Assembly (NCBI GenBank): GCA_035934015.1
Contig: DASYYH010000006.1
Location: 248,001-312,000 of the forward strand
Direction: 5' to 3'
DNA: 64,000 nt
Origin: Candidatus Acidiferrales bacterium
GTDB taxonomy: Bacteria; Acidobacteriota; Terriglobia; Acidiferrales; UBA7541
Made by a program: the position numbers and the translations under genes. This document shows, one piece after another, positions 1 through 64,000 of this stretch (position 1 is the stretch's first letter; the number at the start of each line of letters is the position of its first letter). The notes beneath the pieces are model-generated. The model saw only the letters and a program-made list of their open reading frames with translations, was not told the DNA's origin and searched no databases.

Positions 1-1
1 T

Positions 2-283
2 ATCGAGAAACCCGATGAGATGCCCCAAGCCGTCGCCAGCAGGGAAATCTTCATCAGCATGAACTGCTGGCGATTCAGTCCCGCGATTTTTCGCGCCTGC
101 CGCGAAGTCCCTCGCTCAGCGCGAGGCGAATTCGAGCTGCCGGAAGCTGTGCAATACGGCCTCGCGTCGCTCGGCCTTCGTTTCAAGACGATTCCGTTTC
201 GCGCGGGCGTTCTCGATCTTTCCTATCGTGGCGACATCGCCGAAGTCGCGAAGCGCCTTGCTGATGTTCGAGTCGAGCTATGA
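2..283 (+). CDS. Sugar-phosphate nucleotidyltransferase, C-terminal part (5' truncated by window edge)
   Basis: The frame is open from the window edge and ends at TGA 281-283, giving about 93 residues. It begins IEKPDE, then ISMNCWRF, then GEFELPEAVQYG. This is the usual tail of NDP-sugar pyrophosphorylases, where a (V)EKP loop is followed by an N-x-W/L-F segment and an E-x-P-x-A helix; these enzymes transfer a nucleotide from NTP to a sugar-1-phosphate. Its stop overlaps the ATG of the GHMP kinase by 4 bp, so the two are probably translationally coupled: kinase makes sugar-1-P, this enzyme makes NDP-sugar. The N-terminal catalytic G-G-x-G-T-R-x-x-P loop lies outside the window, so the nucleotide and the sugar cannot be told. 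Confidence 0.7.
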   Translation: MEKPDEMPQAVASREIFISMNCWRFSPAIFRACREVPRSARGEFELPEAVQYGLASLGLRFKTIPFRAGVLDLSYRGDIAEVAKRLADVRVEL

Positions 284-1626
284 GCGCATTTGACGATCGG
301 CTGCGCGGCTCTGGCATGAGCGCCGTCGAATCTTCTGCAAAATCTGCGCTCTTCGCGAGGTTGCTGCGGGAATTGCAAGGGATGCGCGAAGGAGGCGCCA
401 GTTTCCATTACGCTTTTTTCATTCCCGGCCGCCTCGAATTTCTCGGAAAGCACACAGACTATGCAGGTGGTCGCAGTCTTCTGTGTGCCATCGAACACGG
501 CATCTGCATCGTGGCCGCGCCACGCGATGACGCGCAGATATGCATCTTCGACGCTGGCCGCGCCTCCTCCGTCGATTTCGAATTCACCGCATCCATCGAA
601 CCAACCGCGGGGCACTGGTCGAATTTCCCGATGACCGTGGCGCGACGGCTGGCGCGCGACTTTCCAGGCAAGCGCGTGGGCGCGGACATTGTCTTCGCCA
701 GTGATCTTCCTCGCGCCTCGGGCATGAGCAGTTCCAGCGCTTTCATGGTCGCGATCTTCTTCGTTCTCGCACAGGCAAATGAACTGTGGCAGACGCAATC
801 TTACCTGCGCGCCATTTCCTCCCGAGAAGACCTTGCCGGCTATCTCGCTGCCATCGAAAGCGGCGCGAGCTACAAGGCCTTCCTCGGCACTCGCGGCGTG
901 GGCACGCATGGAGGAAGCGAAGACCACGTTGCCATCCTGTGTTCGCGCGCGGGATTTTTGCGTCAGTATTCTTTTTGCCCGATACATTTCGAGCGGGAAA
1001 TTTCTCTGCCGGAGCGGCATCGCTTCGTCATCGGAGTCAGCGGCGTGAAAGCTGACAAGACCGGCGACGCGCGCGATGCCTACAATCGCGCTTCAGAAGC
1101 CGCGGAAAGAATTATGGACCTTTGGCGCCGCACCACCGGTCGCAGCGATTCCTCGCTTGCTGCGGTCTTATCTTCGTATCCCGAGGCGAGCGATCAGCTT
1201 CGTCAAATATTGAGCGGATCGAAGGACGCCGACTACCCCGCTAGCGCGCTTCTGGATCGCGTCACTCAGTTTGCCGAAGAGAGCAACGGAATCATTCCTT
1301 CCGCCGGAGATGCTCTCGCTCGTGGGGATTTTGCGCGCCTTGGCGTGCTTGTCGATCGTTCTCAGTTTCTCGCTGAAACGCTCCTTAAGAACCAGGTTCC
1401 CGAAACGATCGAACTGGCTCGTTCCGCCCGTTCTTTTGGTGCTGCGGCGGCCTCAGCTTTCGGTGCGGGTTTCGGAGGCAGCGTCTGGGCGCTCGTCGAT
1501 TCCGGTCGCGAAGAAGAGTTTTGCAATGCATGGGCGGCGCATTATCATCAGCGCTTTCCGGAGCGGGCCGATGACAGCCGTTTTTTCGTCAGCGGTCCCG
1601 GCCCGGGTTTAGTTCAGTTCGATTAA
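280..1626 (+). CDS. Galactokinase-family GHMP sugar kinase
   Basis: 448 residues. Three GHMP motifs are visible: the sugar-binding galactokinase signature at about 49-64 (PGRLEFLGKHTDYAGG), the ATP-binding P-loop-like LPRASGMSSSSAF at 143-155 and the C-terminal glycine-rich FGAGFGGSVWALV at 394-406. GHMP kinases phosphorylate C1 of galactose or related sugars in the cytoplasm. The canonical GEHTDY is GKHTDY here, and the catalytic-Asp segment reads GTHGGSEDH instead of the usual MDQ type, so the sugar may not be galactose. The ATG overlaps the stop of the upstream nucleotidyltransferase; an in-frame ATG at 316 is a possible later start. A GH36-like glycosidase, a sugar symporter and a GH127 arabinofuranosidase nearby suggest galactose or L-arabinose as substrate. 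Confidence 0.82.
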   Translation: MSAFDDRLRGSGMSAVESSAKSALFARLLRELQGMREGGASFHYAFFIPGRLEFLGKHTDYAGGRSLLCAIEHGICIVAAPRDDAQICIFDAGRASSVDFEFTASIEPTAGHWSNFPMTVARRLARDFPGKRVGADIVFASDLPRASGMSSSSAFMVAIFFVLAQANELWQTQSYLRAISSREDLAGYLAAIESGASYKAFLGTRGVGTHGGSEDHVAILCSRAGFLRQYSFCPIHFEREISLPERHRFVIGVSGVKADKTGDARDAYNRASEAAERIMDLWRRTTGRSDSSLAAVLSSYPEASDQLRQILSGSKDADYPASALLDRVTQFAEESNGIIPSAGDALARGDFARLGVLVDRSQFLAETLLKNQVPETIELARSARSFGAAAASAFGAGFGGSVWALVDSGREEEFCNAWAAHYHQRFPERADDSRFFVSGPGPGLVQFD

Positions 1627-1648
1627 CGCTAGTTTGTTGAGGAGATTC

Positions 1649-3739
1649 GTGCGTCGCGCGAAAAAAGTCCCGGATCCAACGCAGCAAGATTTATTGCGTG
1701 CCATGACTCGCCGCGAATTTGTTGGCCGCGGCGCTTTGTTGCTGGCAAGCCTTCCGGCAGCTTCCTTTCTCGGCCATTCGCCTTTCGGTGCGATCCTCCA
1801 AGACTCATCCGATCAACAAGACGCTCTACGGGCGCAGATCGATGGCGGCAAGATTTCGCTCACCAATCGCCTGCTCACGGCACAATGGCAAATCTTGCCG
1901 GACGGCTTACAACTCGTCCAGATGAAAGACGAGCGAAACGGACAGACGATTGCAGGCCCGAAGTCCGCCTTTTCGCTGGCCCTTGCCGATGGCTCGCAGA
2001 TTCATTCCTCGGCTATGCGCCTGGTTAGTGCCCCGAAGGTCGAAGAACTGGCCGCGGATTCGCGCGCTGCTCGCTGGTCGGAACGTATCCCCGGCCGCGC
2101 CGTGACGGCTTCTTTTGAGGATACGCAGCAGCGGCTCCGCGCAGTTTGGCGTGCGATCCTTCGCGATGGATCGAACTACATCCGGCAGGAAGTGCAATTT
2201 TCTTCGCTCAAAGAAAATTTGCCGATCGCCGAAGTAACGATGGTGGAAATCGATGTCCCCGAAGCTGAAGTTGCAGGCACCGTCAAAGGCTCACCCGTCA
2301 TCTCAGGGACTTGGTTTTTCGGTTTCGAGCATCCGCTGTCGCAGAGTACTGTTGAGGGCACTCGCTTGTCTTGCAGCATCGATCGCCAGCTGCCGCTCGT
2401 CCATGGCCGCGACGCGTCCTATTCATCCGTAATTGGCACAACAGCTCCCGGCCAGCTTCGGCGCGATTTCTTGCGCTATGTTGAACGCGAGCGCGCTCAT
2501 CCGTACCGCACGTTTCTGCATTACAACTCCTGGTACGATCTCGGTTATTTCACGCCTTATGACCAAGCGGGGGCGTTGGACGTGATTCGCGCCTTCGGCG
2601 AAGAGCTGCACGTGAAGCGCAATGTAACGCTCGATTCTTTCCTCTTCGATGACGGCTGGGACAATCACAAATCGCTCTGGAATTTCAATTCGGGTTTTCC
2701 GAATGGCTTCGCTCCGGTCAAGGAAGCAGCGCAGAAATATCATGCGGCGCCGGGCATTTGGCTTTCGCCATGGGGAGGTTACGACGGCCCGCGCAAGGAG
2801 CGCCTGGAATATGGCAAGCAACAAGGCTATGAGGAAAACTCCGGCGGCTTCGTGCTTTCCGGGCCTAATTATTTCAAGCGCTTCCGCGAAGTTTGCCTGG
2901 AAATGATCCGCACCTACGGCATCAATCAATTCAAATTCGACGGCACGGGCAACGCGTCCACGGTATATCCCGGCAGCGAATTCGATAGCGATCTTGGCGC
3001 TATGATCAACCTGATCGGTGACTTGCGCCGCGCCGAGCCGGATCTTTACGTGAATCTCACGACGGGCACCTATCCTTCGCCCTTCTGGCTGCGCTATGCC
3101 GATTCCATTTGGCGCGATGGCGACGATCATTCCTTTGCAGGCGTCGGCTCGAATCGCCAGCAATGGATCACGTATCGCGATTCCGCGACGCACGAATACG
3201 TGGTTCGCCGCGGCCCGCTTTATCCGTTGAATTCCTTGATGCTTCACGGCCTGATCTACGCGCGCCACGCCGAAAAACTGAGCGACGATCCGGGCCATGA
3301 TTTTCCCGCTGAAATCCGTTCCTACTTCGGCACGGGAACGCAGCTTCAGGAAATGTACGTTACGCATTCTCTGCTTTCCATTTCCGACTGGAATACGCTC
3401 GCCGAAGCCGCGCGCTGGTCGCGCCGCAACGCCGATATTCTCGTCGACACACACTGGGTCGGTGGCGATCCGTCGCATCTGAAGGTTTACGGCTGGGCGT
3501 CGTGGTCGTCTCGCGGCGGAATTGTCACGCTCCGCAATCCGGATAAAGCGCCGCAAGTGTTTGAACTCGACGTGCAATCCGCGTTCGAGCTGCCGTCCGC
3601 CGCTGCCGAAAATTATGTCGCGCGCAGCCCCTGGAAAAACGACGCGGGTGTCACGGATATAAATCTTCGCGCTGGGCAGCCGCACACATTCACATTGCGA
3701 CCTTTCGAAGTCCTCACACTGGAAGCCGCTCCGCGATGA
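1649..3739 (+). CDS. Exported GH36-like alpha-galactosidase family glycoside hydrolase
   Basis: The start is taken at GTG 1649 because GAGGAG lies 4 bases upstream (1639-1644). The frame itself opens at TTG 1634, and an ATG exists at 1703. The N-terminus carries a Tat-type signal (TRREFVGRG followed by a hydrophobic stretch), so the roughly 696-residue protein should be exported folded. A (beta/alpha)8 domain of clan GH-D is indicated by FLFDDGWDNH (about residue 330), GIWLSPWGGYDG and QFKFDGTGN (about 430), whose KFD Asp matches the clan's nucleophile; DSIWRDGDD (about 490) is a candidate acid/base region. A beta-rich C-terminus follows. Such enzymes release alpha-linked galactose or similar sugars. 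The stop overlaps the symporter ATG (ATGA), so hydrolysis and uptake look co-expressed. The exact linkage is unknown. Confidence 0.78.
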   Translation: MRRAKKVPDPTQQDLLRAMTRREFVGRGALLLASLPAASFLGHSPFGAILQDSSDQQDALRAQIDGGKISLTNRLLTAQWQILPDGLQLVQMKDERNGQTIAGPKSAFSLALADGSQIHSSAMRLVSAPKVEELAADSRAARWSERIPGRAVTASFEDTQQRLRAVWRAILRDGSNYIRQEVQFSSLKENLPIAEVTMVEIDVPEAEVAGTVKGSPVISGTWFFGFEHPLSQSTVEGTRLSCSIDRQLPLVHGRDASYSSVIGTTAPGQLRRDFLRYVERERAHPYRTFLHYNSWYDLGYFTPYDQAGALDVIRAFGEELHVKRNVTLDSFLFDDGWDNHKSLWNFNSGFPNGFAPVKEAAQKYHAAPGIWLSPWGGYDGPRKERLEYGKQQGYEENSGGFVLSGPNYFKRFREVCLEMIRTYGINQFKFDGTGNASTVYPGSEFDSDLGAMINLIGDLRRAEPDLYVNLTTGTYPSPFWLRYADSIWRDGDDHSFAGVGSNRQQWITYRDSATHEYVVRRGPLYPLNSLMLHGLIYARHAEKLSDDPGHDFPAEIRSYFGTGTQLQEMYVTHSLLSISDWNTLAEAARWSRRNADILVDTHWVGGDPSHLKVYGWASWSSRGGIVTLRNPDKAPQVFELDVQSAFELPSAAAENYVARSPWKNDAGVTDINLRAGQPHTFTLRPFEVLTLEAAPR

Positions 3740-5262
3740 CTTTCACGGCCGCCGACTGGCTCATCGTCATCGGTTATCTTGTCGGCTCGGTCTCTATCGG
3801 TCTCGTCGGCAAGCGCTACCTCGGCGACGTTTCGCAATATCTCGTCGCCGGCCGTGAATTGGGCCTCTATGTCGGCATCGCCACGCTCGCCGCCACGGAA
3901 ATCGGCACGATCACCTATATGTACAACGGCGAGCTTGGTTATCGCTTCGGCTTCGCTTCGTTTGCCGCCGCGCTGATTTCCGGCGTAGTGATGATTTTCG
4001 TCGGCCGCACAGGCTTCATTATCAGCCGTTTCCGCCAGCTCAAATTGATGACCGTGCCGGAATTTTTCGAGATTCGCTACAGCCGCGGCCTCCGTCTCGT
4101 CACCGGAATTCTGGTCGCGCTGGGCGGAATCCTCAACATGGGCGTGTTTTTGAAAATCGAAGGCGAATTCCTGACCATCGTCAGCGGTATTCCCGCGCGT
4201 TATCTCGTCGCCGTGATGACCGGGATTCTTCTTCTTGAGCTTCTCTACACCGTCGTCGGCGGAATGGTCTCCGTGGTCATCACGGATTTTCTGCAATACG
4301 CGCTGCTCTCCATCGCCACAATTCTCGTCACGATCTATGCCGTGCATTTTGCCGGATGGCACAACATCGTCCACAAAGTCGCTGCGACGATGGGCAACGC
4401 CGGCTTCAGCCCGCTTGCCAGCCCCAAATTCGGCTGGACGTTTCTCATCTGGCAAATTCTGCTGTGGCTGTCCATCGTCACCTGCTGGCAAACGACGGCC
4501 ATGCGCATCTTCTCGGCTCGCGATCCGAAGACTTCCAAGCGTGTTATGACCTGGACCGGCTTCATATTTCTCGGCCGTGGCATGCTGCCCATGCTGTGGG
4601 GCATCGCGGCGCTTACTCTCTTCGGCACAGGCGCTCTCGACAAGGGCGTTCCTTTGCCAATGATTCACGGCCACGCGATGGCTCCCATCGACGCCATGCC
4701 CGCCATGCTGGCGCAAATTCTGGGCCCCGGCGTGCGCGGCATCGTCGTCGCCGGCATGCTCGCCGCCACCATGTCCGTCAATAGCTCTTATCTTCTTGGC
4801 TGGAGCGCCGTGATTTCGCAGGATGTCGTTCTCCCGCTGCGGGCCATGCTCGGGAAAAAGCCGCTCGGATCGCGTGCCCAGCTCCTCGTCAATCGCATCG
4901 CCAATCTTTTTGTCAGCTTGTTTCTGATGTTCTGGGGTCTCTATTACACACCGCCCGGCGCTGTTTATCTCTATTTGAACATCACCGGCACGATATTTTT
5001 AGCCGGCGGACTCATTTCTGTGGTCGGCGGACTTTACTGGAAACGCGCCAACATTCTGGCGGGCTACCTCGCGATGATTCTCGGAGCGGCGGGCGCCATC
5101 GTTCCGTTCTTTTTCCTTCATTGGAACGAAAACGTGACCGGTTTTGTATCCTTCAGTCTCGCTGCATGCGGCTTTATCGTTGGCTCTCTGGCGGGGCGCG
5201 CCACTCCGCCATCGCAAGCGATCCTGCTGGCAGGAAAACAAATCGAGGAAGTGACACCATGA
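3736..5262 (+). CDS. Sodium:solute symporter (SSS family), probable sugar transporter
   Basis: 508 residues with about 13 hydrophobic segments. The N-terminus has the SSS pattern: a first helix with DWLIVIGYLVGSVSIG, then YLVAGRELGLYVGIATLAAT around residues 35-55, as in PutP/vSGLT-like proteins, where the Na+ and substrate sites lie in TM1 and TM8. SSS proteins couple inward Na+ flow to uptake of sugars, amino acids or vitamins across the inner membrane. The ATG overlaps the stop of the GH36-like gene, so its substrate is most likely the monosaccharide or glycoside released by that enzyme. A small membrane ORF starts 19 bp downstream and may belong to the same transcript. Confidence 0.88.
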   Translation: MTFTAADWLIVIGYLVGSVSIGLVGKRYLGDVSQYLVAGRELGLYVGIATLAATEIGTITYMYNGELGYRFGFASFAAALISGVVMIFVGRTGFIISRFRQLKLMTVPEFFEIRYSRGLRLVTGILVALGGILNMGVFLKIEGEFLTIVSGIPARYLVAVMTGILLLELLYTVVGGMVSVVITDFLQYALLSIATILVTIYAVHFAGWHNIVHKVAATMGNAGFSPLASPKFGWTFLIWQILLWLSIVTCWQTTAMRIFSARDPKTSKRVMTWTGFIFLGRGMLPMLWGIAALTLFGTGALDKGVPLPMIHGHAMAPIDAMPAMLAQILGPGVRGIVVAGMLAATMSVNSSYLLGWSAVISQDVVLPLRAMLGKKPLGSRAQLLVNRIANLFVSLFLMFWGLYYTPPGAVYLYLNITGTIFLAGGLISVVGGLYWKRANILAGYLAMILGAAGAIVPFFFLHWNENVTGFVSFSLAACGFIVGSLAGRATPPSQAILLAGKQIEEVTP

Positions 5263-5281
5263 AGCCTTGCGAGGAATCGCA

Positions 5282-5428
5282 ATGAAATACTGGGAATTGT
5301 TTTGGACGGCTTGCCTGATCGTCGCCGGAGGAGCGTTTGCGCTGATTACCCTCGTCGTGATTGTCAAGGGCGGTCCGGATCTTCGCGAGATGCTCCGCCA
5401 GCTTCGCCGCCAAAATCTTCAGCGCTGA
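5282..5428 (+). CDS. Small single-span membrane protein downstream of the symporter
   Basis: A 48-codon ORF, ATG 5282 to TGA 5426-5428, with GAGG at 5271-5274 as a well-placed ribosome binding site. The product starts MKYWELFWTACLI, has one hydrophobic helix (about residues 7-28) and a basic cytoplasmic-type tail rich in Arg and Gln. It lies 19 bp after the SSS symporter on the same strand and ends 1 bp before the convergent GH127 stop. Small accessory subunits are known for some Na+ symporters, which makes that a reasonable guess, but no family was recognised. Confidence 0.55.
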   Translation: MKYWELFWTACLIVAGGAFALITLVVIVKGGPDLREMLRQLRRQNLQR

Positions 5429-5429
5429 C

Positions 5430-7403
5430 TCAGCCGGCGTCCCCGAATCGGTCCTCTCGGGTTTGTGTCTTCCAATAGACCACGTATTTTTCGCCTGCGA
5501 TTTGATAGAAGGGAATCAGCGCCGTTTCGTTCGCCTGTCCCTTCGTGCGAAAACGCAGCGGCTGTCCCGGCGCGGGTTCCACCCAAGACGTCACATCTTT
5601 CGAAGCGGGTTGGATGGTCGGTGCCTCGCCGGGATGCTCATCCGGCGTGCTGTCGTATCCCGAATACATGAGCTCCTTCGTCACGCCTTCCGAGCCGAGC
5701 CGTCCTCCAAGCACCAGAGGGCCGTACATCACCGCCTGGCGCGTCTCATCTCCCGGAAGCGCCTCTGTGCGCAAACTCATCGGCATGGCCAATTCCACGC
5801 GGTCACCGCTCTTCCACACTCGATTCACGTTCAGATAGCTGCTGGGATTCGAAAAAATCGGCAGCGCCTCGCCATTCACCTTGATTGTTCCGCCACGCGT
5901 GGCCCAATAGGGAATTCGCAAGTTCAGTGCCATCTCCACCGGCTCTTTTGCATCGAAGATCAGTACCGTCTTTTCTTCTTCGGGAAATTTCGTTTCCTGA
6001 CGCAGCCGCACGCCCTTCTCCGGCCAGTTCAATTCCGAGGCAATGAACAAATTGACGTAAATCCCGTGCTCGTCATGAAAATAAATCGAGTCGCCGAATT
6101 TGGAATATTCTTCCGCGCCCGTTCCCGTGCAGCACCAGAACGAGTCGTAGCGCGTGTTGTAATACTTCCAGAACCCCGAACCAAGCGGCAGGAAATAGCT
6201 CTTCATTCCATCCGCGTCCTGCGTTCCCAGTCGGCTGTTGAAGAGCGTCCGTTCGTAGTAGTCCATGGCGCGCGGATCGCCCGTCCAGCCGAAGATGTGC
6301 CGGGTGAGCTTCAGCATGTTGTACCCGCAGCAGCATTCCTCGTCCCACTTGTTCAGCGTTTTCGATAAATCGCCGGGATCCGATGTCCAGTGCTCGTCGT
6401 CGCTCGTCCCGCCCGTGCAATACGTTCGCCGGTTCCCGACTTCCTGCCAGAAATAGGAGGCAATATTGTGGTCGCGCGCGTCGCCGGCGAGTTCGTATCG
6501 CCGCGCGACGCCAATGATCTTCGGAATATTCGTATTTGTGTGCAGGCCCTTCAGCTCATCGCGATATTCCGCCAGCGGATCAAAAACATCTTTGTGATCG
6601 AACCGCCGCGCTGTGTAGAGATACTCCCCTTTACCCGTCACGGCATATAGATTGCAGAGAACTTCCAGCATCCCTCCCTGTTCCACTTCCAGAATGCGTT
6701 GCATCTGCTCATCGCTGAGCGGTTTCACCCACAATCCGACCCACTGCGCCATTCCTTCGGCCACTTCCAACGCCTGTTCGTTGCCGCAGTGCTGATACAT
6801 ATCCAAATGGCCGGCCATGATTTTGTGAATGGTGTAAAACGGCGCCCAGACCTTTTGTCCGTTGCGCAGCCGGTCGAATTCTTCCTCGGGAAACGCGCTG
6901 AGATAACCAGTCTTGAGCGCCTTTTGGCAGCGCGCGAGCTGCTCGACCATGGCGCTGGCTTTTGCCTTCAAGTCCTCGTCGCCCGTGCTCGCATACATCT
7001 GCGCGCAGGCGGAAAGATAATGGCCTCCCGCAAAATGTCCGCGCAGTTCGCAGTCCGGCTTTTCCCAGCCACCGAGAGGCTCTGCTGTCGAAGGAAGTCC
7101 AGCCGTCACCAGAAACATGGGCAACAAGCGGTCGGAGGGAACGGAATGAAGATAATTGCGATTGATTTCCATTGCGTTGCGGAAGGGACCGTCGAGCAGG
7201 CGCACTTGGGCCATGTCGAACGGCTTGATTTCACCTGGAATTCTGTCCGGAATGCCTGAGCGATTATGGGCTGAAGACGTCTGCGCCTGGTATTCACCTC
7301 GCGACAAGCCTGCGAGGGATTTCGGAAGCAATCCCGCTCCTGCCGTCGCCATCGCGCCCCAAAGAAACTTCCTCCTCGAAAAACAATTCGGCCAGAAAGT
7401 CAT
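5430..7403 (-). CDS. GH127 beta-L-arabinofuranosidase (DUF1680 family), Tat-exported
   Basis: 657 residues. The N-terminus is a Tat signal (SRRKFLWGAMATAGAG). The GH127 core shows HFAGGHYLSA, APFYTIHKIMAGHLDMY and the Cys/Glu zinc cluster typical of the family: DEECCCGYNMLKL (about 351-363) and SFWCCTGTGAEEY (about 421-433). In the characterised enzyme HypBA1, Zn is held by a Glu and three Cys and one Cys of the CC pair is the nucleophile; these residues are all present here. GH127 enzymes remove beta-L-arabinofuranose from hydroxyproline-linked or related plant glycans. An AGAGGTGG ribosome binding site precedes the ATG. The gene follows the TonB receptor with a gap of 49 bp on the same strand, so the pair probably handles the same glycan. 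Confidence 0.88.
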   Translation of the reverse strand: MTFWPNCFSRRKFLWGAMATAGAGLLPKSLAGLSRGEYQAQTSSAHNRSGIPDRIPGEIKPFDMAQVRLLDGPFRNAMEINRNYLHSVPSDRLLPMFLVTAGLPSTAEPLGGWEKPDCELRGHFAGGHYLSACAQMYASTGDEDLKAKASAMVEQLARCQKALKTGYLSAFPEEEFDRLRNGQKVWAPFYTIHKIMAGHLDMYQHCGNEQALEVAEGMAQWVGLWVKPLSDEQMQRILEVEQGGMLEVLCNLYAVTGKGEYLYTARRFDHKDVFDPLAEYRDELKGLHTNTNIPKIIGVARRYELAGDARDHNIASYFWQEVGNRRTYCTGGTSDDEHWTSDPGDLSKTLNKWDEECCCGYNMLKLTRHIFGWTGDPRAMDYYERTLFNSRLGTQDADGMKSYFLPLGSGFWKYYNTRYDSFWCCTGTGAEEYSKFGDSIYFHDEHGIYVNLFIASELNWPEKGVRLRQETKFPEEEKTVLIFDAKEPVEMALNLRIPYWATRGGTIKVNGEALPIFSNPSSYLNVNRVWKSGDRVELAMPMSLRTEALPGDETRQAVMYGPLVLGGRLGSEGVTKELMYSGYDSTPDEHPGEAPTIQPASKDVTSWVEPAPGQPLRFRTKGQANETALIPFYQIAGEKYVVYWKTQTREDRFGDAG

Positions 7404-7452
7404 AGACCACCTCTGGTTTTATTTGGCGCGTCCGATGATACCTGAAGCTGCG

Positions 7453-10410
7453 TTAAAAGCTGAACTCCGCTTGCAGATAGAGAATGCGGTTTGCCGCGGT
7501 AGACGAAAATGGCCCGCCCGCCAGACCATTGGATTCTCCGAAGAACGGCGACCCGATTACGCCGATCGGCACGCCCAGGTTCACATTGTTGAAAACGTTC
7601 CGCGCGGAGATGCTGAGCGTCAAGTTGTACGGCCGGCTCGACGGATTCCCCATCCCGCCAAACATGCCGCCGCTCATTCCAAACGGTCGTCCTCGTCCGC
7701 CGCGCGGGCCGCCACCGCCGGGAAATCCAGGCCGCCCCGCACCCTCTTTTGTCCGGCCGAAACCAAATGTCTTGGCCAGTCTTACATTGAGTGTGAAATG
7801 GCTAGGGCCTGTTTCTGAGTTGACCGGAATCCGCGCTTGCGTCGGGCTCGGATCGATATTCAAATAGCCGAAGGGAGTGGCCACGATGTTCGTGCCCGGG
7901 CCAGTCGCCGGCGCTGGTCTCTGATTGAACTGCGAGCTGCCGATCAGGTCCTGCTGGATTGTAATCGAGTATGGAAGACCGGAGCTTGCCACCATGAATG
8001 GGCTGAGCCGCAATCCCCAAGGCAGTCCAACAGTTCCTCCCATGAATGCCCTATTTCTCACGTCGAAGGACGCTCTTCCATAATCTTCAGAAATGTCGAA
8101 TGGATTCGAAGGAAAGCTTCCAACGCCCGATGTGTCGCTATTGGCATAGTTCAGAGTGTAGTAGCCAAAAATCGAAACTCTCGATCCGGCACGGACCGAG
8201 AGATTTACGACCAACTCGTTCTGCCGGAACACGCCTTCCGATTGGAATTGATACACGTTTCCCGGCGTACCCAGGGGGTAGACCGGCGCGGAAGGATATG
8301 TCCCCAGAGTGGGAGTATTGATGTTGTTCGTGAGTAATTGATCCCACCCGCGCGAGTTCAGGTACGACACAGAGAGCGTCGCGACATTCGTCAACTGCCT
8401 CTCGACCGTCACCGCGCTCTGCAAAATCCCTGGCGCATGAAGGTTCGGCGCGATCTGATAAATCGTCGGCAATGTCTGCCCGCCGGGACACAAGCTTTGA
8501 ATATAGCTCAGCGTCACTGGTTGAGGCGGAGCTGTTGTGTAGTAGCACGACGGGAATGGCGCCACGTATTCCTGTTGCGTCACGCCATTCAACCTGGTTG
8601 CTTCGAGAACTTGTCCTTCGCCGAACCGGTTGTAGAAAATTCCCGTGCCGGCCCGCAGGACCATTTTCGGCGCGCCCGTTTTTGACGTGCCAATTCCCCA
8701 GGCAACGGCCAATCGCGGAGCCCAATCCATGGAATTGCTGATGTCGGTCTGGGATTCCAGCCGCAGGCCCGGACTGATCGTGATATTGGGACGGATGCGC
8801 CAGTCGTCCTGGATGTATATTCCAGAGTCAAACATGGACACTGACGTCGCAGGGGTTCCGATATTGATCGAAAACTGCGTGGCTCCGCCGCCATTTGCGT
8901 TTGCCGGCTGGTTGTTTGCGATGTTCTGCTCGGTCTGCTGGTAGGCGGCAAGCGATGCGAAGCTGAAGCTGCCGAGAAAATTCGAATTGGCAATACTGTC
9001 GTCCGTCACCCAGCGAAACCTTCCTCCGAAGATCAGAAAATGTTTCCCATGTTGGATGGAGGTGTAGTTCTGCAGCTCATAATGATTCGTTGTATCGTTC
9101 ACCGTTTGCGCCGTCGCGCCGCCGGCAGTGAAGGCGCCCAGAACGCTCACAGTCGGCGTGTTCGTGAATGGGGTTTGATTATTGACGTCGTGCAGATACT
9201 GAAAGCGTGTTTCATTCACCACATGCGTGCCGATCACTTGCGTGTCGTCGAGCTGCAGCGTTTGCTCGGTTCCCAGCGTATCGAAAGACTCTGACGGCAG
9301 ATCGATCGCTCCGAGTTGATTCTGCTGATTGTTTCGGAAATATTGGTAGCGCACCGAGAGCGTGTTGTTCTTTGTCACCTGCAGGTCAAGCCGCGGGCTG
9401 AGGTTGGTTCTCGTTCGCGGCGTTGGGATCGAAGCAAAAAATGGGCTCACGCCGGGAAGTTGCGTCGAAGAACATGGCGATGCGCCTCCGGAGCTGGTCC
9501 CCGGAGAGAAAGTTCCGCCGGGCCCTTGGAACAGAGCTGGATTCGTGTCGTTCGTCAGCACGCAAGCGTTCAGCACGTCCACGTCGTTGATGTTTCTCCT
9601 CTGCGCACTGAAGAAAAACGAAGCTTTCTTTCCCAGCGGTCCTCCCACGCTGCCATTCCACAGTGTCGAGTCGTACGCTGGCTCCGACACGGCAAAGGGA
9701 TTCATGGAATTGAAGCTTGAGTCGTTGCCATTCAGTTCGATTTGACCGTGATATTTGTCAGTTCCCGGCTTGGTGAAAATTTCGATTCGTCCGTATCCCA
9801 GTTGATCGTATTCCGTGGAAAATGGATTTTGATTGATGCGGATTTCTCGAATGGCCGATTTCGGCGGCAGTTGCCCCGCCGTAAATCCATCGATATACAT
9901 CTGCCCGCCATTCGGACCCGCCGATGGCCCGGCGAGAGCCTGAAGATCGGACTGCAATTCGTCCGGGTCGTCGGAAAGAGCTTCCAGATCCTTGCCTTGC
10001 AACACAATCGCCCCAGCGTTACTCGCCGGATTGACGCTCAACGTAGGAGCCGTGGCGTTTACCGTGACCTTCTGTTGCTGTACTTCGATCGCCAGGGAAA
10101 TGTCGACTTCTTGAATCTGATTCGCCGTGATCTGAACATCGTCCTTCTCGAAAAAACTGAAGCCCTTGGCGATAACCTGTACCTTGTACACACCCGGAGC
10201 CAGGTTCTTGGCCTCGTAGAGGCCTTGGCGATTCACAGTGAACCTCGACGCCTGCCCGTTTGCGTCCGTCACGATCACGGTTGCGCCAGCTACGCTGGCC
10301 CCAGAAGGATCCTTCACGACACCACGGAGCGTTCCCGTGCCGCCCTGCGCGAAAAGCGGGCTCGCAATCAACAAACCCAGTAAGAAAATGAAAGGCTTAT
10401 AAATTCGCAT
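7453..10410 (-). CDS. TonB-dependent receptor, Oar-like, with carboxypeptidase-regulatory N-terminus
   Basis: 985 residues. A Sec signal (to about LFAQ, residue 22) is followed by a carboxypeptidase-regulatory-like beta-sandwich (about 25-110: GTLRGVVKDPSGASVAGATV, then NLAPGVYKVQV). A plug domain follows (YIDGFTAGQLPPKSAIREI, then YDQLGYGRIEIFTKPGTD), then a long beta-barrel with many aromatic-flanked strands ending LYLQAEFSF, a terminal Phe as expected for BAM-inserted proteins. There is a Gly/Arg/Pro-rich insert near residues 880-915. It should carry large ligands, probably oligosaccharides, through the outer membrane using TonB energy. It is the likely uptake partner of the GH127 gene downstream and the GH36/SSS cluster on the other strand. 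Confidence 0.9.
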   Translation of the reverse strand: MRIYKPFIFLLGLLIASPLFAQGGTGTLRGVVKDPSGASVAGATVIVTDANGQASRFTVNRQGLYEAKNLAPGVYKVQVIAKGFSFFEKDDVQITANQIQEVDISLAIEVQQQKVTVNATAPTLSVNPASNAGAIVLQGKDLEALSDDPDELQSDLQALAGPSAGPNGGQMYIDGFTAGQLPPKSAIREIRINQNPFSTEYDQLGYGRIEIFTKPGTDKYHGQIELNGNDSSFNSMNPFAVSEPAYDSTLWNGSVGGPLGKKASFFFSAQRRNINDVDVLNACVLTNDTNPALFQGPGGTFSPGTSSGGASPCSSTQLPGVSPFFASIPTPRTRTNLSPRLDLQVTKNNTLSVRYQYFRNNQQNQLGAIDLPSESFDTLGTEQTLQLDDTQVIGTHVVNETRFQYLHDVNNQTPFTNTPTVSVLGAFTAGGATAQTVNDTTNHYELQNYTSIQHGKHFLIFGGRFRWVTDDSIANSNFLGSFSFASLAAYQQTEQNIANNQPANANGGGATQFSINIGTPATSVSMFDSGIYIQDDWRIRPNITISPGLRLESQTDISNSMDWAPRLAVAWGIGTSKTGAPKMVLRAGTGIFYNRFGEGQVLEATRLNGVTQQEYVAPFPSCYYTTAPPQPVTLSYIQSLCPGGQTLPTIYQIAPNLHAPGILQSAVTVERQLTNVATLSVSYLNSRGWDQLLTNNINTPTLGTYPSAPVYPLGTPGNVYQFQSEGVFRQNELVVNLSVRAGSRVSIFGYYTLNYANSDTSGVGSFPSNPFDISEDYGRASFDVRNRAFMGGTVGLPWGLRLSPFMVASSGLPYSITIQQDLIGSSQFNQRPAPATGPGTNIVATPFGYLNIDPSPTQARIPVNSETGPSHFTLNVRLAKTFGFGRTKEGAGRPGFPGGGGPRGGRGRPFGMSGGMFGGMGNPSSRPYNLTLSISARNVFNNVNLGVPIGVIGSPFFGESNGLAGGPFSSTAANRILYLQAEFSF

Positions 10411-10480
10411 TCACAACTCCCCATTTGATTTCGTGGTTTCCCGCCATTAAGTTCCATAAAATGTTGGTGATTTGCGGATT

Positions 10481-11677
10481 TTATGGATTGCCGGCGTCTT
10501 CCGCTGGTGCGCTGAGGCTCCAGGGTGAAAGTGTCATTGTCTGGCCGCCTCGCGATGCCGCTTCCAGAATTGGTTCCACTCCGCCGAGCAGCGTAATCGC
10601 CGTTACTTCTCCGAGATTCGCGCCCTGCGTTGACACGATCATCACCGCCTCGCCTTTTTGCAAATCAGTGAGTTTGACAGGGGGCAGCCGGTTGAGCATT
10701 TGCTGTAAGTCCGCGCGCCCGCCTCCCCCGCGGGTCATCCCGCCGTAGCCTCCGGGAGCCTGTCCGCCCGCCGAAGCCCTCTCCGGTCGTGCTCCGCCTC
10801 CGGGTTGGCCGCCTTGCGGAGTCCGCAGCCGCATCGCAATGAACTGCGCCATCTGCGGAGACAACTGCCTGATTTCCGATTCCGCTGTGATCTTCACGAG
10901 GACGGGCTTCTTCGCGATCAAGTCCATGACGTTTACCGCATTTCCGGTCGTGTCAATCGAGCTAATTGTTCCCGCGATGTTTCGAAACGACCCGGACACA
11001 ATTTCCTGCGCGGTAAACTCACTTCCGTCTGCGCTTCTTGTCCCGCGCGCGCGAAGCTGGTCGCCGGGCACGATTTGGTCTATCGCGCTTGTCTTGGCCT
11101 TGTCGAATTCAACCGAGTCCGGCGCATAACGCCGCACCATAGTGTCCTTGGATGTGTGGATAACGATGTCCTTGATGCCGCTCAACGAGGCCGTTGTTAT
11201 GGTCACCGTGCTGTTCGCGGCGTCTACCGACTTCACTAATCCGCCGATGCCGCGCTGCCACTCTTGACGCTCTTGCTGTTGTTTTTCTGCGATGTCTGCG
11301 TGCTTGATCGCGATGAGCACCGCAGCTGTCAGCGTCTTGCCATCGTTCGACGATTGTCCTCGGGCCAGAATCCGGTCCCCGACCTGCAAATCCTGCAAAT
11401 GAATCACGACCGCATTGCTCAAATCCTTCTGCCCCGGCTCGACTCGCAGGATTCGCGTCGCATCCTGCATGTTCACCGTGATTTCGGCGCCCTGATCCGT
11501 CGTCATCGTCAGGGTATTGCCGGCAATCGTTTTGATGGTTCCAATCTGTCTTGAAGCCGCGGCTTGTTGCGCTTGCAGCGAGGCCGCGCACGCGCGCGAT
11601 GCTCCTGCGATGCTCAGGCTCGCGGCTATGAGCGTCACGGTCGCCAGTATTCCTGTTTTCAATCCCATCACCCGCAT
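10481..11677 (-). CDS. DUF5666-type beta-barrel repeat protein, exported
   Basis: 398 residues from the ATG at 11675-11677, chosen because GGAG stands 6 bases upstream; an ATG 12 bases earlier (11689) has a poorer site. A signal peptide ends near ACAA. The rest holds at least three DUF5666-like OB-fold repeats, each with the pattern GTIKTIAGNTLTMTT then VGDRILARG: residues about 45-125, 145-215 and 230-280. A low-complexity Gly/Pro/Arg segment (about 290-335) precedes a last conserved LQKGEAVMIVST piece. DUF5666 proteins are envelope proteins of unknown biochemical role, common in Acidobacteria. It lies 70 bp upstream of the TonB receptor on the same strand and may share its transcript. Confidence 0.72.
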   Translation of the reverse strand: MRVMGLKTGILATVTLIAASLSIAGASRACAASLQAQQAAASRQIGTIKTIAGNTLTMTTDQGAEITVNMQDATRILRVEPGQKDLSNAVVIHLQDLQVGDRILARGQSSNDGKTLTAAVLIAIKHADIAEKQQQERQEWQRGIGGLVKSVDAANSTVTITTASLSGIKDIVIHTSKDTMVRRYAPDSVEFDKAKTSAIDQIVPGDQLRARGTRSADGSEFTAQEIVSGSFRNIAGTISSIDTTGNAVNVMDLIAKKPVLVKITAESEIRQLSPQMAQFIAMRLRTPQGGQPGGGARPERASAGGQAPGGYGGMTRGGGGRADLQQMLNRLPPVKLTDLQKGEAVMIVSTQGANLGEVTAITLLGGVEPILEAASRGGQTMTLSPWSLSAPAEDAGNP

Positions 11678-12067
11678 AATGTGCTCCATCTTTGGAAAGC
11701 CGCGGTCGCATCGTCCGGCGCGGTCCTATTCACGCGCCCCCGCGCTTTCTCCCTCACCCCAATTTGCTCTGTTGGTTAGACGGCCAGTGTGCCAGCTTGC
11801 GTTTCCAATCGTTTTATTCGCGTATGGGAATATGCAGTGCTTGGGGCCCGGTCTGCCATTTGGCGCCTGTGAGCTGCGTCACATAAATTCCGCCGCTCGA
11901 CGACTAGAATCTTTTTGTCTGGATGATACAAGTCGCCGGGATCTCTTCCGTAATAGTGCGGCACCGGAAGAATATCGGTATCATCCGCGCATTGAGATTG
12001 AGGAATGCGGGCGCCCGTTTTGCGGAACCGCTCCGGCAGCGAAATAAAACTTTTAAGGAGGCATCTC
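11678..12067. other. Divergent intergenic region without convincing gene
   Basis: 390 bp between the minus-strand DUF5666 gene and the plus-strand holin-like gene. Frames are open on both strands but show no recognisable protein. The AAGGAGG at 12055-12061 serves the gene at 12068. No clear promoter consensus was found by eye. Confidence 0.4.
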
Positions 12068-12337
12068 ATGAGGCTTTCCTTGAAGTCCATGGCTATTTCC
12101 TGTGGTCTGTTGTGGGGAGGTGTGCTTTTGTTCGTAGGTCTCATCAACATCGCGTGGCCAGCTTATGGCGTTGCTTTTCTCGAAGCCATGAGTTCGGTCT
12201 ATCCGGGGTTTCATGCAACGCATACACTCGGAGACGCGTTGATAGCCGCAATTGAGGGGCTTGCAGATGGAGCAGTCGGCGGGTTACTTTTCGCTTGGCT
12301 CTATAATCTGAACATCTCCGAGCCAGTTTCAAGATAG
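12068..12337 (+). CDS. Small two-helix membrane protein, holin-like
   Basis: 89 residues from ATG 12068, which has a perfect AAGGAGG (12055-12061) 6 bases upstream; the frame is open further back but without a site. The chain has a first membrane helix (SCGLLWGGVLLFVGLIN), an amphipathic loop with SSVYPGFHATHTLG and a second helix ending GAVGGLLFAWLYNL. Short proteins of this make-up (LWG, FAWLYN) are often named bacteriophage holin in bacterial annotations, although they occur widely on chromosomes and lytic activity is unproven. No other phage gene is nearby. It converges with the TPR gene. Confidence 0.6.
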   Translation: MRLSLKSMAISCGLLWGGVLLFVGLINIAWPAYGVAFLEAMSSVYPGFHATHTLGDALIAAIEGLADGAVGGLLFAWLYNLNISEPVSR

Positions 12338-12372
12338 CGAGTTCGCGTCCAGGCTTACGAAGCGAAGGCCCG

Positions 12373-14307
12373 TCATTGATCTGTGGATTTTTTGGGTTTG
12401 CCGATTTTTTGCGCCGCCCCGACCCAGAAGAGCACAAAATTGCTGTAGTGATGGTAGAAATGGATGTAGTGCGTCCTGTAATGCATGTAGAGGTCAACGT
12501 ACTCCGGCAACCACAATGTGACATTGTGATTTTTGAAGGACACCGGCGCATAGTCCACGATGATGTGCTGCCTTGACAATTCGATGGACGGCAGCGGTTT
12601 GACGAGGTCCGTTTCCATATGAACCACTTCTCCTGCGTTGACGTCCACCCACGCGCGCCCCTTGAAAGGCAGCACCATGCTCTGCCTATCGCTCTCGAAT
12701 GCCGACAAAGGGCTCGTGGGCCAGTCCGCTTTCTGCTGGAACCGCACCACCCATGCAGCCCGGTCATTCCATTCTCCCAGTCCTTCGCACGTCCATTGGA
12801 AAGCATCCCGGTATGCCGGATGGAACGCCAGGACCAAAGCCGGCGCTCCCGTATCCATGATTCCTCCGGGCATTTCACTTGCGACAAGCACCGGCCGGCG
12901 CAACTCTTCCATCCGAATTGACTTCGGATTCGCGTCATCAATCGTTACCATGTAGGTGAATGAGCGCTTTTCCGGAGCCTCCAACAGTTTGTTTCGTTTT
13001 ACCTCCGTTACTTCGTAATCCTCTGTCGCCGAAAATTCTTGCAAATCCGTCGTTAGCTTTTGGACTTCATTTGCTGCTGCGTCCAGCACCTTTGGCAGCG
13101 TGCAAGCCTCGTTCGATATGACAAACGGTTTTTCTGCGTCAATGTCCTCCGGCGCCCAGTCTTCGCTTGGTGGCAGGTCTAGGGCCAGATCTGCGGGCAG
13201 TGTCGGTGCAGGCAGATTGATTGTTGCGGGAGAGCTTCCCGGGCCTTTTGGAAAAATACGCACGGAAACCGCCGGCGCAGCGGCCAATTGTTTCCACCAC
13301 GTTTGGATCCCTGCCACGTCAGGGTAGCGAGGATTTTCAACTAGGAACGCATAAACTGTGTTTCTCGCGTCCTCTCGGTCTCCCATTCCCGCCATCGCTT
13401 CGGCGAGCACCAGCTTCACTTGGCTTGCTTTATCCTTGCCATTAGCGAGAGCCGTCTCTGCCTCTGTGCGCGCCTTCTCATAATCTTTTTCGCGCAAGTA
13501 TGATTCCGCCAGCAGCCAATGCGCTTTCCAGGATGCGGGATCCAGTTGCACGGCCTGGTCCAGCATCCGAATCGCCCCAGCCGTATCCCCTCTCTGATAA
13601 CGCGCATTTCCGAGCGCAACGAGCGCGAGGCCTTGCCGGGGGTCCGCCGATACAGATTTTTCAAGGTACGGCTCTGCCTGCGAGGCTTTATTGTCGAGCA
13701 GGAAACGCATCCCCATAAGGTAATTCACATAGGGATTGTCCTGCGCCAGCTCCAGGGCCTTCTTCAGTTGTTTCTGTGCGGGCTTGAATTTATTCGACTG
13801 AAGATCCTTCAACCCGCTCTGCACTTCCTTCACTGCGTCGGGCGGCAGCGTAAATTGGCCCCCGGGTGGTTGAAAGACAAGCGTTTCATCCACCGGCTTC
13901 AGAAACACGATGACGCTCTGCGCTTTCAGATCCGTATTTTGCAGCGCAATCCTTTTGTGCGCCGTTTCATAATTTTTTGCGTCGACCTCCAGGTCATACA
14001 GATCATTTGTGTTGATGAAATCAAAAAGGTAGGCGTCTTTTACGACTCTGGGAAAAAGCGGCAGAGGATCTTCAAACAGGGAAAGTGTTGGCCTCAGCCT
14101 CATCTGCACATCGGCGCTGGGGGGAAGCGAAGCGCCTGTCTCCGTCACCACGTAGACAGTCAGCGAGCCCAGTCCAGGCCCCGTGTTGACAACCGGCATT
14201 CCGTCGCCGGGTCCGGGTCCCGGTGGAGTTCCTTGTCCTGCCGCAACTCCCGCAACCATCAATGCCAGCGTGCTGAGCGCAGCAATCTTGCAAAGCTGAA
14301 TTCTCAT
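12373..14307 (-). CDS. Exported tetratricopeptide-repeat protein
   Basis: 644 residues with a signal peptide (cleavage near VAAGQ, residue 25) and an AGGGA site before the ATG. A Gly/Pro-rich start is followed by a beta-domain (about 45-150), then a TPR block at about 165-330 with repeats such as PYVNYLMGMRFLLDNKASQA, ALVALGNARYQRGDTAGAI and HWLLAESYLREKDYEKAR. The C-terminal 300 residues have no recognised domain; they include EDIDAEKPFVISNEACTLPK and end in a basic aromatic stretch. TPRs serve protein-protein contacts, here most likely in the periplasm or envelope. Convergent with the holin-like gene. Confidence 0.75.
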   Translation of the reverse strand: MRIQLCKIAALSTLALMVAGVAAGQGTPPGPGPGDGMPVVNTGPGLGSLTVYVVTETGASLPPSADVQMRLRPTLSLFEDPLPLFPRVVKDAYLFDFINTNDLYDLEVDAKNYETAHKRIALQNTDLKAQSVIVFLKPVDETLVFQPPGGQFTLPPDAVKEVQSGLKDLQSNKFKPAQKQLKKALELAQDNPYVNYLMGMRFLLDNKASQAEPYLEKSVSADPRQGLALVALGNARYQRGDTAGAIRMLDQAVQLDPASWKAHWLLAESYLREKDYEKARTEAETALANGKDKASQVKLVLAEAMAGMGDREDARNTVYAFLVENPRYPDVAGIQTWWKQLAAAPAVSVRIFPKGPGSSPATINLPAPTLPADLALDLPPSEDWAPEDIDAEKPFVISNEACTLPKVLDAAANEVQKLTTDLQEFSATEDYEVTEVKRNKLLEAPEKRSFTYMVTIDDANPKSIRMEELRRPVLVASEMPGGIMDTGAPALVLAFHPAYRDAFQWTCEGLGEWNDRAAWVVRFQQKADWPTSPLSAFESDRQSMVLPFKGRAWVDVNAGEVVHMETDLVKPLPSIELSRQHIIVDYAPVSFKNHNVTLWLPEYVDLYMHYRTHYIHFYHHYSNFVLFWVGAAQKIGKPKKSTDQ

Positions 14308-14893
14308 CGGTCCCTGGCAAATACATCGTCGAAAGCGGTTTTTTTTGTCGCTTTGTTTTGTTCGCTAACGGTACGGCAGGAAATATTCATTGTCAATCGA
14401 GTCCAAGGTCTAGTAGCCGGCCCGTTTGAATTTTCTTAATCGCGACACAAGGAGTCAAAATTCAGGCTGAACCGCTATCGAAAATTTGAGGGAACGTCTC
14501 GAAAGTCTGGCATGCCCGCGCGCCCGCAAACAGCAAATTTTCAATGCGAATGTTGGATGTCGCGGCTCGTATGCGAAAAACTGGTTTTGCTCCGCATCTT
14601 ATTCCGCTGTGACGCCCATGCCGGCCGGAATTTGTAGCCGTCCAGTTTCCCCGTTGGCATAGGTAGTCGTCGGGCCGCGCATTTCCAGATTTTTCGAGTC
14701 GAACTCGGATGCGGATAATTTATCAATAGATTTGAGGCGTCCCAGCTTACTTTCGTCTTCTGCGTTAACGCCTAAGCTACAGAGCCATATGGACCGCTTG
14801 TAACAATTTTGTATTCAGCCGAAAATATAAATGGGATTTTTGGCTTTAGCGTCCGTTGGCGGTGTTTGTCTTGGGACAGAGGCGGGCCTGGCA
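14308..14893. other. AT-rich intergenic region, no gene recognised
   Basis: 586 bp upstream of the divergent TPR and GGDEF-like genes, clearly poorer in GC than the flanking genes. A 61-codon minus-strand frame (14541-14726) has no ribosome binding site or family resemblance. Nothing else was identified. Confidence 0.4.
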
Positions 14894-15649
14894 ATGATCG
14901 GATTCAATCGAGCCGAGCTGGATCGTTTAGAGTCGCGCGAAATTCATTTGACCATTCTGTCGGCGATTATCGTTCTGGTGATGGCCGGTGGTGTGGCTCT
15001 CTTGATGTACCCGTTGGTGTTTGTTCACCCGGAAGAGGGAGACAAATGGACTCTCCGCTTCGCTTTTATCGGCTTTTGTGTCCTGTCCATTTTATTCGTC
15101 ATTTATCTCCTCGATCGCCAGCGAACGTTCAGACGGCTTAAGCAACAGCTCGTTGCGCAGCTCGACCGGAACCTCGAGTTGCGCCATCAGGCCGATGTGG
15201 ACCTTCTCCACAATCTTCAGGACATGAGTCATTTTCAAGACCGCCTCACGATGGAATACCGCCGCGCCTCGAACATGCAGCGCCCGCTCTCTCTGGTCGT
15301 GGTGAGACTGAAATTTCAGCAGGACATCAGCGACAAAGATCAAACTACCGCGTTGGGCGAGGTAGCGCGCTGTATCTCCCGGGGTTTGCGTCCCACAGAT
15401 TCAATGTACCTTCTAGGGCAGGGACTGTTCGGCTTGCTTCTGCCGGATACCGATTCTGCCGCCGCCAACGCGACCACGGTTCAATTGGAACAAACGCTCG
15501 GCGCTGCCGGTTCAGCGAACAAGTTTTCCTTCGCTACATTTATTTGCAACTATCCCAATGACGCCAAGAGCGCACACGAACTGGAGGCATCTGTCCTCGC
15601 GCTGGTTCCCGAGAGGGATGCCACTCTCATTGGTGTGGATCTGCGCTGA
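14894..15649 (+). CDS. Membrane protein with degenerate GGDEF-like domain
   Basis: 251 residues from ATG 14894 (MIGFNRAELDRLESRE); an in-frame ATG at 14831 adds 21 hydrophobic residues and cannot be excluded. Two membrane helices follow (LTILSAIIVLVMAGGVALLM and FAFIGFCVLSILFVIYLL), then a coiled linker (about 95-125) and a diguanylate-cyclase-like fold: HFQDRLTMEYRRASNMQRPL, then DSMYLLGQGLFGLLLPDTD. The catalytic loop reads GQGLF instead of GGDEF, so cyclic-di-GMP synthesis is not expected; it may be a binding or dimerisation module. It faces the LytTR gene convergently. Confidence 0.68.
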   Translation: MIGFNRAELDRLESREIHLTILSAIIVLVMAGGVALLMYPLVFVHPEEGDKWTLRFAFIGFCVLSILFVIYLLDRQRTFRRLKQQLVAQLDRNLELRHQADVDLLHNLQDMSHFQDRLTMEYRRASNMQRPLSLVVVRLKFQQDISDKDQTTALGEVARCISRGLRPTDSMYLLGQGLFGLLLPDTDSAAANATTVQLEQTLGAAGSANKFSFATFICNYPNDAKSAHELEASVLALVPERDATLIGVDLR

Positions 15650-15820
15650 CTCGTCCCACTCCGGTCAGATTCCGCGCAAAACTAATGAGGAAATCGGCCG
15701 CATAATTGATCCTTGATTATCCGCAAATCGTGGACGATCAGTGTGGTGATGAATTGGAAGGAAGGTTGCCGCGAAGACGGCCACTCAGCTTTGACTGAGG
15801 CTCAGACATGCACCTGATTT

Positions 15821-16357
15821 TCAGTTGTCAGCAAATAACTCGTTCCCCAGCCAAAGTTCCGCCAGCGCCTCTAGATTTTTCTTGTACGTCCGCGTGACCG
15901 AAAATTCTCTCCCGCTCGTCAGGCGCAGCAGATATTCCCCGCCCATACAGGGACGGATCTCTTCAACCCATGCTCGATTTACAAGTGCCGATCGGTGAAT
16001 GCGGACAAATCCGAAATATTTGAGTCTTTCCGCGAGCTCGGAAATCGATTCTCGCAATCGAAACGATCCGGATTCCCGCTGTAAGAGCACGTAGTTGCCC
16101 TGTGCCTCAACGGCGATTACGTCGCTCAGATTGATGAAAAGAATTCTGCCATCATTCTTGATCGCCATTCTCGTCGCTTGCCTTGCAAAGGGATCTTGGA
16201 GTTCGGAGGCTGCTTCCGGCTGCTGCAGTTCGTCGGTACTGGCCAGTCGGAGAGAGGTTGTGTCAATGGCTTCGCCAAGGTTCTGATTTGTCCCGGGCGC
16301 GGTCATCGAATCAGCAAGTTCCGCTGTTGATGCATGTTTACTGTCCACGGTTAGCAC
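15821..16357 (-). CDS. LytTR-domain DNA-binding protein (no receiver domain)
   Basis: 178 residues if started at the GTG of 16355-16357; the true start may be further in, since the first 65 residues are low in conservation. Residues about 70-170 form a LytTR domain: VIAVEAQGNYVLLQRESGSF, RLRESISEL, FGFVRIHRSALVNRAWVEEI and GREFSVTRTYKKNL. LytTR domains bind direct repeats upstream of target promoters. Usually they are fused to a response-regulator receiver domain, which is missing here. It is closely related to the LytTR-only protein at 22147-22590; the two lie on either side of the large TonB receptor gene and point away from it. Confidence 0.82.
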   Translation of the reverse strand: MLTVDSKHASTAELADSMTAPGTNQNLGEAIDTTSLRLASTDELQQPEAASELQDPFARQATRMAIKNDGRILFINLSDVIAVEAQGNYVLLQRESGSFRLRESISELAERLKYFGFVRIHRSALVNRAWVEEIRPCMGGEYLLRLTSGREFSVTRTYKKNLEALAELWLGNELFADN

Positions 16358-16884
16358 CCGCCGGAATCATTACTTCTGGTTTTGTTTAGGTTGGATTAAT
16401 TTACTCGCTTCAAGGTTGTCTTGATTTCTGAAGATTTTAGTTCCGCTACGCGAAATCATCGGACCGCCCTCTCCCAGTGGAAAAGTTACACGCTTCCTCC
16501 ACGAGATGGTTGGTCAGTTCCTCTCTGATGACAGCACGATTTCTTTGCTCCCAAATCTGGAATTCCGGGAATGTCTCTTCCATTTGATGTGAATTGCACC
16601 GGCCCCGTGGTCACATCGCGTTCTTTAGGTATGAAAGTCGATAATAGAGTGAGAAGATATTTCGCTGTGGCTATCCTGATAAATAGTCATCCTAAAAATC
16701 ATATTCCCCCGACCTCACTCACCCTCTAAGTCGTTGCAAATGTGTCATCTAGCTTTGGCCCTACTATTGCCAATCATCCGGGAAGAAATGAAGTGCGCCG
16801 GGGTGCAACTAGGCGTATGTGGGTGAATTTTTGGGGCTGTTGGTCATTGGCTTAAAAATTTGCGACTGAGGCGGGAGGTAGTCG
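16358..16884. other. Upstream region of the large TonB receptor gene
   Basis: 527 bp between the divergent LytTR gene and the TonB receptor. It is AT-rich and holds no credible gene. It contains the sigma-54-like promoter at 16756-16770 and the ribosome binding site GGGAGGT just before the ATG at 16885. The length leaves room for an upstream activator site. Confidence 0.5.
16756..16770 (+). promoter_or_regulatory. Candidate sigma-54 (-24/-12) promoter
   Basis: The sequence TGGCCCTACTATTGC matches the sigma-54 pattern TGGCAC-N5-TTGC at all but one position and keeps the invariant GG-N10-GC spacing (GG 16757-16758, GC 16769-16770). It lies about 115 bp before the ATG of the TonB receptor on the same strand. 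Confidence 0.5.
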
Positions 16885-19800
16885 ATGCGTAACTTTTTAC
16901 GATTGGAACGCGTTGCTTCAGCGTTCTTTTTCTGCGTTTTTGCTTTTGCTTTGGTATTAGGGATGTCACCTAAGCCGGTGTTAGCACAATCGGCGAGCAC
17001 GGGCATGATCGTTGGCGTTGTGACCGACGCCAGCAATGCCATCGTGCCGAATGCGACGGTGACAATCACGTTGAAGTCAACGGGGACGTCGCGTTCGACC
17101 GTGACAGACACTCAGGGGCGTTACGTCTTTGCTGACGTAGACCCTGGTGCATACGACATTACGATTTCCAAGGCTGGTTTCTCGTCCACCGTGATCAGCA
17201 ACCAGGTGGTGAAGCTCGGCCTGCAACTGACGGAGAACGCGAAGATGCAGTTGGGGAGCGTCTCGACGACGGTAACGGTGACGGAGACGCCGGGAGCCGA
17301 GTTGCAGACGGTGACACCGACTGTTGGCACGACGCTGAGTGGCGCGATCATCCTGAACCTGCCCAACCAGAGCCGCGATGCTTCCACTCTGGCCATTCTT
17401 TCGCCCGGTCAGAATATCAATGGCAACACGGGCGGTGAATCCCAGGATGAAAACTCCTTCCAGCTTGACGGTGGATTTGCCACCGACGACATGAGCGGTG
17501 ACAACAATACGTACATCCACGGCTTCGGTTCGGACACGGCGGGCGGCGCGGGTGCTATGCACACCCAGGGTAATAACCAAACACCGTCGGCGGTTGTGCC
17601 TGTTCCGGTGGCGAGCATTGAGGAGTTCAAGGTATCGACGGCAAACCAGACGGCGGACTTCAATGGCGGCGGTGGCAGCCAGATGCAACTGGTGACCAAG
17701 CGCGGCACGAAGACGCTGCACGGTTCGGTTTACGAATACTATCTGGACAACAATTTTGGTGGCGCGAACACGTGGGACAACAACAGCACGGGGACGGCGC
17801 AACCGAGTTCGCATTTCAGCCGGTTTGGTGCATCGGCGGGCGGCGAGATACCGCATTCGAACTTCCTGGGTGGGAACTGGTTTATCTTCGGCAACTACGA
17901 AGGCTACCGTTTCCCGCAAAACTCGATCTTCGAACGCGCCTTCCCGACGGCGACTCTGCGGACGGGCTTGATGCAGATGGACGGTGAAGTAATCAATCCA
18001 AATAATGTAGCTACGACGGATCCGGCAACAGGCAAGACCTATGCTGCAAACATGGTAACCTGCGTGGCGGCTAAGGGGTGTGATCCGGTGACTGTTGGTT
18101 CTGTGACTACCTATACCTACACTCCAGGCCAAACCTTTGGTTGCGGGCCCAGCGGGACTGGCACCTGCGATCCGCGCAATTTGGGCTTTAACCCTGTGCT
18201 GAAGAATCTGTGGAACACCTACCTGCCTCTGCCGAATGACTGCAATCAAGGCGATGGCCAAAACTATTGCGGTTATAAGGGCGCCATCTCCACGCCGCAG
18301 TCAAGCAACTTCGGCGTGGCGCGTGTTGACCACGACTTTGCCAAGAACTGGCATTTCAACGGCACGTATCATTACTACAAATTGCAAAACACAGTATCGG
18401 ATCAGTGGGACGTCGGCGGGTTCTTCCCGGGCGATACGAAGGGGGACTACGCGGCCGTTCGCACGAAGCCTCAGGAGCCGTGGCTCTATACGGCAGGCTT
18501 GACAACGGATGTGACGCCGAATGTGACCAACGACATACACTTCAGCTATACGCGGAACTGGTGGGCGTATGGAGACCCCGGTGGTGTTCCAAACGTCGCT
18601 GGCTACCCGGCCGCACTGGAAGTTGGTGGGGAGAACAGCGGGGCCGGTACCACCGATAACCCGGTCTTTATTCCCTATAACACCAACAACCAGAACGTAC
18701 GCACGCGCTACTGGGACGGTCATGATTCCATGTACCGCGACGACGTGACGTGGATCAAGGGCAACCATCTGTTCCAGATGGGCGGCACGTATCAGCGGAA
18801 CAACGATACGCACGAGCGGAACGATAACGGTTCGTTTGTCAACACGTTCGAGCAGTATCTGATTGGAACTTCGTTCACCAGCGCGCTTACTAACAATAAC
18901 ATCGACCTTAGCGGCGTGACGCCGCTTGGCGTAAGCAGCAGCAGCGCTGACGCAGCGAAATATGGCGAGCTTTACTCGATCGTAACTGGTATGGTGGATC
19001 AGACACAGGGTCTCTATACCCGCTCGCCCGGCTCGCGCTCCACTGGCCTGCCTCTCTTGCCCAGGCCCACTGGCGACTGTGCGATCGCCGGTGTGGCTGC
19101 CACGGCGGATTGCACGAGTTCGCCGCCGCTGCTGAATACCAGCGTCATTCCGACCTACAACCTGTATTTCTCCGATTCGTGGCACTTGAAGCCCACGATT
19201 TCGCTGAACTACGGCCTCGGTTACACGGTGCAGATGCCGCCGTACAATACCAATGGCGGCTATCAGACGGTCATGGTGGATCAGAACGACAACATTCTGT
19301 ATGCCATGAATTATCTGAATAACGAACGGGCGGCGGCGCTGCAAGGCAACGCCTATGCCCCGATGATCGGTTTCTCGACCGTCGACAATACGAATCATCA
19401 CAATCACTATCCCTATGACCCGTTCTTCGGCGGACTCGCTCCTCGCGTCGGAATCGCGTGGAACGTCCGTCCGGACACAGTGGTCCGCGCGGGCTATTCG
19501 CGGATCTTTGGGCGGATCAACGGCGTGGACCCCATGCTGGTACCGATGCTCACGCCGGGCTTGATGCAGCCGGCTGTGTGCGAGGGCCCGACCATGACAG
19601 GAACCTGCGCTACAACATCCAATTTAACCACCGCCGCGAACGGCTTTCGGGTCGGCGCGGATGGCGTGAATGCGCCATTGCCCGCCCCGAGCGCGAGCCT
19701 TCCCCAGCCGTGGTATCCGGGTTTCAACGACGTCCAAACCGGGCCGGGCGAAACGATCGATCCGAATTTCACGCCAGATCGTTCCGATGAATTCACGCTC

Positions 19801-21153
19801 AGCATTCAGCACCAGTTCGGGCCGAAAATTCTCGCCGAAGTGGGCTACATTGGCCGCCTCATGTCCAATGAAGGCGAGTATTACAGCCTGACGAACGTTC
19901 CGTACATGATGACCGAGGGCGGACAGACGTTCGCTAACGCCTGGGCTCAGGTGATGCAAGCGACAAACTTCGGCACGAACCTGAGCAGCATTCCGGTGCA
20001 GCCGTTCTTCGAGACCGCACTGGGAGGAGCGGGGTCAAACTACTGCACAGGAAATTTCGCGGGTGGCATCACTGGCCTTACCAGTTGCACGGCGGAGTTT
20101 GTTAGGCAGAACGCCGCCAACGGCAACATGCAAGGGTCTGTTCCGTACAATGCTTGGAACGGCGTTTCCAGCGCCGGTTTCTTGCTATTTAACGGAAATG
20201 CTGCCCGGAGCTCGCCGAGCGATCCCATCGGAGTGACGTGCCCGACAGGCAGTACTACTGGGATTGGGTGCCAGGGCGAAACACCGTCCATCGATACGAC
20301 TGTCAGCAACGGCTTTGGAAACTACAATGCCGGCTATTTGCAGTTGACGATGACGGACTGGCATGGCCTGACCACGAAGGCCAGCTTCCAGTATAGCAAT
20401 GCGCTGGGCACGGTCAACGTCCTGCAGGCTAGCAGCGCATTCACGACTGTCGACCCCTGGAACCTCCAGAACATGTACGGGCCGCAGACGTACAACGAGA
20501 AGTTTAACTTCAACTTCTTCATGAATTACGCTGAACCCTTCTACAAGTCTCAGCAGGGCGTGATCGGGCATCTGCTCGGCGGATGGAACTTCTCTCCGCT
20601 GTTCACTTACGGCAGTGGTTTCCCGGTCGAGCTCGGCACGGGGACTGGCGGCGACAACACGAGCTTCGGTGAAACGAATCCGGGCTATGTGGGGTCGGAA
20701 GAGAACGGCGTGATCATGCAGAACCTGCACTACAGCGGCACGAGAAAGGCATCGGCTGGTGGGGTGGCCCCGGATGGCACGCCCTGCGGCAACTTCGGCC
20801 CAGGCTTTAACGTGTTCAGCAACCCGGCCGCAACGTGCCCGGGAGCTGGCATATTCGGCGATCCGATCCGCAACCCCATTCTTGGCTTCGACGGCCAGAT
20901 TGGGGGCGGCGGTCCGCTAAAGGGTCTGCCGTTCTGGAACTTGGACATGGGCATCAACAAGAATGTCAAGATCACCGAGAAGTTCAGCGGGACGATGTTC
21001 TTTGACTTCACCAACGTCCTGAACCATATGCAACCGAACGATCCTGCACTCAACATCTTTAGCCCAGGTACGTGGGGCGTGTTGGGTGGCGGCGGGAACT
21101 TGCAGGGTAACCTCCCACGCCAGTTGCAGCTTGGTTTGAGCATAGACTGGTAG
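16885..21153 (+). CDS. Large TonB-dependent receptor, Oar-like
   Basis: 1422 residues. A long Sec signal ends near KPVLAQ (residue 35), followed by a carboxypeptidase-regulatory-like domain (about 38-130: GMIVGVVTDASNAIVPNATV, then DVDPGAYDITISKAGF). The plug region has NSFQLDGGFATDDMSG and PVASIEEFKVSTANQ (about 190-265), then ADFNGGGGSQMQLVTKRGT. A barrel of about 1100 residues ends LPRQLQLGLSIDW, with a terminal aromatic residue. Paired Cys in extracellular loops (for example GCGPSGTGTCDP) suggest disulphides. It is typical of the very large receptors that Acidobacteria use for polymer or glycan uptake; the ligand is unknown. GGGAGGT precedes the ATG, a sigma-54-like promoter lies upstream and a perfect hairpin follows the stop. 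Confidence 0.92.
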   Translation: MRNFLRLERVASAFFFCVFAFALVLGMSPKPVLAQSASTGMIVGVVTDASNAIVPNATVTITLKSTGTSRSTVTDTQGRYVFADVDPGAYDITISKAGFSSTVISNQVVKLGLQLTENAKMQLGSVSTTVTVTETPGAELQTVTPTVGTTLSGAIILNLPNQSRDASTLAILSPGQNINGNTGGESQDENSFQLDGGFATDDMSGDNNTYIHGFGSDTAGGAGAMHTQGNNQTPSAVVPVPVASIEEFKVSTANQTADFNGGGGSQMQLVTKRGTKTLHGSVYEYYLDNNFGGANTWDNNSTGTAQPSSHFSRFGASAGGEIPHSNFLGGNWFIFGNYEGYRFPQNSIFERAFPTATLRTGLMQMDGEVINPNNVATTDPATGKTYAANMVTCVAAKGCDPVTVGSVTTYTYTPGQTFGCGPSGTGTCDPRNLGFNPVLKNLWNTYLPLPNDCNQGDGQNYCGYKGAISTPQSSNFGVARVDHDFAKNWHFNGTYHYYKLQNTVSDQWDVGGFFPGDTKGDYAAVRTKPQEPWLYTAGLTTDVTPNVTNDIHFSYTRNWWAYGDPGGVPNVAGYPAALEVGGENSGAGTTDNPVFIPYNTNNQNVRTRYWDGHDSMYRDDVTWIKGNHLFQMGGTYQRNNDTHERNDNGSFVNTFEQYLIGTSFTSALTNNNIDLSGVTPLGVSSSSADAAKYGELYSIVTGMVDQTQGLYTRSPGSRSTGLPLLPRPTGDCAIAGVAATADCTSSPPLLNTSVIPTYNLYFSDSWHLKPTISLNYGLGYTVQMPPYNTNGGYQTVMVDQNDNILYAMNYLNNERAAALQGNAYAPMIGFSTVDNTNHHNHYPYDPFFGGLAPRVGIAWNVRPDTVVRAGYSRIFGRINGVDPMLVPMLTPGLMQPAVCEGPTMTGTCATTSNLTTAANGFRVGADGVNAPLPAPSASLPQPWYPGFNDVQTGPGETIDPNFTPDRSDEFTLSIQHQFGPKILAEVGYIGRLMSNEGEYYSLTNVPYMMTEGGQTFANAWAQVMQATNFGTNLSSIPVQPFFETALGGAGSNYCTGNFAGGITGLTSCTAEFVRQNAANGNMQGSVPYNAWNGVSSAGFLLFNGNAARSSPSDPIGVTCPTGSTTGIGCQGETPSIDTTVSNGFGNYNAGYLQLTMTDWHGLTTKASFQYSNALGTVNVLQASSAFTTVDPWNLQNMYGPQTYNEKFNFNFFMNYAEPFYKSQQGVIGHLLGGWNFSPLFTYGSGFPVELGTGTGGDNTSFGETNPGYVGSEENGVIMQNLHYSGTRKASAGGVAPDGTPCGNFGPGFNVFSNPAATCPGAGIFGDPIRNPILGFDGQIGGGGPLKGLPFWNLDMGINKNVKITEKFSGTMFFDFTNVLNHMQPNDPALNIFSPGTWGVLGGGGNLQGNLPRQLQLGLSIDW

Positions 21154-21169
21154 TAGCCAAAGTGGCGGT

Positions 21170-21196
21170 GCGGGAGGATCCCCCAGATCCTCCCGC
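21170..21196 (+). terminator. Hairpin terminator after the TonB receptor
   Basis: Perfect 11-bp stem GCGGGAGGATC / GATCCTCCCGC with a CCCCA loop, 17 bp after the receptor stop. No T-run follows, so it may act as a transcript-end stabiliser rather than a classical intrinsic terminator. Confidence 0.6.
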
Positions 21197-21214
21197 TATC
21201 GCTACATTCGTACG

Positions 21215-21225
21215 TATGGTATAAT
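21215..21225 (+). promoter_or_regulatory. Extended -10 promoter for the DinB-like gene
   Basis: TATGGTATAAT carries a consensus TATAAT (21220-21225) preceded by a TGn extension. A -35 box is not obvious, as expected for extended -10 promoters. It lies about 175 bp before the likely start at 21401 and after the receptor terminator. Confidence 0.45.
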
Positions 21226-21400
21226 TTCGAAACACCCATATGCATAATGGAGCCAAACAACCGATTGCTCAATTGGCCGCAAAGCCACATACCGACCAGT
21301 TGGTACCATGCCTTCCCTCAATTCCTGCCGCGTGTGTCAGAGCCACAGGATCTGTTGTCCAAAGTTGGGTTCCCATTCTTCACAGAGGCAATGCGAGAAA

Positions 21401-21955
21401 ATGACCGAACATATGCGAGAAGATGTCAGGTGTCTGCTTGAATCATTCAGGATTGGGCCATCGTCGCTGAACGCTGCGCTGCGTCAATTTCCAAGGCAAA
21501 TGTGGCGCTACCGTCCCCGCCCAGACCGTCCGAGCATTCACGATATGGTCATCGAGCTTACCGAAGCGGAGGCAAGTTCCTATGTAATGTCTCGCCAGTG
21601 GGTTGCTCAGCCCGGCACACCGCTAAACGAACTCGCCGGTCGGTCCCGGGTTCGATCCTTCGTCTATTTTGATCAAACGGTCCTCGAATCTCTCCGGATC
21701 ATTTCGTATCTGAGGAGATCGACGTACAGGCTCCTTTACAACCTGCCCGAAAATTGCTGGGACTACACTGCGGCTCATCCTCGCAACGATTCACTCACAC
21801 TCCATCAGTGGCTGATGATTCTCGAACGCACCATCCCGAGGTCCGTCGAGCAAATGCATATGAACTACGATAGCTGGATCAAGACGCACCCCGCCAAGAA
21901 ACTCCGTGTGAAATCTGTGGCCAGCTTGGAGTGCATTCCGGAAACAATCGGGTGA
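21401..21955 (+). CDS. DinB-like four-helix protein
   Basis: 184 residues from ATG 21401 (MTEHMREDVRCLLESF). The frame is open back to 21308, but the extra Cys-rich N-terminus looks non-coding and no good ribosome binding site decides the start. The central pattern QMWRYRPRPDRPSIHDMVIE, then three more helices with HQWLMILERTIPRSVEQM, fits the DinB/YfiT-like superfamily of metal-binding four-helix bundles, which includes thiol-dependent transferases and many uncharacterised proteins. Only part of the usual three-His metal site is visible (H in SIHDMV, H in LHQWL). Monocistronic. Confidence 0.6.
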   Translation: MTEHMREDVRCLLESFRIGPSSLNAALRQFPRQMWRYRPRPDRPSIHDMVIELTEAEASSYVMSRQWVAQPGTPLNELAGRSRVRSFVYFDQTVLESLRIISYLRRSTYRLLYNLPENCWDYTAAHPRNDSLTLHQWLMILERTIPRSVEQMHMNYDSWIKTHPAKKLRVKSVASLECIPETIG

Positions 21956-22146
21956 AGTAATCAAATTTCATGGGCCCATCTTCGATGCGGGAAAGAAAAA
22001 CTGCCGGCAAATAAGGCTTGTTGATCGATGAATTGCAATACGAGTGGTTTTTTTGATTGCCCTTTGAGGGCGAATGAATCGTTGGGGTGCGGCCGAGAAG
22101 ATGCTTGGCCGCATGCGGTCAAGTCAATCTACTCGGATAACTCGAA

Positions 22147-22590
22147 ATGAACGCAACGCTGACCGACATAGAGAAAGATGCGACGAGCTCGGCGCCTAAC
22201 CCGCAGAAACCGTCTCCCTCTCGCAAGCAAACCACTAGAATCGCCCTTAAGACCCGAGCCGGAGGAGTTGTTTTCATTGCCTCGGCCGACGTGCTTGCTG
22301 TCGTGGCGCAGGGTAACTATGTGCTGCTGCAGCGCGAGTCTGGCTCTTATCACCTCCGCGAGTCGATTTCCGCGATGGAGGAAAAACTGAAGCCATTCGG
22401 CTTCGTCCGCATTCACCGATCCATCTTGGTAAACAAATCATGGGTCGAGGAGATTCGTCCTCACGCGCCGGGAAAGTACTTGCTGCGCTTGAGAAACGGG
22501 CAAGACTATACGGTTACCAGAAGTTACAGAATGAATCTCAAATTCCTTGCCGAACTCTGGCTTGGCAACGACACATTCCAGGGTGCATGA
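22147..22590 (+). CDS. LytTR-domain DNA-binding protein (no receiver domain)
   Basis: 147 residues: a short polar N-terminus (1-35) and a LytTR domain (about 38-138) with VLAVVAQGNYVLLQRESGSY, HLRESISAMEEKL, FGFVRIHRSILVNKSWVEEI and VTRSYRMNLKFLAELWLGN. It shares most of these residues with the LytTR protein at 15821-16357, so the two are recent paralogues. Without a receiver domain, its activity must be set by expression, partner binding or redox/metal state. The ribosome binding site is weak (GATAACTCGAA before ATG). tRNA-Val lies 50 bp downstream on the other strand. Confidence 0.84.
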   Translation: MNATLTDIEKDATSSAPNPQKPSPSRKQTTRIALKTRAGGVVFIASADVLAVVAQGNYVLLQRESGSYHLRESISAMEEKLKPFGFVRIHRSILVNKSWVEEIRPHAPGKYLLRLRNGQDYTVTRSYRMNLKFLAELWLGNDTFQGA

Positions 22591-22639
22591 CCGCGCTGTA
22601 ATTGCGTTGGTTTCCCATCCGCATTTGCTTGGGGAGCAA

Positions 22640-22716
22640 TGGTAGGCCCGTGCGGGCTCGAACCGCAGACCTCTACCGTGTCAAGGTAGCGCTCTAACCA
22701 ACTGAGCTACGGGCCT
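22640..22716 (-). tRNA. tRNA-Val (anticodon GAC), CCA encoded
   Basis: On the minus strand the 5' acceptor AGGCCCG pairs with CGGGCCT, followed by discriminator A and an encoded CCA (22640-22642). The D arm GCTC...GAGC, anticodon arm CTACC-TTGACAC-GGTAG with anticodon GAC, and T arm TGCGG-TTCGAGC-CCGCA are all complete. The GAC anticodon reads GUC and GUU valine codons. Confidence 0.97.
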
Positions 22717-22781
22717 ATTTTTCTGGCTCAATTCTAACACCATCTCTGCTTCGCCGCGACGCTCTCCGCGCCGTCTGGCCC

Positions 22782-23129
22782 TCACGTTGCGCGTTCCACC
22801 ATCACCGCGGTCCCGTACGCCAGCACTTCCGTCACGCCCTGCATGATTTCATTTGCATCGTAGCGCACGCCGATGATCGCGTTTGCTCCGCGCTCCGCGG
22901 CATGTTCCATCAGCAGCTCCAGCGCATCTTCGCGCGTCTTTTCGCACATGTCCGTGAAGAGCGTGATGTTTCCGCCGACGATTGTCTGCAGCGACGCGCC
23001 GATATTCCCGAATATGCTCCGCGACCTCACAATGATTCCGCGCACCAATCCCATGGATCGCACGATGTGGTATCCGGGAAGCTCAAACGCATTCGTCACC
23101 ATGTTCATATCCACTCGTCCGTTCACCAT
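22782..23129 (-). CDS. YbjQ / UPF0145 family protein
   Basis: 115 residues with an AGGAGG site 3 bases before the ATG. It has the full UPF0145 pattern: a first strand [21 protein letters not shown], then [20 protein letters not shown], then [20 protein letters not shown] and YGTAVMVE at the end. The family forms small pentameric cytoplasmic rings of unknown function, sometimes called heavy-metal-binding on weak grounds. Length is normal for the family. It stands alone between tRNA-Val and a repeat-like hairpin region. Confidence 0.9.
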
Positions 23130-23162
23130 TGCCTCCTATGCGGTCGCGACCAAACTCGATCT

Positions 23163-23245
23163 GTCATTCCGAGCCCCGTTCGCGCGGCCTGCGGCAAGCA
23201 GCCAACATAAACAAAGTCGCGAACGGGTGCGAGGAATCTGCTTTT
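23163..23245. repeat. Intergenic repeat-like hairpin (CATTCCGAG ... GAGGAATCTGC)
   Basis: Begins TCATTCCGAGC and ends GAGGAATCTGCTTTT, boundary motifs that recur around small interspersed repeats in many bacterial genomes. Inside, CCCGTTCGCG (23175-23184) pairs perfectly with CGCGAACGGG (23218-23227). Only one copy is in this window, so repeat status is inferred. Confidence 0.4.
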
Positions 23246-23267
23246 CTCAGTTTAGGTCATGCTCAGC

Positions 23268-25157
23268 TCAGTGCTGCACCACTGGTATCTCCACGTTCGA
23301 CGGATACTCTTTGCTCCGATAAATCCTCTGCGTCGCCTCGATGTAATCGCTCGCCTTCGCCTTGAAAATATTCGGCACAAACTTCTGCGGGTTCCGGTCG
23401 ATGATCGGAAACCACGTGCTCTGCACCTGCACCATGATGCGGTGGCCCTTCAGGAAGCAGTGGCTATTCGTGTGCAAATCGATCGTGTAAGGCGTCACTT
23501 TTCCCGGCGTAATCGGCTCCGGCCTCTCGAAGCTGTTGCGGAAACGCCCGCGGAAAACTTCATCCGCAATCATCAGCTCGTATCCGCCCATCGACGGCTC
23601 CGCTTCATACTTCTCCGGATACACATCAATCAGCTTCGCAATCCAGTCGCTGTCGCTGCCTGTCGTTGACGCGTACAAATGCGCCACAATATCTCCCGCC
23701 ACGCACACATCTTGTTCGAGCGGTCCCGTGGACCAGTTCACCGTATCCGGCCGCGAATCCACAAATCGCTGATCCTCCACAAGCCACGTGTACCAGCGGC
23801 TCCCCGGCCCGTAGGTCTCCTCGATGGGCCTATGCCGGTAGGGAACCGGATGTGCCGGGTCGGAAATATAGCTGTCAAACGCGTTTGCGCCGATTTCCCG
23901 CGGCGCGTCAAACGATAATTTCCCCTTCGCGCCAAAATACAATTTCTTCTCCATCACGTTTGCCGTCGGCGGCCAGGCGTCGTAATCCACCCACTTGTTC
24001 GCTCCGGTTTCGAATGTCCGCACTTTCTTGAACGGCAGCTCGCCTTTATCCTTCAGCCAGTAGGCAAACCACGGCGCCTGCGCATCCGCGCGAAAATCCT
24101 TGCTCGTCGGCACGCCGAACTGAATCCGTCCCAGGCTTTCGCCGTCGCTCCGCGCCCATCCGCCGTGATTCCACGGCCCAACGATCAGATAATTGAAATG
24201 ATTCGTATCGTTTTTCTCCAGCGTCTCGTAAATCTTCACCGGTCCGTAAAAATCTTCCTGGTCCCACCATCCCGCCACATTCAAATCCGGCACGCTCAAA
24301 TGCATGTCCTTCAAATACGGATAGAACGCCTGCTTCCGCCAGAAGCTGTCGTAGTTCGGATGGTTGACGTAGTCTTCCCACGTCGGAATTCGCCCGTGCA
24401 GATACATCGTGTCCACGTTCGATAGCGGACCCAGCTCGAGATACCATTCGTAGGTGTCGTACTTGTCGAACTGAAAAGTGAAATTCGTCTTTCCCGTCTC
24501 CATCATCGCCGCGTATTCGAATCCGTAGCTCAGCCGGAACGCGCCGTTGTGGTGGAAATCGTCGCCCAGAAACATGTCCGCCGGCGACGCTTGCTCCGAC
24601 ACGGCCTTCAGCGCCGGATGCGGCTCGAGCAGCGCCATCGCCGTCAGCCATCCGCCGTAGGAAATCCCCAGTAGCCCTGCGCGCCCGTTGTTGTTCGGCA
24701 CGTTTTTCAGCAGCCAGTCGATGGTGTCGTACGTGTCCGTGCCTTCATCAATCGCCTTCGGGTCCTTCCGGTCGCGCGGCGGCCGTTGCATCACAAATTG
24801 TCCCTCCGAACCGTATCGCCCGCGTATGTCCTGCATCACGAAAATATAGCCTTCCGGAATCATCTCCTGATAAATCCCGAAAAGCCGGCTGTACCCGTTC
24901 GCGTCGTCGTTCGTGCCGTAGGGCGTGCGCGTAATCAGAAACGGTAGCGGTCCGCTTGCGTTTTTCGGCGCGTAAATCTCCGTATGCAGCCTCACGCCGT
25001 CGCGCATCGGAATCATCGCGCCCTGCTTCGTATAGAGTGCGCTCACGTCAATCATTCCCGTTTGCGCCCGCGCCGTCCGCACATGCAGCGCACACGCACC
25101 CGCTGCCGCAATTCCCCCCGCGATGCACACCACCACCGCAATTCGCATCCTCTTCAT
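23268..25157 (-). CDS. CocE/NonD family alpha/beta hydrolase (X-Pro dipeptidyl peptidase S15 type)
   Basis: 629 residues from the ATG at 25155-25157, which has GGAGCG upstream and starts a signal peptide (MKRMRIAVVVCIAGGIAAAG); the frame is open 12 codons further. The catalytic domain begins near residue 35 (MRDGVRLHTEIYAP), with RTPYGTNDD, QDIRGRYGSEG and the nucleophile elbow GISYGGW (about residue 150). A helical cap and a C-terminal jelly-roll domain (about 460-629) follow, with HLYASTTGSDSDWIAKLIDV, as in CocE and glutaryl-7-ACA acylase relatives. It hydrolyses esters or amides of unknown type outside the cytoplasm. It shares strand with the DUF1579 gene 51 bp upstream. Confidence 0.88.
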   Translation of the reverse strand: MKRMRIAVVVCIAGGIAAAGACALHVRTARAQTGMIDVSALYTKQGAMIPMRDGVRLHTEIYAPKNASGPLPFLITRTPYGTNDDANGYSRLFGIYQEMIPEGYIFVMQDIRGRYGSEGQFVMQRPPRDRKDPKAIDEGTDTYDTIDWLLKNVPNNNGRAGLLGISYGGWLTAMALLEPHPALKAVSEQASPADMFLGDDFHHNGAFRLSYGFEYAAMMETGKTNFTFQFDKYDTYEWYLELGPLSNVDTMYLHGRIPTWEDYVNHPNYDSFWRKQAFYPYLKDMHLSVPDLNVAGWWDQEDFYGPVKIYETLEKNDTNHFNYLIVGPWNHGGWARSDGESLGRIQFGVPTSKDFRADAQAPWFAYWLKDKGELPFKKVRTFETGANKWVDYDAWPPTANVMEKKLYFGAKGKLSFDAPREIGANAFDSYISDPAHPVPYRHRPIEETYGPGSRWYTWLVEDQRFVDSRPDTVNWSTGPLEQDVCVAGDIVAHLYASTTGSDSDWIAKLIDVYPEKYEAEPSMGGYELMIADEVFRGRFRNSFERPEPITPGKVTPYTIDLHTNSHCFLKGHRIMVQVQSTWFPIIDRNPQKFVPNIFKAKASDYIEATQRIYRSKEYPSNVEIPVVQH

Positions 25158-25208
25158 CGTTTTTCGCTCCACAACCCCGCGCGAGCCTACCACAATTCGC
25201 GCCGCGAC

Positions 25209-25754
25209 TTAGTCCTTACTGCGATAAGCTTCAATCACCATGAATTCTTGCCACGTCTTGCCGTCGTCTGACCTCTCGCCTCGCCAAGTAAAGTGATTTT
25301 CAGAAATGTTCGTATAGGTAGCGCGCGTAAACACATGGGAGGCAACAGGCTCATCCATGCTATACGTGATTCCTTTTTCGTCGATCTTGACGCCGCTCGT
25401 CTCCGTTCCTAGGTCAACCCAGGTACCACCCAAAGCATTTAGCCATTTCATGTTCCAAGTCTTCTTCTTGGCATCATACAAACGAAAGTTTATCCCCAGC
25501 ACCAGAAGCTCGCCGGCGGACGTAGTCATTCGATACTTGTCCTCGATCGCGTACCCATCCAGGATGTAACGTCCCTCCCACTCGGCCATCAGACCCTCCC
25601 AGGTCCCGTCCTCCCGCTTTAGCTTCGCCTCGCAACCCCACTTACCGACCAGAAAGGCAAAGCGAGAAAGTTCTGGCGGTGCGTTGGGATTGAGTTTCCC
25701 GTACTCCTGTTCGTCAGTTTTCATGGCTCGAGAATTCGCCTGCGCAGGCTTCAT
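25209..25754 (-). CDS. DUF1579-like protein
   Basis: 181 residues from the ATG at 25754 (MKPAQANSRAMKTDEQEYG); a GTG/ATG choice within the first 20 residues remains open. The pattern FAFLVGKWGCEAKLKREDG, then WEGRYILDGYAIEDKYRM, LGINFRLYDAKKKTWNMKWL and FTWRGERSDDGKTWQEFMV fits lipocalin-like DUF1579 proteins, a fold of unknown ligand. No signal peptide is seen. It lies between the phosphoesterase fusion and the CocE hydrolase, all on the minus strand, so a shared transcript is possible. Confidence 0.72.
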   Translation of the reverse strand: MKPAQANSRAMKTDEQEYGKLNPNAPPELSRFAFLVGKWGCEAKLKREDGTWEGLMAEWEGRYILDGYAIEDKYRMTTSAGELLVLGINFRLYDAKKKTWNMKWLNALGGTWVDLGTETSGVKIDEKGITYSMDEPVASHVFTRATYTNISENHFTWRGERSDDGKTWQEFMVIEAYRSKD

Positions 25755-25795
25755 CGTGGCTCTCCCACCGCATCCCATAAGTGCCGTTTACGGTT

Positions 25796-25811
25796 CGCAG
25801 CTTCAGCTGCG
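25796..25811. repeat. Small hairpin of the stem-TTCA-stem type
   Basis: CGCAGC-TTCA-GCTGCG, a 6-bp perfect stem with a TTCA loop, just past the phosphoesterase-fusion stop. Similar stem-TTTA/TTCA-stem hairpins occur at 32853, 32892 and 37061. Confidence 0.4.
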
Positions 25812-25818
25812 ATATATG

Positions 25819-28731
25819 TTACTGTTTTGAAGAATCTTCCTTCAGCAACTCTTTCCGGTTCTCTTTCAAATCCCTTCCGCTCCTCTCCGTCGGATACGGC
25901 ACATCGTCTCCCATGAGTCCATACCACACAATCCGGTTGAACTTTTCCGGATCTACGTGATCCTCCACGGAAAAATCCATCCCCTTCGTCTTCTCCGCCC
26001 AGTACGCCGCGTCATGCCGCGGCTTCGCATGAACGCCGCTCTGCGCCGCTCCAGCTCCCGCCGCCGCACTGCCGATAGGCAACTGCGTGCTGCGTAGCAC
26101 GTCCGGAACAATCGCGGTGTACGTCCACGGCTTGTACTCCGTTGTGAACACGTCCGCCATCGGCTCCGCCACCGCATCGTTAATTCCCATCGGCTTCATG
26201 CCCAGCACGTCTTCGATTGTCCGCAGCAGATTCACCGTATCGTAGTGCGCCGACACCACTGCGCCTTGCTTCACGTAAGCGCCCGCAATCAGCACCGGAC
26301 TGCGATGCGCGTCCACGTGGTCCGGCCCGTTCTGCGCGTCATCTTCCACAATGCAAATAATCGTGCTGTTGGCAAACGGGCTGTGCGCCACCGCTTCGAT
26401 CACTTTCGCAATCGCATAGTCGTTGTCGGCCATCTCCGCTTCCACTGTGCCGGTCCCGTCAATCGCGTCGCCAAACTGGCCGAGATGGTCGCGCATCAGC
26501 CGTATAAATTCCAGATTCGGCATTTCCCCGCTCGCCACATAGCCATCAAACTCGCGCTTCCACTCCACATACCGCCAGTAATCCGGCAGCGCTAAATCGA
26601 ATCCGCGAAAATAAGGATCGGTCACGGGTATCAACGCCGCTTTAACCGCAAACGCCACGCGCGTTTTCGTCTTGTACGGCTCGCGAATCACCGGAATCAG
26701 CCCTTTTTTCGCTAGCGTCGCGTCGTAGCGCTTGTCGTCCACAAAAAATCCATAATTCCGCAGCGTCAGCTTCGCCCGCAATGCCGCGTCCCACAAATAT
26801 CCTGTGCCCGCATCGCCGCCCGGCCCGTCCGGCGCCTCGACGTCATTCGTCCCCGGCAGCAGATCGTCATCTTCCGGCGTATCCGGATTGTCCTTCCGCC
26901 GCGCGCTCGGCGACGCAACGCCAGTATTGATGTTGCGGTCCTCGCCTTCGAAATCGTAGGACAGGCCTCGTCCCGCATAATAGATAGGAACTTCGTTTTC
27001 CACGAAGTCCGTAGTCCGCGCTGCCGTCGACCAGTTCCATCCCTCACCGCTCACATCGCCACTGCAATAGAAATTATCCAGATCCACGAATTGCTCCGCG
27101 ATCTGGTGATGATTCGGACTGAGCCTCTGTCCCAGCACCGCCAGCTTCGGGTCTCCGTTGCCCTCGGGTAAATCCCCCAGCACCTGATCGTATGTGCGGT
27201 TCTCCTTGATGATGTAAATCACATGCTTGATGTGCTGTCGCAAAAACGCTATCGTTTTTTCGTTTTCTGCCCGCTGCGCGTCCGTTTCGTAGTGATTGTT
27301 CTCCGCCACCTGCTTCGTCAGCGACGCCAGCTCATCGCTCGCCGGCGTCGGAATCGTCTCGAACCCTCCCTTGTTCAATTGCAAAATGTATTCGTTCTGT
27401 GCGTAGCAGTGATCCAGCCCGCCCCGTGCAATCGAAGTCGTATTCCGGCATCCTTCCGGATTCGGACCAGGAATACTCTGCGTGTCCAGCACGTACAACA
27501 TCTTTCCATCCTTGCTCACGCTCACCGAACTCGGATACCACCCCGTCGGTATCAGCCCGCTCACAGAACTAGATCCCGTTTGCCCCAAATCAATCACCGC
27601 GATCGAATTCGCTCCTCCATTCGTCACGTAAAGCTGCTTCTCATCCGGCGAAAGCGCCAAACTGTTCGGATTGCTTCCCATCAACTTCGCTGGGTTCGAA
27701 TAAACCGCGCGCGGTGCAGTCGTGCCTACGGTTACAAGCATGCGATTCGATGTAGCATCAACCACCGCCACCTCATCATCTGTCGCCAGCGCTGCGTATA
27801 AGTACTTCTGCTCGCGATCCAAAATCATCTTCCCCGGCTCCCCGGGCACAGCAATCCGTTTCGTTACTTTCGGCTGGCCGGAAATATCCACCACCACAAT
27901 TTGTCGGTCGCGCGGACTCGACACATACGCCGTGTCATTTCCCTTCGTCACCACCCAAAACGGATACTCTCCGCCCGGCACTCCTTTCTGCTTTGGGTCG
28001 CTCGCCCCGGGACGCAAATCCAGATCCGCTGTCTTCTTTCGCGCCGCCACATCCACCACGCTCACCGAGTCATTCTCGAAATTCGCCACCACCAATTTCT
28101 TTCCATCCGCCGTCACGCCAATCCCCGCCGCGGCCGGCTTCACGCCGATGCCCAGCCCACGCTTGTGTCCAAGCGCAATCGCTGGCGCAGCTTCCGCCCA
28201 CTGCCCATTCTGTTTGGCAAACACGTGAACGTCATCGTCCACGCCGCCCGCCACGTAAAATTCCTGTCCATTCGGATTCCACGCAATTCCGTCAAATGTA
28301 TTCGCCACCTGCAGCACTTGTGTTTTTTGCGGACGGCCCTGCGAAACATCGAACACGAAAACATATTCATTCGAATCCCGCTTGATCCGCTTTCCCGCCG
28401 AGTCATCCATTTCGTTGTATCCGCTGGTCAGCACCAGCAGCGTCGCGCCATCGGGACTCATCACCGACGTCACTGGCTGCCCCGCCACGTAATCCGGAAA
28501 ATCTTCGAGCCCGGGATTCAGCGGCACGTAATACGACCCCTGCGCCGCCATCGGCGTAATTGTCATGCCCGTCGGTAGCACCGCGCGAGCCTCCAGCGAA
28601 GGCAGCGTCGGCTGCTGAACCACGGCCACTGTTTCCCGTGCCGTTCCCGCGCGATATCGCATCGCAAAATAAATCGCCGCAATCACGCATACCACAAGCA
28701 CCACAACTCCGATTCCGCGCTGCCCGCTCAT
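25819..28731 (-). CDS. YncE-like beta-propeller fused to phosphoesterase (phospholipase C / alkaline phosphatase-like)
   Basis: 970 residues from the ATG at 28729-28731, chosen for its GAGGAGGAGAC leader; 16 further codons are open upstream. A single N-terminal membrane anchor (GVVVLVVCVIAAIYFAM) is followed by a seven-bladed-propeller region (about 70-470) with repeats such as SVMSPDGATLLVL, GVTADGKKLVVANFENDSVS and LSPDEKQLYVTNGGANSIAV. A phosphoesterase domain (about 510-930) follows, with KHVIYIIKENRTYDQVLGD, DNFYCSGDVSGEGWNW, ATIIC-type CIVEDDAQNGPDHVDAHRSP and ADVFTTEYKP. This architecture is well known as YncE plus alkaline-phosphatase superfamily. It should act in the periplasm on phosphate esters; the substrate is unknown. 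Confidence 0.87.
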   Translation of the reverse strand: MSGQRGIGVVVLVVCVIAAIYFAMRYRAGTARETVAVVQQPTLPSLEARAVLPTGMTITPMAAQGSYYVPLNPGLEDFPDYVAGQPVTSVMSPDGATLLVLTSGYNEMDDSAGKRIKRDSNEYVFVFDVSQGRPQKTQVLQVANTFDGIAWNPNGQEFYVAGGVDDDVHVFAKQNGQWAEAAPAIALGHKRGLGIGVKPAAAGIGVTADGKKLVVANFENDSVSVVDVAARKKTADLDLRPGASDPKQKGVPGGEYPFWVVTKGNDTAYVSSPRDRQIVVVDISGQPKVTKRIAVPGEPGKMILDREQKYLYAALATDDEVAVVDATSNRMLVTVGTTAPRAVYSNPAKLMGSNPNSLALSPDEKQLYVTNGGANSIAVIDLGQTGSSSVSGLIPTGWYPSSVSVSKDGKMLYVLDTQSIPGPNPEGCRNTTSIARGGLDHCYAQNEYILQLNKGGFETIPTPASDELASLTKQVAENNHYETDAQRAENEKTIAFLRQHIKHVIYIIKENRTYDQVLGDLPEGNGDPKLAVLGQRLSPNHHQIAEQFVDLDNFYCSGDVSGEGWNWSTAARTTDFVENEVPIYYAGRGLSYDFEGEDRNINTGVASPSARRKDNPDTPEDDDLLPGTNDVEAPDGPGGDAGTGYLWDAALRAKLTLRNYGFFVDDKRYDATLAKKGLIPVIREPYKTKTRVAFAVKAALIPVTDPYFRGFDLALPDYWRYVEWKREFDGYVASGEMPNLEFIRLMRDHLGQFGDAIDGTGTVEAEMADNDYAIAKVIEAVAHSPFANSTIICIVEDDAQNGPDHVDAHRSPVLIAGAYVKQGAVVSAHYDTVNLLRTIEDVLGMKPMGINDAVAEPMADVFTTEYKPWTYTAIVPDVLRSTQLPIGSAAAGAGAAQSGVHAKPRHDAAYWAEKTKGMDFSVEDHVDPEKFNRIVWYGLMGDDVPYPTERSGRDLKENRKELLKEDSSKQ

Positions 28732-28769
28732 GTCTCCTCCTCGGTTCCCCGACGTCCAAAGCGAACGCC

Positions 28770-28908
28770 ATTTTGTCACAACTTTTCTTCGCCGCCTTTG
28801 CTAAATTCTCTTTGACGAATATCATGCATGCAGATTGTTACAGCCCGTTTACATCTCGGCTCGCCTCAAGTTGACATTTCCCTGACGAGAATTTTGTCAC
28901 GACAAAAT
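28770..28908. promoter_or_regulatory. Palindromic operator candidate ATTTTGTC-AC-GACAAAAT and a second half site
   Basis: A perfect 18-bp palindrome (8-bp arms, AC centre) lies at 28891-28908, and its left half ATTTTGTCAC recurs at 28770-28779. Both are in the divergent region between the phosphoesterase fusion (start 28731) and the small basic ORF (start 29014). No regulator with this site was recognised. Confidence 0.4.
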
Positions 28909-29013
28909 AGGGCCTTGTCCCGTTTTTAATAAATTTCATCCCAGTATGTTCGTCTCCCTCTCTTCGGTCTCGCCCAATCCGCGCTACAATCTCCGCATTC
29001 CAAGGAGGCCTGC

Positions 29014-29160
29014 ATGAAACGCGGCTTCTTCAATCAAAAGCTCGGCAAACGCAACTCTCGTCGCTCTGAAATGCTGAAATCCAAGTCCTTCGCCCGGCCA
29101 TCCGTGCGCAACCCTCGCGCATCGAAACAACCGAACACGGGCGCGCATCCCGGCCGATGA
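29014..29160 (+). CDS. Small very basic protein (48 residues), function unknown
   Basis: ATG 29014 to TGA 29158-29160, with a perfect AAGGAGG (29002-29008) 5 bases upstream. The product begins MKRGFFNQKLGKRNSRRSE and is rich in Arg, Lys and Ser (about 14 basic residues), with no hydrophobic segment. The composition suggests nucleic-acid or ribosome contact, but no ribosomal protein or known family was recognised. It precedes the S41 gene by about 100 bp on the same strand. The antisense 61-codon frame here is a shadow. Confidence 0.5.
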   Translation: MKRGFFNQKLGKRNSRRSEMLKSKSFARPSVRNPRASKQPNTGAHPGR

Positions 29161-29258
29161 GAATCCCACCGGGGATGCTATAATGTTCTCCGGGTTTGGC
29201 CGCTTGTTTTGGTCATTCCGCTAGGGCGTCTATCGCGCGAGAGAGCAGGGAAGAGAAG

Positions 29259-30485
29259 ATGAGCTCATTTTGGAAAAAATTTGTAATTGTTCTCTCGGTG
29301 ATGGTTTTCGCCTATGTCGCTGTGGGCTACGTCAAGGGCAACTCCGACAGCGACACATCGTACGTCTCTCTCACCGTTTATTCCGAAGTTCTCCAGCATA
29401 TTCAGGACGATTATGTCGATACGCCGGACGTCCACAAAGTCACCATCGGCGCTCTTCACGGCCTTCTCGACTCTCTCGACCCGCAATCCAGTTATCTGAG
29501 CCCGCGCGAATACACGGATTACAAATCGAAGGTCGAAGACAAGTCTCGCGGCCAGGTCGGCGTTTTTCTCTCCAAGCGCTTCGGTTACGTCGTTGTCGTT
29601 TCCATGCTGCCCGATAGCCCTGCCGTGAAGGCCGGCCTGCGCGATGGCGATCTTTTCGAGACCATCGCCGGATTTTCCACCACGCAGATGTCCATCGGCC
29701 AGGCTCAGGTTCTCCTCACTGGCGATCCCGGGCAGACTGTTAAAGTCGAAGTCATCCGCCGCGGCACGCAGCAGCCTTTTGATGTCACCATGACCTACGC
29801 GAAGCTCCAGCCGCCGCATCTTATCCAAGAGACCATGCAAAAGGACATCGCCTATCTCCGCGTCTCGGCCTTTGAGGCGGGCACAACCGCTCAAATCCGC
29901 GACAAGCTCCAGGAATTCCAGCGTCAGGGCGCCAGGAAACTGATTCTGGATTTGCGCGACTGCGCTTCCGGCCCCATGGATGAGGGCATCAGCGCCGCCA
30001 AGCTCTTCCTCTCATCTGGCACGATTACGACCCTCAAGGGCCAGACTGTCGCGCCGCAAGTTTTTTCCGCCGACGCTTCCAAGGTCGTCTGGAATGAGCC
30101 GATGACCGTTCTGATTTCCGGCGGCACCGCCGGGCCGGCCGAAATTCTCGCTTCAGCCATCGCCGGTAACCATCGCGGCGATTCCGTGGGCGAAACAACC
30201 TTCGGCACCGCGTCGCAGCAGAAAATTATCAATCTCGACGACGGCGCAGCCATCATCCTTACCGTCGCCAACTATTTCACGCCGGATGGAAAATCGATTC
30301 CCAAAGAGGGCGTCTCGCCCACCGTTCCTGTGATGCCGCAACAGCTCCAGAGCGTCGCGCAGCTCAATCAGGATCAGGACCAGCTTGCGCCTCCCGCGCC
30401 GGGCCAGCTTCCTTCGCCCGATGATCCCGTCGTGAAGAAAGCCATCGAAGTTCTCCAGAATCCGCCCGCGCAGAAAGCCGCCTGA
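29259..30485 (+). CDS. S41 family (CtpA-like) protein lacking catalytic Ser and Lys
   Basis: 408 residues from ATG 29259, after GGGAAGAG; 21 upstream codons look non-coding. A signal anchor (FVIVLSVMVFAYVAVGYV) is followed by the N-terminal CtpA helical part (EVLQHIQDDYVDTPDVHKVT, GLLDSLDPQSSYLSPRE), a PDZ domain (about 95-180: VSMLPDSPAVKAGLRDGDLF) and the S41 core. In E. coli Prc the dyad Ser430/Lys455 sits in SASE and FGKG. Here the aligned positions are Gly292 (TAGPAE) and Thr317 (TTFGTA), with identical spacing, so the protein should not cleave by the usual mechanism. The C-terminus is Pro/Gln-rich. The divergent polysaccharide deacetylase lipoprotein follows by 8 bp, the common ctpA-yibQ order, pointing to peptidoglycan or division-related work. 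Confidence 0.85.
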   Translation: MSSFWKKFVIVLSVMVFAYVAVGYVKGNSDSDTSYVSLTVYSEVLQHIQDDYVDTPDVHKVTIGALHGLLDSLDPQSSYLSPREYTDYKSKVEDKSRGQVGVFLSKRFGYVVVVSMLPDSPAVKAGLRDGDLFETIAGFSTTQMSIGQAQVLLTGDPGQTVKVEVIRRGTQQPFDVTMTYAKLQPPHLIQETMQKDIAYLRVSAFEAGTTAQIRDKLQEFQRQGARKLILDLRDCASGPMDEGISAAKLFLSSGTITTLKGQTVAPQVFSADASKVVWNEPMTVLISGGTAGPAEILASAIAGNHRGDSVGETTFGTASQQKIINLDDGAAIILTVANYFTPDGKSIPKEGVSPTVPVMPQQLQSVAQLNQDQDQLAPPAPGQLPSPDDPVVKKAIEVLQNPPAQKAA

Positions 30486-30493
30486 TTTTTCAC

Positions 30494-31624
30494 GTGCCGG
30501 CTTCGCATCGGGGGGCTGAGTTTCCTCTCCGCGCATTTTTTCGTCGCATCTCCGCGCCTGCATTTTCCTTTTTTCTCATTTTCCTGGCCGCCGGTTGCGG
30601 CAAAAGGCCGCCCTCTTCCGCAGAGATCAATGCCATCACGAGCGATCTCACCTCCGCCGCTCAAAAAGCCGCTGGCCGCGGCGCGCAAATCGTCATTCGT
30701 CCCGAATCGCAGCCTCTCTCCGGCGGCGGCTCGCTCCATATCGCCAACGACATCTACATCCGCCTGGCGGACGCTTCAAGTCTATCCGCGGTCGATCAAG
30801 CTCTCGCGCGCGCCGCCGCTCGGTCCCGTCTCACTCGTGCCTCCTACGCTCATTCCGCCAATGCCATTCGTTTTGATCTGCTCCTCCGCGGCGTTCGCAT
30901 CGAGTCCGTTCGCATCGGCGCACCGCGCAGCGCAAACGCAAACCAGCTCGCCCCTTCCGAAACCGGCCCGCGCCTCGCCATCATCATTGACGACATCGGC
31001 GCCGACGCCGCCGCAGCTCAAACACTCTTGAAGCTGCCCGTTCCTCTCACGTTCTCTGTTCTCCCCGACCAGCCGCATTCCGCCGAAATCGCCGAAGCCG
31101 TTTTCCGCCGCGGCGATCAAGTCATGCTGCATCTGCCGATGGAATTCGAAGGCAGCACGGCCAAGCCCGAAGCCGTCGAGTTGCGCGTCGGAATGAATCA
31201 GAGCGAAGTCGAAAGCATTCTTGCCGCCATGCTCGCCAATGTTCCGCACGCCATTGGCGTCAATAATCACGAAGGTTCGCGCGCCACGGCCGATCCTCAG
31301 TTGATGGCCGAATTGATGCCGGCTCTTCGCGCGCGCAACCTATTTTTCATCGACAGCCGCACCACCGCCGCGACCGTCGCTTACGATGAAGCCGAGCAGG
31401 CCGGCGTGCCCGCGGCCTCGCGCAACGTTTTCCTCGACGACGTTGAAACGCGCGGCGCCATTCTCGGCCAGCTCGATCTCGCCGTTCGCGACGCGCAAAA
31501 ACAGGGCTCGGCCATCGCCATCGGCCATCCTCATCCCGCCACGATCGCCGCCCTCGCTGAAGAGTTGCCGCAGCTCAAATCCCGCGGCATCCAGCTCGTC
31601 TTCGTGTCCACGCTCGTGCGCTAA
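30494..31624 (+). CDS. Divergent polysaccharide deacetylase family lipoprotein (YibQ-like)
   Basis: 376 residues from GTG 30494. The N-terminus has a hydrophobic run ending in a lipobox LAAGC (Cys35), so it is probably a lipoprotein. Residues about 155-376 form the divergent deacetylase domain: RLAIIIDDIGADAAAAQTLL, TFSVLPDQPHSAEIA, QVMLHLPMEFEG, AIGVNNHEGSRATAD, LFFIDSRTTAA and AIAIGHPHPATIAAL. The usual NNHMGS reads NNHEGS; the metal-binding-like Asp and His residues are otherwise kept. Family members are linked to cell-envelope work with CtpA and EnvC proteins, but no proven substrate is known. It follows the S41 gene by 8 bp and is surely in its operon. Confidence 0.85.
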   Translation: MPASHRGAEFPLRAFFRRISAPAFSFFLIFLAAGCGKRPPSSAEINAITSDLTSAAQKAAGRGAQIVIRPESQPLSGGGSLHIANDIYIRLADASSLSAVDQALARAAARSRLTRASYAHSANAIRFDLLLRGVRIESVRIGAPRSANANQLAPSETGPRLAIIIDDIGADAAAAQTLLKLPVPLTFSVLPDQPHSAEIAEAVFRRGDQVMLHLPMEFEGSTAKPEAVELRVGMNQSEVESILAAMLANVPHAIGVNNHEGSRATADPQLMAELMPALRARNLFFIDSRTTAATVAYDEAEQAGVPAASRNVFLDDVETRGAILGQLDLAVRDAQKQGSAIAIGHPHPATIAALAEELPQLKSRGIQLVFVSTLVR

Positions 31625-31631
31625 AATGAAT

Positions 31632-31682
31632 TTCTTCTGAATTGATTCAGAGAAGAAGTGAAAGCTGCCACTGCAGTTTCAC
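31632..31682. terminator. Two hairpins between convergent genes (bidirectional terminator candidate)
   Basis: TTCTTCTGAAT pairs with ATTCAGAGAAGAA, and GTGAAAGCTGC (31658-31668) pairs with GCAGTTTCAC (31673-31682) with one bulge. The second overlaps the stop codon of the minus-strand oxidase gene. There are no long T-runs. Confidence 0.4.
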
Positions 31683-32788
31683 CCGAGGATTTCGGAAATC
31701 ATCCCGATCACGGTTTCCGCAATCGCTCCCGCCGAAGTCAGCGCCGGTGATTCCAGCCCGATCAGTTGCACCACACTCGGAAACTGCTTGTCGCGCTCGA
31801 TGATGAAATCGGAAGGATGATGGCTTCCCGGCGGCGCGAGTTTCGCGCGAATCCCCGTGTACGACGGACGCAAATCCTCGGCGCGAATCTCCGGCAGCAT
31901 CGGCCGCGCCATGCGCGCGAAATCTTCCACGGGCGGCCGGTTGCTCTCGTAATCATTCTTGTCCGCGATGTAATGGGCCGTCGGGCCCACGAGCACGCCG
32001 CCGTAAAGCGTCTTCGTCAAATGCACGCCCAGGCTCAGCCCCTCCGGATGCGGCAGCGGATAAACCAGTCCGCGCACCAAATCCGTTCGTCCGCGCACGA
32101 TTTCGCAATACTCCCCGCGCACGGGATAGATTTTGTGTTTCGCCATCTCCGAACCGAGCAGCCCCGCAATCTCATCGGCAAACAATCCCGCGCTGTTCAC
32201 CAGGCATCGCGCCTCGATTTCTCCCACTGAGCTTTTCACGCGCACCGTGCCGCCCGCCGCCTCAAGTTTTTCCACCTTCGCGCGCAGCACAATGTCCGCT
32301 CCTTGCTCCGCCGCAATCCGCGCGTATGCTTTCACGAGCTCCTCGCTCGCCACAATTCCCGTTGATGGCACTTCAATCGCCGCCGTCGCTGCAATATGCG
32401 GCTCCCGCGCGCGTACTGCCGCCGCATCGACAATCCGCAATCCTTCGACGCCGTTCGCGCTCCCGCGCTCCATCAGTTCCGTGAGCGTCTTTTCCTGCTC
32501 GCGCGAAGTAGCGACAACAAATTTTCCCGTGTTGCGATGCGCAACGCCGTGAGCCGCGCAAAATTCGTACGTCAGCCGGTTCCCGCGCACGCACAGCTTC
32601 GCCTTCAGCGATCCTGGCGTGTAATAAAGCCCCGAGTGGATTACGCCGCTGTTGCGCGTGCTCGCGCCCATGCCGAGCTTCGGCATCTGCTCGAGCAGAA
32701 GGACGTCCTTCCACTTCGCGGAAGCGGCGCGCGCAATAGCGCATCCCACCACCCCGCCGCCGATAATGACTACGTTGGCCCGATCCAT
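31679..32788 (-). CDS. FAD-dependent oxidoreductase, L-2-hydroxyglutarate oxidase-like
   Basis: 369 residues from the ATG at 32786-32788 (MDRANVVIIGGGVVGCAIA); the frame opens 17 codons earlier. It has the Rossmann FAD motif GGGVVG-x2-IA at about 9-17, then TRNSGVIHSGLYYTPGSLKA (about 42-61), CVRGNRLTYEFC and GIVASEELVKAYARIAAEQG, and ends with SYTGIRAKLAPPG and LIGLESPALTSAGAIA. This combination marks the DAO family branch that includes LhgO/YgaF, which oxidises L-2-hydroxyglutarate to 2-oxoglutarate at the membrane. The ribosome binding site is weak. It is flanked by convergent terminator hairpins and a repeat, so probably monocistronic. Confidence 0.85.
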   Translation of the reverse strand: MDRANVVIIGGGVVGCAIARAASAKWKDVLLLEQMPKLGMGASTRNSGVIHSGLYYTPGSLKAKLCVRGNRLTYEFCAAHGVAHRNTGKFVVATSREQEKTLTELMERGSANGVEGLRIVDAAAVRAREPHIAATAAIEVPSTGIVASEELVKAYARIAAEQGADIVLRAKVEKLEAAGGTVRVKSSVGEIEARCLVNSAGLFADEIAGLLGSEMAKHKIYPVRGEYCEIVRGRTDLVRGLVYPLPHPEGLSLGVHLTKTLYGGVLVGPTAHYIADKNDYESNRPPVEDFARMARPMLPEIRAEDLRPSYTGIRAKLAPPGSHHPSDFIIERDKQFPSVVQLIGLESPALTSAGAIAETVIGMISEILG

Positions 32789-32852
32789 ACTGGAATGCAG
32801 CGAAAAGAAATGGATTCGCCGCTCTGGAAGTCCTCCCAAATGGTTTCAGGGG

Positions 32853-32905
32853 GTCGGAGCTTTAGCTCCGACATAAACCAGCCTGAAAAATGGGGCTTTA
32901 GCCCC
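32853..32905. repeat. Pair of stem-TTTA-stem hairpins
   Basis: GTCGGAGC-TTTA-GCTCCGAC (32853-32872) and GGGGC-TTTA-GCCCC (32892-32905), separated by 19 bp. They lie between the oxidase start and the asparaginase stop. They share loop type and a GGTTT(T)CAGG flank with the hairpin at 37061-37080. Confidence 0.55.
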
Positions 32906-32985
32906 TGAAGCAAAGCCGTTGACCGCTCTTGATATTTAGGAGATGCCCTCAAGTCTTTCCTCTCGTTCCTTCGGAGCAAGCTTTT

Positions 32986-34158
32986 TCAATAATCTCCGCC
33001 CGTTCCCTCGAACTTCGGCGTGCACGCCACTGCGCGCGGACCCGAGCCATCGTGCACCGCATAGCGGATCGTTTGCCCGTCATGACGGTCCGACCACAGC
33101 GCCGCCGCGCCGTGAACTCCATCCTTGTTCAGCGCGTAAAACTGCAGGTCGAACATCTTCAGCCTCGACCTATCGAAGTCGTAGTTGTGCACCACGCGGT
33201 CGATCGCTTCCATGCATGCATCCGTCGGTGACATCCCCCGCCGCATCATCTCCACCACCGTGTGCCCGCCCGCGATCTTGATATCTTCTTCTCCGCGCCC
33301 CGTCGAACCCGCCCCTCCCACTTCCTGATCCACAAACAATCCCGCTCCGATAATCGGCGAATCGCCGCACCGCCCGGAGATTTTCCACGCTAGCCCCGAA
33401 GTCGTCGTCACGCCAGACATTTCTCCTTTTCCATTCACCGCCAGGCAATTGATCGTTCCCGTCGGCGGATGCGCAACCACGTCCTTGATCCACGGCGCCC
33501 ACGCCTGCCGCTCCGGCGCGTTCAGCAGTTCCGCGAGTTCCTTGTTGAAGTCCGGCGCGTCCAGCCCCGGCCGCCAGTCCTTGGAAGTCGCCGCTTTCCA
33601 CGCCAGCCACGCAATGCGCGATTTGTCCGTCAGCAGATTCATCGCCTCGAATCCTTCGTCGATGGCAAACTGCGTCGCGCCCCGCCCCACGAGAAACGTA
33701 TGATTCGTCCGCTCCATGATCACGCGCGCCACTTTCGACGGATTCTTGATCTTCTCGATCGCGCCCACCGCGCCGCATCGCTTCGTCGGCCCGTGCATCA
33801 CGCACGCGTCCAGTTGCACCACGCCATCTTCATTCGGTAGCCCGCCGTACCCCACGGTATTGTCGTTCGGATCGTCCTCCACCGGCACGACGACCGCTAG
33901 CACTGCATCCATCGTGTCGCCCGTCGTCCGCAGCACCTGCATCCCCGCTTCGAGATGCGGCAATCCGTTCAGCGCCGAAATAATGCACGGGCGGTTGCCA
34001 TTCGCTGCCGCAACCTCTCCGCCAGCATTCGCCGCTGTGCCTTCGTTAAGCGTTCTGCCGTTTTTCGTTGCAATCGCGCCCCACACATTCGTCGCCGTCG
34101 CCGCGATTCCCCCCGTCAGAGCACTCAGAAAAAATCTTCGCCGTGTCACCTTTTCCAT
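32986..34158 (-). CDS. N4-(beta-N-acetylglucosaminyl)-L-asparaginase, Tat-exported
   Basis: 390 residues. The Tat signal is TRRRFFLSALTGGIAA. The Ntn-hydrolase fold of the aspartylglucosaminidase family follows: GDTMDAVLAVVVPVEDDPND, GYGGLPNEDGVVQLDACVM, the autocleavage region HPPTGTINCLAVNGKGE with the nucleophile Thr in GTINC (about residue 245), then SGLAWKISGRCGDSPIIGAG and STGRGEEDIKIAG. The proenzyme is cut before that Thr into alpha and beta chains. The enzyme removes GlcNAc-Asn bonds from N-glycopeptides; export suggests it uses glycoproteins from outside. A 390-residue length and the RCGDSPIIGAG motif are normal for the family. Divergent from the ABC transporter genes. Confidence 0.9.
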   Translation of the reverse strand: MEKVTRRRFFLSALTGGIAATATNVWGAIATKNGRTLNEGTAANAGGEVAAANGNRPCIISALNGLPHLEAGMQVLRTTGDTMDAVLAVVVPVEDDPNDNTVGYGGLPNEDGVVQLDACVMHGPTKRCGAVGAIEKIKNPSKVARVIMERTNHTFLVGRGATQFAIDEGFEAMNLLTDKSRIAWLAWKAATSKDWRPGLDAPDFNKELAELLNAPERQAWAPWIKDVVAHPPTGTINCLAVNGKGEMSGVTTTSGLAWKISGRCGDSPIIGAGLFVDQEVGGAGSTGRGEEDIKIAGGHTVVEMMRRGMSPTDACMEAIDRVVHNYDFDRSRLKMFDLQFYALNKDGVHGAAALWSDRHDGQTIRYAVHDGSGPRAVACTPKFEGTGGDY

Positions 34159-34388
34159 TTTTCGCCTCGCACAAAAATCACATTCCCGCGCCCGCGAGCA
34201 TAGCCTCGCGCGGCCTTTCCCTCAAGCAGCCTTTTCGTCATCGTCGCTGTTCCGCTTCATTGCGCCGTCCTGCGTCGGTGCCGTTTCGCATTTCCCGGTG
34301 AACTTTTTCCTCCTGCCCTGCGTATTGACAGATGAGCTATGGGCAGTCAGAATCCGCCCAGCATTACGTCGAAATCGGAAAGCCGAAC

Positions 34389-35366
34389 ATGGTCCATCTC
34401 GAAAATCTAACTAAAGAATACGATCTCCCCCCTATCAAAGGCAGGCCCGCGGCCGTCGTCGCCGCCGATCGCCTCAATCTCACCATTGCCGACGGCGAAA
34501 TCTTCGGCTTCGTCGGCCCCAACGGCGCCGGCAAAACCACCACGCTCAAAATGATCTGCGGCCTGCTCGTTCCCACTTCCGGCGTCGTCGAAGTCAATGG
34601 CATCGATGTCGAGCGCCGTCCCGAAGACGCCCAGCAATTCCTCGGCTATCTCGCCGATTTTTTCTCGCTCTATGACGACTTGAAGGTCTGGGAGTATCTC
34701 GATTATTTCGCCCACGCCTATAAAATGCCCTCCGCGGAAATCCCCGCGCGCGTCAATGAGGTCATCGCCTGGGTCGGCCTCGAGTCCAAGCGCGACGCTT
34801 TCATTCAGGGTCTTTCGCGCGGCATGAAGCAGCGCCTCGGCATCGCCCGCGCTGTGCTTCACGATCCGCCCGTCCTTGTCCTCGACGAGCCTGCCTCCGG
34901 CCTCGATCCCAAAGCGCGCGTCGAGCTGAAAGACCTCCTGAAAAATTTGAATCGCCAGGGCAAGACCGTCCTCATCAGCTCCCACGTTCTTTCCGATCTC
35001 GAAGAAATCTGCACCTCCGTCGCCATCCTCGAAAAAGGCCATCTGCTTCGCGCTGGCAAGCTCGCCAGTGTGATGCAGGAAGCCGCCGCGCCTTCGCGCC
35101 GTCGCATTCGCATTCGTGTCGCCGCTACGAGTGATCAACTCCTCGGCTGGCTCTCCGCGCGCGGCGGCGTCTCCGACGCGCATCCCGCGGCGGGCGTCGT
35201 CTCCGGCTCCTCCGCCGTCGATTTTCTTTTCGCTGGCAACGACGCCAATCTCGCCGCGCTCGTCCGCGATCTGGTCATGTCCGGCGCGCCTGTCTTTGCC
35301 GTCGAAGGCTCTTCGGAATCCTTCGAACAAATCTACGCCCGTCTTTCCGGCGGGGAAGTGATGTGA
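34389..35366 (+). CDS. ABC transporter ATP-binding protein
   Basis: 325 residues from ATG 34389 (MVHLENLTKEY), which has GGAAAG upstream; the frame also offers an ATG at 34332 without any site. Walker A GPNGAGKTT (about 43-51), Q-loop region GYLADFFSLYDDL, signature LSRGMKQRLG (about 142-151) and Walker B VLVLDEPASGLD (about 160-171) are complete. The C-terminal 90 residues are the accessory domain found in gliding/Nod/antibiotic-type exporters. It pairs with the permease 8 bp downstream. It powers export or membrane remodelling; the substrate is unknown. Confidence 0.92.
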   Translation: MVHLENLTKEYDLPPIKGRPAAVVAADRLNLTIADGEIFGFVGPNGAGKTTTLKMICGLLVPTSGVVEVNGIDVERRPEDAQQFLGYLADFFSLYDDLKVWEYLDYFAHAYKMPSAEIPARVNEVIAWVGLESKRDAFIQGLSRGMKQRLGIARAVLHDPPVLVLDEPASGLDPKARVELKDLLKNLNRQGKTVLISSHVLSDLEEICTSVAILEKGHLLRAGKLASVMQEAAAPSRRRIRIRVAATSDQLLGWLSARGGVSDAHPAAGVVSGSSAVDFLFAGNDANLAALVRDLVMSGAPVFAVEGSSESFEQIYARLSGGEVM

Positions 35367-35373
35367 CCGCGCC

Positions 35374-36924
35374 ATGAATCTCTTCTCCAATCCCGAAATC
35401 ATCCGCAACGCGCGCATCCAGCTCCGCCCGCGCAAGCTCCTCATCGCCGGCGGCCTTTCTCTCGCCCTTTCCGCGGCGCTGGTTTACGCGTCTCTGCATA
35501 GTGCGGACAAGACTCCCGACTATCCGGGAAGCTTGCTCCATGTGATTCTCATCATTCAGTGCGTCGTTCTCGTCTTCGGTGGTGGCATCGCTTGCCTTCA
35601 CGCCGTTCAGCGCGAAAAGGATCAGAACACCTACGACTCCCAGCGCCTCACGCGCCTCTCGCCGTGGGGGCTGACGCTCGGGAAACTTTTCGGCCCGCCG
35701 CTCATGGCCGATTTCATTTTTCTCTGTTTTCTCCCCGCCGCTCTCATCGGCGCCGTCCAAATCCACAGCAATTGGACAATTCTGTTCGTCACCTATGTTC
35801 TTTTGATTTTCGGCGCCATCGTCTTCGACGCCCTCGCCCTCGTCATCTCTCTATATCTCCGCCGCGGCACCGTCACTTGGGCCATCTTGGCATTCTTGTT
35901 CATCACCTATGCGGCTTCGGGTGGTTCCATTCCGTTCGCCCCTTATTTTCATCTAGGCCCCATCGGTCCGTTCATCACCGTGGATCTTCCTGCGCATGCG
36001 TCTTGGAGCATGGCGGACACTGCGATCAATATCGGGCCACGCAGCTTCACAGTGCCAAATCCATTCCACGACGTTTTCTTCGGCGTTTCTGTTCACCACG
36101 CCGTTGTCCTTCCCTTCATTTACATCACGCTCCTCGCCTGGTTCCTTCTGGCCGCCGTCCGCAATATCAAGCGTGATCCCGAAAACTATCAGCTTTACAC
36201 TCCCGCGCAGGCGCTCGGCTTCATCTACTATCTCAACTTCATCCTCTTTTCGTTTTTCGGCTGGAATAGCATTCAGGACCCGAAATCCTTCTTAAGCCCG
36301 CTTTCCACGCAATCGCTTCTCCTCAGCCTGAATATTCCTCTGTTTTTCATTTTCGGCATGTTGGTTCTGCGCAATCGCGTTCAGGTTCGCCGCCGTTTGC
36401 ACGCTGCCGAAGCCGTCCCGACCGGTCTCGATTTCCTCTGGCCCGTTCCTTACATTTTCGCCGGCGTCATCGTCGTCGGCGCCGCCATGATCGGCATCAT
36501 GGAATGGAAACGCAATCCCGCGCTCGAATGGAGCCTCGCCCTCGCCATTTTTCAGGTGATTTTCTTCGCCGTCTGGCTCTCCGTGGATTTGCTTTTCCTG
36601 CAGTGGATGAATCTGCGCCGCGGCCGCCATCCGCTCGCTCTTGGCGTCCTCACCCTCGCCGTCTATTACGTCTGCGTTACCATCATCGTCAGCGCGCTTC
36701 ACCTGAACGATCGCGCATTCACCGCCATCCTTCTGCCCACTCCGCTTTTCATCCTCAAATCCTCGCTCTGGACGACGCAAGTCGCCGAATGGCTCGTCGC
36801 ACTCGCCGCCGAAGCCGCCGTCGCACTATTTTTCGCCTTGCTCTGCCGCCGTCAGCTCGCCGAATTGCAGCCGCACCCATCTTCAATCTCCATCAACGCC
36901 CCGGCCACCAGCGCTTCTCTATGA
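35374..36924 (+). CDS. ABC transporter permease, multi-span
   Basis: 516 residues, start 8 bp after the ATPase stop. About 11-12 hydrophobic helices, including LIAGGLSLALSAALVYAS, VILIIQCVVLVFGGGIACLH, LLIFGAIVFDALALVISLYL and FWPVPYIFAGVIVVGAAMIG. The cytoplasmic stretch AVQREKDQNTYDSQRLTRLS after the second helix, with the E-K-x-x-x-T-x-x motif, is the usual ABC-2 type coupling region. With the upstream ATPase it makes one transporter, probably an exporter. The Tyr-free polar tail ends the protein at SINAPATSASL. Confidence 0.82.
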   Translation: MNLFSNPEIIRNARIQLRPRKLLIAGGLSLALSAALVYASLHSADKTPDYPGSLLHVILIIQCVVLVFGGGIACLHAVQREKDQNTYDSQRLTRLSPWGLTLGKLFGPPLMADFIFLCFLPAALIGAVQIHSNWTILFVTYVLLIFGAIVFDALALVISLYLRRGTVTWAILAFLFITYAASGGSIPFAPYFHLGPIGPFITVDLPAHASWSMADTAINIGPRSFTVPNPFHDVFFGVSVHHAVVLPFIYITLLAWFLLAAVRNIKRDPENYQLYTPAQALGFIYYLNFILFSFFGWNSIQDPKSFLSPLSTQSLLLSLNIPLFFIFGMLVLRNRVQVRRRLHAAEAVPTGLDFLWPVPYIFAGVIVVGAAMIGIMEWKRNPALEWSLALAIFQVIFFAVWLSVDLLFLQWMNLRRGRHPLALGVLTLAVYYVCVTIIVSALHLNDRAFTAILLPTPLFILKSSLWTTQVAEWLVALAAEAAVALFFALLCRRQLAELQPHPSSISINAPATSASL

Positions 36925-36931
36925 GTCTCGT

Positions 36932-37129
36932 TAAAGAGAATTTTCCTTTCGCGCGTTTTATCCGCGCGATATGCTGAGCTCCGATGATCCGTGCCACTAG
37001 ATCCGAATTGTCCGAGCGCTTTTTCGGTAGCGTGCTCGTTCGCGGATTGGTTTTCAGGATGTCGCGGCTTCAGCCGCGACAAACGCAGTTGCTAAAGAGA
37101 ATTCTCCTTTCGCGCGTTTTATCCGCGCG
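36932..37129. repeat. 37-bp direct repeat flanking a stem-TTCA-stem hairpin
   Basis: TAAAGAGAATTTTCCTTTCG at 36932 begins a 37-bp unit that recurs at 37093-37129 with one mismatch; both end CGCGCG-TTTTATC-CGCGCG, which can fold. Between them, at 37061-37080, is the perfect hairpin GTCGCGGC-TTCA-GCCGCGAC. The region separates the permease and the methyltransferase-like gene. Confidence 0.65.
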
Positions 37130-37144
37130 GGGTGTTGCACTCTC

Positions 37145-37909
37145 ATGATGCGTGCGTCGGAGATCGAATTTCGCGCCCGCTTCTGGTTCATCGGCGGCAT
37201 TTTCTGGCTGGGCTTTGCGTCCTATAGCTTCGATCATCAGAACGCCGGCGTCGCCCTCGCGCAATTGCTTTGGCGCCGTGCCATCGATGTCAACTCCTCC
37301 TCCGCTGCGCGTCCCCTGCACATTGTTTTCGCATTTGCCGCCTTCCTCGCGCTTCTCTGCGCTTTGATTCGCACCTGGGCCGCCGCGTACCTTCGCAGCG
37401 CCGTCGTTCACGACCACGCCTTGCATTCCGAAAAACTCGTCGCCGACGGCCCGTTTCGCTGGATGCGCAATCCTCTCTATCTCGGCGGCGTACTCCTCGG
37501 CGCGGGCTTCGGCTTTCTCGCCAGCCGTGTCGGCTGGTTCATCATGACTTTCGGCCTGTTCTTTTTTTATTACCGCCTCATTTTCCGCGAAGAAGCCGCG
37601 CTCACTGCTTCGCAGGGCGATTCCTTCCGTGCTTACTGCGCCGCCGTCCCGCGCTTCTTTCCCGCACTGCGCCCGCGCGTCCCCGCCAGCGGTGCCGCGC
37701 CTCGCTGGGGTCAGGCCTTCCTTGGCGAGTTGTTTGTATGGGGTTTCGCCGTCTCCGTCGTGGCCTTTGCCGTCACTCTCCGTGTGCCGATTTTCTGGAT
37801 CGCCATGAGCATCAGCCTGTTTGGTTATATGTGCTATTGGCTGATATCCGGCCGCATCGCCCGCCGCTCTGCCAGCCAGGATTCGCAAAAGCCTTCCGTT
37901 TCCTCCTGA
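37145..37909 (+). CDS. Isoprenylcysteine carboxyl methyltransferase family membrane protein
   Basis: 254 residues, five to six hydrophobic helices. Residues about 95-175 carry the family signature HSEKLVADGPFRWMRNPLYL, GGVLLGAGFG and REEAALTASQGDSFRAYCAA, followed by PRFFPALRPR, which form the S-adenosylmethionine site of ICMT/phospholipid methyltransferase-like proteins. Bacterial members probably methylate small lipids or quinone-like compounds in the inner membrane; the substrate cannot be told from sequence. Two ATGs at 37145 and 37148 are equally possible. It follows a repeat region and precedes the S9 peptidase gene by 114 bp. Confidence 0.8.
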   Translation: MMRASEIEFRARFWFIGGIFWLGFASYSFDHQNAGVALAQLLWRRAIDVNSSSAARPLHIVFAFAAFLALLCALIRTWAAAYLRSAVVHDHALHSEKLVADGPFRWMRNPLYLGGVLLGAGFGFLASRVGWFIMTFGLFFFYYRLIFREEAALTASQGDSFRAYCAAVPRFFPALRPRVPASGAAPRWGQAFLGELFVWGFAVSVVAFAVTLRVPIFWIAMSISLFGYMCYWLISGRIARRSASQDSQKPSVSS

Positions 37910-38023
37910 TCTCTCGCCCGTCGTGCTCATCGTTTTCTGTCACCCACCCCTTGCCTCCATCCGCGCTCAATGTCACAGTATTCGCTCGCATTCCGGCAGA
38001 TTCATCATGGAAAGGACCTTGAA

Positions 38024-40045
38024 ATGAGCCGTCTCGCAAAATTCTCAATCATTCTTCTTGCCGTTGCGTTCGTCAGTTCCGCCGCGCGCGCCGCCAGCTC
38101 CGATGCGCCGCCAAAACCTTCCGCCGCTGTCGCCCGCGCCATCCGCACTCTTTCCGGTGCGCGCGGAATTTCCGGAGCCGTGATTTCCCCCGACGGCCGC
38201 CGCGTCGCCTGGGTCGAATCTCTCCCCGGCAAAGACGGCGCTCCCTCGCCGCACTCCGCCATTTACGTTGCCGATTGGAAATCCGCCGCCGCGCCGCGAC
38301 GCATCACCGCCGCCGCATCCGGCGCCGCCGCTCGCGAAGGACAGGTCGTCTGGTCGCCCGATAGCAAAAGCATCGCATTTTTTTCCGACGCTGCTCACGC
38401 CGGCCAATCTCAGCTTTACGTCACCGATTTCACCGGCGCGCCTCGCCAGCTCACGCACGTCAAAGGCGACGTCTCCTCTCCGCTCTGGTCGCCTGACGGC
38501 AAAACCATCTCGTTTCTCTATATCGAAAACGCTCCGCGCGCCGCTGGCCCGCTCGCTGCGGAGACGCGCGATGAAGGCGTCGTCGGCGTGAAAAATTTCG
38601 AGCAGCGCCTCGCTCTCGTTGACGTCGCTTCTGCCGCTCTTCGCCAGATTTCTCCCGCCGATATGTACGTCTACGAATATGACTGGTCGCCAGACAGCCA
38701 GAAAATCGTCGGCACCGCCGCGCACGGCAATGGCGATAACAACTGGTGGATCGCCAAAATCTATATCTTCGACGCCACGCACGATTCCGCGCCGCAGCCC
38801 ATCTTCAAATCCGGCATGCAAATGGCTACGCCCAGATGGTCGCCCGACGGCCAATCCGTCGCGTTCATCGGCGGTCTCATGAGCGATGAAGGTTCCGTCG
38901 GCGGCGATATCTATACGATCCCCGCAAATTCGCCGAGCACCGAAGCGCGCGACATTACTCCCGGCATCAAAGCCTCGGCCAGCTCGCTCCAATGGTCCGC
39001 CGATTCGCGCTCCATCTTTTTTAGCGAAATTGTCGATGGCCAGAGCGGCGTCGCCTCCGTCCTTCTCGATTCCGGTGCCGTCTCCACGCTCTATACCGGC
39101 CCGGAGCATCTCAGCGCCAATGGTTTCGGTGTCGCCGTTTCGCTGGCGCGCGACGGCAAAACTGCCGCCACGGTTCGCCAGTCCTTCAGCGCCCCGCCCG
39201 AAGTTTGGGCCGGCCCCATCGGCGATTGGAAGCAAATCACGCACGTCAATAGCGGCCTGCATCCGGCGTGGGGCAAAGCCGAAAGCCTCCACTGGACCAC
39301 CGATATCGGTTCCGTTCAGGGCTGGCTCGTCTACCCCGCCGACTACGATCCCTCGAAAAAATACGGCCTCGTCGTCAGCGTCCATGGCGGACCGGCCGCC
39401 GCGAATCTGCAAGCCTGGCCCGGCATCCGTTCCTATGCTCTCGCTCTTCCCGCAGCGGGCTATTTTGTCTTGTTTCCCAATCCGCGCGGCAGCTACGGCG
39501 CGGGCGAAGCCTTCACGCGCGCCAATATTAAGGATTTCGGCTACGGCGATTTCAAGGACATCATGGCCGGCGTCGACGCCGCCATCGCTTCGCTTCCGGT
39601 TGATCCTAATCGCCTCGGCATCACCGGCTGGAGTTACGGCGGCTACATGTCCATGTGGGCCGTCACGCAAACGCATCGCTTCCGCGCCGCAGTCATCGGC
39701 GCCGGCCTCGCCAACTGGCTCAGCTACTACGGCGAAAATTCAATCGACAAGTGGATGACTTTTTATTTCGGCGACACGGTCTACAACGATCCCGCTGTCT
39801 ACGCCAAATCCGCTCCCATCACCTTCATCAAAAATGTTCAAACGCCTTCGCTCATCGTCGTCGGCGACAGTGACGGCGAATGTCCGCCGCCGCAGTCCTA
39901 CGAATTCTGGCACGCGCTCGTCACTCTCGGCGTCCCGACGCAGTTCGTCATCTATCCGCACGAGGGTCACGGCTTCGTGAACCCCGCGCACAGCCGCGAC
40001 GTCGCCCTCCGCGCCATCGCCTGGTTCAACGAATATTTGAAATGA
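38024..40045 (+). CDS. S9 family peptidase (acylaminoacyl-peptidase / prolyl oligopeptidase type), exported
   Basis: 673 residues from ATG 38024 with AAAGGA upstream, which starts a good signal peptide (FSIILLAVAFVSSAARA); 18 upstream codons are open but unlikely. A WD40-like propeller occupies about 50-410, with blades such as VWSPDSKSIAFFSD, LWSPDGKTISFLY and YDWSPDSQKIVGT. The alpha/beta hydrolase domain (about 430-673) has HGGPAAA, the elbow GWSYGGYMS (Ser about 536), the Asp in GDSDGECPP (about 614) and the His in HEGHGF (about 648). It degrades short peptides in the periplasm. Confidence 0.9.
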   Translation: MSRLAKFSIILLAVAFVSSAARAASSDAPPKPSAAVARAIRTLSGARGISGAVISPDGRRVAWVESLPGKDGAPSPHSAIYVADWKSAAAPRRITAAASGAAAREGQVVWSPDSKSIAFFSDAAHAGQSQLYVTDFTGAPRQLTHVKGDVSSPLWSPDGKTISFLYIENAPRAAGPLAAETRDEGVVGVKNFEQRLALVDVASAALRQISPADMYVYEYDWSPDSQKIVGTAAHGNGDNNWWIAKIYIFDATHDSAPQPIFKSGMQMATPRWSPDGQSVAFIGGLMSDEGSVGGDIYTIPANSPSTEARDITPGIKASASSLQWSADSRSIFFSEIVDGQSGVASVLLDSGAVSTLYTGPEHLSANGFGVAVSLARDGKTAATVRQSFSAPPEVWAGPIGDWKQITHVNSGLHPAWGKAESLHWTTDIGSVQGWLVYPADYDPSKKYGLVVSVHGGPAAANLQAWPGIRSYALALPAAGYFVLFPNPRGSYGAGEAFTRANIKDFGYGDFKDIMAGVDAAIASLPVDPNRLGITGWSYGGYMSMWAVTQTHRFRAAVIGAGLANWLSYYGENSIDKWMTFYFGDTVYNDPAVYAKSAPITFIKNVQTPSLIVVGDSDGECPPPQSYEFWHALVTLGVPTQFVIYPHEGHGFVNPAHSRDVALRAIAWFNEYLK

Positions 40046-40100
40046 AACTCACACCCAAAACAAATTTCGCCGAGTGGGGTAATTCCTGCATTTCGCCTTC

Positions 40101-40740
40101 GTAGGGGCGCTGCTTGCTGCGCCCGTTACATCTCGTAGGGGCAGGGCTTGCCCTGCCCGCAGGTGGCCCATCCTTCGCCGTTTGTGCGAAGGGTGGGGTA
40201 GTTGCCGATGATTGCATCTGTAGCTCATGTCCCGTTTGCGCGACTCCCTGCGCAAACTGACATGAGGCCTTCCTGCATTTTGCCTTCGTAGGGGCGCTGC
40301 TTGCTGCGCCCGTCGCAATTCGTCGGGGCAGGCCCACCGCGCCCGTTTGTCGCCTGTGTAGGGCCCGATCGGTTTTATCGGGCCGATGCCGTCCACGGGA
40401 CGGCACAAGCTTTTCTCGCTTGTAGGGGCGCTGCTTGCTGCGCCCGTCGCATTTCGTCGGGGCAGGCCCACCGCGCCCGTTTGTCGCCTGTGTAGGGCCC
40501 GATTGATTTTATCGGGCCGATGCCGTCCACGGGACGGCACAAGCTTTTCTCGTTTGTAGGGGCGCTGCTTGCTGCGCCCGTCGCATTTCGTAGGGGCAAG
40601 GCTTGTTTACCCTGACGAAGGAAGGGCCCTGCCCGCGCCTGCCCGCCTTGGCTGGCGACTTTCCGAGTCGCGTTCACAGGTGGCCCATCCTTCGCCGTTT
40701 GTGCGAAGGGTAGGATATTTCCCGCATTTGTTTCGTATCT
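40101..40740. repeat. Structured intergenic repeat array with 134-bp tandem unit
   Basis: The 721-bp gap between the S9 peptidase and the GtrA gene holds no gene. The 25-mer GTAGGGGCGCTGCTTGCTGC + GCCCG occurs at 40101, 40288, 40422 and 40556; the last three are exactly 134 bp apart, so a 134-bp unit is repeated in tandem. Each unit also has GGGCCCGAT...ATCGGGCC and GCCGTCC-ACGG-GACGGC hairpins. A CCATCCTTCGC-CGTTTGT-GCGAAGG hairpin occurs at about 40168 and again at about 40684, and GGGCAGGGC-TT-GCCCTGCCC at 40139-40158. Further 25-mer copies lie at 47932 and 51322. Confidence 0.85.
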
Positions 40741-40766
40741 CTGTCCTGCCGCTTGACCGTCTTTGT

Positions 40767-41219
40767 TCAGCAGGCGTCCTGCGCCGATGCAGTCCTGCTG
40801 ACGCCGCGAAAAACAATCCGGTCGCTCACCACAAAATTAACGATCGAGCACGCCGCCACCGCGCACAAATTCGCCACAACCAGCGTCACGTGTGCCTCGC
40901 TCATCAGCAGCCACACCACCGCCAGATTCCCGCCAATCGAAATCGCTCCCGTCGTCGCATTGAACGTCGCGAGCCGCAGCAACAAATGCATCCGCGTCTT
41001 CGCCTTTCGGTCGCGCCACGTCAGATGCTCGTGCCACACGAAGTTGTGCAGCACCGCCGCTTCCACCGCCAGCGCCGTCGCTGCCAGCGAATTCGCACCC
41101 AGTGCCGTGCCCAGCACATACACGGCAATCATCTGCACGCAGATCCCCATCGCTCCCACGGCGTTGAATTTTATCCAGCGCCTCGCCGTTCTCCGCGCTC
41201 GCTCGCCCCATGCGCTCAT
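40767..41219 (-). CDS. GtrA-like flippase family membrane protein
   Basis: 150 residues from the ATG at 41217-41219, whose sequence overlaps the stop of the upstream gene by 4 bp (ATGA). Four hydrophobic helices: KFNAVGAMGICVQMIAVYVL, LAATALAVEAAVLHNFVW, TGAISIGGNLAVVWLLM and VVANLCAVAACSIVNFVV. The HNFVWHEHLTW motif after helix 2 and NFVVSDRIVF at the end are GtrA hallmarks. GtrA proteins are thought to move polyprenyl-phosphate-linked sugars across the inner membrane. Coupling to a CDP-alcohol transferase and an SRPBCC protein suggests a role in a lipid or glycolipid. Confidence 0.85.
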   Translation of the reverse strand: MSAWGERARRTARRWIKFNAVGAMGICVQMIAVYVLGTALGANSLAATALAVEAAVLHNFVWHEHLTWRDRKAKTRMHLLLRLATFNATTGAISIGGNLAVVWLLMSEAHVTLVVANLCAVAACSIVNFVVSDRIVFRGVSRTASAQDAC

Positions 41220-41962
41220 CGCTGCGTCTCTTGCTGGTAAAGCGTCCGCGTATGAAAAATCGCGGAGACAATAAACATAGTCAGCATGCCCGCAATCGCC
41301 ACCAGTCCGCCGAAGTCCAGCACGCGCCACGAAAGCCCCGGCACCCGCGCGTCCGGCTTCAGACAGAGCGCAAAATTTCCCAGCGCCAGCAGAATCCGAA
41401 TCTCCGTCGGCCCCAGTTTCGCGAACGACATTCGAAAAACGCCCATCGTGTACGTCGCCAGATACGATTCGATCGAAAGCAGCAGAAACGCCACCAGCAT
41501 TCCCGCGGCAATGCGCCAGTCCATGCAGCCCGAAATCGCCAGCCCGCCCATCAGGAAGAGTGCTCCCATCGAATCGATTACGTGATCGACGTAAAATCCA
41601 TACCGCGGCCGCTGGCAATTCCGCACGCGCGCCAGCGTCCCGTCCAGGCTGTCGCCAAACCAGTTCAACGCCAGAAAAAATGTCGCCAGCAGCAGCCCCG
41701 CCGAATTCCAGCGCGTCCATGCATAGCTCGCGCCAGCCAGCAGCATCGAGATAAACCCCAGCAGCGTCAGGTGATCTGAATTCACCCGCGCCGGCATGCG
41801 CGCCGCCAGCCACAGCAGAATTTTCCGCTCCGGAACGGCCGTAATGCTTTCTTGCAGCCGCGTAGCATTCTTGAATGCCGCGAAATTTCCTTCGCGCGGC
41901 GTTGCGTTCGCCTCCGCCTCGCGCGGGTTTATCGTTTCGATGCTCAGCGTTCTCGCATTCAT
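41216..41962 (-). CDS. CDP-alcohol phosphatidyltransferase family protein
   Basis: 248 residues from the ATG at 41960-41962, chosen for AAAGGAG 9 bases upstream; the open frame extends 64 codons further. The active-site motif reads DGTLAR...GFYVDHVID (about residues 124-148), i.e. D-G-x2-A-R-x9-G-x3-D-x3-D, one residue longer than the textbook spacing of eight. Six helices surround it. Such enzymes use CDP-diacylglycerol or CDP-alcohol to build phospholipid headgroups in the inner membrane; this one may use an unusual alcohol. It is the middle gene of a minus-strand operon: SRPBCC protein, this gene (41 bp gap), GtrA (4-bp overlap). Confidence 0.85.
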   Translation of the reverse strand: MNARTLSIETINPREAEANATPREGNFAAFKNATRLQESITAVPERKILLWLAARMPARVNSDHLTLLGFISMLLAGASYAWTRWNSAGLLLATFFLALNWFGDSLDGTLARVRNCQRPRYGFYVDHVIDSMGALFLMGGLAISGCMDWRIAAGMLVAFLLLSIESYLATYTMGVFRMSFAKLGPTEIRILLALGNFALCLKPDARVPGLSWRVLDFGGLVAIAGMLTMFIVSAIFHTRTLYQQETQR

Positions 41963-42003
41963 TTTTCTTTTCTCCTTTCTCTCATTTCGCATCCGAAAGC
42001 CAG

Positions 42004-42873
42004 TCACTTCGCCGATGCCGGTTTTTGCAGCAGCGCCGCGCGCGTCTCCGTCAGCATCGAGTGCAGCGATTCGGCGGGAACTTTCTCGATAAAGGAACCG
42101 ATCAGCCACCCCAGCCCTGTCGGCACATCGCGCGTCAGTGAAACCACGTCGCACTGAATGTAGACGCCGCCATCGGCCTGGTAGAAATGCCAGTAGGAAT
42201 CGAGCCGCCAGAGAAATCCGTGATCGTCGCCAACGGGTTCGTCGCTCTCATCTGCCTTGCCTGCATGGTCCACCTCCGCCACTCGTGTGCTGTGCGACCG
42301 CGAATACTCATGCTCGCCGTCCATCCGCGTGTAGCGAATGTCGTATTCCGTGTCCAGCACGACGGTGATCACTTCCGTGCGTTTCAGCCGCAGATAAACG
42401 TGATATTCCTCTCCAGATTTCGCTTCGAGCTTCGCCTTCATCACTTCCGGGCTGTAATATTCCGCGTCGCGGTTGTAGTCCTGCAAAACGTCGAGAACAT
42501 GGGTGAGCGAAACTCCCGGCACAAAAACAATTCCCACCCAATCGTGAATCAGCCCTCCGGGGATGGACATGCAGCTCTGCGTGTCGCAATCGCTGCTGCG
42601 TTGCGCCAGGATTTGCCCCTCCTTTAGCTCGGCATAGTCCTTGGCCCTTTCCGCCGGCGCCAGACCATCAATCCACAGGAAATTTTTTCGCGCCGCGATG
42701 TCTCGAGACTCGCGCGCTTCCTTGCCTTGAATGTATTGGTCGAATTTCCCCGCCGTCTGCGCGGAAAGTTGCGTGGCAGCGCAAGGCTTCATCGCCGCCG
42801 CTGTTCCGCAGAGCAAGATCACCGCCAGCGCCGCTCTGTATTTCCAGCCTCGATTATCTTTTTCGGTTTTCAT
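42004..42873 (-). CDS. SRPBCC/START-like lipid-binding protein, exported
   Basis: 289 residues from the ATG at 42871-42873 (MKTEKDNRGWKYRAALAV), which gives a plausible signal peptide; 17 codons upstream are open. The domain (about 85-280) has IPGGLIHDWVGIVFVPGVSL, THVLDVLQDYNRDAEYYSPE, VYLRLKRTEVITVVLDTEYD, and SYWHFYQADGGVYIQCDVVS ending VPAESLHSMLTETRAALL. This is the START/polyketide-cyclase-like fold that holds a hydrophobic ligand. First gene of the operon with the CDP-alcohol transferase and GtrA genes, so it may carry or sense a lipid in the periplasm. Confidence 0.72.
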   Translation of the reverse strand: MKTEKDNRGWKYRAALAVILLCGTAAAMKPCAATQLSAQTAGKFDQYIQGKEARESRDIAARKNFLWIDGLAPAERAKDYAELKEGQILAQRSSDCDTQSCMSIPGGLIHDWVGIVFVPGVSLTHVLDVLQDYNRDAEYYSPEVMKAKLEAKSGEEYHVYLRLKRTEVITVVLDTEYDIRYTRMDGEHEYSRSHSTRVAEVDHAGKADESDEPVGDDHGFLWRLDSYWHFYQADGGVYIQCDVVSLTRDVPTGLGWLIGSFIEKVPAESLHSMLTETRAALLQKPASAK

Positions 42874-43021
42874 GCGCCGAAGATGCCAGAATCGGCGCCA
42901 TCGCTGCAATGACCTGCGCCTCATTTCCGCATCAGCTCGAAGTCATCCTCTAACAACCATAAAAATCAGTCGTTTACTCGGGTTTCTCTCGTAAAATGTC
43001 TCCCGCATTCCGGAGTATCGC

Positions 43022-43894
43022 GTGACCGAAGCTCGCAGCGGCAGCCGCACATTTCGTTTCGGCGTATTTGAAATCGATGCGGATACCGGAGAACTCCGCA
43101 AGGAAGGGAAGGCTCAGCCGCGTCTTCGCGACCAGTCGCTTCGCATTCTTTTAATGCTCCTCGAACGCCCGCGCGATCTCGTCTCGCGCGACGAGCTGCG
43201 CGAAAAGCTCTGGTCCTCCGACACTTTTGTCGATTTCGACCACGGCCTGAATACCGCCATCAATCAGTTGCGCAACGCCCTCGGCGATTCCGCTTCAAAT
43301 CCGCGCTTCATTCAAACTTTGCCCCGCCGCGGCTACCGGTTCATCGCACCGGTCGAAATGCCCGGCATGCCCGTCTCGCCTTCGCCTGCCGCGCCCGGTT
43401 CCAGCGCTCCCGTCGCATCCGCTGGAGCGGTAGACGGCTCCTCGCCTCGTTCGCTCATTCTCAGCGACGCCCGTGATCTTCCCGTTGTTTCCGGCGTCAT
43501 CGCGCGCACTCTCTTTTCCCTCGTTCAGTTGCTCTACCTCACCTTCTACATCGTCTCCCTCGCGCGCCTTTCGAAGATCAGCGCCATCCTCGCCGCCGCG
43601 CAGGATCCTGTCCGTCTGATTCTCACCGTCTTGATCATCACCGCTGCGGCTGGCATCCCCGTTCGTCTGTATCTTCTCTCCGCCACTGCTTTCAACTATC
43701 ACGGCCTGAACGCCAAATTTCGCCGCCTTTTCCCATTTCTCCTCCTGCTCGACGAGCTTTGGGCTCTCGCTCCATTCCTCCTCGTTCAGCAGATCGGCAT
43801 CGGCTTGGCCATCGCCGCCACTGCCGCTCTCCTCTATTTACCTTTTTCCCAGCGTTCCTTGCTTCTCATGGCCTCCTCCCATCGTGCCGGGTAG
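43022..43894 (+). CDS. Membrane-tethered winged-helix regulator (CadC/OmpR-type DNA-binding domain)
   Basis: 290 residues from GTG 43022. Residues about 10-108 form an OmpR-type winged helix: RFGVFEIDADTGELRKEGKA, QSLRILLMLLERPRDLVSRD, LNTAINQLRNALGDSASNPR and IQTLPRRGYRFIAPVE. In Acidobacteria such domains usually lead PD40/TPR periplasmic sensors. Here a Pro/Ser linker (about 110-160) leads into four hydrophobic helices, for example LVQLLYLTFYIVSLARL and LILTVLIITAAAGIPVRLYL, so it is a one-component membrane regulator without a periplasmic sensor. It is divergent from the SRPBCC operon, a possible target. Confidence 0.75.
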   Translation: MTEARSGSRTFRFGVFEIDADTGELRKEGKAQPRLRDQSLRILLMLLERPRDLVSRDELREKLWSSDTFVDFDHGLNTAINQLRNALGDSASNPRFIQTLPRRGYRFIAPVEMPGMPVSPSPAAPGSSAPVASAGAVDGSSPRSLILSDARDLPVVSGVIARTLFSLVQLLYLTFYIVSLARLSKISAILAAAQDPVRLILTVLIITAAAGIPVRLYLLSATAFNYHGLNAKFRRLFPFLLLLDELWALAPFLLVQQIGIGLAIAATAALLYLPFSQRSLLLMASSHRAG

Positions 43895-43934
43895 CTCTCC
43901 AAGCGTGCCAATCTTGCGCACGCCTATACAAAAA

Positions 43935-43964
43935 AGCCGGAACGAACTTTCGCTCGCTCCGGCT
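43935..43964 (-). terminator. Intrinsic terminator of the tandem NTF2-like genes
   Basis: On the minus strand, AGCCGGAGCGAGC pairs with GTTCGTTCCGGCT (two G-U pairs) around a GAAA loop, followed by TTTTTT. It sits about 140 bp after the stop at 44107. The two G-U pairs form only in minus-strand RNA. Confidence 0.75.
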
Positions 43965-44106
43965 CACCTCACATAGTGGATCAGCGCGTTCTGCTTGCGG
44001 CAAACCGAGTTTCTACTTCGGGTTGGGATTGTAGAATACGACCATCTTGGCTTCTGGCAAGCCAGGCTGCACCAAACAAGCCGCAACCGAATCGTATCAA
44101 TCTCTT

Positions 44107-44574
44107 TTACTTGGAACTGGTTGGGATCAAGGTTTCATGGGTTAACACGCACTTCCAGCTCCCGTCCTTCCAGAGCCACACATCGGTTTGGCGCTCGGTC
44201 ACGTCGAAGGGTTTCCCACCGAACATTCCCGACGTGTGCACTTTTGTTGTTATCAGTGCGACATCTCCGTAAAGCCGCACTCTCGGTTCGGAGGTTTCAA
44301 ATGTTTTTCGCGTCAACGCTCCGGATTTTATTCCTTCGGGAAAGATAGACGGTCCCTCACCGACGCCACCACGTCCAGAGATCACCGCCCAGCTACTGTC
44401 AAGCAACTTTGTGATCGCATTCGCGTCGTTGTCGTGTATCGCTTGCGTCAACTTGTCCTCCGCTGCTAGGGCACTTTTTGCCGTGGGCCCCGGTTGGGCT
44501 ATGGCGCGTCCAGCAGGGATTGAAATCGTTCCGAATGCGATGAATAGCACTACCATCGATCTTGCAAGCCTCAT
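44107..44574 (-). CDS. NTF2-like / DUF4440 family exported protein (copy 2)
   Basis: 155 residues from the ATG at 44572-44574, preceded by AAAGAGGAGCGAA. Signal peptide MRLARSMVVLFIAFGTISIPAGRAIAQ with cleavage near AIAQ. The small cone-shaped NTF2-like domain starts at KSALAAEDKLTQAIHDNDAN, with WAVISGRGGVGE, RVRLYGDVALITTKVHTSG and DVWLWKDGSWKCVLTHETLI. NTF2-like domains bind small molecules or act as scaffolds; the ligand is unknown. It is about half identical by eye to the upstream gene (44623-45123), from which 48 bp separate it; both share the ribosome binding leader. A terminator follows. Confidence 0.8.
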   Translation of the reverse strand: MRLARSMVVLFIAFGTISIPAGRAIAQPGPTAKSALAAEDKLTQAIHDNDANAITKLLDSSWAVISGRGGVGEGPSIFPEGIKSGALTRKTFETSEPRVRLYGDVALITTKVHTSGMFGGKPFDVTERQTDVWLWKDGSWKCVLTHETLIPTSSK

Positions 44575-44622
44575 ATTCGCTCCTCTTTGCTCGCAGAATT
44601 GTGTGCCTCTCACAATTTTTTC

Positions 44623-45123
44623 CTATTTCGCGTCCTTCTCATCTGTGCACACGTATTTTTTCTCGTCTTTCCGGAACAAGGTCTCGTGACTGAGCACGCA
44701 CTTCCACCTTCCATCTTTCCAAATCCATACGTCGGATTCGCGTTCCATCACATCGAAGGGTTTCCCGGCAAACTGGCCCGCGAGGTGTAGCTTGAACGTG
44801 ACTACCGCTGCATCCCCGTATACGCGCACTCGGGGTTCTGAAATATCAAACGTTTTGAGGGTCCGGAAACCAGACCTTATCCCCTTCGGGAAAATCCCAC
44901 TCCCCTCATTTATCTCCGCCCATGCGTCAATGACCGCCCAGTTATCCACCAGATAGCTCTGGATGGCGTCCGCGTTGTTCTCCGTGAATGCCTTCGCAAG
45001 TCCTTCCTCTGCCGCCAGAACGCTTTCCGCAGTTGGCCCCGCTTGGGGTATTGCGCGTCCGGCAGGCATTGAAATCGTTCCCAATACGATGAACAGCGCC
45101 ACGATCGGCCTTCCTAATTTCAT
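44623..45123 (-). CDS. NTF2-like / DUF4440 family exported protein (copy 1)
   Basis: 166 residues with the same leader AAAGAGGAGCGAAC before ATG and a similar signal peptide (RPIVALFIVLGTISMPAGRA). The domain matches its neighbour: AEEGLAKAFTENNADAIQSY, NWAVIDAWAEINEGSGIFPK, RVRVYGDAAVVTFKLHLAGQ and DVWIWKDGRWKCVLSHETLF. A charged tail (KKYVCTDEKDAK) is added. A tandem duplication is the simplest origin. Divergent from the LytS kinase gene. Confidence 0.8.
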   Translation of the reverse strand: MKLGRPIVALFIVLGTISMPAGRAIPQAGPTAESVLAAEEGLAKAFTENNADAIQSYLVDNWAVIDAWAEINEGSGIFPKGIRSGFRTLKTFDISEPRVRVYGDAAVVTFKLHLAGQFAGKPFDVMERESDVWIWKDGRWKCVLSHETLFRKDEKKYVCTDEKDAK

Positions 45124-45293
45124 GTTCGCTCCTCTTTAGTCTGCAAAATGTAGCTCTAACTCTGCGAAGCATAATCAGAAGGGCTCCGGTTGCTTCGCCT
45201 GATCTGCGGCGAGCCCGCCTTTTGCGGTGAACCGACGGTTTTGAACGCCAGGCCGCGCCCGTTCAGCCAAACTTGTGAGCTAAAATACCGGCT

Positions 45294-46382
45294 ATGCGGA
45301 AGCTGAAGCGCGACGATCTTGGTTTTCCCACGTTCTGGACTGTCCAGATCGTTGGCTGGGTCTGTTACTACCTGTGGGGATCCATCCTCCTGCTTCCTTT
45401 TCTGCGTCAGCCCGGAGCGCTGCGCGGGAACACGGTATTTTTCATTTCGCTGTTTATTGTGAGTTCTCTCCTGCGTCCCGTTTGCCACTCCCTGATGGGC
45501 CATGCGTACTCATGGATCGCTCTCGAAATGCGCGCGTTTGTCTGGTCGCTGCTTGCAGGAATCCCTGCCGCCTATGTGATTCAACGGCTGACAACTCTTC
45601 ACCATCCGCTGAGTTGGACTGGCTGGCTGACAACTTCTGTAGAGTCCACGTTTAATCTCTTTGTTTGGTGCAGCCTGTATTTCAGCATCAAACTCTGGCA
45701 GCAATCGATACGCGAAAGACAAAGGCTGCTGCGCGCCGAAGCCGAAGTGCGCGATGCACGTCTCAGCGCCTTGCGCTACCAGCTCAATCCGCATTTTCTG
45801 TTCAATTCGCTCAACGCCGTATCCACGCTCGTTCTCGAAGGAAGTCCTCCTGCGGCCACGCGCATGTTGTCGCAGATCGGCGACTTTCTCCGCACGATTC
45901 TCGACACCGAAGCCGCGCCGGAAACTCCGCTTTCTCAGGAAATTGCCTTCGCCGAACAATATCTGGCCATCGAGCAAACCCGACTCGGCCCTCGCCTTCG
46001 CGTGGACATGGCCATCTCTCCGGAAACTTTGGACGCCCTTGTTCCCAGCATGTTGCTCCAGCCGCTCATCGAAAATGCCGTCCGCCACGGCGTCGCCCCC
46101 GTCGTAGAGGGCGGAACAATCCGCATCGAAAGCAAACTTCACGATGCGCACCTGCAGATCAAAGTCCAAAATTCTGGCCCGCCCAGCTCGCGCCTCGCGC
46201 CATGCAGACAGCCCGCCGACGGTATCGGCATCGCCAACACAGCCGAGCGTTTGCAGACGCTCTATGCCAGTGACCACAAATTCGTGCTGCAGTGGCCCGA
46301 AACCGGAGGCTGCGAAGTAACGGTAGAGCTGCCATACCGCAAGCGCGCGCAGTCGCAAGAGGCCGCCTCATGCGTGTCTTGA
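45294..46382 (+). CDS. LytS-type sensor histidine kinase
   Basis: 362 residues. Four membrane helices in the first 140 residues (VQIVGWVCYYLWGSILLLPF, FFISLFIVSSLLRPVC, FVWSLLAGIPAAYVI, STFNLFVWCSLYFSIKLW), a coiled linker, then the His_kinase domain with the phospho-acceptor motif LRYQLNPHFLFNSLNAV (about 160-176; His about 167) and an ATPase lid with LLQPLIENAVRHGVAP and GIGIANTAERLQTLY. It autophosphorylates and passes phosphate to the response regulator that overlaps its 3' end by 13 bp. The input signal is unknown; no extra sensor domain is present. Confidence 0.9.
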   Translation: MRKLKRDDLGFPTFWTVQIVGWVCYYLWGSILLLPFLRQPGALRGNTVFFISLFIVSSLLRPVCHSLMGHAYSWIALEMRAFVWSLLAGIPAAYVIQRLTTLHHPLSWTGWLTTSVESTFNLFVWCSLYFSIKLWQQSIRERQRLLRAEAEVRDARLSALRYQLNPHFLFNSLNAVSTLVLEGSPPAATRMLSQIGDFLRTILDTEAAPETPLSQEIAFAEQYLAIEQTRLGPRLRVDMAISPETLDALVPSMLLQPLIENAVRHGVAPVVEGGTIRIESKLHDAHLQIKVQNSGPPSSRLAPCRQPADGIGIANTAERLQTLYASDHKFVLQWPETGGCEVTVELPYRKRAQSQEAASCVS

Positions 46383-47131
46383 TCGTCGACGACGAACGCT
46401 TGGCCCGCCGCGGCGTCATTCTCCGCCTGCGAAAATTCAAGGATGTCGAAATCGTCGGCGAATGTGCCGACGGCTTGTCCGCGGTCGAGAAAATCCTTGA
46501 ACTTTCTCCCGACGTCATCTTCCTCGATATTCAAATGCCCGGCATGGACGGTTTCGAAGTCCTTCGCGCTTTGCCCAAAGGAAATCTCCCCAGCGTCATC
46601 TTTCTCACCGCCTATGAGCAGCACGCTTTGCGCGCCTTCGAAGTTCACGCCCTCGATTATCTGCTCAAGCCCGTGGACGACGAGCGCTTCGCCGCCGCCG
46701 TGAACCGCGCTTGCCAGCTTGGCGATTCCGCCTCGAAGCTCCAAATGACCGAGCGAATCCTCCGCATGCTCGACCGCGACTCCGAAAGATACGCCTCGCG
46801 CTTCGTCGTGCGCATCGGCTCGCGCATTCAGATCGTCCACGCCGAAGATACCGATTGGATCGCCGCCGCTGGAGACTACACCGAGCTGCACGTCCGTGGT
46901 CGCTCGCATCTTTTGCGCGAAACCATGAATTCGCTCGAACAGAAACTCGATCCGGCCAAATTTCTTCGCATCCATCGTTCTCGCATCGTGCGCACGGACC
47001 GCATCGTGGAACTATCCGCCATCGACAACCGCGAATACCTCATCAAGCTGGCTGACGGCTCGCAGCACCGCTCCAGCCGCACCCACGCCGACAAGCTCGC
47101 CAGGTGGATGAACGCGGAGAAAACCGCCTAA
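46370..47131 (+). CDS. LytR/AlgR-family response regulator
   Basis: 253 residues from ATG 46370, inside the last codons of the kinase gene. The receiver domain (1-120) has VDDERLARR, the phosphorylation site in DVIFLDIQMPGMDGF (Asp about 52), FLTAYEQHALRAFEVHALDY and LKPV with Lys about 104. A LytTR DNA-binding domain (about 145-250) follows: RFVVRIGSRIQIVHAEDTDW, AAGDYTELHVRGRSHLLRET and FLRIHRSRIVRTDRIVEL. It binds direct repeats upstream of targets when phosphorylated. Forms a two-gene operon with the LytS kinase. The two LytTR-only proteins at 15.8 and 22.1 kb may share its sites. Confidence 0.92.
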   Translation: MRVLIVDDERLARRGVILRLRKFKDVEIVGECADGLSAVEKILELSPDVIFLDIQMPGMDGFEVLRALPKGNLPSVIFLTAYEQHALRAFEVHALDYLLKPVDDERFAAAVNRACQLGDSASKLQMTERILRMLDRDSERYASRFVVRIGSRIQIVHAEDTDWIAAAGDYTELHVRGRSHLLRETMNSLEQKLDPAKFLRIHRSRIVRTDRIVELSAIDNREYLIKLADGSQHRSSRTHADKLARWMNAEKTA

Positions 47132-47403
47132 GCGCCAAAAATTGTTTTCGACTCGGCCTCATCCTGATTTGCTCGCCCACGTCCACAAATAACTCGTTTT
47201 TTATCAATAATTTAACAAATAAACTCCGCCTCTGAACCCGCTGACATTTTTTCGCCTGTCCGCCCGGCCAAATTCGCCCCATTGACCGAAAACTGGCCCC
47301 CTGAGCAGTAGTAACCATCCCGCGTCAGCGTTAGTCTCGCATTAGATTTCGGAAGCAACCCGCAGCCGCAACGTGGCGCGGGCGGCTTAAGGGAGCGGCG
47401 GCA

Positions 47404-47916
47404 ATGGCCCAGACGGCTTATCTGATGCAATCAGCGCCGGTGCTTGGCGCGCCAGCGGCAGTGGACGCAGGAATGATGGAGTTCAAGGAATGCCTCAAAC
47501 GCATGCGCGACGGTGATCCCAATGACGCCCTGGCTCACGCGCGCCGGGCATTGGGCGCAGCGCCCAAGAACCCGTTCTATCTCTCTTACACAGGTTTATT
47601 GGCGGCCATGGCCGACCGCCGGTACGCCGACGCGGAGACGCTCTGCCGCGAAGCCCTCAATCTCAAGTGCAATCACGCTCAGCTCTACCTCAATCTCGCC
47701 GAGGTTTATCACCAGGCTGGGCGCAAGACCGATGCCATCATTGTCCTTGAAAAGGGCATGATTTCCGCGGGGCGCGATTTCCGCATCCGCCGTGCGCTGG
47801 AAAGAATCGGGGTTCGGCGCGACCCGGTGTTTTCCTTCCTCCACCGGAATCATCCGCTGAACAGGATGTTCGGCCGCCTGCGTCATCATTTCTCCGGCGC
47901 CGCGCGTCCCAATTAG
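47404..47916 (+). CDS. Small tetratricopeptide-repeat protein
   Basis: 170 residues, start ATG 47404 after GGGAG; no signal peptide. Three TPR units at about 28-130: FKECLKRMRDGDPNDALAHA, YTGLLAAMADRRYADAETLC and LYLNLAEVYHQAGRKTDAII, with the basic tail RRDPVFSFLHRNHPLNRMFG. TPRs mediate protein contacts. The 272-bp upstream region is AT-rich then GC-rich with small hairpins, but I recognise no known RNA motif. Isolated gene. Confidence 0.75.
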   Translation: MAQTAYLMQSAPVLGAPAAVDAGMMEFKECLKRMRDGDPNDALAHARRALGAAPKNPFYLSYTGLLAAMADRRYADAETLCREALNLKCNHAQLYLNLAEVYHQAGRKTDAIIVLEKGMISAGRDFRIRRALERIGVRRDPVFSFLHRNHPLNRMFGRLRHHFSGAARPN

Positions 47917-47931
47917 CGAGCCGCGGCTTTC

Positions 47932-48071
47932 GTAGGGGCTTGCTCGCTGCGCCCGAGCATGCTCTCTGTTGTATAGGCTGTTCGCCGGCGCTTTTCGCAA
48001 CGAATTTTACGGGTTCCCCAAAGCAGCCAACCCACAGGGAAGCCCGGGGCGAGTTCCCCCCTCGCCCCGGG
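47932..48071. repeat. Dispersed GTAGGGGC...GCGCCC repeat copy plus perfect 11-bp hairpin
   Basis: GTAGGGGCTTGCTCGCTGCG begins a diverged copy (47932-47956) of the 25-mer seen at 40101 and elsewhere. At 48043-48071, CCCGGGGCGAG pairs perfectly with CTCGCCCCGGG around TTCCCCC. A related GGGGCGA...TCGCCCC hairpin is at 51438-51460, again close to a 25-mer copy. Confidence 0.6.
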
Positions 48072-48185
48072 TGCTTCACCCCCATCCCCCGTCCCCTCCT
48101 CTGGCCTTACGGATACGCATCAGGGCATCAACCGCCGCATAACCAGATTGTCATGCCAATCCGGAAGATCGGCTCCGCGGCCTAC

Positions 48186-48938
48186 TTAATCGATCCGGAA
48201 ACGAATCGCCGCTAGAATCCCCAGGGCTCCGGCTCCGAGCAACAGGAGGCTCGGCGGCTCAGGCACAATGTTTCGCGAATCAAGCGGGTAAACCGTACCC
48301 GACCCCGAGGTGAGCGACACACCAGAAATCGGATTCCCGTTCGCATTCATGACAAGCACGTCTTCCAGCACCATATCCACCAGGATCTGGCCGCTTGATC
48401 CGCAGGAAATATCCCCTGACATTCCGAAATCAAACGGAGATCCGAAAGTGATGGGTTGCGCTGTCGTTGTGAATGTGGCCACTCCCGAGCCGCCATAACT
48501 GAGCGACGCCAGCGGCACGGTTTGGTTGCCCGCAGTAGCATCCGCGCTGCTGTAAATGCAGTTGTTGGAGAACTGTATGCCAAATGTGAATTCCGCGAAC
48601 GCTGGACCCGTTAGCGAGCTGTCTGTAAACGTCAGCAGATCATCTATCGATCCGGAGGCAAGACCATAAGATTGGCCGCCGAAAGACTGCGAAGACGTCG
48701 CATCTGCGCCGAGGGAAAGCTCCCACTCATGATCATGCGCAAAATATTTGGCTGACGCAAAGGCGTCTGCAAATCCAACGCTGCAGAACGCGTTAGTGCT
48801 GCTGCTATCCGTGCATGTCGTAATGGCTCCCGCCTCCGCATACACCGATGTTGAAACGCTCCCGCCCCAGGCATCGTTCGTCGCGATCATCAAGCCGAAA
48901 ACCATGCACGCCACTGCCACAAAAATCTTCCTTGCCAT
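48186..48938 (-). CDS. PEP-CTERM sorting domain protein
   Basis: 250 residues from the ATG at 48936-48938 (MARKIFVAVACMVFGLMIA), a clear signal peptide; the open frame extends 28 codons up without reason. The mature part is a beta-rich, Ser/Thr/Gly-rich surface domain with one CTDSSSTNAFC pair. The C-terminus is the sorting signal: VPEPPSLLLLGAGALGILAA followed by IRFRID, i.e. V-P-E-P, a hydrophobic helix and a basic tail. Such proteins are processed by an exosortase and placed at the cell surface or in extracellular polysaccharide. No exosortase lies in this window. Confidence 0.88.
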   Translation of the reverse strand: MARKIFVAVACMVFGLMIATNDAWGGSVSTSVYAEAGAITTCTDSSSTNAFCSVGFADAFASAKYFAHDHEWELSLGADATSSQSFGGQSYGLASGSIDDLLTFTDSSLTGPAFAEFTFGIQFSNNCIYSSADATAGNQTVPLASLSYGGSGVATFTTTAQPITFGSPFDFGMSGDISCGSSGQILVDMVLEDVLVMNANGNPISGVSLTSGSGTVYPLDSRNIVPEPPSLLLLGAGALGILAAIRFRID

Positions 48939-49152
48939 TGACCTTCTCCCTTGCGCCGCCCCAATCAGTCTGCACGACGAAGAGCGCGCAAGAATCGCAT
49001 CAGTAATCTTGAGAAGACCCATAGCAGAAATCAGTGACGTGCATCACGTGACGTCGTGTCCGCCACGTACCTCGCTCGGCGCGCAGTCTCAGCGCGCGTC
49101 TGCTCCATGTTCGTTTTCTGATTCCTTCTTCGTGCCGCGGCTTGCGCCGCTC

Positions 49153-50067
49153 TCAATCCTCCAGCACACTCACGTCCAGCTTTTCCACGCTCGCCGGATT
49201 CGTCACGATATCCACTCGCGCGATCTTTCCTTGCTCAATGGTGAGCCGTATCGCACGGGATAGCTTTCCATTCTGCGCCATCACCAGCCCGACCGCTCCA
49301 TCCACCAGCGCCGCCTGCGTGAACTGCATTCGTATCGCCTGCGCGTACGCTATCGCGCCTCGCGCCCAATTCTCCGCGCCACGAATCTCCCTCGGAGGAG
49401 CCCCTGGACGTCCCGCCGCATGATCCACTCTCACCACCACATCGGGATCCAGCAGCTTCAATAACCCGTTGAAATCGCCCGCGCGCAGCGCGCCCAAAAA
49501 ACTCTCCGCAATTTTCCGGTGTTCCGCCAGGCTGGCGCTCGTTCCGCTCGGAGCCGCCGCGCCGTGTACCCGCCTTCTCGCCCGGCTCGCCAGTTGCCTC
49601 GCCGCATCTTCCGAACGCCCCACAATCGGCGCAATCTCCTCGAACGGCACGGCAAACATATCGTGCAGCACAAACGCCAGCCGCTCCGCCGGCTCCAGCC
49701 GGTCCAGCACCACCAGCAGCGCCGCGCCCACCGCATCCGCCAGCACAGCCTCCTGCTCTGGATCCATCTTCTTCGCCGGAATCTCCCGTACCGCCGCCGT
49801 TTGCGGCGCCGGCTCATCCAGTGATTCCTCCCGCCGCGAATTGCGCGCCCGCAGCATATCCAGGCACACGCGCGCCGCCACGGTCGTCAGCCATCCGCCC
49901 AGATTTTCCACCTCGCTCACGTCCGTCCGGCTCAGCCGCAGCCACGTTTCCTGCACCGCGTCGTCCGCCTCGCCCCCCGACCCCAGCATCCGGTACGCCA
50001 CCGCGCGCAAATGCCCGCGATTTTCCTCGAACCGTTCCGCCAGCCATTCATTCCCGCCCATGGTCAT
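49153..50067 (-). CDS. sigJ: ECF41-type RNA polymerase sigma factor (SigJ-like) with SnoaL-like C-terminal domain
   Basis: 304 residues, ATG overlapping the doxX stop by 4 bp, AAAGGA upstream. Sigma-2 region at about 8-75 (FEENRGHLRAVAYRMLGSGG, ADDAVQETWLRLSRTD, LTTVAARVCLDMLRAR) and sigma-4 at about 110-175 (LDRLEPAERLAFVLHDMFAV, IAPIVGRSEDAARQLASRAR). The C-terminal SnoaL-like extension (about 185-304) is the fused regulatory domain of ECF41 factors, used instead of an anti-sigma protein. The usual WLPEP linker motif is absent and NPDKL is altered (NPASVEKL), so it is a variant member. It shares an operon with doxX and faces a carboxymuconolactone decarboxylase gene, the standard ECF41 partner; both promoters fit the ECF41 consensus. 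Confidence 0.9.
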   Translation of the reverse strand: MTMGGNEWLAERFEENRGHLRAVAYRMLGSGGEADDAVQETWLRLSRTDVSEVENLGGWLTTVAARVCLDMLRARNSRREESLDEPAPQTAAVREIPAKKMDPEQEAVLADAVGAALLVVLDRLEPAERLAFVLHDMFAVPFEEIAPIVGRSEDAARQLASRARRRVHGAAAPSGTSASLAEHRKIAESFLGALRAGDFNGLLKLLDPDVVVRVDHAAGRPGAPPREIRGAENWARGAIAYAQAIRMQFTQAALVDGAVGLVMAQNGKLSRAIRLTIEQGKIARVDIVTNPASVEKLDVSVLED

Positions 50068-50468
50068 ATCCTTTCACCTTCGCGTGCGTTCGCCGCGAAC
50101 AAAACCCCCAGCGTCCGCCTCGGCGGCCGCAGCGCCCATGACGCCATCGCCAGCGCGGCGATGATCAGCGGCACAATCGCTTCCGTCCACTGACTGCAGG
50201 CGGCATGCGAGGCGGCCGCGCCGCTCATCTCGAAGAAGATTCCCGCATACGCCCATTCTTTGATTCGTCCAAACCCAGGAACCAGCACCGCCGGAACCGC
50301 CAGCAGTTTCCACACCCCCACGATCGGCAGCAAATAGACGGGATATCCGAGGCCCGTGACCACCCCAACGACGTAGTGCGTGCGGGCCACATCCCACACA
50401 CCGCCGGTCAGCAATTCCGCGGCCAGCAATCCAGTAAGTATCCAGTAACCGATTTCCTTGGCCTTCAC
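50064..50468 (-). CDS. DoxX-like membrane protein
   Basis: 134 residues from the GTG at 50466-50468, chosen because GGGAGG lies 5 bases upstream and the result has the usual length of DoxX-like proteins; the open frame reaches back to 50627 across the promoter region, which is improbable. Four helices: IGYWILTGLLAAELLTGGVW, LGYPVYLLPIVGVWKLLAVP with the motif GVWKLLA, EWAYAGIFFEMSGAAASHAA and AIVPLIIAALAMASWAL. These are typical of DoxX_2, linked to redox or oxidative-stress functions in the membrane. It is co-transcribed with sigJ (ATGA overlap) and so probably under its own product's control. Confidence 0.8.
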   Translation of the reverse strand: MKAKEIGYWILTGLLAAELLTGGVWDVARTHYVVGVVTGLGYPVYLLPIVGVWKLLAVPAVLVPGFGRIKEWAYAGIFFEMSGAAASHAACSQWTEAIVPLIIAALAMASWALRPPRRTLGVLFAANAREGERI

Positions 50469-50552
50469 GCCGCCCTCCCTTCCCTTCACTTCGGACGCCC
50501 CATCTTCGCCCGTTCCGCCCTCCGCCATTCCCATCCAATTTCCGCTGGCGCC

Positions 50553-50579
50553 TGTCACATTTTCCCGCCGTGCTTCGTC
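50553..50579 (+). promoter_or_regulatory. ECF41 promoter driving the carboxymuconolactone decarboxylase gene
   Basis: TGTCACA (50553-50559), 16-bp spacer, CGTC (50576-50579): an exact match to the published ECF41 consensus (TGTCACA at -35, CGTC at -10). It precedes the ATG at 50630 by 50 bp on the same strand. Confidence 0.85.
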
Positions 50580-50587
50580 AGGGTATT

Positions 50588-50614
50588 GACGAACGGATTT
50601 CAATTTTTGTGACA
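50588..50614 (-). promoter_or_regulatory. ECF41 promoter driving doxX-sigJ
   Basis: Read on the minus strand, TGTCACA (50614-50608), 16-bp spacer, CGTC (50591-50588): a second exact match. It directs transcription leftwards to doxX (GTG 50468) and sigJ, implying autoregulation. Its -10 lies only 8 bp from the -10 of the opposing promoter. Confidence 0.82.
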
Positions 50615-50629
50615 AGGAGAATTCCAATC

Positions 50630-51133
50630 ATGCAATCAAGAATGCCACATCCGGTGATGTTTTACCCCGAGGCCATACAGGCTCTCATGGCTCTCGGCAA
50701 GGCCACAGAAGCCTCCAGCGTTCCCGCGCGCACCTTCGAGCTGATTCATCTTCGCGCCAGCCAGATCAATGGCTGCAGCGTTTGCCTGGACATGCACGCG
50801 CGCAATCTCAAGAAGATGGACGAAACCGACGAGCGCCTCTACACCGTTGCCGCCTGGCGCGATGCCCCTTATTTCACTGACGCCGAGCGCGCCGCTCTCG
50901 CTCTCGCCGAATCCGTCACGCGCTTGAGCGACCGTTCCGATCCTGTCCCCGACCACGTCTGGGCCGAAGCCGCGCGCCACTATGACGAGAAGGCTCTCGC
51001 CGCTCTGCTTCTCCACATCGCCGCCATCAATGTCTGGAATCGCTTGAATGTCGCAACCGGGCAGGTCGCCGGCGAGTGGATGAAGAACGCCGCCGCGAAA
51101 AAATGGGTCGAAACCGCCAGCGCCTCGCGCTAA
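50630..51133 (+). CDS. Carboxymuconolactone decarboxylase / AhpD-like protein
   Basis: 167 residues from ATG 50630, with AAGGAG 8 bases upstream; the frame is open to 50570 but would overlap the promoter. The AhpD-like core has the redox motif GCSVCLDMHARNLKK (CxxC and His, about 48-62), preceded by RTFELIHLRASQIN, then ERLYTVAAWRDAPYFTDAER and LLLHIAAINVWNRLNVATGQ. Such proteins act as small peroxidase or alkylhydroperoxidase-like enzymes using the CxxC. They are the most frequent target of ECF41 sigma factors, and the ECF41 promoter upstream fits. Length is normal. Confidence 0.9.
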   Translation: MQSRMPHPVMFYPEAIQALMALGKATEASSVPARTFELIHLRASQINGCSVCLDMHARNLKKMDETDERLYTVAAWRDAPYFTDAERAALALAESVTRLSDRSDPVPDHVWAEAARHYDEKALAALLLHIAAINVWNRLNVATGQVAGEWMKNAAAKKWVETASASR

Positions 51134-51558
51134 TCGCCTGTGCGGGGTCGCGTTGCACCGTCGTGGGCATTGACTCGCAGCCGTCGCATCACGCCGCGCC
51201 GCCGCATTTCTGCTGTACGCCAGGCGGCTGGCGTGATGCCCTCGCCGCGGCTCAGTTCCTAACGCGCAAACACCTCGGGGTGAGCCTGCCCGCCGCAGGC
51301 AGGAAATCGCCGTCGGCTTTCGTAGGGGCGCTGCTTGCTGCGCCCGAGCCTGCGCTTCGCATTTCGAACGCAAGCGCTAGGTTTCAGCTTGCTGAGAGAG
51401 CGGAGGGCAAGAGTCTCTCACGCGCAGCGCCAACTCTGGGGCGAGCTTCCCCTTCGCCCCGGGATAGTTCTTCGACCTTTCACAGTCCTTCCGTTCGAGG
51501 ATGGCGCTTTCCAGAGAGGTGCCAGAGCGTATGCCCAGAGCGTACGAAGGACCTCGCG
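51134..51558. repeat. Intergenic region with dispersed repeat copies
   Basis: 425 bp without a credible gene. It holds a perfect copy of the 25-mer GTAGGGGCGCTGCTTGCTGC + GCCCG at 51322-51346 and a GGGGCGA (51438-51444) / TCGCCCC (51454-51460) hairpin like that at 48043. Open frames on both strands look like repeat-derived noise. Confidence 0.6.
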
Positions 51559-51783
51559 TTAAATCGCCGGAGAGAGTATCCAGTTGAAAGGCATGACCCG
51601 GAGAAGTTTGGTCTTGGACGCCTTGCCGTGCCAGCCACAGTTGGGACTTGTGCAGGCCAGCTGCTCGTTCCCAAACAGCTTCATCACGTTCACTGCTGAA
51701 ACCAACGTACTGCACTTCCGCTCTAAGTTGATGTTGTGATGGCCCTTAGGGCATTCAAAAATCATTCGATATGCTGAGTTCAT
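51559..51783 (-). CDS. Small Cys-rich protein, possible zinc ribbon
   Basis: 74 residues. The chain has FECPKGHHNINLERKCSTL and LACTSPNCGWHGKASKTKLL, giving C-x3-H-H ... C ... C-x4-C, which could hold zinc; the end is LRVMPFNWILSPAI. AAGGTG lies just before the ATG, and a TATAAT (minus strand, 51798-51793) stands 10 bp upstream, so transcript and start almost coincide. No family was firmly recognised. The start of the opposite-strand repeat region overlaps it, so confidence is limited. Confidence 0.45.
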   Translation of the reverse strand: MNSAYRMIFECPKGHHNINLERKCSTLVSAVNVMKLFGNEQLACTSPNCGWHGKASKTKLLRVMPFNWILSPAI

Positions 51784-51833
51784 AACACCTTGATTATACC
51801 ATAACTAGCCGCATAAGACGGCGCCAGCCCGCT

Positions 51834-51923
51834 TCAACTCATCAATTTCAGCAACAGCGCTTTTCCTTCTTTATCCGTCAGCACGCCTTTGCGGATCAGC
51901 GTGACGATCAATTCGTTCACCAC
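51834..51923 (-). pseudogene. Tiny ORF or gene remnant (VNELIVTLIRKGVLT-like helix)
   Basis: A 29-codon frame from GTG 51921-51923 to TGA 51834-51836, reading VVNELIVTLIRKGVLTDKEG and then a Leu/Lys-rich end; GAGAGGGG is upstream. The helix-turn-helix-like NELI...KGVLT-x-KE resembles segments near the N-terminus of some porin-like proteins, so it may be a remnant rather than a gene. Confidence 0.3.
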
Positions 51924-51964
51924 GTAGCGACCCCTCTCAAGCCCACGATCTCCTCATTTTTCCC

Positions 51965-51993
51965 TTGACAAACCATTTACACTCTGGTATACA
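51965..51993 (+). promoter_or_regulatory. Sigma-70 type promoter for the gene at 52109
   Basis: TTGACA (51965-51970), 17-bp spacer, TATACA (51988-51993): near-consensus. It lies about 115 bp before the ATG at 52109. The whole 51784-52108 gap holds only this promoter, the tiny minus-strand ORF and the upstream -10 of the Cys-rich gene. Confidence 0.65.
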
Positions 51994-52108
51994 TCGTTCA
52001 ACATTATTGCTTGCAGCACCGGCCAAGGGCAACGTTAGGCCACCGACCCTTCCGCCTCAGAAAATCGCTAGAAATCTAGCCAAATTAAAATTCAAAGGAG
52101 AAACCCCA

Positions 52109-52987
52109 ATGGCGCCTCAGTCCGCCAACGAACGCTACGCCTCTGTCCTTTCCGCCAAAATAAACGATCTTCTCGCCCAGGACGGTTCGCCGCTCGCCGA
52201 ACCCTCCGCTGCTCCGTCCTCGCGCAAACCAAGCAAATCCAAACCCCATCCCCGCCGCGTCGCGGGCCATGAACGCAATGGACGCCACAGCCGCAAATGC
52301 CAGATCTGCAATCATCCGGATCGCCAGGCCATCGAGGACGATTTCTTGGACTGGAACAGAGCCTCCTGGATTCAAGAATCCTACGGTTTGCGCGGCGAGT
52401 CCGTCATCTACCGTCACGCTCGCACCACTGGACTCGATGTCCGCCGCCGCGAAAACCTCCGCGCGGTCGTCGAAAAAGTCCTCGAAGAGGTCAGTTTCAT
52501 TAAGACGCCCACGGCCTTCGCGGTTCTCCGCGCCGTCCGCACTCTCGCCTGCCTCAATGAACGCGGCCAGTGGACCGAGCCGCCCACCACGCATCACGTC
52601 GTCTCAATCACCAAACCACCGGCGAAGTCCGCCAACTCTTCCACATCCACAGCCCCGCGCCGCACTGCCCGTCGCTCGCCCATGCAAATGATCTCCGATC
52701 CCTCCCGGATCACATCCGCGAAACCCGCTCCCGCTCCATCGCTCCGTCCCGGCTCCGCTGCCCGTAAATCCCAAAATTCGGCCCCGCTCTCTCGCGAATC
52801 TCTGGCCTCCAGCATCCCGCCTCCCAGTTCTAATCGACAGACCTATGAAAAATTAGAAATGGACGCAACTCGTTCAAAACAAAGATCGGAGCTCATTTCT
52901 AATCGACAGACACAGCGCATTTTGAGGGAGAACGCTTTTATGCCGCGCCCGCCGTCACGCTGCAAAAAAATCCGGCGTCCCGTTGTT
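52109..52987 (+). CDS. Zinc-finger-like protein of unknown function; 3' end unresolved
   Basis: Starts at ATG 52109 with AAAGGAG 8 bases upstream and a good promoter at 51965. The first 50 residues are Ser/Pro/Lys-rich. The core (about 52-155) has CQICNHPDRQAIEDDFLDWN, SYGLRGESVIYRHARTTGLD, RRRENLRAVVEKVLEEVSF and PTAFAVLRAVRTLACLNERG, where CxxC and two His could bind zinc next to a helix-turn-helix-like segment. A disordered tail follows, with the 15-bp direct repeat TTCTAATCGACAGAC at 52829 and 52897. The end given is only where the next gene's stop lies: no stop occurs in this frame until 57484, so the true 3' end is unknown. A frameshift, assembly error or natural readthrough could explain this. 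Confidence 0.5.
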
Positions 52988-53638
52988 TCATTCCGGGCCG
53001 AGGGGCAGGAAGTACTGCGTGCCTTTCACTGGCTGCTTCAGCCGCCGCAGCAGCTCCTGCAAATCCTGGTTGCGCTCCACGAAGTCGATGTCCGACGTGT
53101 CCACCACCAGCAGATTCGACGCCGAATAGTGAAAGAAAAAATGCTCGTATGCCTGCGCGATGGTTTCCAGATACTCCGGCGAAATGTTCGATTCCTCCGG
53201 CGCGCCTTTTTTCGAGATGCGCCGCTTCAGCACTTCCGGTTTGGCCTGAAGATAAATCACCAGGTCGGGGATGGTCAGCGAAGACGCCAGCATTTCGTAG
53301 TAGCGCTCGTAAAGCTTCAGCTCTTCGTTGTCCAGGTTGACGTAGGCGAAAATTTTGTCTTTCTCGAAAAGAAAATCGCTCACCACCGGCCCGGGGTTTT
53401 TTTCCCGGTCGATTTCCACCAGCCGCTGATGCCGCTCCATCAGGAAATGCATCTGCGCCGCGAATGCCGCTCCCGGTTTTTCGTCGTAGAAAGCGCTCAG
53501 GAAAGGATTATCTTCGCAATCGAAGACGCGCCGCGCGTGCAATCGTTCCGCCAGAATTTTCGCCAGCGTGGATTTGCCGACGCGAATCGGCCCTTCGATC
53601 GCAAAATAGCGCGGCGTCTTGAATTTCGGGTCCGCCAT
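52988..53638 (-). CDS. Deoxynucleoside kinase
   Basis: 216 residues, close to the family norm. The P-loop is GPIRVGKST (about 16-24), followed by DCEDNPFLSAFYDEKPGA, the ERH-type helix LMERHQRLVEIDREKN, VSDFLFEKDKIFAY (DRS-like region) and the lid KAEVLKRR-type sequence KPEVLKRRISKKG, ending with LLVVDTSDIDFVERNQDLQE. It phosphorylates deoxynucleosides to dNMPs in the cytoplasm (salvage). The stop lies inside the long frame of the opposite-strand zinc-finger-like gene. 129 bp separate it from the tryptophanase gene on the same strand. Confidence 0.87.
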   Translation of the reverse strand: MADPKFKTPRYFAIEGPIRVGKSTLAKILAERLHARRVFDCEDNPFLSAFYDEKPGAAFAAQMHFLMERHQRLVEIDREKNPGPVVSDFLFEKDKIFAYVNLDNEELKLYERYYEMLASSLTIPDLVIYLQAKPEVLKRRISKKGAPEESNISPEYLETIAQAYEHFFFHYSASNLLVVDTSDIDFVERNQDLQELLRRLKQPVKGTQYFLPLGPE

Positions 53639-53767
53639 GAACGCGGCATTATAGCAAATGCAAGTTGCCCGCGCGGCAACTCCGCTTTACAGTGCGCACC
53701 GCGCCCGTTCACGCCGCGCCGTTCGCGGCTTCGGGAAACGCGCCCCGCAAAAAAGCAAAATGCAAAA

Positions 53768-55171
53768 TCACCGCTCGCCTTTGTGCATCCTCGCCGGCCG
53801 GAATCGCGCCGTGAAGTGCCGCAGGAAGGGCGCCTGATATGTCAATTCCAGCCCGCGGATTTTTTTGCGCCGCCGCCACACTTCGAGGATCACTTCGACC
53901 ACGTAGTCGATGTGCGATTGCGTGTAAACGCGCCGCGGAATCGCCAGCCGCAGCAGGTCCATCGGTCCCGGATGCTCCACGCCCTTTTCGTCGCGCTTCC
54001 CGAACATCAGCGAGCCGATTTCGACGGAGCGGATTCCGCCCTCGATATACAGTTCCGCCGCCAGCGCTACGCCGGGAAATTGTGCCGGCGGAATGTGCGG
54101 CAAAAATTCCCGCGCATCGATATAAATCGCGTGCCCGCCCGGCGGCTGCACAATCGGCACGCCTTCCGCGGCAATGTGATCGCCCAGATACGCCGTGGAG
54201 ACGATGCGGTAATTCAAATAATCTTCGTCGAGCGCTTCGTTCAATCCCACAGCGATGGCGTCCAGATCGCGCCCCGCGAGTCCGCCGTATGTGGGGAAAC
54301 CTTCCGTCAGAATCAGCAAATCTTTTTCCTGCTGTGCCAGCAAATCATTGTTGGTGCAGAGGAATCCTCCGATATTCGCGAGGCCGTCTTTTTTCGCGGA
54401 CATTGTACAGCCGTCGGCATGGCGAAACATTTCCTGAGCGATTTCGCGCGGAGATCTTTTCGCAAAGCCGGGTTCGCGGAGTTTTATGAAGTACGCATTT
54501 TCGGCAAAGCGGCACGCATCGATATACAGCGGAATCTTGTGGCGCGCGCAGATTTTCTTCACCGCTTTGATGTTTTCGAGCGACACGGGCTGGCCGCCGC
54601 CGGAATTATTCGTCGCCGTGAGCATCACGAGCGGCACGCGCTTCGCGCCCACACGGTCGATCACAGCAGTGAGCTTCGCCGTGTCCATGTTGCCTTTGAA
54701 GGGATGGCGCGTCTGCGGCTCGCGCGCTTCGGCGATGGGAATATCCAGCGCTTCGGCGCCGACGAATTCGCAATTCGCGCGCGTCGTATCGAAATGCGTG
54801 TTGTTGGGAACCACGTCGCCTTTTTTGCACATCACTCCGAAGAGAATTCGCTCCGCGGCGCGCCCCTGATGCGTGGGAATCACGTGCTTGAATCCCATGA
54901 TGGCCTGAATGGACTTGCGAAAGCGCTGGAAGCTCGGCGAGCCGGCATACGACTCGTCGCCGCGCATCATCGCGGCCCACTGCTCGGTGGACATCGCGTT
55001 CGTGCCGGAGTCGGTGAGCAGATCGATCAAAATGTCGTCGGAAGCGACGAGAAAAAGATTGTAGCCCGCGGCGGCGAGAAGCTTCTCGCGTTCGCGGCGC
55101 GTGGTGCCGCGAATCGGCTCAACGGACTTGATGCGAAACGGCTCGATGATCGTCTTGATGGGCATGAGCAA
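53768..55171 (-). CDS. tnaA: Tryptophanase (tryptophan indole-lyase), PLP-dependent
   Basis: 467 residues, the usual length for tryptophanase and tyrosine phenol-lyase. PLP Lys is Lys261 in TMSAKKDGLANIGG; other family motifs are SDSGTNAMS-like LTDSGTNAMSTEQW, GDESYAGSPSF, PTHQGRAAERILF and LTATNNSGGGQP. Two positions separate the family: tyrosine phenol-lyase has Thr in FTTTR and MERG near the end, whereas this protein has Asp128 in HFDTTR and VEIGS at 383-387, as in tryptophanase. It should cleave tryptophan to indole, pyruvate and ammonia in the cytoplasm. Starts at MLM or two codons later; ribosome binding site weak. No leader peptide or permease neighbour is visible. Confidence 0.88.
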   Translation of the reverse strand: MLMPIKTIIEPFRIKSVEPIRGTTRREREKLLAAAGYNLFLVASDDILIDLLTDSGTNAMSTEQWAAMMRGDESYAGSPSFQRFRKSIQAIMGFKHVIPTHQGRAAERILFGVMCKKGDVVPNNTHFDTTRANCEFVGAEALDIPIAEAREPQTRHPFKGNMDTAKLTAVIDRVGAKRVPLVMLTATNNSGGGQPVSLENIKAVKKICARHKIPLYIDACRFAENAYFIKLREPGFAKRSPREIAQEMFRHADGCTMSAKKDGLANIGGFLCTNNDLLAQQEKDLLILTEGFPTYGGLAGRDLDAIAVGLNEALDEDYLNYRIVSTAYLGDHIAAEGVPIVQPPGGHAIYIDAREFLPHIPPAQFPGVALAAELYIEGGIRSVEIGSLMFGKRDEKGVEHPGPMDLLRLAIPRRVYTQSHIDYVVEVILEVWRRRKKIRGLELTYQAPFLRHFTARFRPARMHKGER

Positions 55172-55291
55172 TTATCTCAGGCGAAAGACGAAAGTGAAAG
55201 CGCGCTTCGCCGCATCGCATCGCGGCAGGGAAATGCCGCAAAGAAATTCGCGCAGCGCGCGATTCATCTCATTGACGCAGGCAATGCGCCG

Positions 55292-57556
55292 CTACCAACT
55301 GCGCGAGAGCGCGTCAACGATGTGCGCGAGGCCATCGAGATCGCGCAGGTCGATCACTTCACCCGGCGAATGCGAATAGCGCAGGGGCCAGCCGAGCGCG
55401 ACGTCAATCGAGCCGTAGCGCAAAAACGCAGAGCCGTCGTTGCCGCCGCCCGTGGTTCCGTATTGCACCGGAATATGATTGGCGCGAGCGATGGAAACAA
55501 CTTTTTCGACCAGTTTGCGGGGAACAATACTGGAATTGTCCACGGCGCGGACAACGAATCCGTCGCCGAGTTTGGCGTCGCCGAAGCGCTTGGACTCAAG
55601 CGGAGAATCGGAGCTGACGAAAGTGTCGATGGCGAAGACGTATTGCGGCGCTTTGCCTTCGGCGCCAAGCCGCGCGGCGAGTTTGCCGGCGCCGACGAGG
55701 CCGAGCTCTTCACCCGTGGACCAAACGAATGTGACGTCGCGGTCTTTCAGATTCGGCCCGAGCGTCCACGCGGCGGAAATCAGCGCGGTGTCGCCGACGC
55801 GATCGTCGAAGCTGCGCGCATTGGCGCGTGTGCCGGCGAGGCGGCGGTATTTCTTCGGAATGGTGATGTAGTCGCCGGCGGCGATGCCCATTTGCGCAAC
55901 TTCCTCAGGCGAACGCGCGCCCACGTCGGCGCGATACATCAACCCGCGGCCGCGGGGAAACTGGAAGCCGGGCTCGTCCCAGCCTTCGGGCAGCTCCATC
56001 ACGGCGGGAATGTCGCGGCCATTCATGGTGTGAACCAGCGCGGCGTGGCCCAGGAAATAATTGGGCAGTCCGCCTCCGCCGCTGACAGCGAGTTTTCCAT
56101 TGGGCAAAATTTCCTGAACGACGTAGCCGATTTCATCCATGTGCGCGACGAACATGATGCTGGGAACATGAGCAGAAGGCGGAGCGGAGCCGATTTGAAG
56201 AATGAGATTTCCGGCGTCGTCGGTTTCAGGCTTGGCCCACTTCGGGAGCAGGCTTTTCACCGCGTCGCGCATGCGGGCTTCATGCTCGCTGACGGCATAG
56301 GTTTCGACGAGATGCTTCAGGATCTGTTCGTTCGTCGGCGGCGTGTCCCACAAACTGGCAGGCTGAGACGACGCAATGCTGTTGGTTGCGGGCTCGGTTG
56401 CGACCGAGCCTTGCGCGTAGGCTTCGAGGAGATGCGTCAGATCCATCAGGTCATTCGCAGAGATGATTTCCGCAGGCGTGTCCGGCCAGGCGGTGGCAAT
56501 CGCGAGGTGCGCGGTTTTATCGGGAGTCTTCGGCGGGGCAAGATAGCTCGGCGGCATCATCGCGCCGGAAAAATCCATCGCAATGGGAATTCGATTGGAA
56601 TCGGCGAGAGATTTGAGGTCCTGAGCGAAACCAGAGAAATTTCCGCTCGTATCCTGCGAACCAACGAGCACGCCGCTGCCCAAATCGCGGCGCGGCCCGC
56701 GATGCAACGTAGGCTCGGTGGGAATCGGCGGCGCAGCGGTCAGGCGGCCGACGTAGATGAGTTCGTCGGGGTTCTCTTCATCAATCAGACGCTCGAGGCC
56801 GCGCGCGCCAGCCCATTGCTGGGCCGCAAAGGCGACGACCAGCGTGCCATTGATTTTCGAAGGATCGATGTGGCGCAGCAGATCGACGAGAGCGGCGTCG
56901 CCGAAGCGGTCGCCGACAGCAGCGGCAGTATAGGAATTATTATCGAGCGAAAAGAGAGTGCGGTCCATGACCACGGGACTCAGGAGATCGGCGCCGAGGC
57001 GCTTCACTTCGGCAGCGGAACTGGCGCCAACGTCAACGTACATATTTTCGATGTCGGAAGGATCGGGGGGATGGAGACGTCCGGGGAGGAGATGAATGGA
57101 AAGACCGGCAACGACCCCGGGGATCCATTTGCCGGAGGCAGATTGAATTTCGACGGGCTGCGCGGAATAGAGCTCGTTGAAGAGCGGAAGATTACCGAAC
57201 TGCGGGAGGCGCTGGAGCTGAATGTAGCCGTCGTCGGTGATGTTACCGACAACGTAGCCAGGCTCGTCCATGGGCGCGACGATGAGGCGCTTGGGGCTGC
57301 CGCTGCCGATGGTGACGATAACGTCATCGAGATTGTCGGACTTTATATCCAATTGGGGCGAAAAAGATTTCAGGCGGCCGCGAATATCCGCGGCGAGCGC
57401 GGATTCATAGCCGGGAACGGCCGGAGTTTCGGCGAATTGGCGAAGGTCGTCGCCGAGCGAGCCGGGAACTTTGCCGGAGTCTGATTGTGCGAATGCGGAT
57501 GGAGTGATGCAGGCGAAGATCGCGACGAAAAGAAAGGAGCAGGAACGTTTTATCAT
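55292..57556 (-). CDS. Exported double M42 peptidase: inactive N-terminal copy fused to intact C-terminal copy
   Basis: 754 residues from the ATG at 57554-57556 (MIKRSCSFLFVAIFACITPS), giving a signal peptide; 96 more upstream codons are open. The C-terminal M42 domain (about 400-754) has all metal and catalytic residues: His472 (VAHMDEIGYVV), Asp584 (FDDR), Glu616-Glu617 (GEELGLVGAG), Asp644 (AIDT) and His729 (SHSPGE). The N-terminal copy (about 30-385) aligns along its length but has Pro95 (VAPMDEPGYVV), Gly215 (VGDR), Gln246-Gln247 (AQQWAGARG), Gly270 and Asp359 (PDTPAE) instead, so it cannot bind metals. M42 enzymes are large dodecameric aminopeptidases; export and fusion are unusual. Confidence 0.88.
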   Translation of the reverse strand: MIKRSCSFLFVAIFACITPSAFAQSDSGKVPGSLGDDLRQFAETPAVPGYESALAADIRGRLKSFSPQLDIKSDNLDDVIVTIGSGSPKRLIVAPMDEPGYVVGNITDDGYIQLQRLPQFGNLPLFNELYSAQPVEIQSASGKWIPGVVAGLSIHLLPGRLHPPDPSDIENMYVDVGASSAAEVKRLGADLLSPVVMDRTLFSLDNNSYTAAAVGDRFGDAALVDLLRHIDPSKINGTLVVAFAAQQWAGARGLERLIDEENPDELIYVGRLTAAPPIPTEPTLHRGPRRDLGSGVLVGSQDTSGNFSGFAQDLKSLADSNRIPIAMDFSGAMMPPSYLAPPKTPDKTAHLAIATAWPDTPAEIISANDLMDLTHLLEAYAQGSVATEPATNSIASSQPASLWDTPPTNEQILKHLVETYAVSEHEARMRDAVKSLLPKWAKPETDDAGNLILQIGSAPPSAHVPSIMFVAHMDEIGYVVQEILPNGKLAVSGGGGLPNYFLGHAALVHTMNGRDIPAVMELPEGWDEPGFQFPRGRGLMYRADVGARSPEEVAQMGIAAGDYITIPKKYRRLAGTRANARSFDDRVGDTALISAAWTLGPNLKDRDVTFVWSTGEELGLVGAGKLAARLGAEGKAPQYVFAIDTFVSSDSPLESKRFGDAKLGDGFVVRAVDNSSIVPRKLVEKVVSIARANHIPVQYGTTGGGNDGSAFLRYGSIDVALGWPLRYSHSPGEVIDLRDLDGLAHIVDALSRSW

Positions 57557-57989
57557 GGCGGCGGATTTTCCCTTCGGGAGCATTGGTATTCTGATGCGAG
57601 TTTTGACCCGATGAAACTGCGCGCATTCGCGAAAAGCGCAGAAGCGCGAAACGGGAAATGTAACGCAGCAGGGGCACAGCCGCAATAGTTTTGGGGTATT
57701 CGAGTGGCGGGCTAATTCTGTGTTGCTGAGTGGGCGATCTCTTTCCTCTGGAATCCAACGCACCACGGAAGGAGGCACCCTCTCAGCTCTGTCTCGTGAT
57801 TCGTCGGGAAGACAAACCAAAGCAACCGCTGCCCAAAACCGCAACCATGTGCCTCCTCAGGTGCATTGCTGACGGGCAGGCATCAAAACAAGGCCTGGGG
57901 TTATGCGATTTTGTTCTTGACAAGTCCTTATCGCATATCGCATAATATATCTGTCCTTGCAGTAAAAGTGTCCATCGAGGTTACCTACG
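57557..57989. other. Intergenic region upstream of the DUF5343 gene
   Basis: 433 bp. The left half continues the open frame of the M42 gene and has no separate features. The right end carries the promoter/operator described at 57901-57946. No gene seen. Confidence 0.45.
57901..57946 (+). promoter_or_regulatory. Promoter with three ATCGCAT operator-like elements
   Basis: TTGACA (57917-57922), 18-bp spacer, CATAAT (57941-57946). ATCGCAT occurs in tandem at 57930-57936 and 57937-57943, and inverted as ATGCGAT at 57903-57909; TTATGCGAT and ATCGCATAA form a perfect inverted repeat spanning the promoter. This spacing suggests repressor binding. It drives the DUF5343 gene starting at 57990. Confidence 0.6.
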
Positions 57990-58670
57990 ATGACGACCAA
58001 GAGCAGCGAAGGCAGCAAGCCGAACGTTCCTTACGTCCCCTTCCGAACCTTTCTTTCTGCCATAGAGGGTTTCGAACGCAACATGCCGGGGCAAATTGAT
58101 AGCTCCGTCTGGCCGACTTACTCAGGGGCAATTAGAAGCCAACTTCTTATGGCCTTTGATGCCTTAGGCTTGAGGGACGACAAAGGCCGTTCGTCCGCTG
58201 CGTTAAAAGCCATTGTCGAAGACAAAGAGCACCGCAAGTCCCTCCTAAGGCCCTTGCTAGAAACGACGTATCCGGCGCTTTTCGCGCTCAACCTCGCAAA
58301 GGCTACGCCGAAGCAACTAAATGACGTGTTCGAGGAGTACGGAAAGACTGGAGAGACCACCAAGAAGATTAAGTCTTTTTTTCTACAGGCTGCCAAGTAT
58401 TCGGGCGTGCCAATGAATCCGCTCCTCTTGACAAAGACCCGCAATGTTACGCAACGTAAGAAAAAAACAAACCTTCCAGGCGCGGAGCCATCTCTTGACA
58501 ACCAGCAAAGGCAAACGAATTCCATGACGATTGAGCTTGAGAGTGGCGTGAGACTGACACTCAGTCTCTCTGGAAACGTTTTGGAACTGAACGCGAATGA
58601 CCGGAACTTTGTTTTTGCTTTGACTGACAAGTTGGAAGGCTACAGAACGAGGGACAACCACGCAAAATAA
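57990..58670 (+). CDS. DUF5343-like protein
   Basis: 226 residues from ATG 57990. The pattern PNVPYVPFRTFLSAIEGFER, SSVWPTYSGAIRSQLLMAFD, ALGLRDDKGRSSAALKAIVE, TTYPALFALNLAKATPKQLN and KKIKSFFLQAAKYSGVPMNP matches the winged-helix-like DUF5343 family. A linker (KKKTNLPGAEPSLDN) leads to a short beta-rich C-terminal part (MTIELESGVRLTLSLSGNVL). DUF5343 proteins are found near accessory genes and their biochemical role is unknown. Its AT-richer codons, own promoter with operator-like repeats, and the hicA and hicB genes after it suggest an acquired accessory island. Confidence 0.72.
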   Translation: MTTKSSEGSKPNVPYVPFRTFLSAIEGFERNMPGQIDSSVWPTYSGAIRSQLLMAFDALGLRDDKGRSSAALKAIVEDKEHRKSLLRPLLETTYPALFALNLAKATPKQLNDVFEEYGKTGETTKKIKSFFLQAAKYSGVPMNPLLLTKTRNVTQRKKKTNLPGAEPSLDNQQRQTNSMTIELESGVRLTLSLSGNVLELNANDRNFVFALTDKLEGYRTRDNHAK

Positions 58671-58803
58671 AAAAAACCTATCGTGAACGTCGGATCGTGG
58701 TAGGGCGCGATTGGAAGGGGGACAAGCTCACGATCGAACTGGAGACTTCGGTGTCAAAGCGAGGAAAGTTCCGGGAAGACGGCTACACAGGCGAGGGCGA
58801 GAA

Positions 58804-59028
58804 GTGAAGCTGCCGGTGGTTTCCGGGGCGGAAGTGATTCGTGTCCTTGAGCGTTGTGGATATGTGGCGGTTCGTCAAAAGGGGAGTCACGTGCGCCTGC
58901 GGAATGAGCGCGAGCCGCGAAGACTTCCAGTAACCGTTCCGTTGCACGACGAAGTTGCCTTTGGCACATTAAAGCGGATTCTGCGTGATTCTTTGCTTAC
59001 CGTGGAAGAGTTTTCGTCGAAGTTGTAG
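58804..59028 (+). CDS. hicA: HicA-family toxin (mRNA interferase)
   Basis: 74 residues from GTG 58804. The double-stranded-RNA-binding-like fold shows VSGAEVIRVLERCGYVAVRQ, KGSHVRLRN with the catalytic His29, and TVPLHDEVAFGTLKRILRDS. HicA cleaves mRNA without the ribosome and is neutralised by HicB. Immediately upstream, a 36-codon frame (GTG 58697) ends TGA overlapping the hicA GTG (GTGA); its product (VVGRDWKGDKLTIELETSVS...) was not recognised. The hicB-like gene lies on the opposite strand, 13 bp away and convergent, which is not the usual operon order. The start further up at 58711 lacks support. Confidence 0.82.
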   Translation: MKLPVVSGAEVIRVLERCGYVAVRQKGSHVRLRNEREPRRLPVTVPLHDEVAFGTLKRILRDSLLTVEEFSSKL

Positions 59029-59041
59029 AAAGGTTCGCGAA

Positions 59042-59272
59042 TTACTTGGCAATGACGACGCTGCCGATTAGCACGTTATTGGGATCGGCAATTTCTTCGC
59101 CCCGGCTTTCCATATCCTCGAGGCACAATTCGATGGCCTCACGAATATTGGCGAGCGCCTCGTTGACAGTTTTTCCTTGCGAGTAGCAGCCCTGGATTGA
59201 GGGGCACACGGCAACGTAACCGCCATATTCCGCGTCGGGTTCGAGGAAAACCTTAAAATCTCGGATGCTCAT
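59042..59272 (-). CDS. hicB: HicB-family antitoxin
   Basis: 76 residues. The partially degraded RNase-H-like HicB domain is clear: FKVFLEPDAEYGGYVAVCPS, IQGCYSQGKTVNEALANIRE and AIELCLEDMESRGEEI. There is no C-terminal DNA-binding domain, so it may only bind toxin. It converges with hicA with a 13-bp gap, so toxin and antitoxin have separate promoters here. The ribosome binding site is weak. Confidence 0.85.
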   Translation of the reverse strand: MSIRDFKVFLEPDAEYGGYVAVCPSIQGCYSQGKTVNEALANIREAIELCLEDMESRGEEIADPNNVLIGSVVIAK

Positions 59273-59396
59273 GTTTCTATTCTAGCTTATCAGCTCCAAT
59301 TGCCCTAATACGTGTGCGATATTATCCGCCAAGTTGGAAACAGCTCCAAGTAGTAGCGATTGAACACGGTAATAGAATCGGGCGCGGGAGAGGCAA

Positions 59397-60566
59397 ATGA
59401 TGAGAACGGTGAAAATCGTGATGCTCGGTTGTGCGGTGGCGCTGATCGCTGGAATTGCGTTGGCGCAGACAGAGGAGAGTAGCGCGATGAACACGAAGCC
59501 GCGGGCGAGGGATTTGGGAATAGGCATCGGCGTGTATGAGCAGGGGCCGCTTGATGCGATCACGGATGTGGCGGGAGTGGAAGTGGGGCAGACGACGATC
59601 ATTCAGGGAAATGACGTGCGCACGGGAGTGACGGCGATTTTGCCACACGCGGGAAATATGTTTCAGCAGAAAGTCGCGGCCGCGGTGTACGTGTTCAACG
59701 CGTTTGGAAAGCTGGTGGGATCGACGCAGGTGAACGAGCTCGGGCAGATCGAGACGCCGATTTTGCTGACGAACACGCTGAGCGTGTGGGACGCGGCTGC
59801 GGCGATGACGGACTGGATGCTGGCGCTGCCGGGAAATGAGGAGGTGCGGTCGATCAATCCGCTGGTGGGCGAAACGAATGACGGATGGCTGAATGACATT
59901 CGCGGACGGCACGTGAAGGCAGCGGATGTCGTGAAGGCGCTGGAGTCGGCGCGCGGCGGAGCAGTGGAGGAGGGAACTGTTGGCGCGGGAACGGGCACGG
60001 TGGCGTTTGGGTGGAAAGGCGGAATCGGGACGAGTTCGCGGCGATTGCCTGCGAATGTTGGCGGCTACACGGTGGGCGTGCTGGTGCAGACGAATTTCGG
60101 AGGGAATTTGACGATTGCAGGCGTGCCGGTGTATCGCGAACTGCAGCCTCCGCGACGCATGGCGGATGCGCATGGCGAGAAACGCGATTCGGCGGATGGG
60201 TCGTGCATGATGGTGGTGGCGACGGACGCGCCGCTCGATGCGCGGCAGTTGATGCGGCTCGGGAAGCGGGCGACGTTTGGGCTGGCGCGCGCGGGATCTT
60301 CGGGCAGCAACGGGAGCGGAGATTTTGTGATCGCTTTTTCGACCACGGCGAAAATTCCCGGCGATGCACAGGGGAGTGCGGCGGCGAGTCTTTCGGAGGA
60401 AGCGCTATCGCCGCTGTTTGAAGCTGCCAGTGAAGCGACGGAAGAAGCGATTGATAATTCGCTGCTGCGCGCGACGACGGTCACCGGACGCGATGGCCAC
60501 GTGATCGAAGCGCTGCCGATTGAACGGTTGAAAGAAATTCTGGCGGAGCACGGCGTTCATCCGTGA
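59397..60566 (+). CDS. P1 family peptidase (DmpA-like beta-peptidyl / L-aminopeptidase D-esterase)
   Basis: 389 residues with a signal peptide (MLGCAVALIAGIALAQ, to about residue 24). The Ntn-like self-cleaving family pattern is complete: DAITDVAGVEVGQTTII, GVTAILPHAGNMF, LGQIETPILLTNTLSVWDAA, GTVGAGTGTVAFGWKGGIGT and, at the processing site, Gly268-Ser269 (ADGSCMMVVATDAPL), then RLGKRATFGLARAG and GDFVIAFST. The proenzyme cuts before Ser269, which becomes the nucleophile. DmpA-type enzymes remove N-terminal D- or L-residues or beta-peptides; this one acts in the periplasm. 60566 is the stop; the histidine kinase gene is convergent. Confidence 0.9.
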   Translation: MMRTVKIVMLGCAVALIAGIALAQTEESSAMNTKPRARDLGIGIGVYEQGPLDAITDVAGVEVGQTTIIQGNDVRTGVTAILPHAGNMFQQKVAAAVYVFNAFGKLVGSTQVNELGQIETPILLTNTLSVWDAAAAMTDWMLALPGNEEVRSINPLVGETNDGWLNDIRGRHVKAADVVKALESARGGAVEEGTVGAGTGTVAFGWKGGIGTSSRRLPANVGGYTVGVLVQTNFGGNLTIAGVPVYRELQPPRRMADAHGEKRDSADGSCMMVVATDAPLDARQLMRLGKRATFGLARAGSSGSNGSGDFVIAFSTTAKIPGDAQGSAAASLSEEALSPLFEAASEATEEAIDNSLLRATTVTGRDGHVIEALPIERLKEILAEHGVHP

Positions 60567-60594
60567 GACGGAATTTCGCGCGCGAATCGCGGCA

Positions 60595-62364
60595 TTAGTG
60601 CGTATGCGCGGGAGTGCCGCCGGCCATTTGCGGGAAGAGCGCGAGCACGGCGGGAAGAGCGACGCGAAACGTGCAGCCGCCTTCGGCGCGATTGAAGCCG
60701 CGAATCTGGCCGCCGTGTTCCTGAATGATTCCGTAGCAGATACTCAGACCGAGGCCGGTGCCTTTGCCGACGGGCTTGGTGGTGTAGAAGGGATCGAAGA
60801 CGCGTTCGGGATCGCGCAGGCCGGGACCGGTATCCGAAAAATCGAGGACGACGCTGCCGCGCTCGCTGCGCGTGCGGACGGTGAGGACGCCGCCACCGAC
60901 GGTTTCCATGGCGTCAACGGCGTTGTTGATGAGGTTGTAGAAAACCTGGAGAAGCTGATTGGGGTCGCCGCGAACAGCGGGAAGAACGGATGGATTCTCC
61001 ACTTCGATGCGAATGTGCTTGTCGCGAAGGTCGAGCTGACGGAGTTCGATCGCGCTGGTGAGCACGGACTTGATGTCGAGCAACTGTTTTTCGGCAGGCA
61101 CCTGGCGCGCGAAGCTGAGGAGATTGGTGACGAGAACTTTTGTGCGCCGAGCTTGCTCGCGGATTTTTTCGCCAAGACTGCGAGAGCGGTCGGTGGCGAT
61201 AGGATCGGCTTGAATCAAATCGGCATAGCCGAGAATTGCGGTGAGAGGATTATTGATTTCGTGCGCAGCGCCAGCGGCGAGCTGGCCGAGAGAAGCGAGC
61301 TTTTCGGCCTGGACGAATTGCGTTTGGAGGCGCTTCAAGTTGTCGACAGAGTCCTCCAGGCCCTTCATGAGGCTCAGGCGCTCACGATCAACCAACTGCT
61401 GCCGCCAGAAGAGCAAGGCGGTTCCCATGACGATGCTGAGAAGAGTGAGGAAAAGGCGAAAACGCCTTACGGGCAGCGGCGCGTCGCTGGCGAACTCGCT
61501 CCATGCGGCCATGAGAGGCATGGTCAAAATGCAGAGAATCGCGAGGCGCGCAGGCCACTGGGCATCGCGAGGGGGAGCGGGCCGGTCCGATGTTTCGGGC
61601 GAGAGATTTGCACGATGCGCCAAAATGCCCGTGGTGCCGAACCACACAAAGGCCGCGATGGTGGGCAGGTTCAGAATGCTGCCGGCATGAAAGCGGCCCT
61701 CGAAAGTAGGCATGACAGTGAGCGACATGCCGGCGACGTACATCGCAGAGGCGCCGAAAAGATTTCCGTAGACGCCGCGCCAGCCGGGCTTGGCGCGAAG
61801 AGCCAGGATGCCGACGCCGAAGAGAAAAACGAGGTTCGCCAGGCCATAGACCTGAAGGTCACGAATGCGGTTCAAGGCGATGTGAGTTGGATCCTGCGCC
61901 CACGCGAAAGCGAGGAACAAGTAGAGGAACGTCCACCAAACTCCAAGAAGAAGAAGGTCGAGATAGCCATAGCGCAAGGATTCGCGCATTTTCGAAGAGT
62001 GCGGCAGAAGAGCCAGGGAGGCCATCAGCGGCACAACGTGCAGGAAAAAAATGATGTCAATGGGGGAAGATGAGCCGGCTGGAGTGTGAAGGACGAGGTC
62101 CTGATAGGTCCAAATCAGCCTTCCGGCGAGCCAAAGCGTGCAGCCAAAGGCCAGGAGCATCCAGAAATTATTCTGGCGAGGATAAGGAGAAGAAGCATTC
62201 CAGAGCAAGCAGGCATTGGCGAAAAGCGGGACGATGCACAAGGTGATATCGGCGAAGGCCTTCCGGGAGTCGCCGGAAGGCGTCAAAAGAGAAACAAGGG
62301 CGAAGCCGCCGACAAATACAGCCCATGCGGCGACAACTATCCACGTGGATTTCGCCAGTTTCAT
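60595..62364 (-). CDS. Membrane sensor histidine kinase
   Basis: 589 residues from the ATG at 62362-62364 (MKLAKSTWIVVAAWAVFVGG); the open frame reaches a GTG 20 codons earlier. Ten hydrophobic helices fill the first 330 residues, a sensor of unknown signal. A coiled linker leads to the HisKA domain (LASLGQLAAGAAHEINNPLT, His about 384) and the ATPase domain with N-box NQLLQVFYNLINNAVDAME, G1 DTGPGL and G2 GKGTGLGLSICYG. No response regulator is adjacent, so it is an orphan kinase. The C-terminus is complete. Confidence 0.88.
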   Translation of the reverse strand: MKLAKSTWIVVAAWAVFVGGFALVSLLTPSGDSRKAFADITLCIVPLFANACLLWNASSPYPRQNNFWMLLAFGCTLWLAGRLIWTYQDLVLHTPAGSSSPIDIIFFLHVVPLMASLALLPHSSKMRESLRYGYLDLLLLGVWWTFLYLFLAFAWAQDPTHIALNRIRDLQVYGLANLVFLFGVGILALRAKPGWRGVYGNLFGASAMYVAGMSLTVMPTFEGRFHAGSILNLPTIAAFVWFGTTGILAHRANLSPETSDRPAPPRDAQWPARLAILCILTMPLMAAWSEFASDAPLPVRRFRLFLTLLSIVMGTALLFWRQQLVDRERLSLMKGLEDSVDNLKRLQTQFVQAEKLASLGQLAAGAAHEINNPLTAILGYADLIQADPIATDRSRSLGEKIREQARRTKVLVTNLLSFARQVPAEKQLLDIKSVLTSAIELRQLDLRDKHIRIEVENPSVLPAVRGDPNQLLQVFYNLINNAVDAMETVGGGVLTVRTRSERGSVVLDFSDTGPGLRDPERVFDPFYTTKPVGKGTGLGLSICYGIIQEHGGQIRGFNRAEGGCTFRVALPAVLALFPQMAGGTPAHTH

Positions 62365-62668
62365 TTGCGGCCTAAAGAGAAGCTCTCCTAGCGTAGCATG
62401 GCTATCGGCGAGCACGTTTTGCACCTTGCGTTACGGGAGCCAATCAATTAATAGAACTGCGCTCCTCCGGGAAATCGAGCCGATGTACCGGGACCGCGAG
62501 CTGGGATTTGCGGCGAATTGTAGCGCCAAATGCGGTTTTTTCACACGTATTCCAGTTGCCAGCGCGAACGGCTTGGAGCAAAATGGCGGCGCTCTTTGGG
62601 CGAAATGGGGCGAAGGAATGTGCATGCGTTTTCGGCGCAGACCTTAGGCGATTTTCCGTGGAGGAATC

Positions 62669-63763
62669 ATGTTTCGGCGAGCTGGCATCTTTTTTTTGCT
62701 GTTGGCGGCGGCATCATTCTGCATTTTTCTGGCGGCGAGGAACTCGCAGGCGCAGAACGAATCCGGCGAATGGAGTTTCGCGGCGTCGGGCGATTCACGG
62801 AATTGCGGCGACGTGGTGGTGCCGGCGATTGCGGCTGGCGTAATTGCCCATCACGCGGCTTTCTACTGGCACCTGGGCGATCTGCGCAAGATTTACGACT
62901 TCGACGAGGACATGCAGCATGAGCCCGAGCACGTCGCGCATCCGATGACCATCATCCAATACGAGCAGGCCGCCTGGCCGGATTTCATCGCCAACCAGAT
63001 CAATGCGTTCGGCGCGGAGCCTTATTTTCTGGGCATCGGCAACCACGAAACGATTCCACCGATGACGCGGGATCTTTTCATCGAACAATTCGCCGACTGG
63101 CTGGACATGCCGGTGCTGCGCGAGCAGCGGCTGCGAGACGATCCCGCGAATCACAAACTCGAAACCTATTACCATTGGCAGGAGCGCGGCGTGGATTTCA
63201 TCAACCTCGATAACGCTTCAGCGGATCAATTCGACCGCGCGCAAATGAAATGGTTCGAGAGTGTGCTGAAGCGCGACGAAGCGGACGCGGAAATACGCAC
63301 GATCGTTGTGGGAATGCATGAAGCCCTGCCGGAGAGCCTGTCCTCGGGGCATAGCATGAACGAGTCGCCGGTGGGGATTGCGAGCGGGCAGCGCGCGTAT
63401 GCGGATTTGCTCGGGGCGCAGAACGTTGCGCATAAGCATGTATACATTTTGGCAAGCCATTCGCATTTCTACATGGCGAACATTTTCAATAGCGATTACT
63501 GGCGGAAGAACGGCGGCGTCCTGCCGGGATGGATTGTAGGCACGGCGGGCGCGGTGCGCTATCCGCTGCCGACAGATGCGAAAGATGCCGACGCGGCGGA
63601 GACGAATGTCTACGGATATCTGCTCGGGCATGTGCAGGCGAATGGAGAGATTCATTTTACGTTTGAAAAGCTGGACCGAGCGGACATTCCCGCGGCGGTT
63701 GCGGACCGCTTCGGTTCGCCATTCGTCGACTGGTGCTTCGCGCACAATTCCGAAGCGCAATGA
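62669..63763 (+). CDS. Exported metallophosphoesterase (calcineurin-like)
   Basis: 364 residues. Signal peptide MFRRAGIFFLLLAAASFCIF, AGGAATC before the ATG. The two-metal calcineurin-like motifs are in order: ASGDSRN (about 42), WHLGDLRKIYD (about 68-78), GIGNHE (about 121-126), VGMHEALPE (about 215) and SHSHFYM (about 267). It hydrolyses phosphomonoesters or diesters in the periplasm; the substrate is unknown. The amidohydrolase gene begins 28 bp downstream, a probable operon. Confidence 0.85.
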   Translation: MFRRAGIFFLLLAAASFCIFLAARNSQAQNESGEWSFAASGDSRNCGDVVVPAIAAGVIAHHAAFYWHLGDLRKIYDFDEDMQHEPEHVAHPMTIIQYEQAAWPDFIANQINAFGAEPYFLGIGNHETIPPMTRDLFIEQFADWLDMPVLREQRLRDDPANHKLETYYHWQERGVDFINLDNASADQFDRAQMKWFESVLKRDEADAEIRTIVVGMHEALPESLSSGHSMNESPVGIASGQRAYADLLGAQNVAHKHVYILASHSHFYMANIFNSDYWRKNGGVLPGWIVGTAGAVRYPLPTDAKDADAAETNVYGYLLGHVQANGEIHFTFEKLDRADIPAAVADRFGSPFVDWCFAHNSEAQ

Positions 63764-63791
63764 GCCGCGAAATTTTTGAGAGGATGAAACG

Positions 63792-64000
63792 ATGAGAAAA
63801 TTTGCCGCATGTTTCGCGATGGCGGGATTTCTTTTGTGTGCTGCGGCGACGCCGCTTGCGGCGCAAGACGCGAGCAAGCTCGCGCCGGGCGTGCGCGAAT
63901 TCGTGAAAGTGAGTGCGCCGGTGGTGGCGCTTACGCACGCGCGCGTGATCGACGGTACAGGCGCGGCGGCGCGGACGGACCAAACCATCGTGATTGCGGA
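63792..64000 (+). CDS. Amidohydrolase family protein, N-terminus only (runs off window)
   Basis: ATG 63792 to the window edge, 69 residues and no stop, with GAGAGGATG upstream. A signal peptide (MRKFAACFAMAGFLLCAAA, to about AAQD) leads into VVALTHARVIDGTGAAARTD and QTIVIA, the first beta-strands of the imidazolonepropionase-like amidohydrolase family, where ARVIDGTG is the hallmark. The metal-binding HxH motif lies beyond the edge. Confidence 0.72.
   Translation, partial: MRKFAACFAMAGFLLCAAATPLAAQDASKLAPGVREFVKVSAPVVALTHARVIDGTGAAARTDQTIVIA

Follow-up and report, generated by a model that had tools for sequence, protein, structure and literature searches.

Two facing promoters lie between a sigma factor operon and a decarboxylase gene

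Why should two promoters of one type point at each other, and overlap, between a regulator and the gene that it presumably controls? The window, by which we mean the whole stretch of 64,000 bp analysed here, contains only two matches to TGTCACA-N16-CGTC, against 0.11 expected from shuffling. Both direct reading and a pattern search place one of them, TGTCACATTTTCCCGCCGTGCTTCGTC, on the plus strand (50553-50579) and the second, TGTCACAAAAATTGAAATCCGTTCGTC, on the minus strand (50614-50588). Together they form a facing pair of 62 bp from end to end, with the CGTC elements exactly 8 bp apart (50580-50587, AGGGTATT). Sequence and positions agree with a preliminary description of the locus, which had reported the motif once per strand within 62 bp and the -10 elements 8 bp apart. 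The orientation of the two sites also confirmed its assignment of the plus-strand promoter to the decarboxylase gene and of the minus-strand promoter to doxX and the sigma factor gene. The features of the locus are as follows.

50553..50559, plus strand: -35 element (TGTCACA) of the decarboxylase-facing promoter, from the sequence; motif as in PMC3426412
50576..50579, plus strand: -10 element (CGTC) of the decarboxylase-facing promoter, from the sequence
50588, plus strand: predicted +1 (G) of the decarboxylase transcript, the ninth base after CGTC, based on the Sinorhizobium meliloti start site and the pyrimidine-8/purine-9 signature
50608..50614, minus strand: -35 element (TGTCACA on the minus strand) of the doxX-sigma-facing promoter, from the sequence
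50588..50591, minus strand: -10 element (CGTC on the minus strand) of the doxX-sigma-facing promoter, from the sequence
50579, minus strand: predicted +1 (G on the minus strand) of the doxX-sigma transcript, on the same basis as 50588
50580..50587, no strand: 8-bp middle segment, predicted from the geometry to be transcribed into neither RNA
50615..50619, plus strand: Shine-Dalgarno sequence AGGAG of the decarboxylase gene, from the sequence
50630..51133, plus strand: carboxymuconolactone decarboxylase (CMD)/AhpD-like gene, 167 aa, CxxC motif CSVC (CMD PF02627, E 1.7e-19; AhpD core TIGR00778)
50064..50468, minus strand: DoxX_2 membrane protein gene, 134 aa, first in the sigma operon (Pfam PF13564; translation)
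49153..50067, minus strand: ECF sigma factor gene with a C-terminal extension, 304 aa (Sigma70_r2 and r4_2)

The CMD gene, whose product has relatives in the PDB (7xw1, 2ijc), is the presumed target of the promoter pair. The GTG start of doxX at 50468 was picked by N-terminal comparison with two related loci (L129, L032), and the sigma gene overlaps the doxX stop by 4 bp. Further along the plus strand, an open frame of 1839 aa (51965-57484) lies antisense to tightly packed minus-strand genes, including a kinase-like (52988-53638) and a tryptophanase-like gene (53768-55171), both named from sequence alone; the long frame looks like a composition artefact.

When the spacer was allowed to vary from 15 to 17 bp, the 3.37-Mb genome yielded five motif matches, and only the two in the window are paired. 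The other three are at about the chance level by our own scaling of the shuffle expectation from the window, and were set aside as candidates for extra targets elsewhere in the genome. A chance origin of the pair itself was ruled out by the shuffles and the genome-wide spacing distribution.

The sigma factor is ECF41-like and belongs to a separate clade

The sigma factor contains the sigma2 and sigma4 regions (PF04542, E 5.3e-14; PF08281, E 3.2e-09), and its residues 11-291 align to Mycobacterium tuberculosis SigJ (PDB 5xe7) with an E value of 2.7e-41. SigJ in that structure carries a SnoaL/NTF2-like extension of about 100 residues, while Pfam reports no SnoaL domain in the window's sigma, which scores 243.3 bits with the NCBIfam SigJ model, under the cut-off of 271. 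Two traits of ECF41 are present at the locus, namely a neighbouring CMD gene with a CxxC motif and TGTCACA-n16-CGTC upstream of both the target and the sigma operon. Canonical ECF41 sigma factors possess a WLPEP motif in the linker between sigma2 and sigma4 (PMC3426412), which contacts a C-terminal NPDKL motif (PMC7730460). Reading of the window's sigma sequence showed that WLPEP is absent and that NPASV stands in place of NPDKL.

In a FastTree phylogeny of 145 sigma sequences, with 34 loci in the set chosen by pattern, the facing promoter pairs are spread over a clade of 116, and a clade of 29 has none. WLPEP occurs in 28 of the 29 members of this latter, canonical operon-type clade vs 1 of the 116 in the clade that holds all facing pairs, and the broader pattern NP[DEAG][KR] in 21 of 29 vs 4 of 116. 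Newer groups neighbouring ECF41 that bear SnoaL domains include ECF56, ECF205, ECF294 and ECF295 (PMC8999054, PMC7730460). Since both motifs are missing and the clade is separate, we describe the window's sigma as ECF41-like and leave it outside ECF41 proper, an assignment made from sequence motifs and the tree. The earlier label "ECF41/SigJ" is therefore approximate: it holds for the type of promoter, and less well for a protein that lacks WLPEP and NPDKL and lies apart from the canonical operon-type ECF41 sigmas. Because the facing-pair clade lacks both motifs of the ECF41 intramolecular lock, control of its activity should differ. A DoxX_2 gene heads the sigma operon beside the promoter in several Acidobacteriota loci (the window, L032, L033 and L129); as ECF41-like sigmas are without anti-sigma factors, DoxX_2 is a candidate membrane partner.

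The spacing of facing promoters is conserved across phyla

We scanned one genome per species for the facing pattern, allowing any middle gap of 0-30 bp and, in one of the spacers, any length of 15-17 bp. The scan returned at least 119 stretches, where about 1.4 would be expected at equal base frequencies by our own estimate, and at least 120 distinct pairs were found over about 57 genera and at least seven phyla. Among the matches listed, 115 of 123 counted elements have the 16/8/16 layout and 113 of 120 distinct facing pairs have a gap of 8 bp; the phyla represented there are Actinomycetota, Pseudomonadota, Acidobacteriota, Chloroflexota, Myxococcota, Nitrospirota and FCPU426. Broken down by phylum, again among the matches listed, the 8-bp gap is found in 75 of 80 pairs in Actinomycetota, 28 of 28 in Pseudomonadota, 6 of 6 plus the window in Acidobacteriota, and in single cases from Chloroflexota, Myxococcota and FCPU426, and the sole Nitrospirota case has a gap of 12 bp.

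The genes beside the pairs were compared in the same way. A homologous sigma gene adjoins 111 of the 120 distinct pairs among the matches listed, several of the remainder lying at sequence ends, and in 59 of these 120 a CMD gene stands on the other side. Scanning of 43 other neighbours revealed NmrA/NAD-binding oxidoreductases (17), PNPOx-like proteins (4) and glyoxalases (4), together with single MFS, ABC and methyltransferase genes. Outside the CMD loci the targets are thus unrelated, indicating that the facing element outlives target replacement. A search of 201 relatives of the window's genome gave a single further genome with a facing pair; it belongs to the same class and a different family, and its pair keeps the 16/8/16 layout with largely different spacer sequence. 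The preliminary description had proposed to scan relatives and had named a second site "absent in all relatives" as the outcome that would count against it; the pair proved to be widely conserved with the same spacing.

In many relatives (L009-L126), the start codon of the sigma gene lies partly within the opposing -35 element or directly next to it (start offsets 56, 61 and 63), either as GTG inside TGTGACA or as ATG at its end, and the promoter element doubles as the translation start region. The control region in these relatives is therefore barely larger than the element itself. One Ktedonobacteraceae locus (L169) has a gap-8 pair located some 200 bp before the sigma gene and a single consensus site nearer to it, which suggests an extra gene or promoter in between.

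So that loci would not be chosen by their promoters, a survey blind to the pattern was anchored on sigma homologues from genomes across the window's class, Alphaproteobacteria and Actinomycetes, and upstream sites with up to two mismatches were recorded. Partner sites had a gap of 8 bp in 22 cases and of 9 bp in 2, and all 63 other gaps accounted for 2 cases. Within the window's class, gap-8 pairs occur at 13 of 18 loci, three have no site and two (L130, L140) have back-to-back promoters with 10 and 27 bp between the -35 elements. Gap-8 pairs were present in 9 of 69 loci in Actinomycetes and in 0 of 29 in the alphaproteobacterial part of this gene-anchored sample, whose loci belong to the different sigma clade. 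The locus is patchy, since a close sigma homologue is missing from three of four further genomes in the window's genus.

Facing is not the commonest layout everywhere. A search of 297 random actinomycete genomes for strict pairs found back-to-back pairs in 9 vs facing pairs in 3, at least two of these three being genomes brought in via facing-pair loci; the facing layout predominates only in the window's class (13 of 18). Five similar actinomycete loci (L274-L279) carry a back-to-back TGTGACA-N6-TGTCACA arrangement with the -35 elements 6 bp apart. Because back-to-back pairs exist, including in the window's class, a shared facing layout is not required for the circuit. A facing layout of ECF42-type promoters (TGTCG-N18-CGTC) was found in none of the 297 actinomycete genomes, giving no sign that the layout is general to ECF sigmas. 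On the sequence evidence, then, the spacing is fixed whenever these promoters face each other, and facing is not the rule for all such loci.

An 8-bp gap would make each -10 element part of the opposing start site

An ECF41 promoter in S. meliloti has a mapped start 9 nt after CGTC (PMC3616915). Its published sequence ends in ...CGTCATGGTGTCG, the G being the ninth base (PMC6180224, Table 1), and the ending CGTCATGGTGTCG was verified here. The ECF41 promoters of Bacillus licheniformis and Rhodobacter sphaeroides also start on a G, as determined by 5' RACE (PMC3426412). These start sites come from canonical ECF41 sigmas at unpaired promoters, and the window's sigma lies in a separate clade. Across 24 unpaired promoters, 79% have a pyrimidine at position 8 and 84% a purine at position 9, as is typical of -1 and +1. 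When the gap measures 8 bp, the ninth base is a G that pairs with the final C of the opposing CGTC, and the eighth pairs with the nucleotide just after that C; at the locus, 50588 is the predicted start as well as the complement of the last C in the opposing CGTC.

Base composition in the pairs was then compared with that of unpaired promoters. Of 58 non-redundant pairs, 97% carry a purine directly after CGTC and 100% a pyrimidine at -1, mostly A and T. A T follows CGTC in 9 of 24 unpaired promoters vs 2 of 58 pairs (Fisher p = 1.6e-4). Among alphaproteobacterial half-sites, A is found at 34 of 34 in pairs, many of which are close relatives, vs 10 A, 8 T and 2 C in unpaired promoters. Such a bias is what starts in both directions would be expected to give. 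The middle six bases of the 58 non-redundant pairs have no dyad symmetry, so that the symmetry of the element follows the promoter positions. We infer that the 8-bp gap likely results from reciprocal initiators, in which the -1/+1 bases (TG) of each promoter would be the complement of the -10 end (CA) of the other.

A bidirectional promoter may split initiation between regulator and target

We propose that the 62 bp form a bidirectional promoter for an ECF41-type sigma, whose two facing halves are interlocked and which splits initiation between the sigma operon and the target; we put the probability of this reading at roughly 0.72. The -10 end of each promoter (C-9 A-8) would serve as the -1/+1 (T G) of the other on the opposite strand. 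RNA polymerase carrying the sigma of the locus itself could bind facing either way, and the melted segment of some 14-16 bp would be almost identical in the two open complexes, at about 50576-50591, comprising the 8-bp middle with the flanking CGTC/GACG. One polymerase would then be accommodated at a time, with exclusion at the binding step, and each event would yield either decarboxylase mRNA (from 50588, rightwards) or doxX-sigma mRNA (from 50579, leftwards). The predicted starts are 9 bp apart, the RNAs would diverge without overlap behind polymerases moving away from each other, and the predicted 5' leaders measure 42 nt for the decarboxylase and 111 nt for doxX.

Under this scheme a single sigma would induce regulator and target together, at a ratio set by the two half-promoters. 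At high activity, firing towards the target would take initiation events from sigma autoactivation and so limit runaway positive feedback; by analogy with sigma70 bidirectional promoters, co-induction would prevail at a low sigma level and mutual limitation at a high one. At normal activity such limitation could be too small to matter, because basal bidirectional sigma70 promoters show no competition (PMC12825309). Judging from the comparative data, the facing layout is very probably a selected device by which regulator and target share each chance of activation. A broader claim can be made only tentatively and at somewhat below even odds: that the whole ECF clade uses a single-bubble, two-fold symmetric bidirectional promoter with base-pair-fixed spacing and each -10 doubling as the initiator of the other, in which autoactivation and target output compete at every initiation event, a hard-wired feedback limiter that replaces the missing anti-sigma control.

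The alternative with the best standing, to which we give perhaps one chance in three, is a frozen ancestral layout: independent promoters overlapped once, the shared bases could no longer change without damage, and no regulatory benefit followed. A single old origin would fit the confinement of facing pairs to one sigma clade, the interlock would account for constancy without any benefit, and back-to-back arrangements occur in the same clade. Yet the layout has been kept across phyla and through target replacement, though losses and the back-to-back alternatives show that escape was possible.

It is unlikely that only one promoter functions and the other is a by-product, for instance a TGTGACA that overlaps the sigma translation start. 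The coincidence of start codon and opposing -35 in many relatives would suit such an explanation, as would the slightly more frequent imperfection of the target-facing -35 in the window's class. Against it, both sides retain the -35, -10 and initiator positions in different phyla, even at loci whose translation start is in another place, such as the window, where doxX intervenes; furthermore, motifs lie upstream of both genes in most divergent loci (Wecke et al., PMC3426412, Table 4).

The preliminary description had envisaged that the start sites cross over and the polymerases collide or exclude each other, as a switch between the regulator operon and its target. Their facing orientation and overlap agree with the sequence, and exclusion at binding is expected from known footprints (PMC12825309), whereas head-on collision is not: with starts 9 nt after CGTC (PMC3616915), as the signature of unpaired promoters also indicates, the predicted transcripts diverge, and overlap would need starts less than 5 nt from CGTC. 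As for the switch, both sides have the same consensus and are presumably served by the same sigma, so that regulator and target would rise together. We therefore consider convergent starts with a collision-based switch quite improbable; the geometry predicts a splitter, with competition at each event, and not a toggle.

Operators are usually far shorter than a 62-bp dyad, and an operator for a dimeric regulator, which the overall two-fold symmetry of the element might suggest, is highly improbable as a substitute for the promoter pair. It was rejected since dyad symmetry is lacking outside the promoter positions (neither the middle six bases nor the 16-bp spacers show dyad correlation above expectation) and each half-site is the ECF41 promoter motif as established by experiment (PMC3426412).

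Comparison with known systems

Bidirectional sigma70 promoters and ECF41 motifs before both genes of divergent loci are known, and we found no account of the interlocked geometry in the open-access literature, nor any paper there that joins ECF41 with bidirectional or face-to-face promoters. Work on bidirectional promoters has mostly treated them as a side effect of the symmetry of the sigma70 -10 element. The window's element, with its deep conservation, single spacing, two complete promoters, and a regulator facing its sole apparent target, makes it testable whether evolution uses promoter exclusivity for control. The facing pair can also serve as a simple DNA marker in searches for this sigma clade and its targets, and it offers a possible mode of control for ECF sigmas that have neither an anti-sigma factor nor the known ECF41 intramolecular lock motifs.

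The closest relatives in motif are the ECF41 loci of the type <ECF< >COE> (Wecke et al. 2012, PMC3426412). They share the promoter motif and the decarboxylase, oxidoreductase or epimerase neighbours, and among 55 divergent loci the motif precedes the sigma gene in 36 and the target in 41; a term search of that paper found no mention of the relative placement of the two motifs. Unlike these loci, the window has doxX before the sigma gene and a sigma without WLPEP. The SMb20029-rpoE9 locus of S. meliloti (PMC3616915, PMC6180224) likewise has the same motif and a decarboxylase target, and differs in being a co-directional operon with a single unpaired promoter, a canonical ECF41 sigma and a mapped start.

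In geometry, the element resembles the sigma70 bidirectional promoters described by Warman, Grainger and colleagues (PMC10268837, PMC12825309), where starts lie 7-25 bp apart with the -10 element and the start reciprocally overlapping (PMC10268837), and two polymerases cannot bind at once (PMC12825309). Competition there is absent at basal activity and appears when one direction is strongly activated, and noise is lowered (PMC12825309). The window's element shares the divergent starts, here predicted to be 9 bp apart, and the reciprocal overlap of -10 and start site, in which C-9/A-8 would pair with G+1/T-1 given a +1 at position 9; this pairing is conserved in the 58 non-redundant pairs. The sigma70 promoters rely on the symmetry of one TATAAT-type -10, with starts mostly 18 bp apart. 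No such single shared element is present in the window; unlike the sigma70 type, it has two separate ECF -10 elements (the CGTC sequences), which would together act like a single one of another sigma class, two full -35 elements and a fixed distance of 8 bp, and the ECF sigma driving it would be among its own products.
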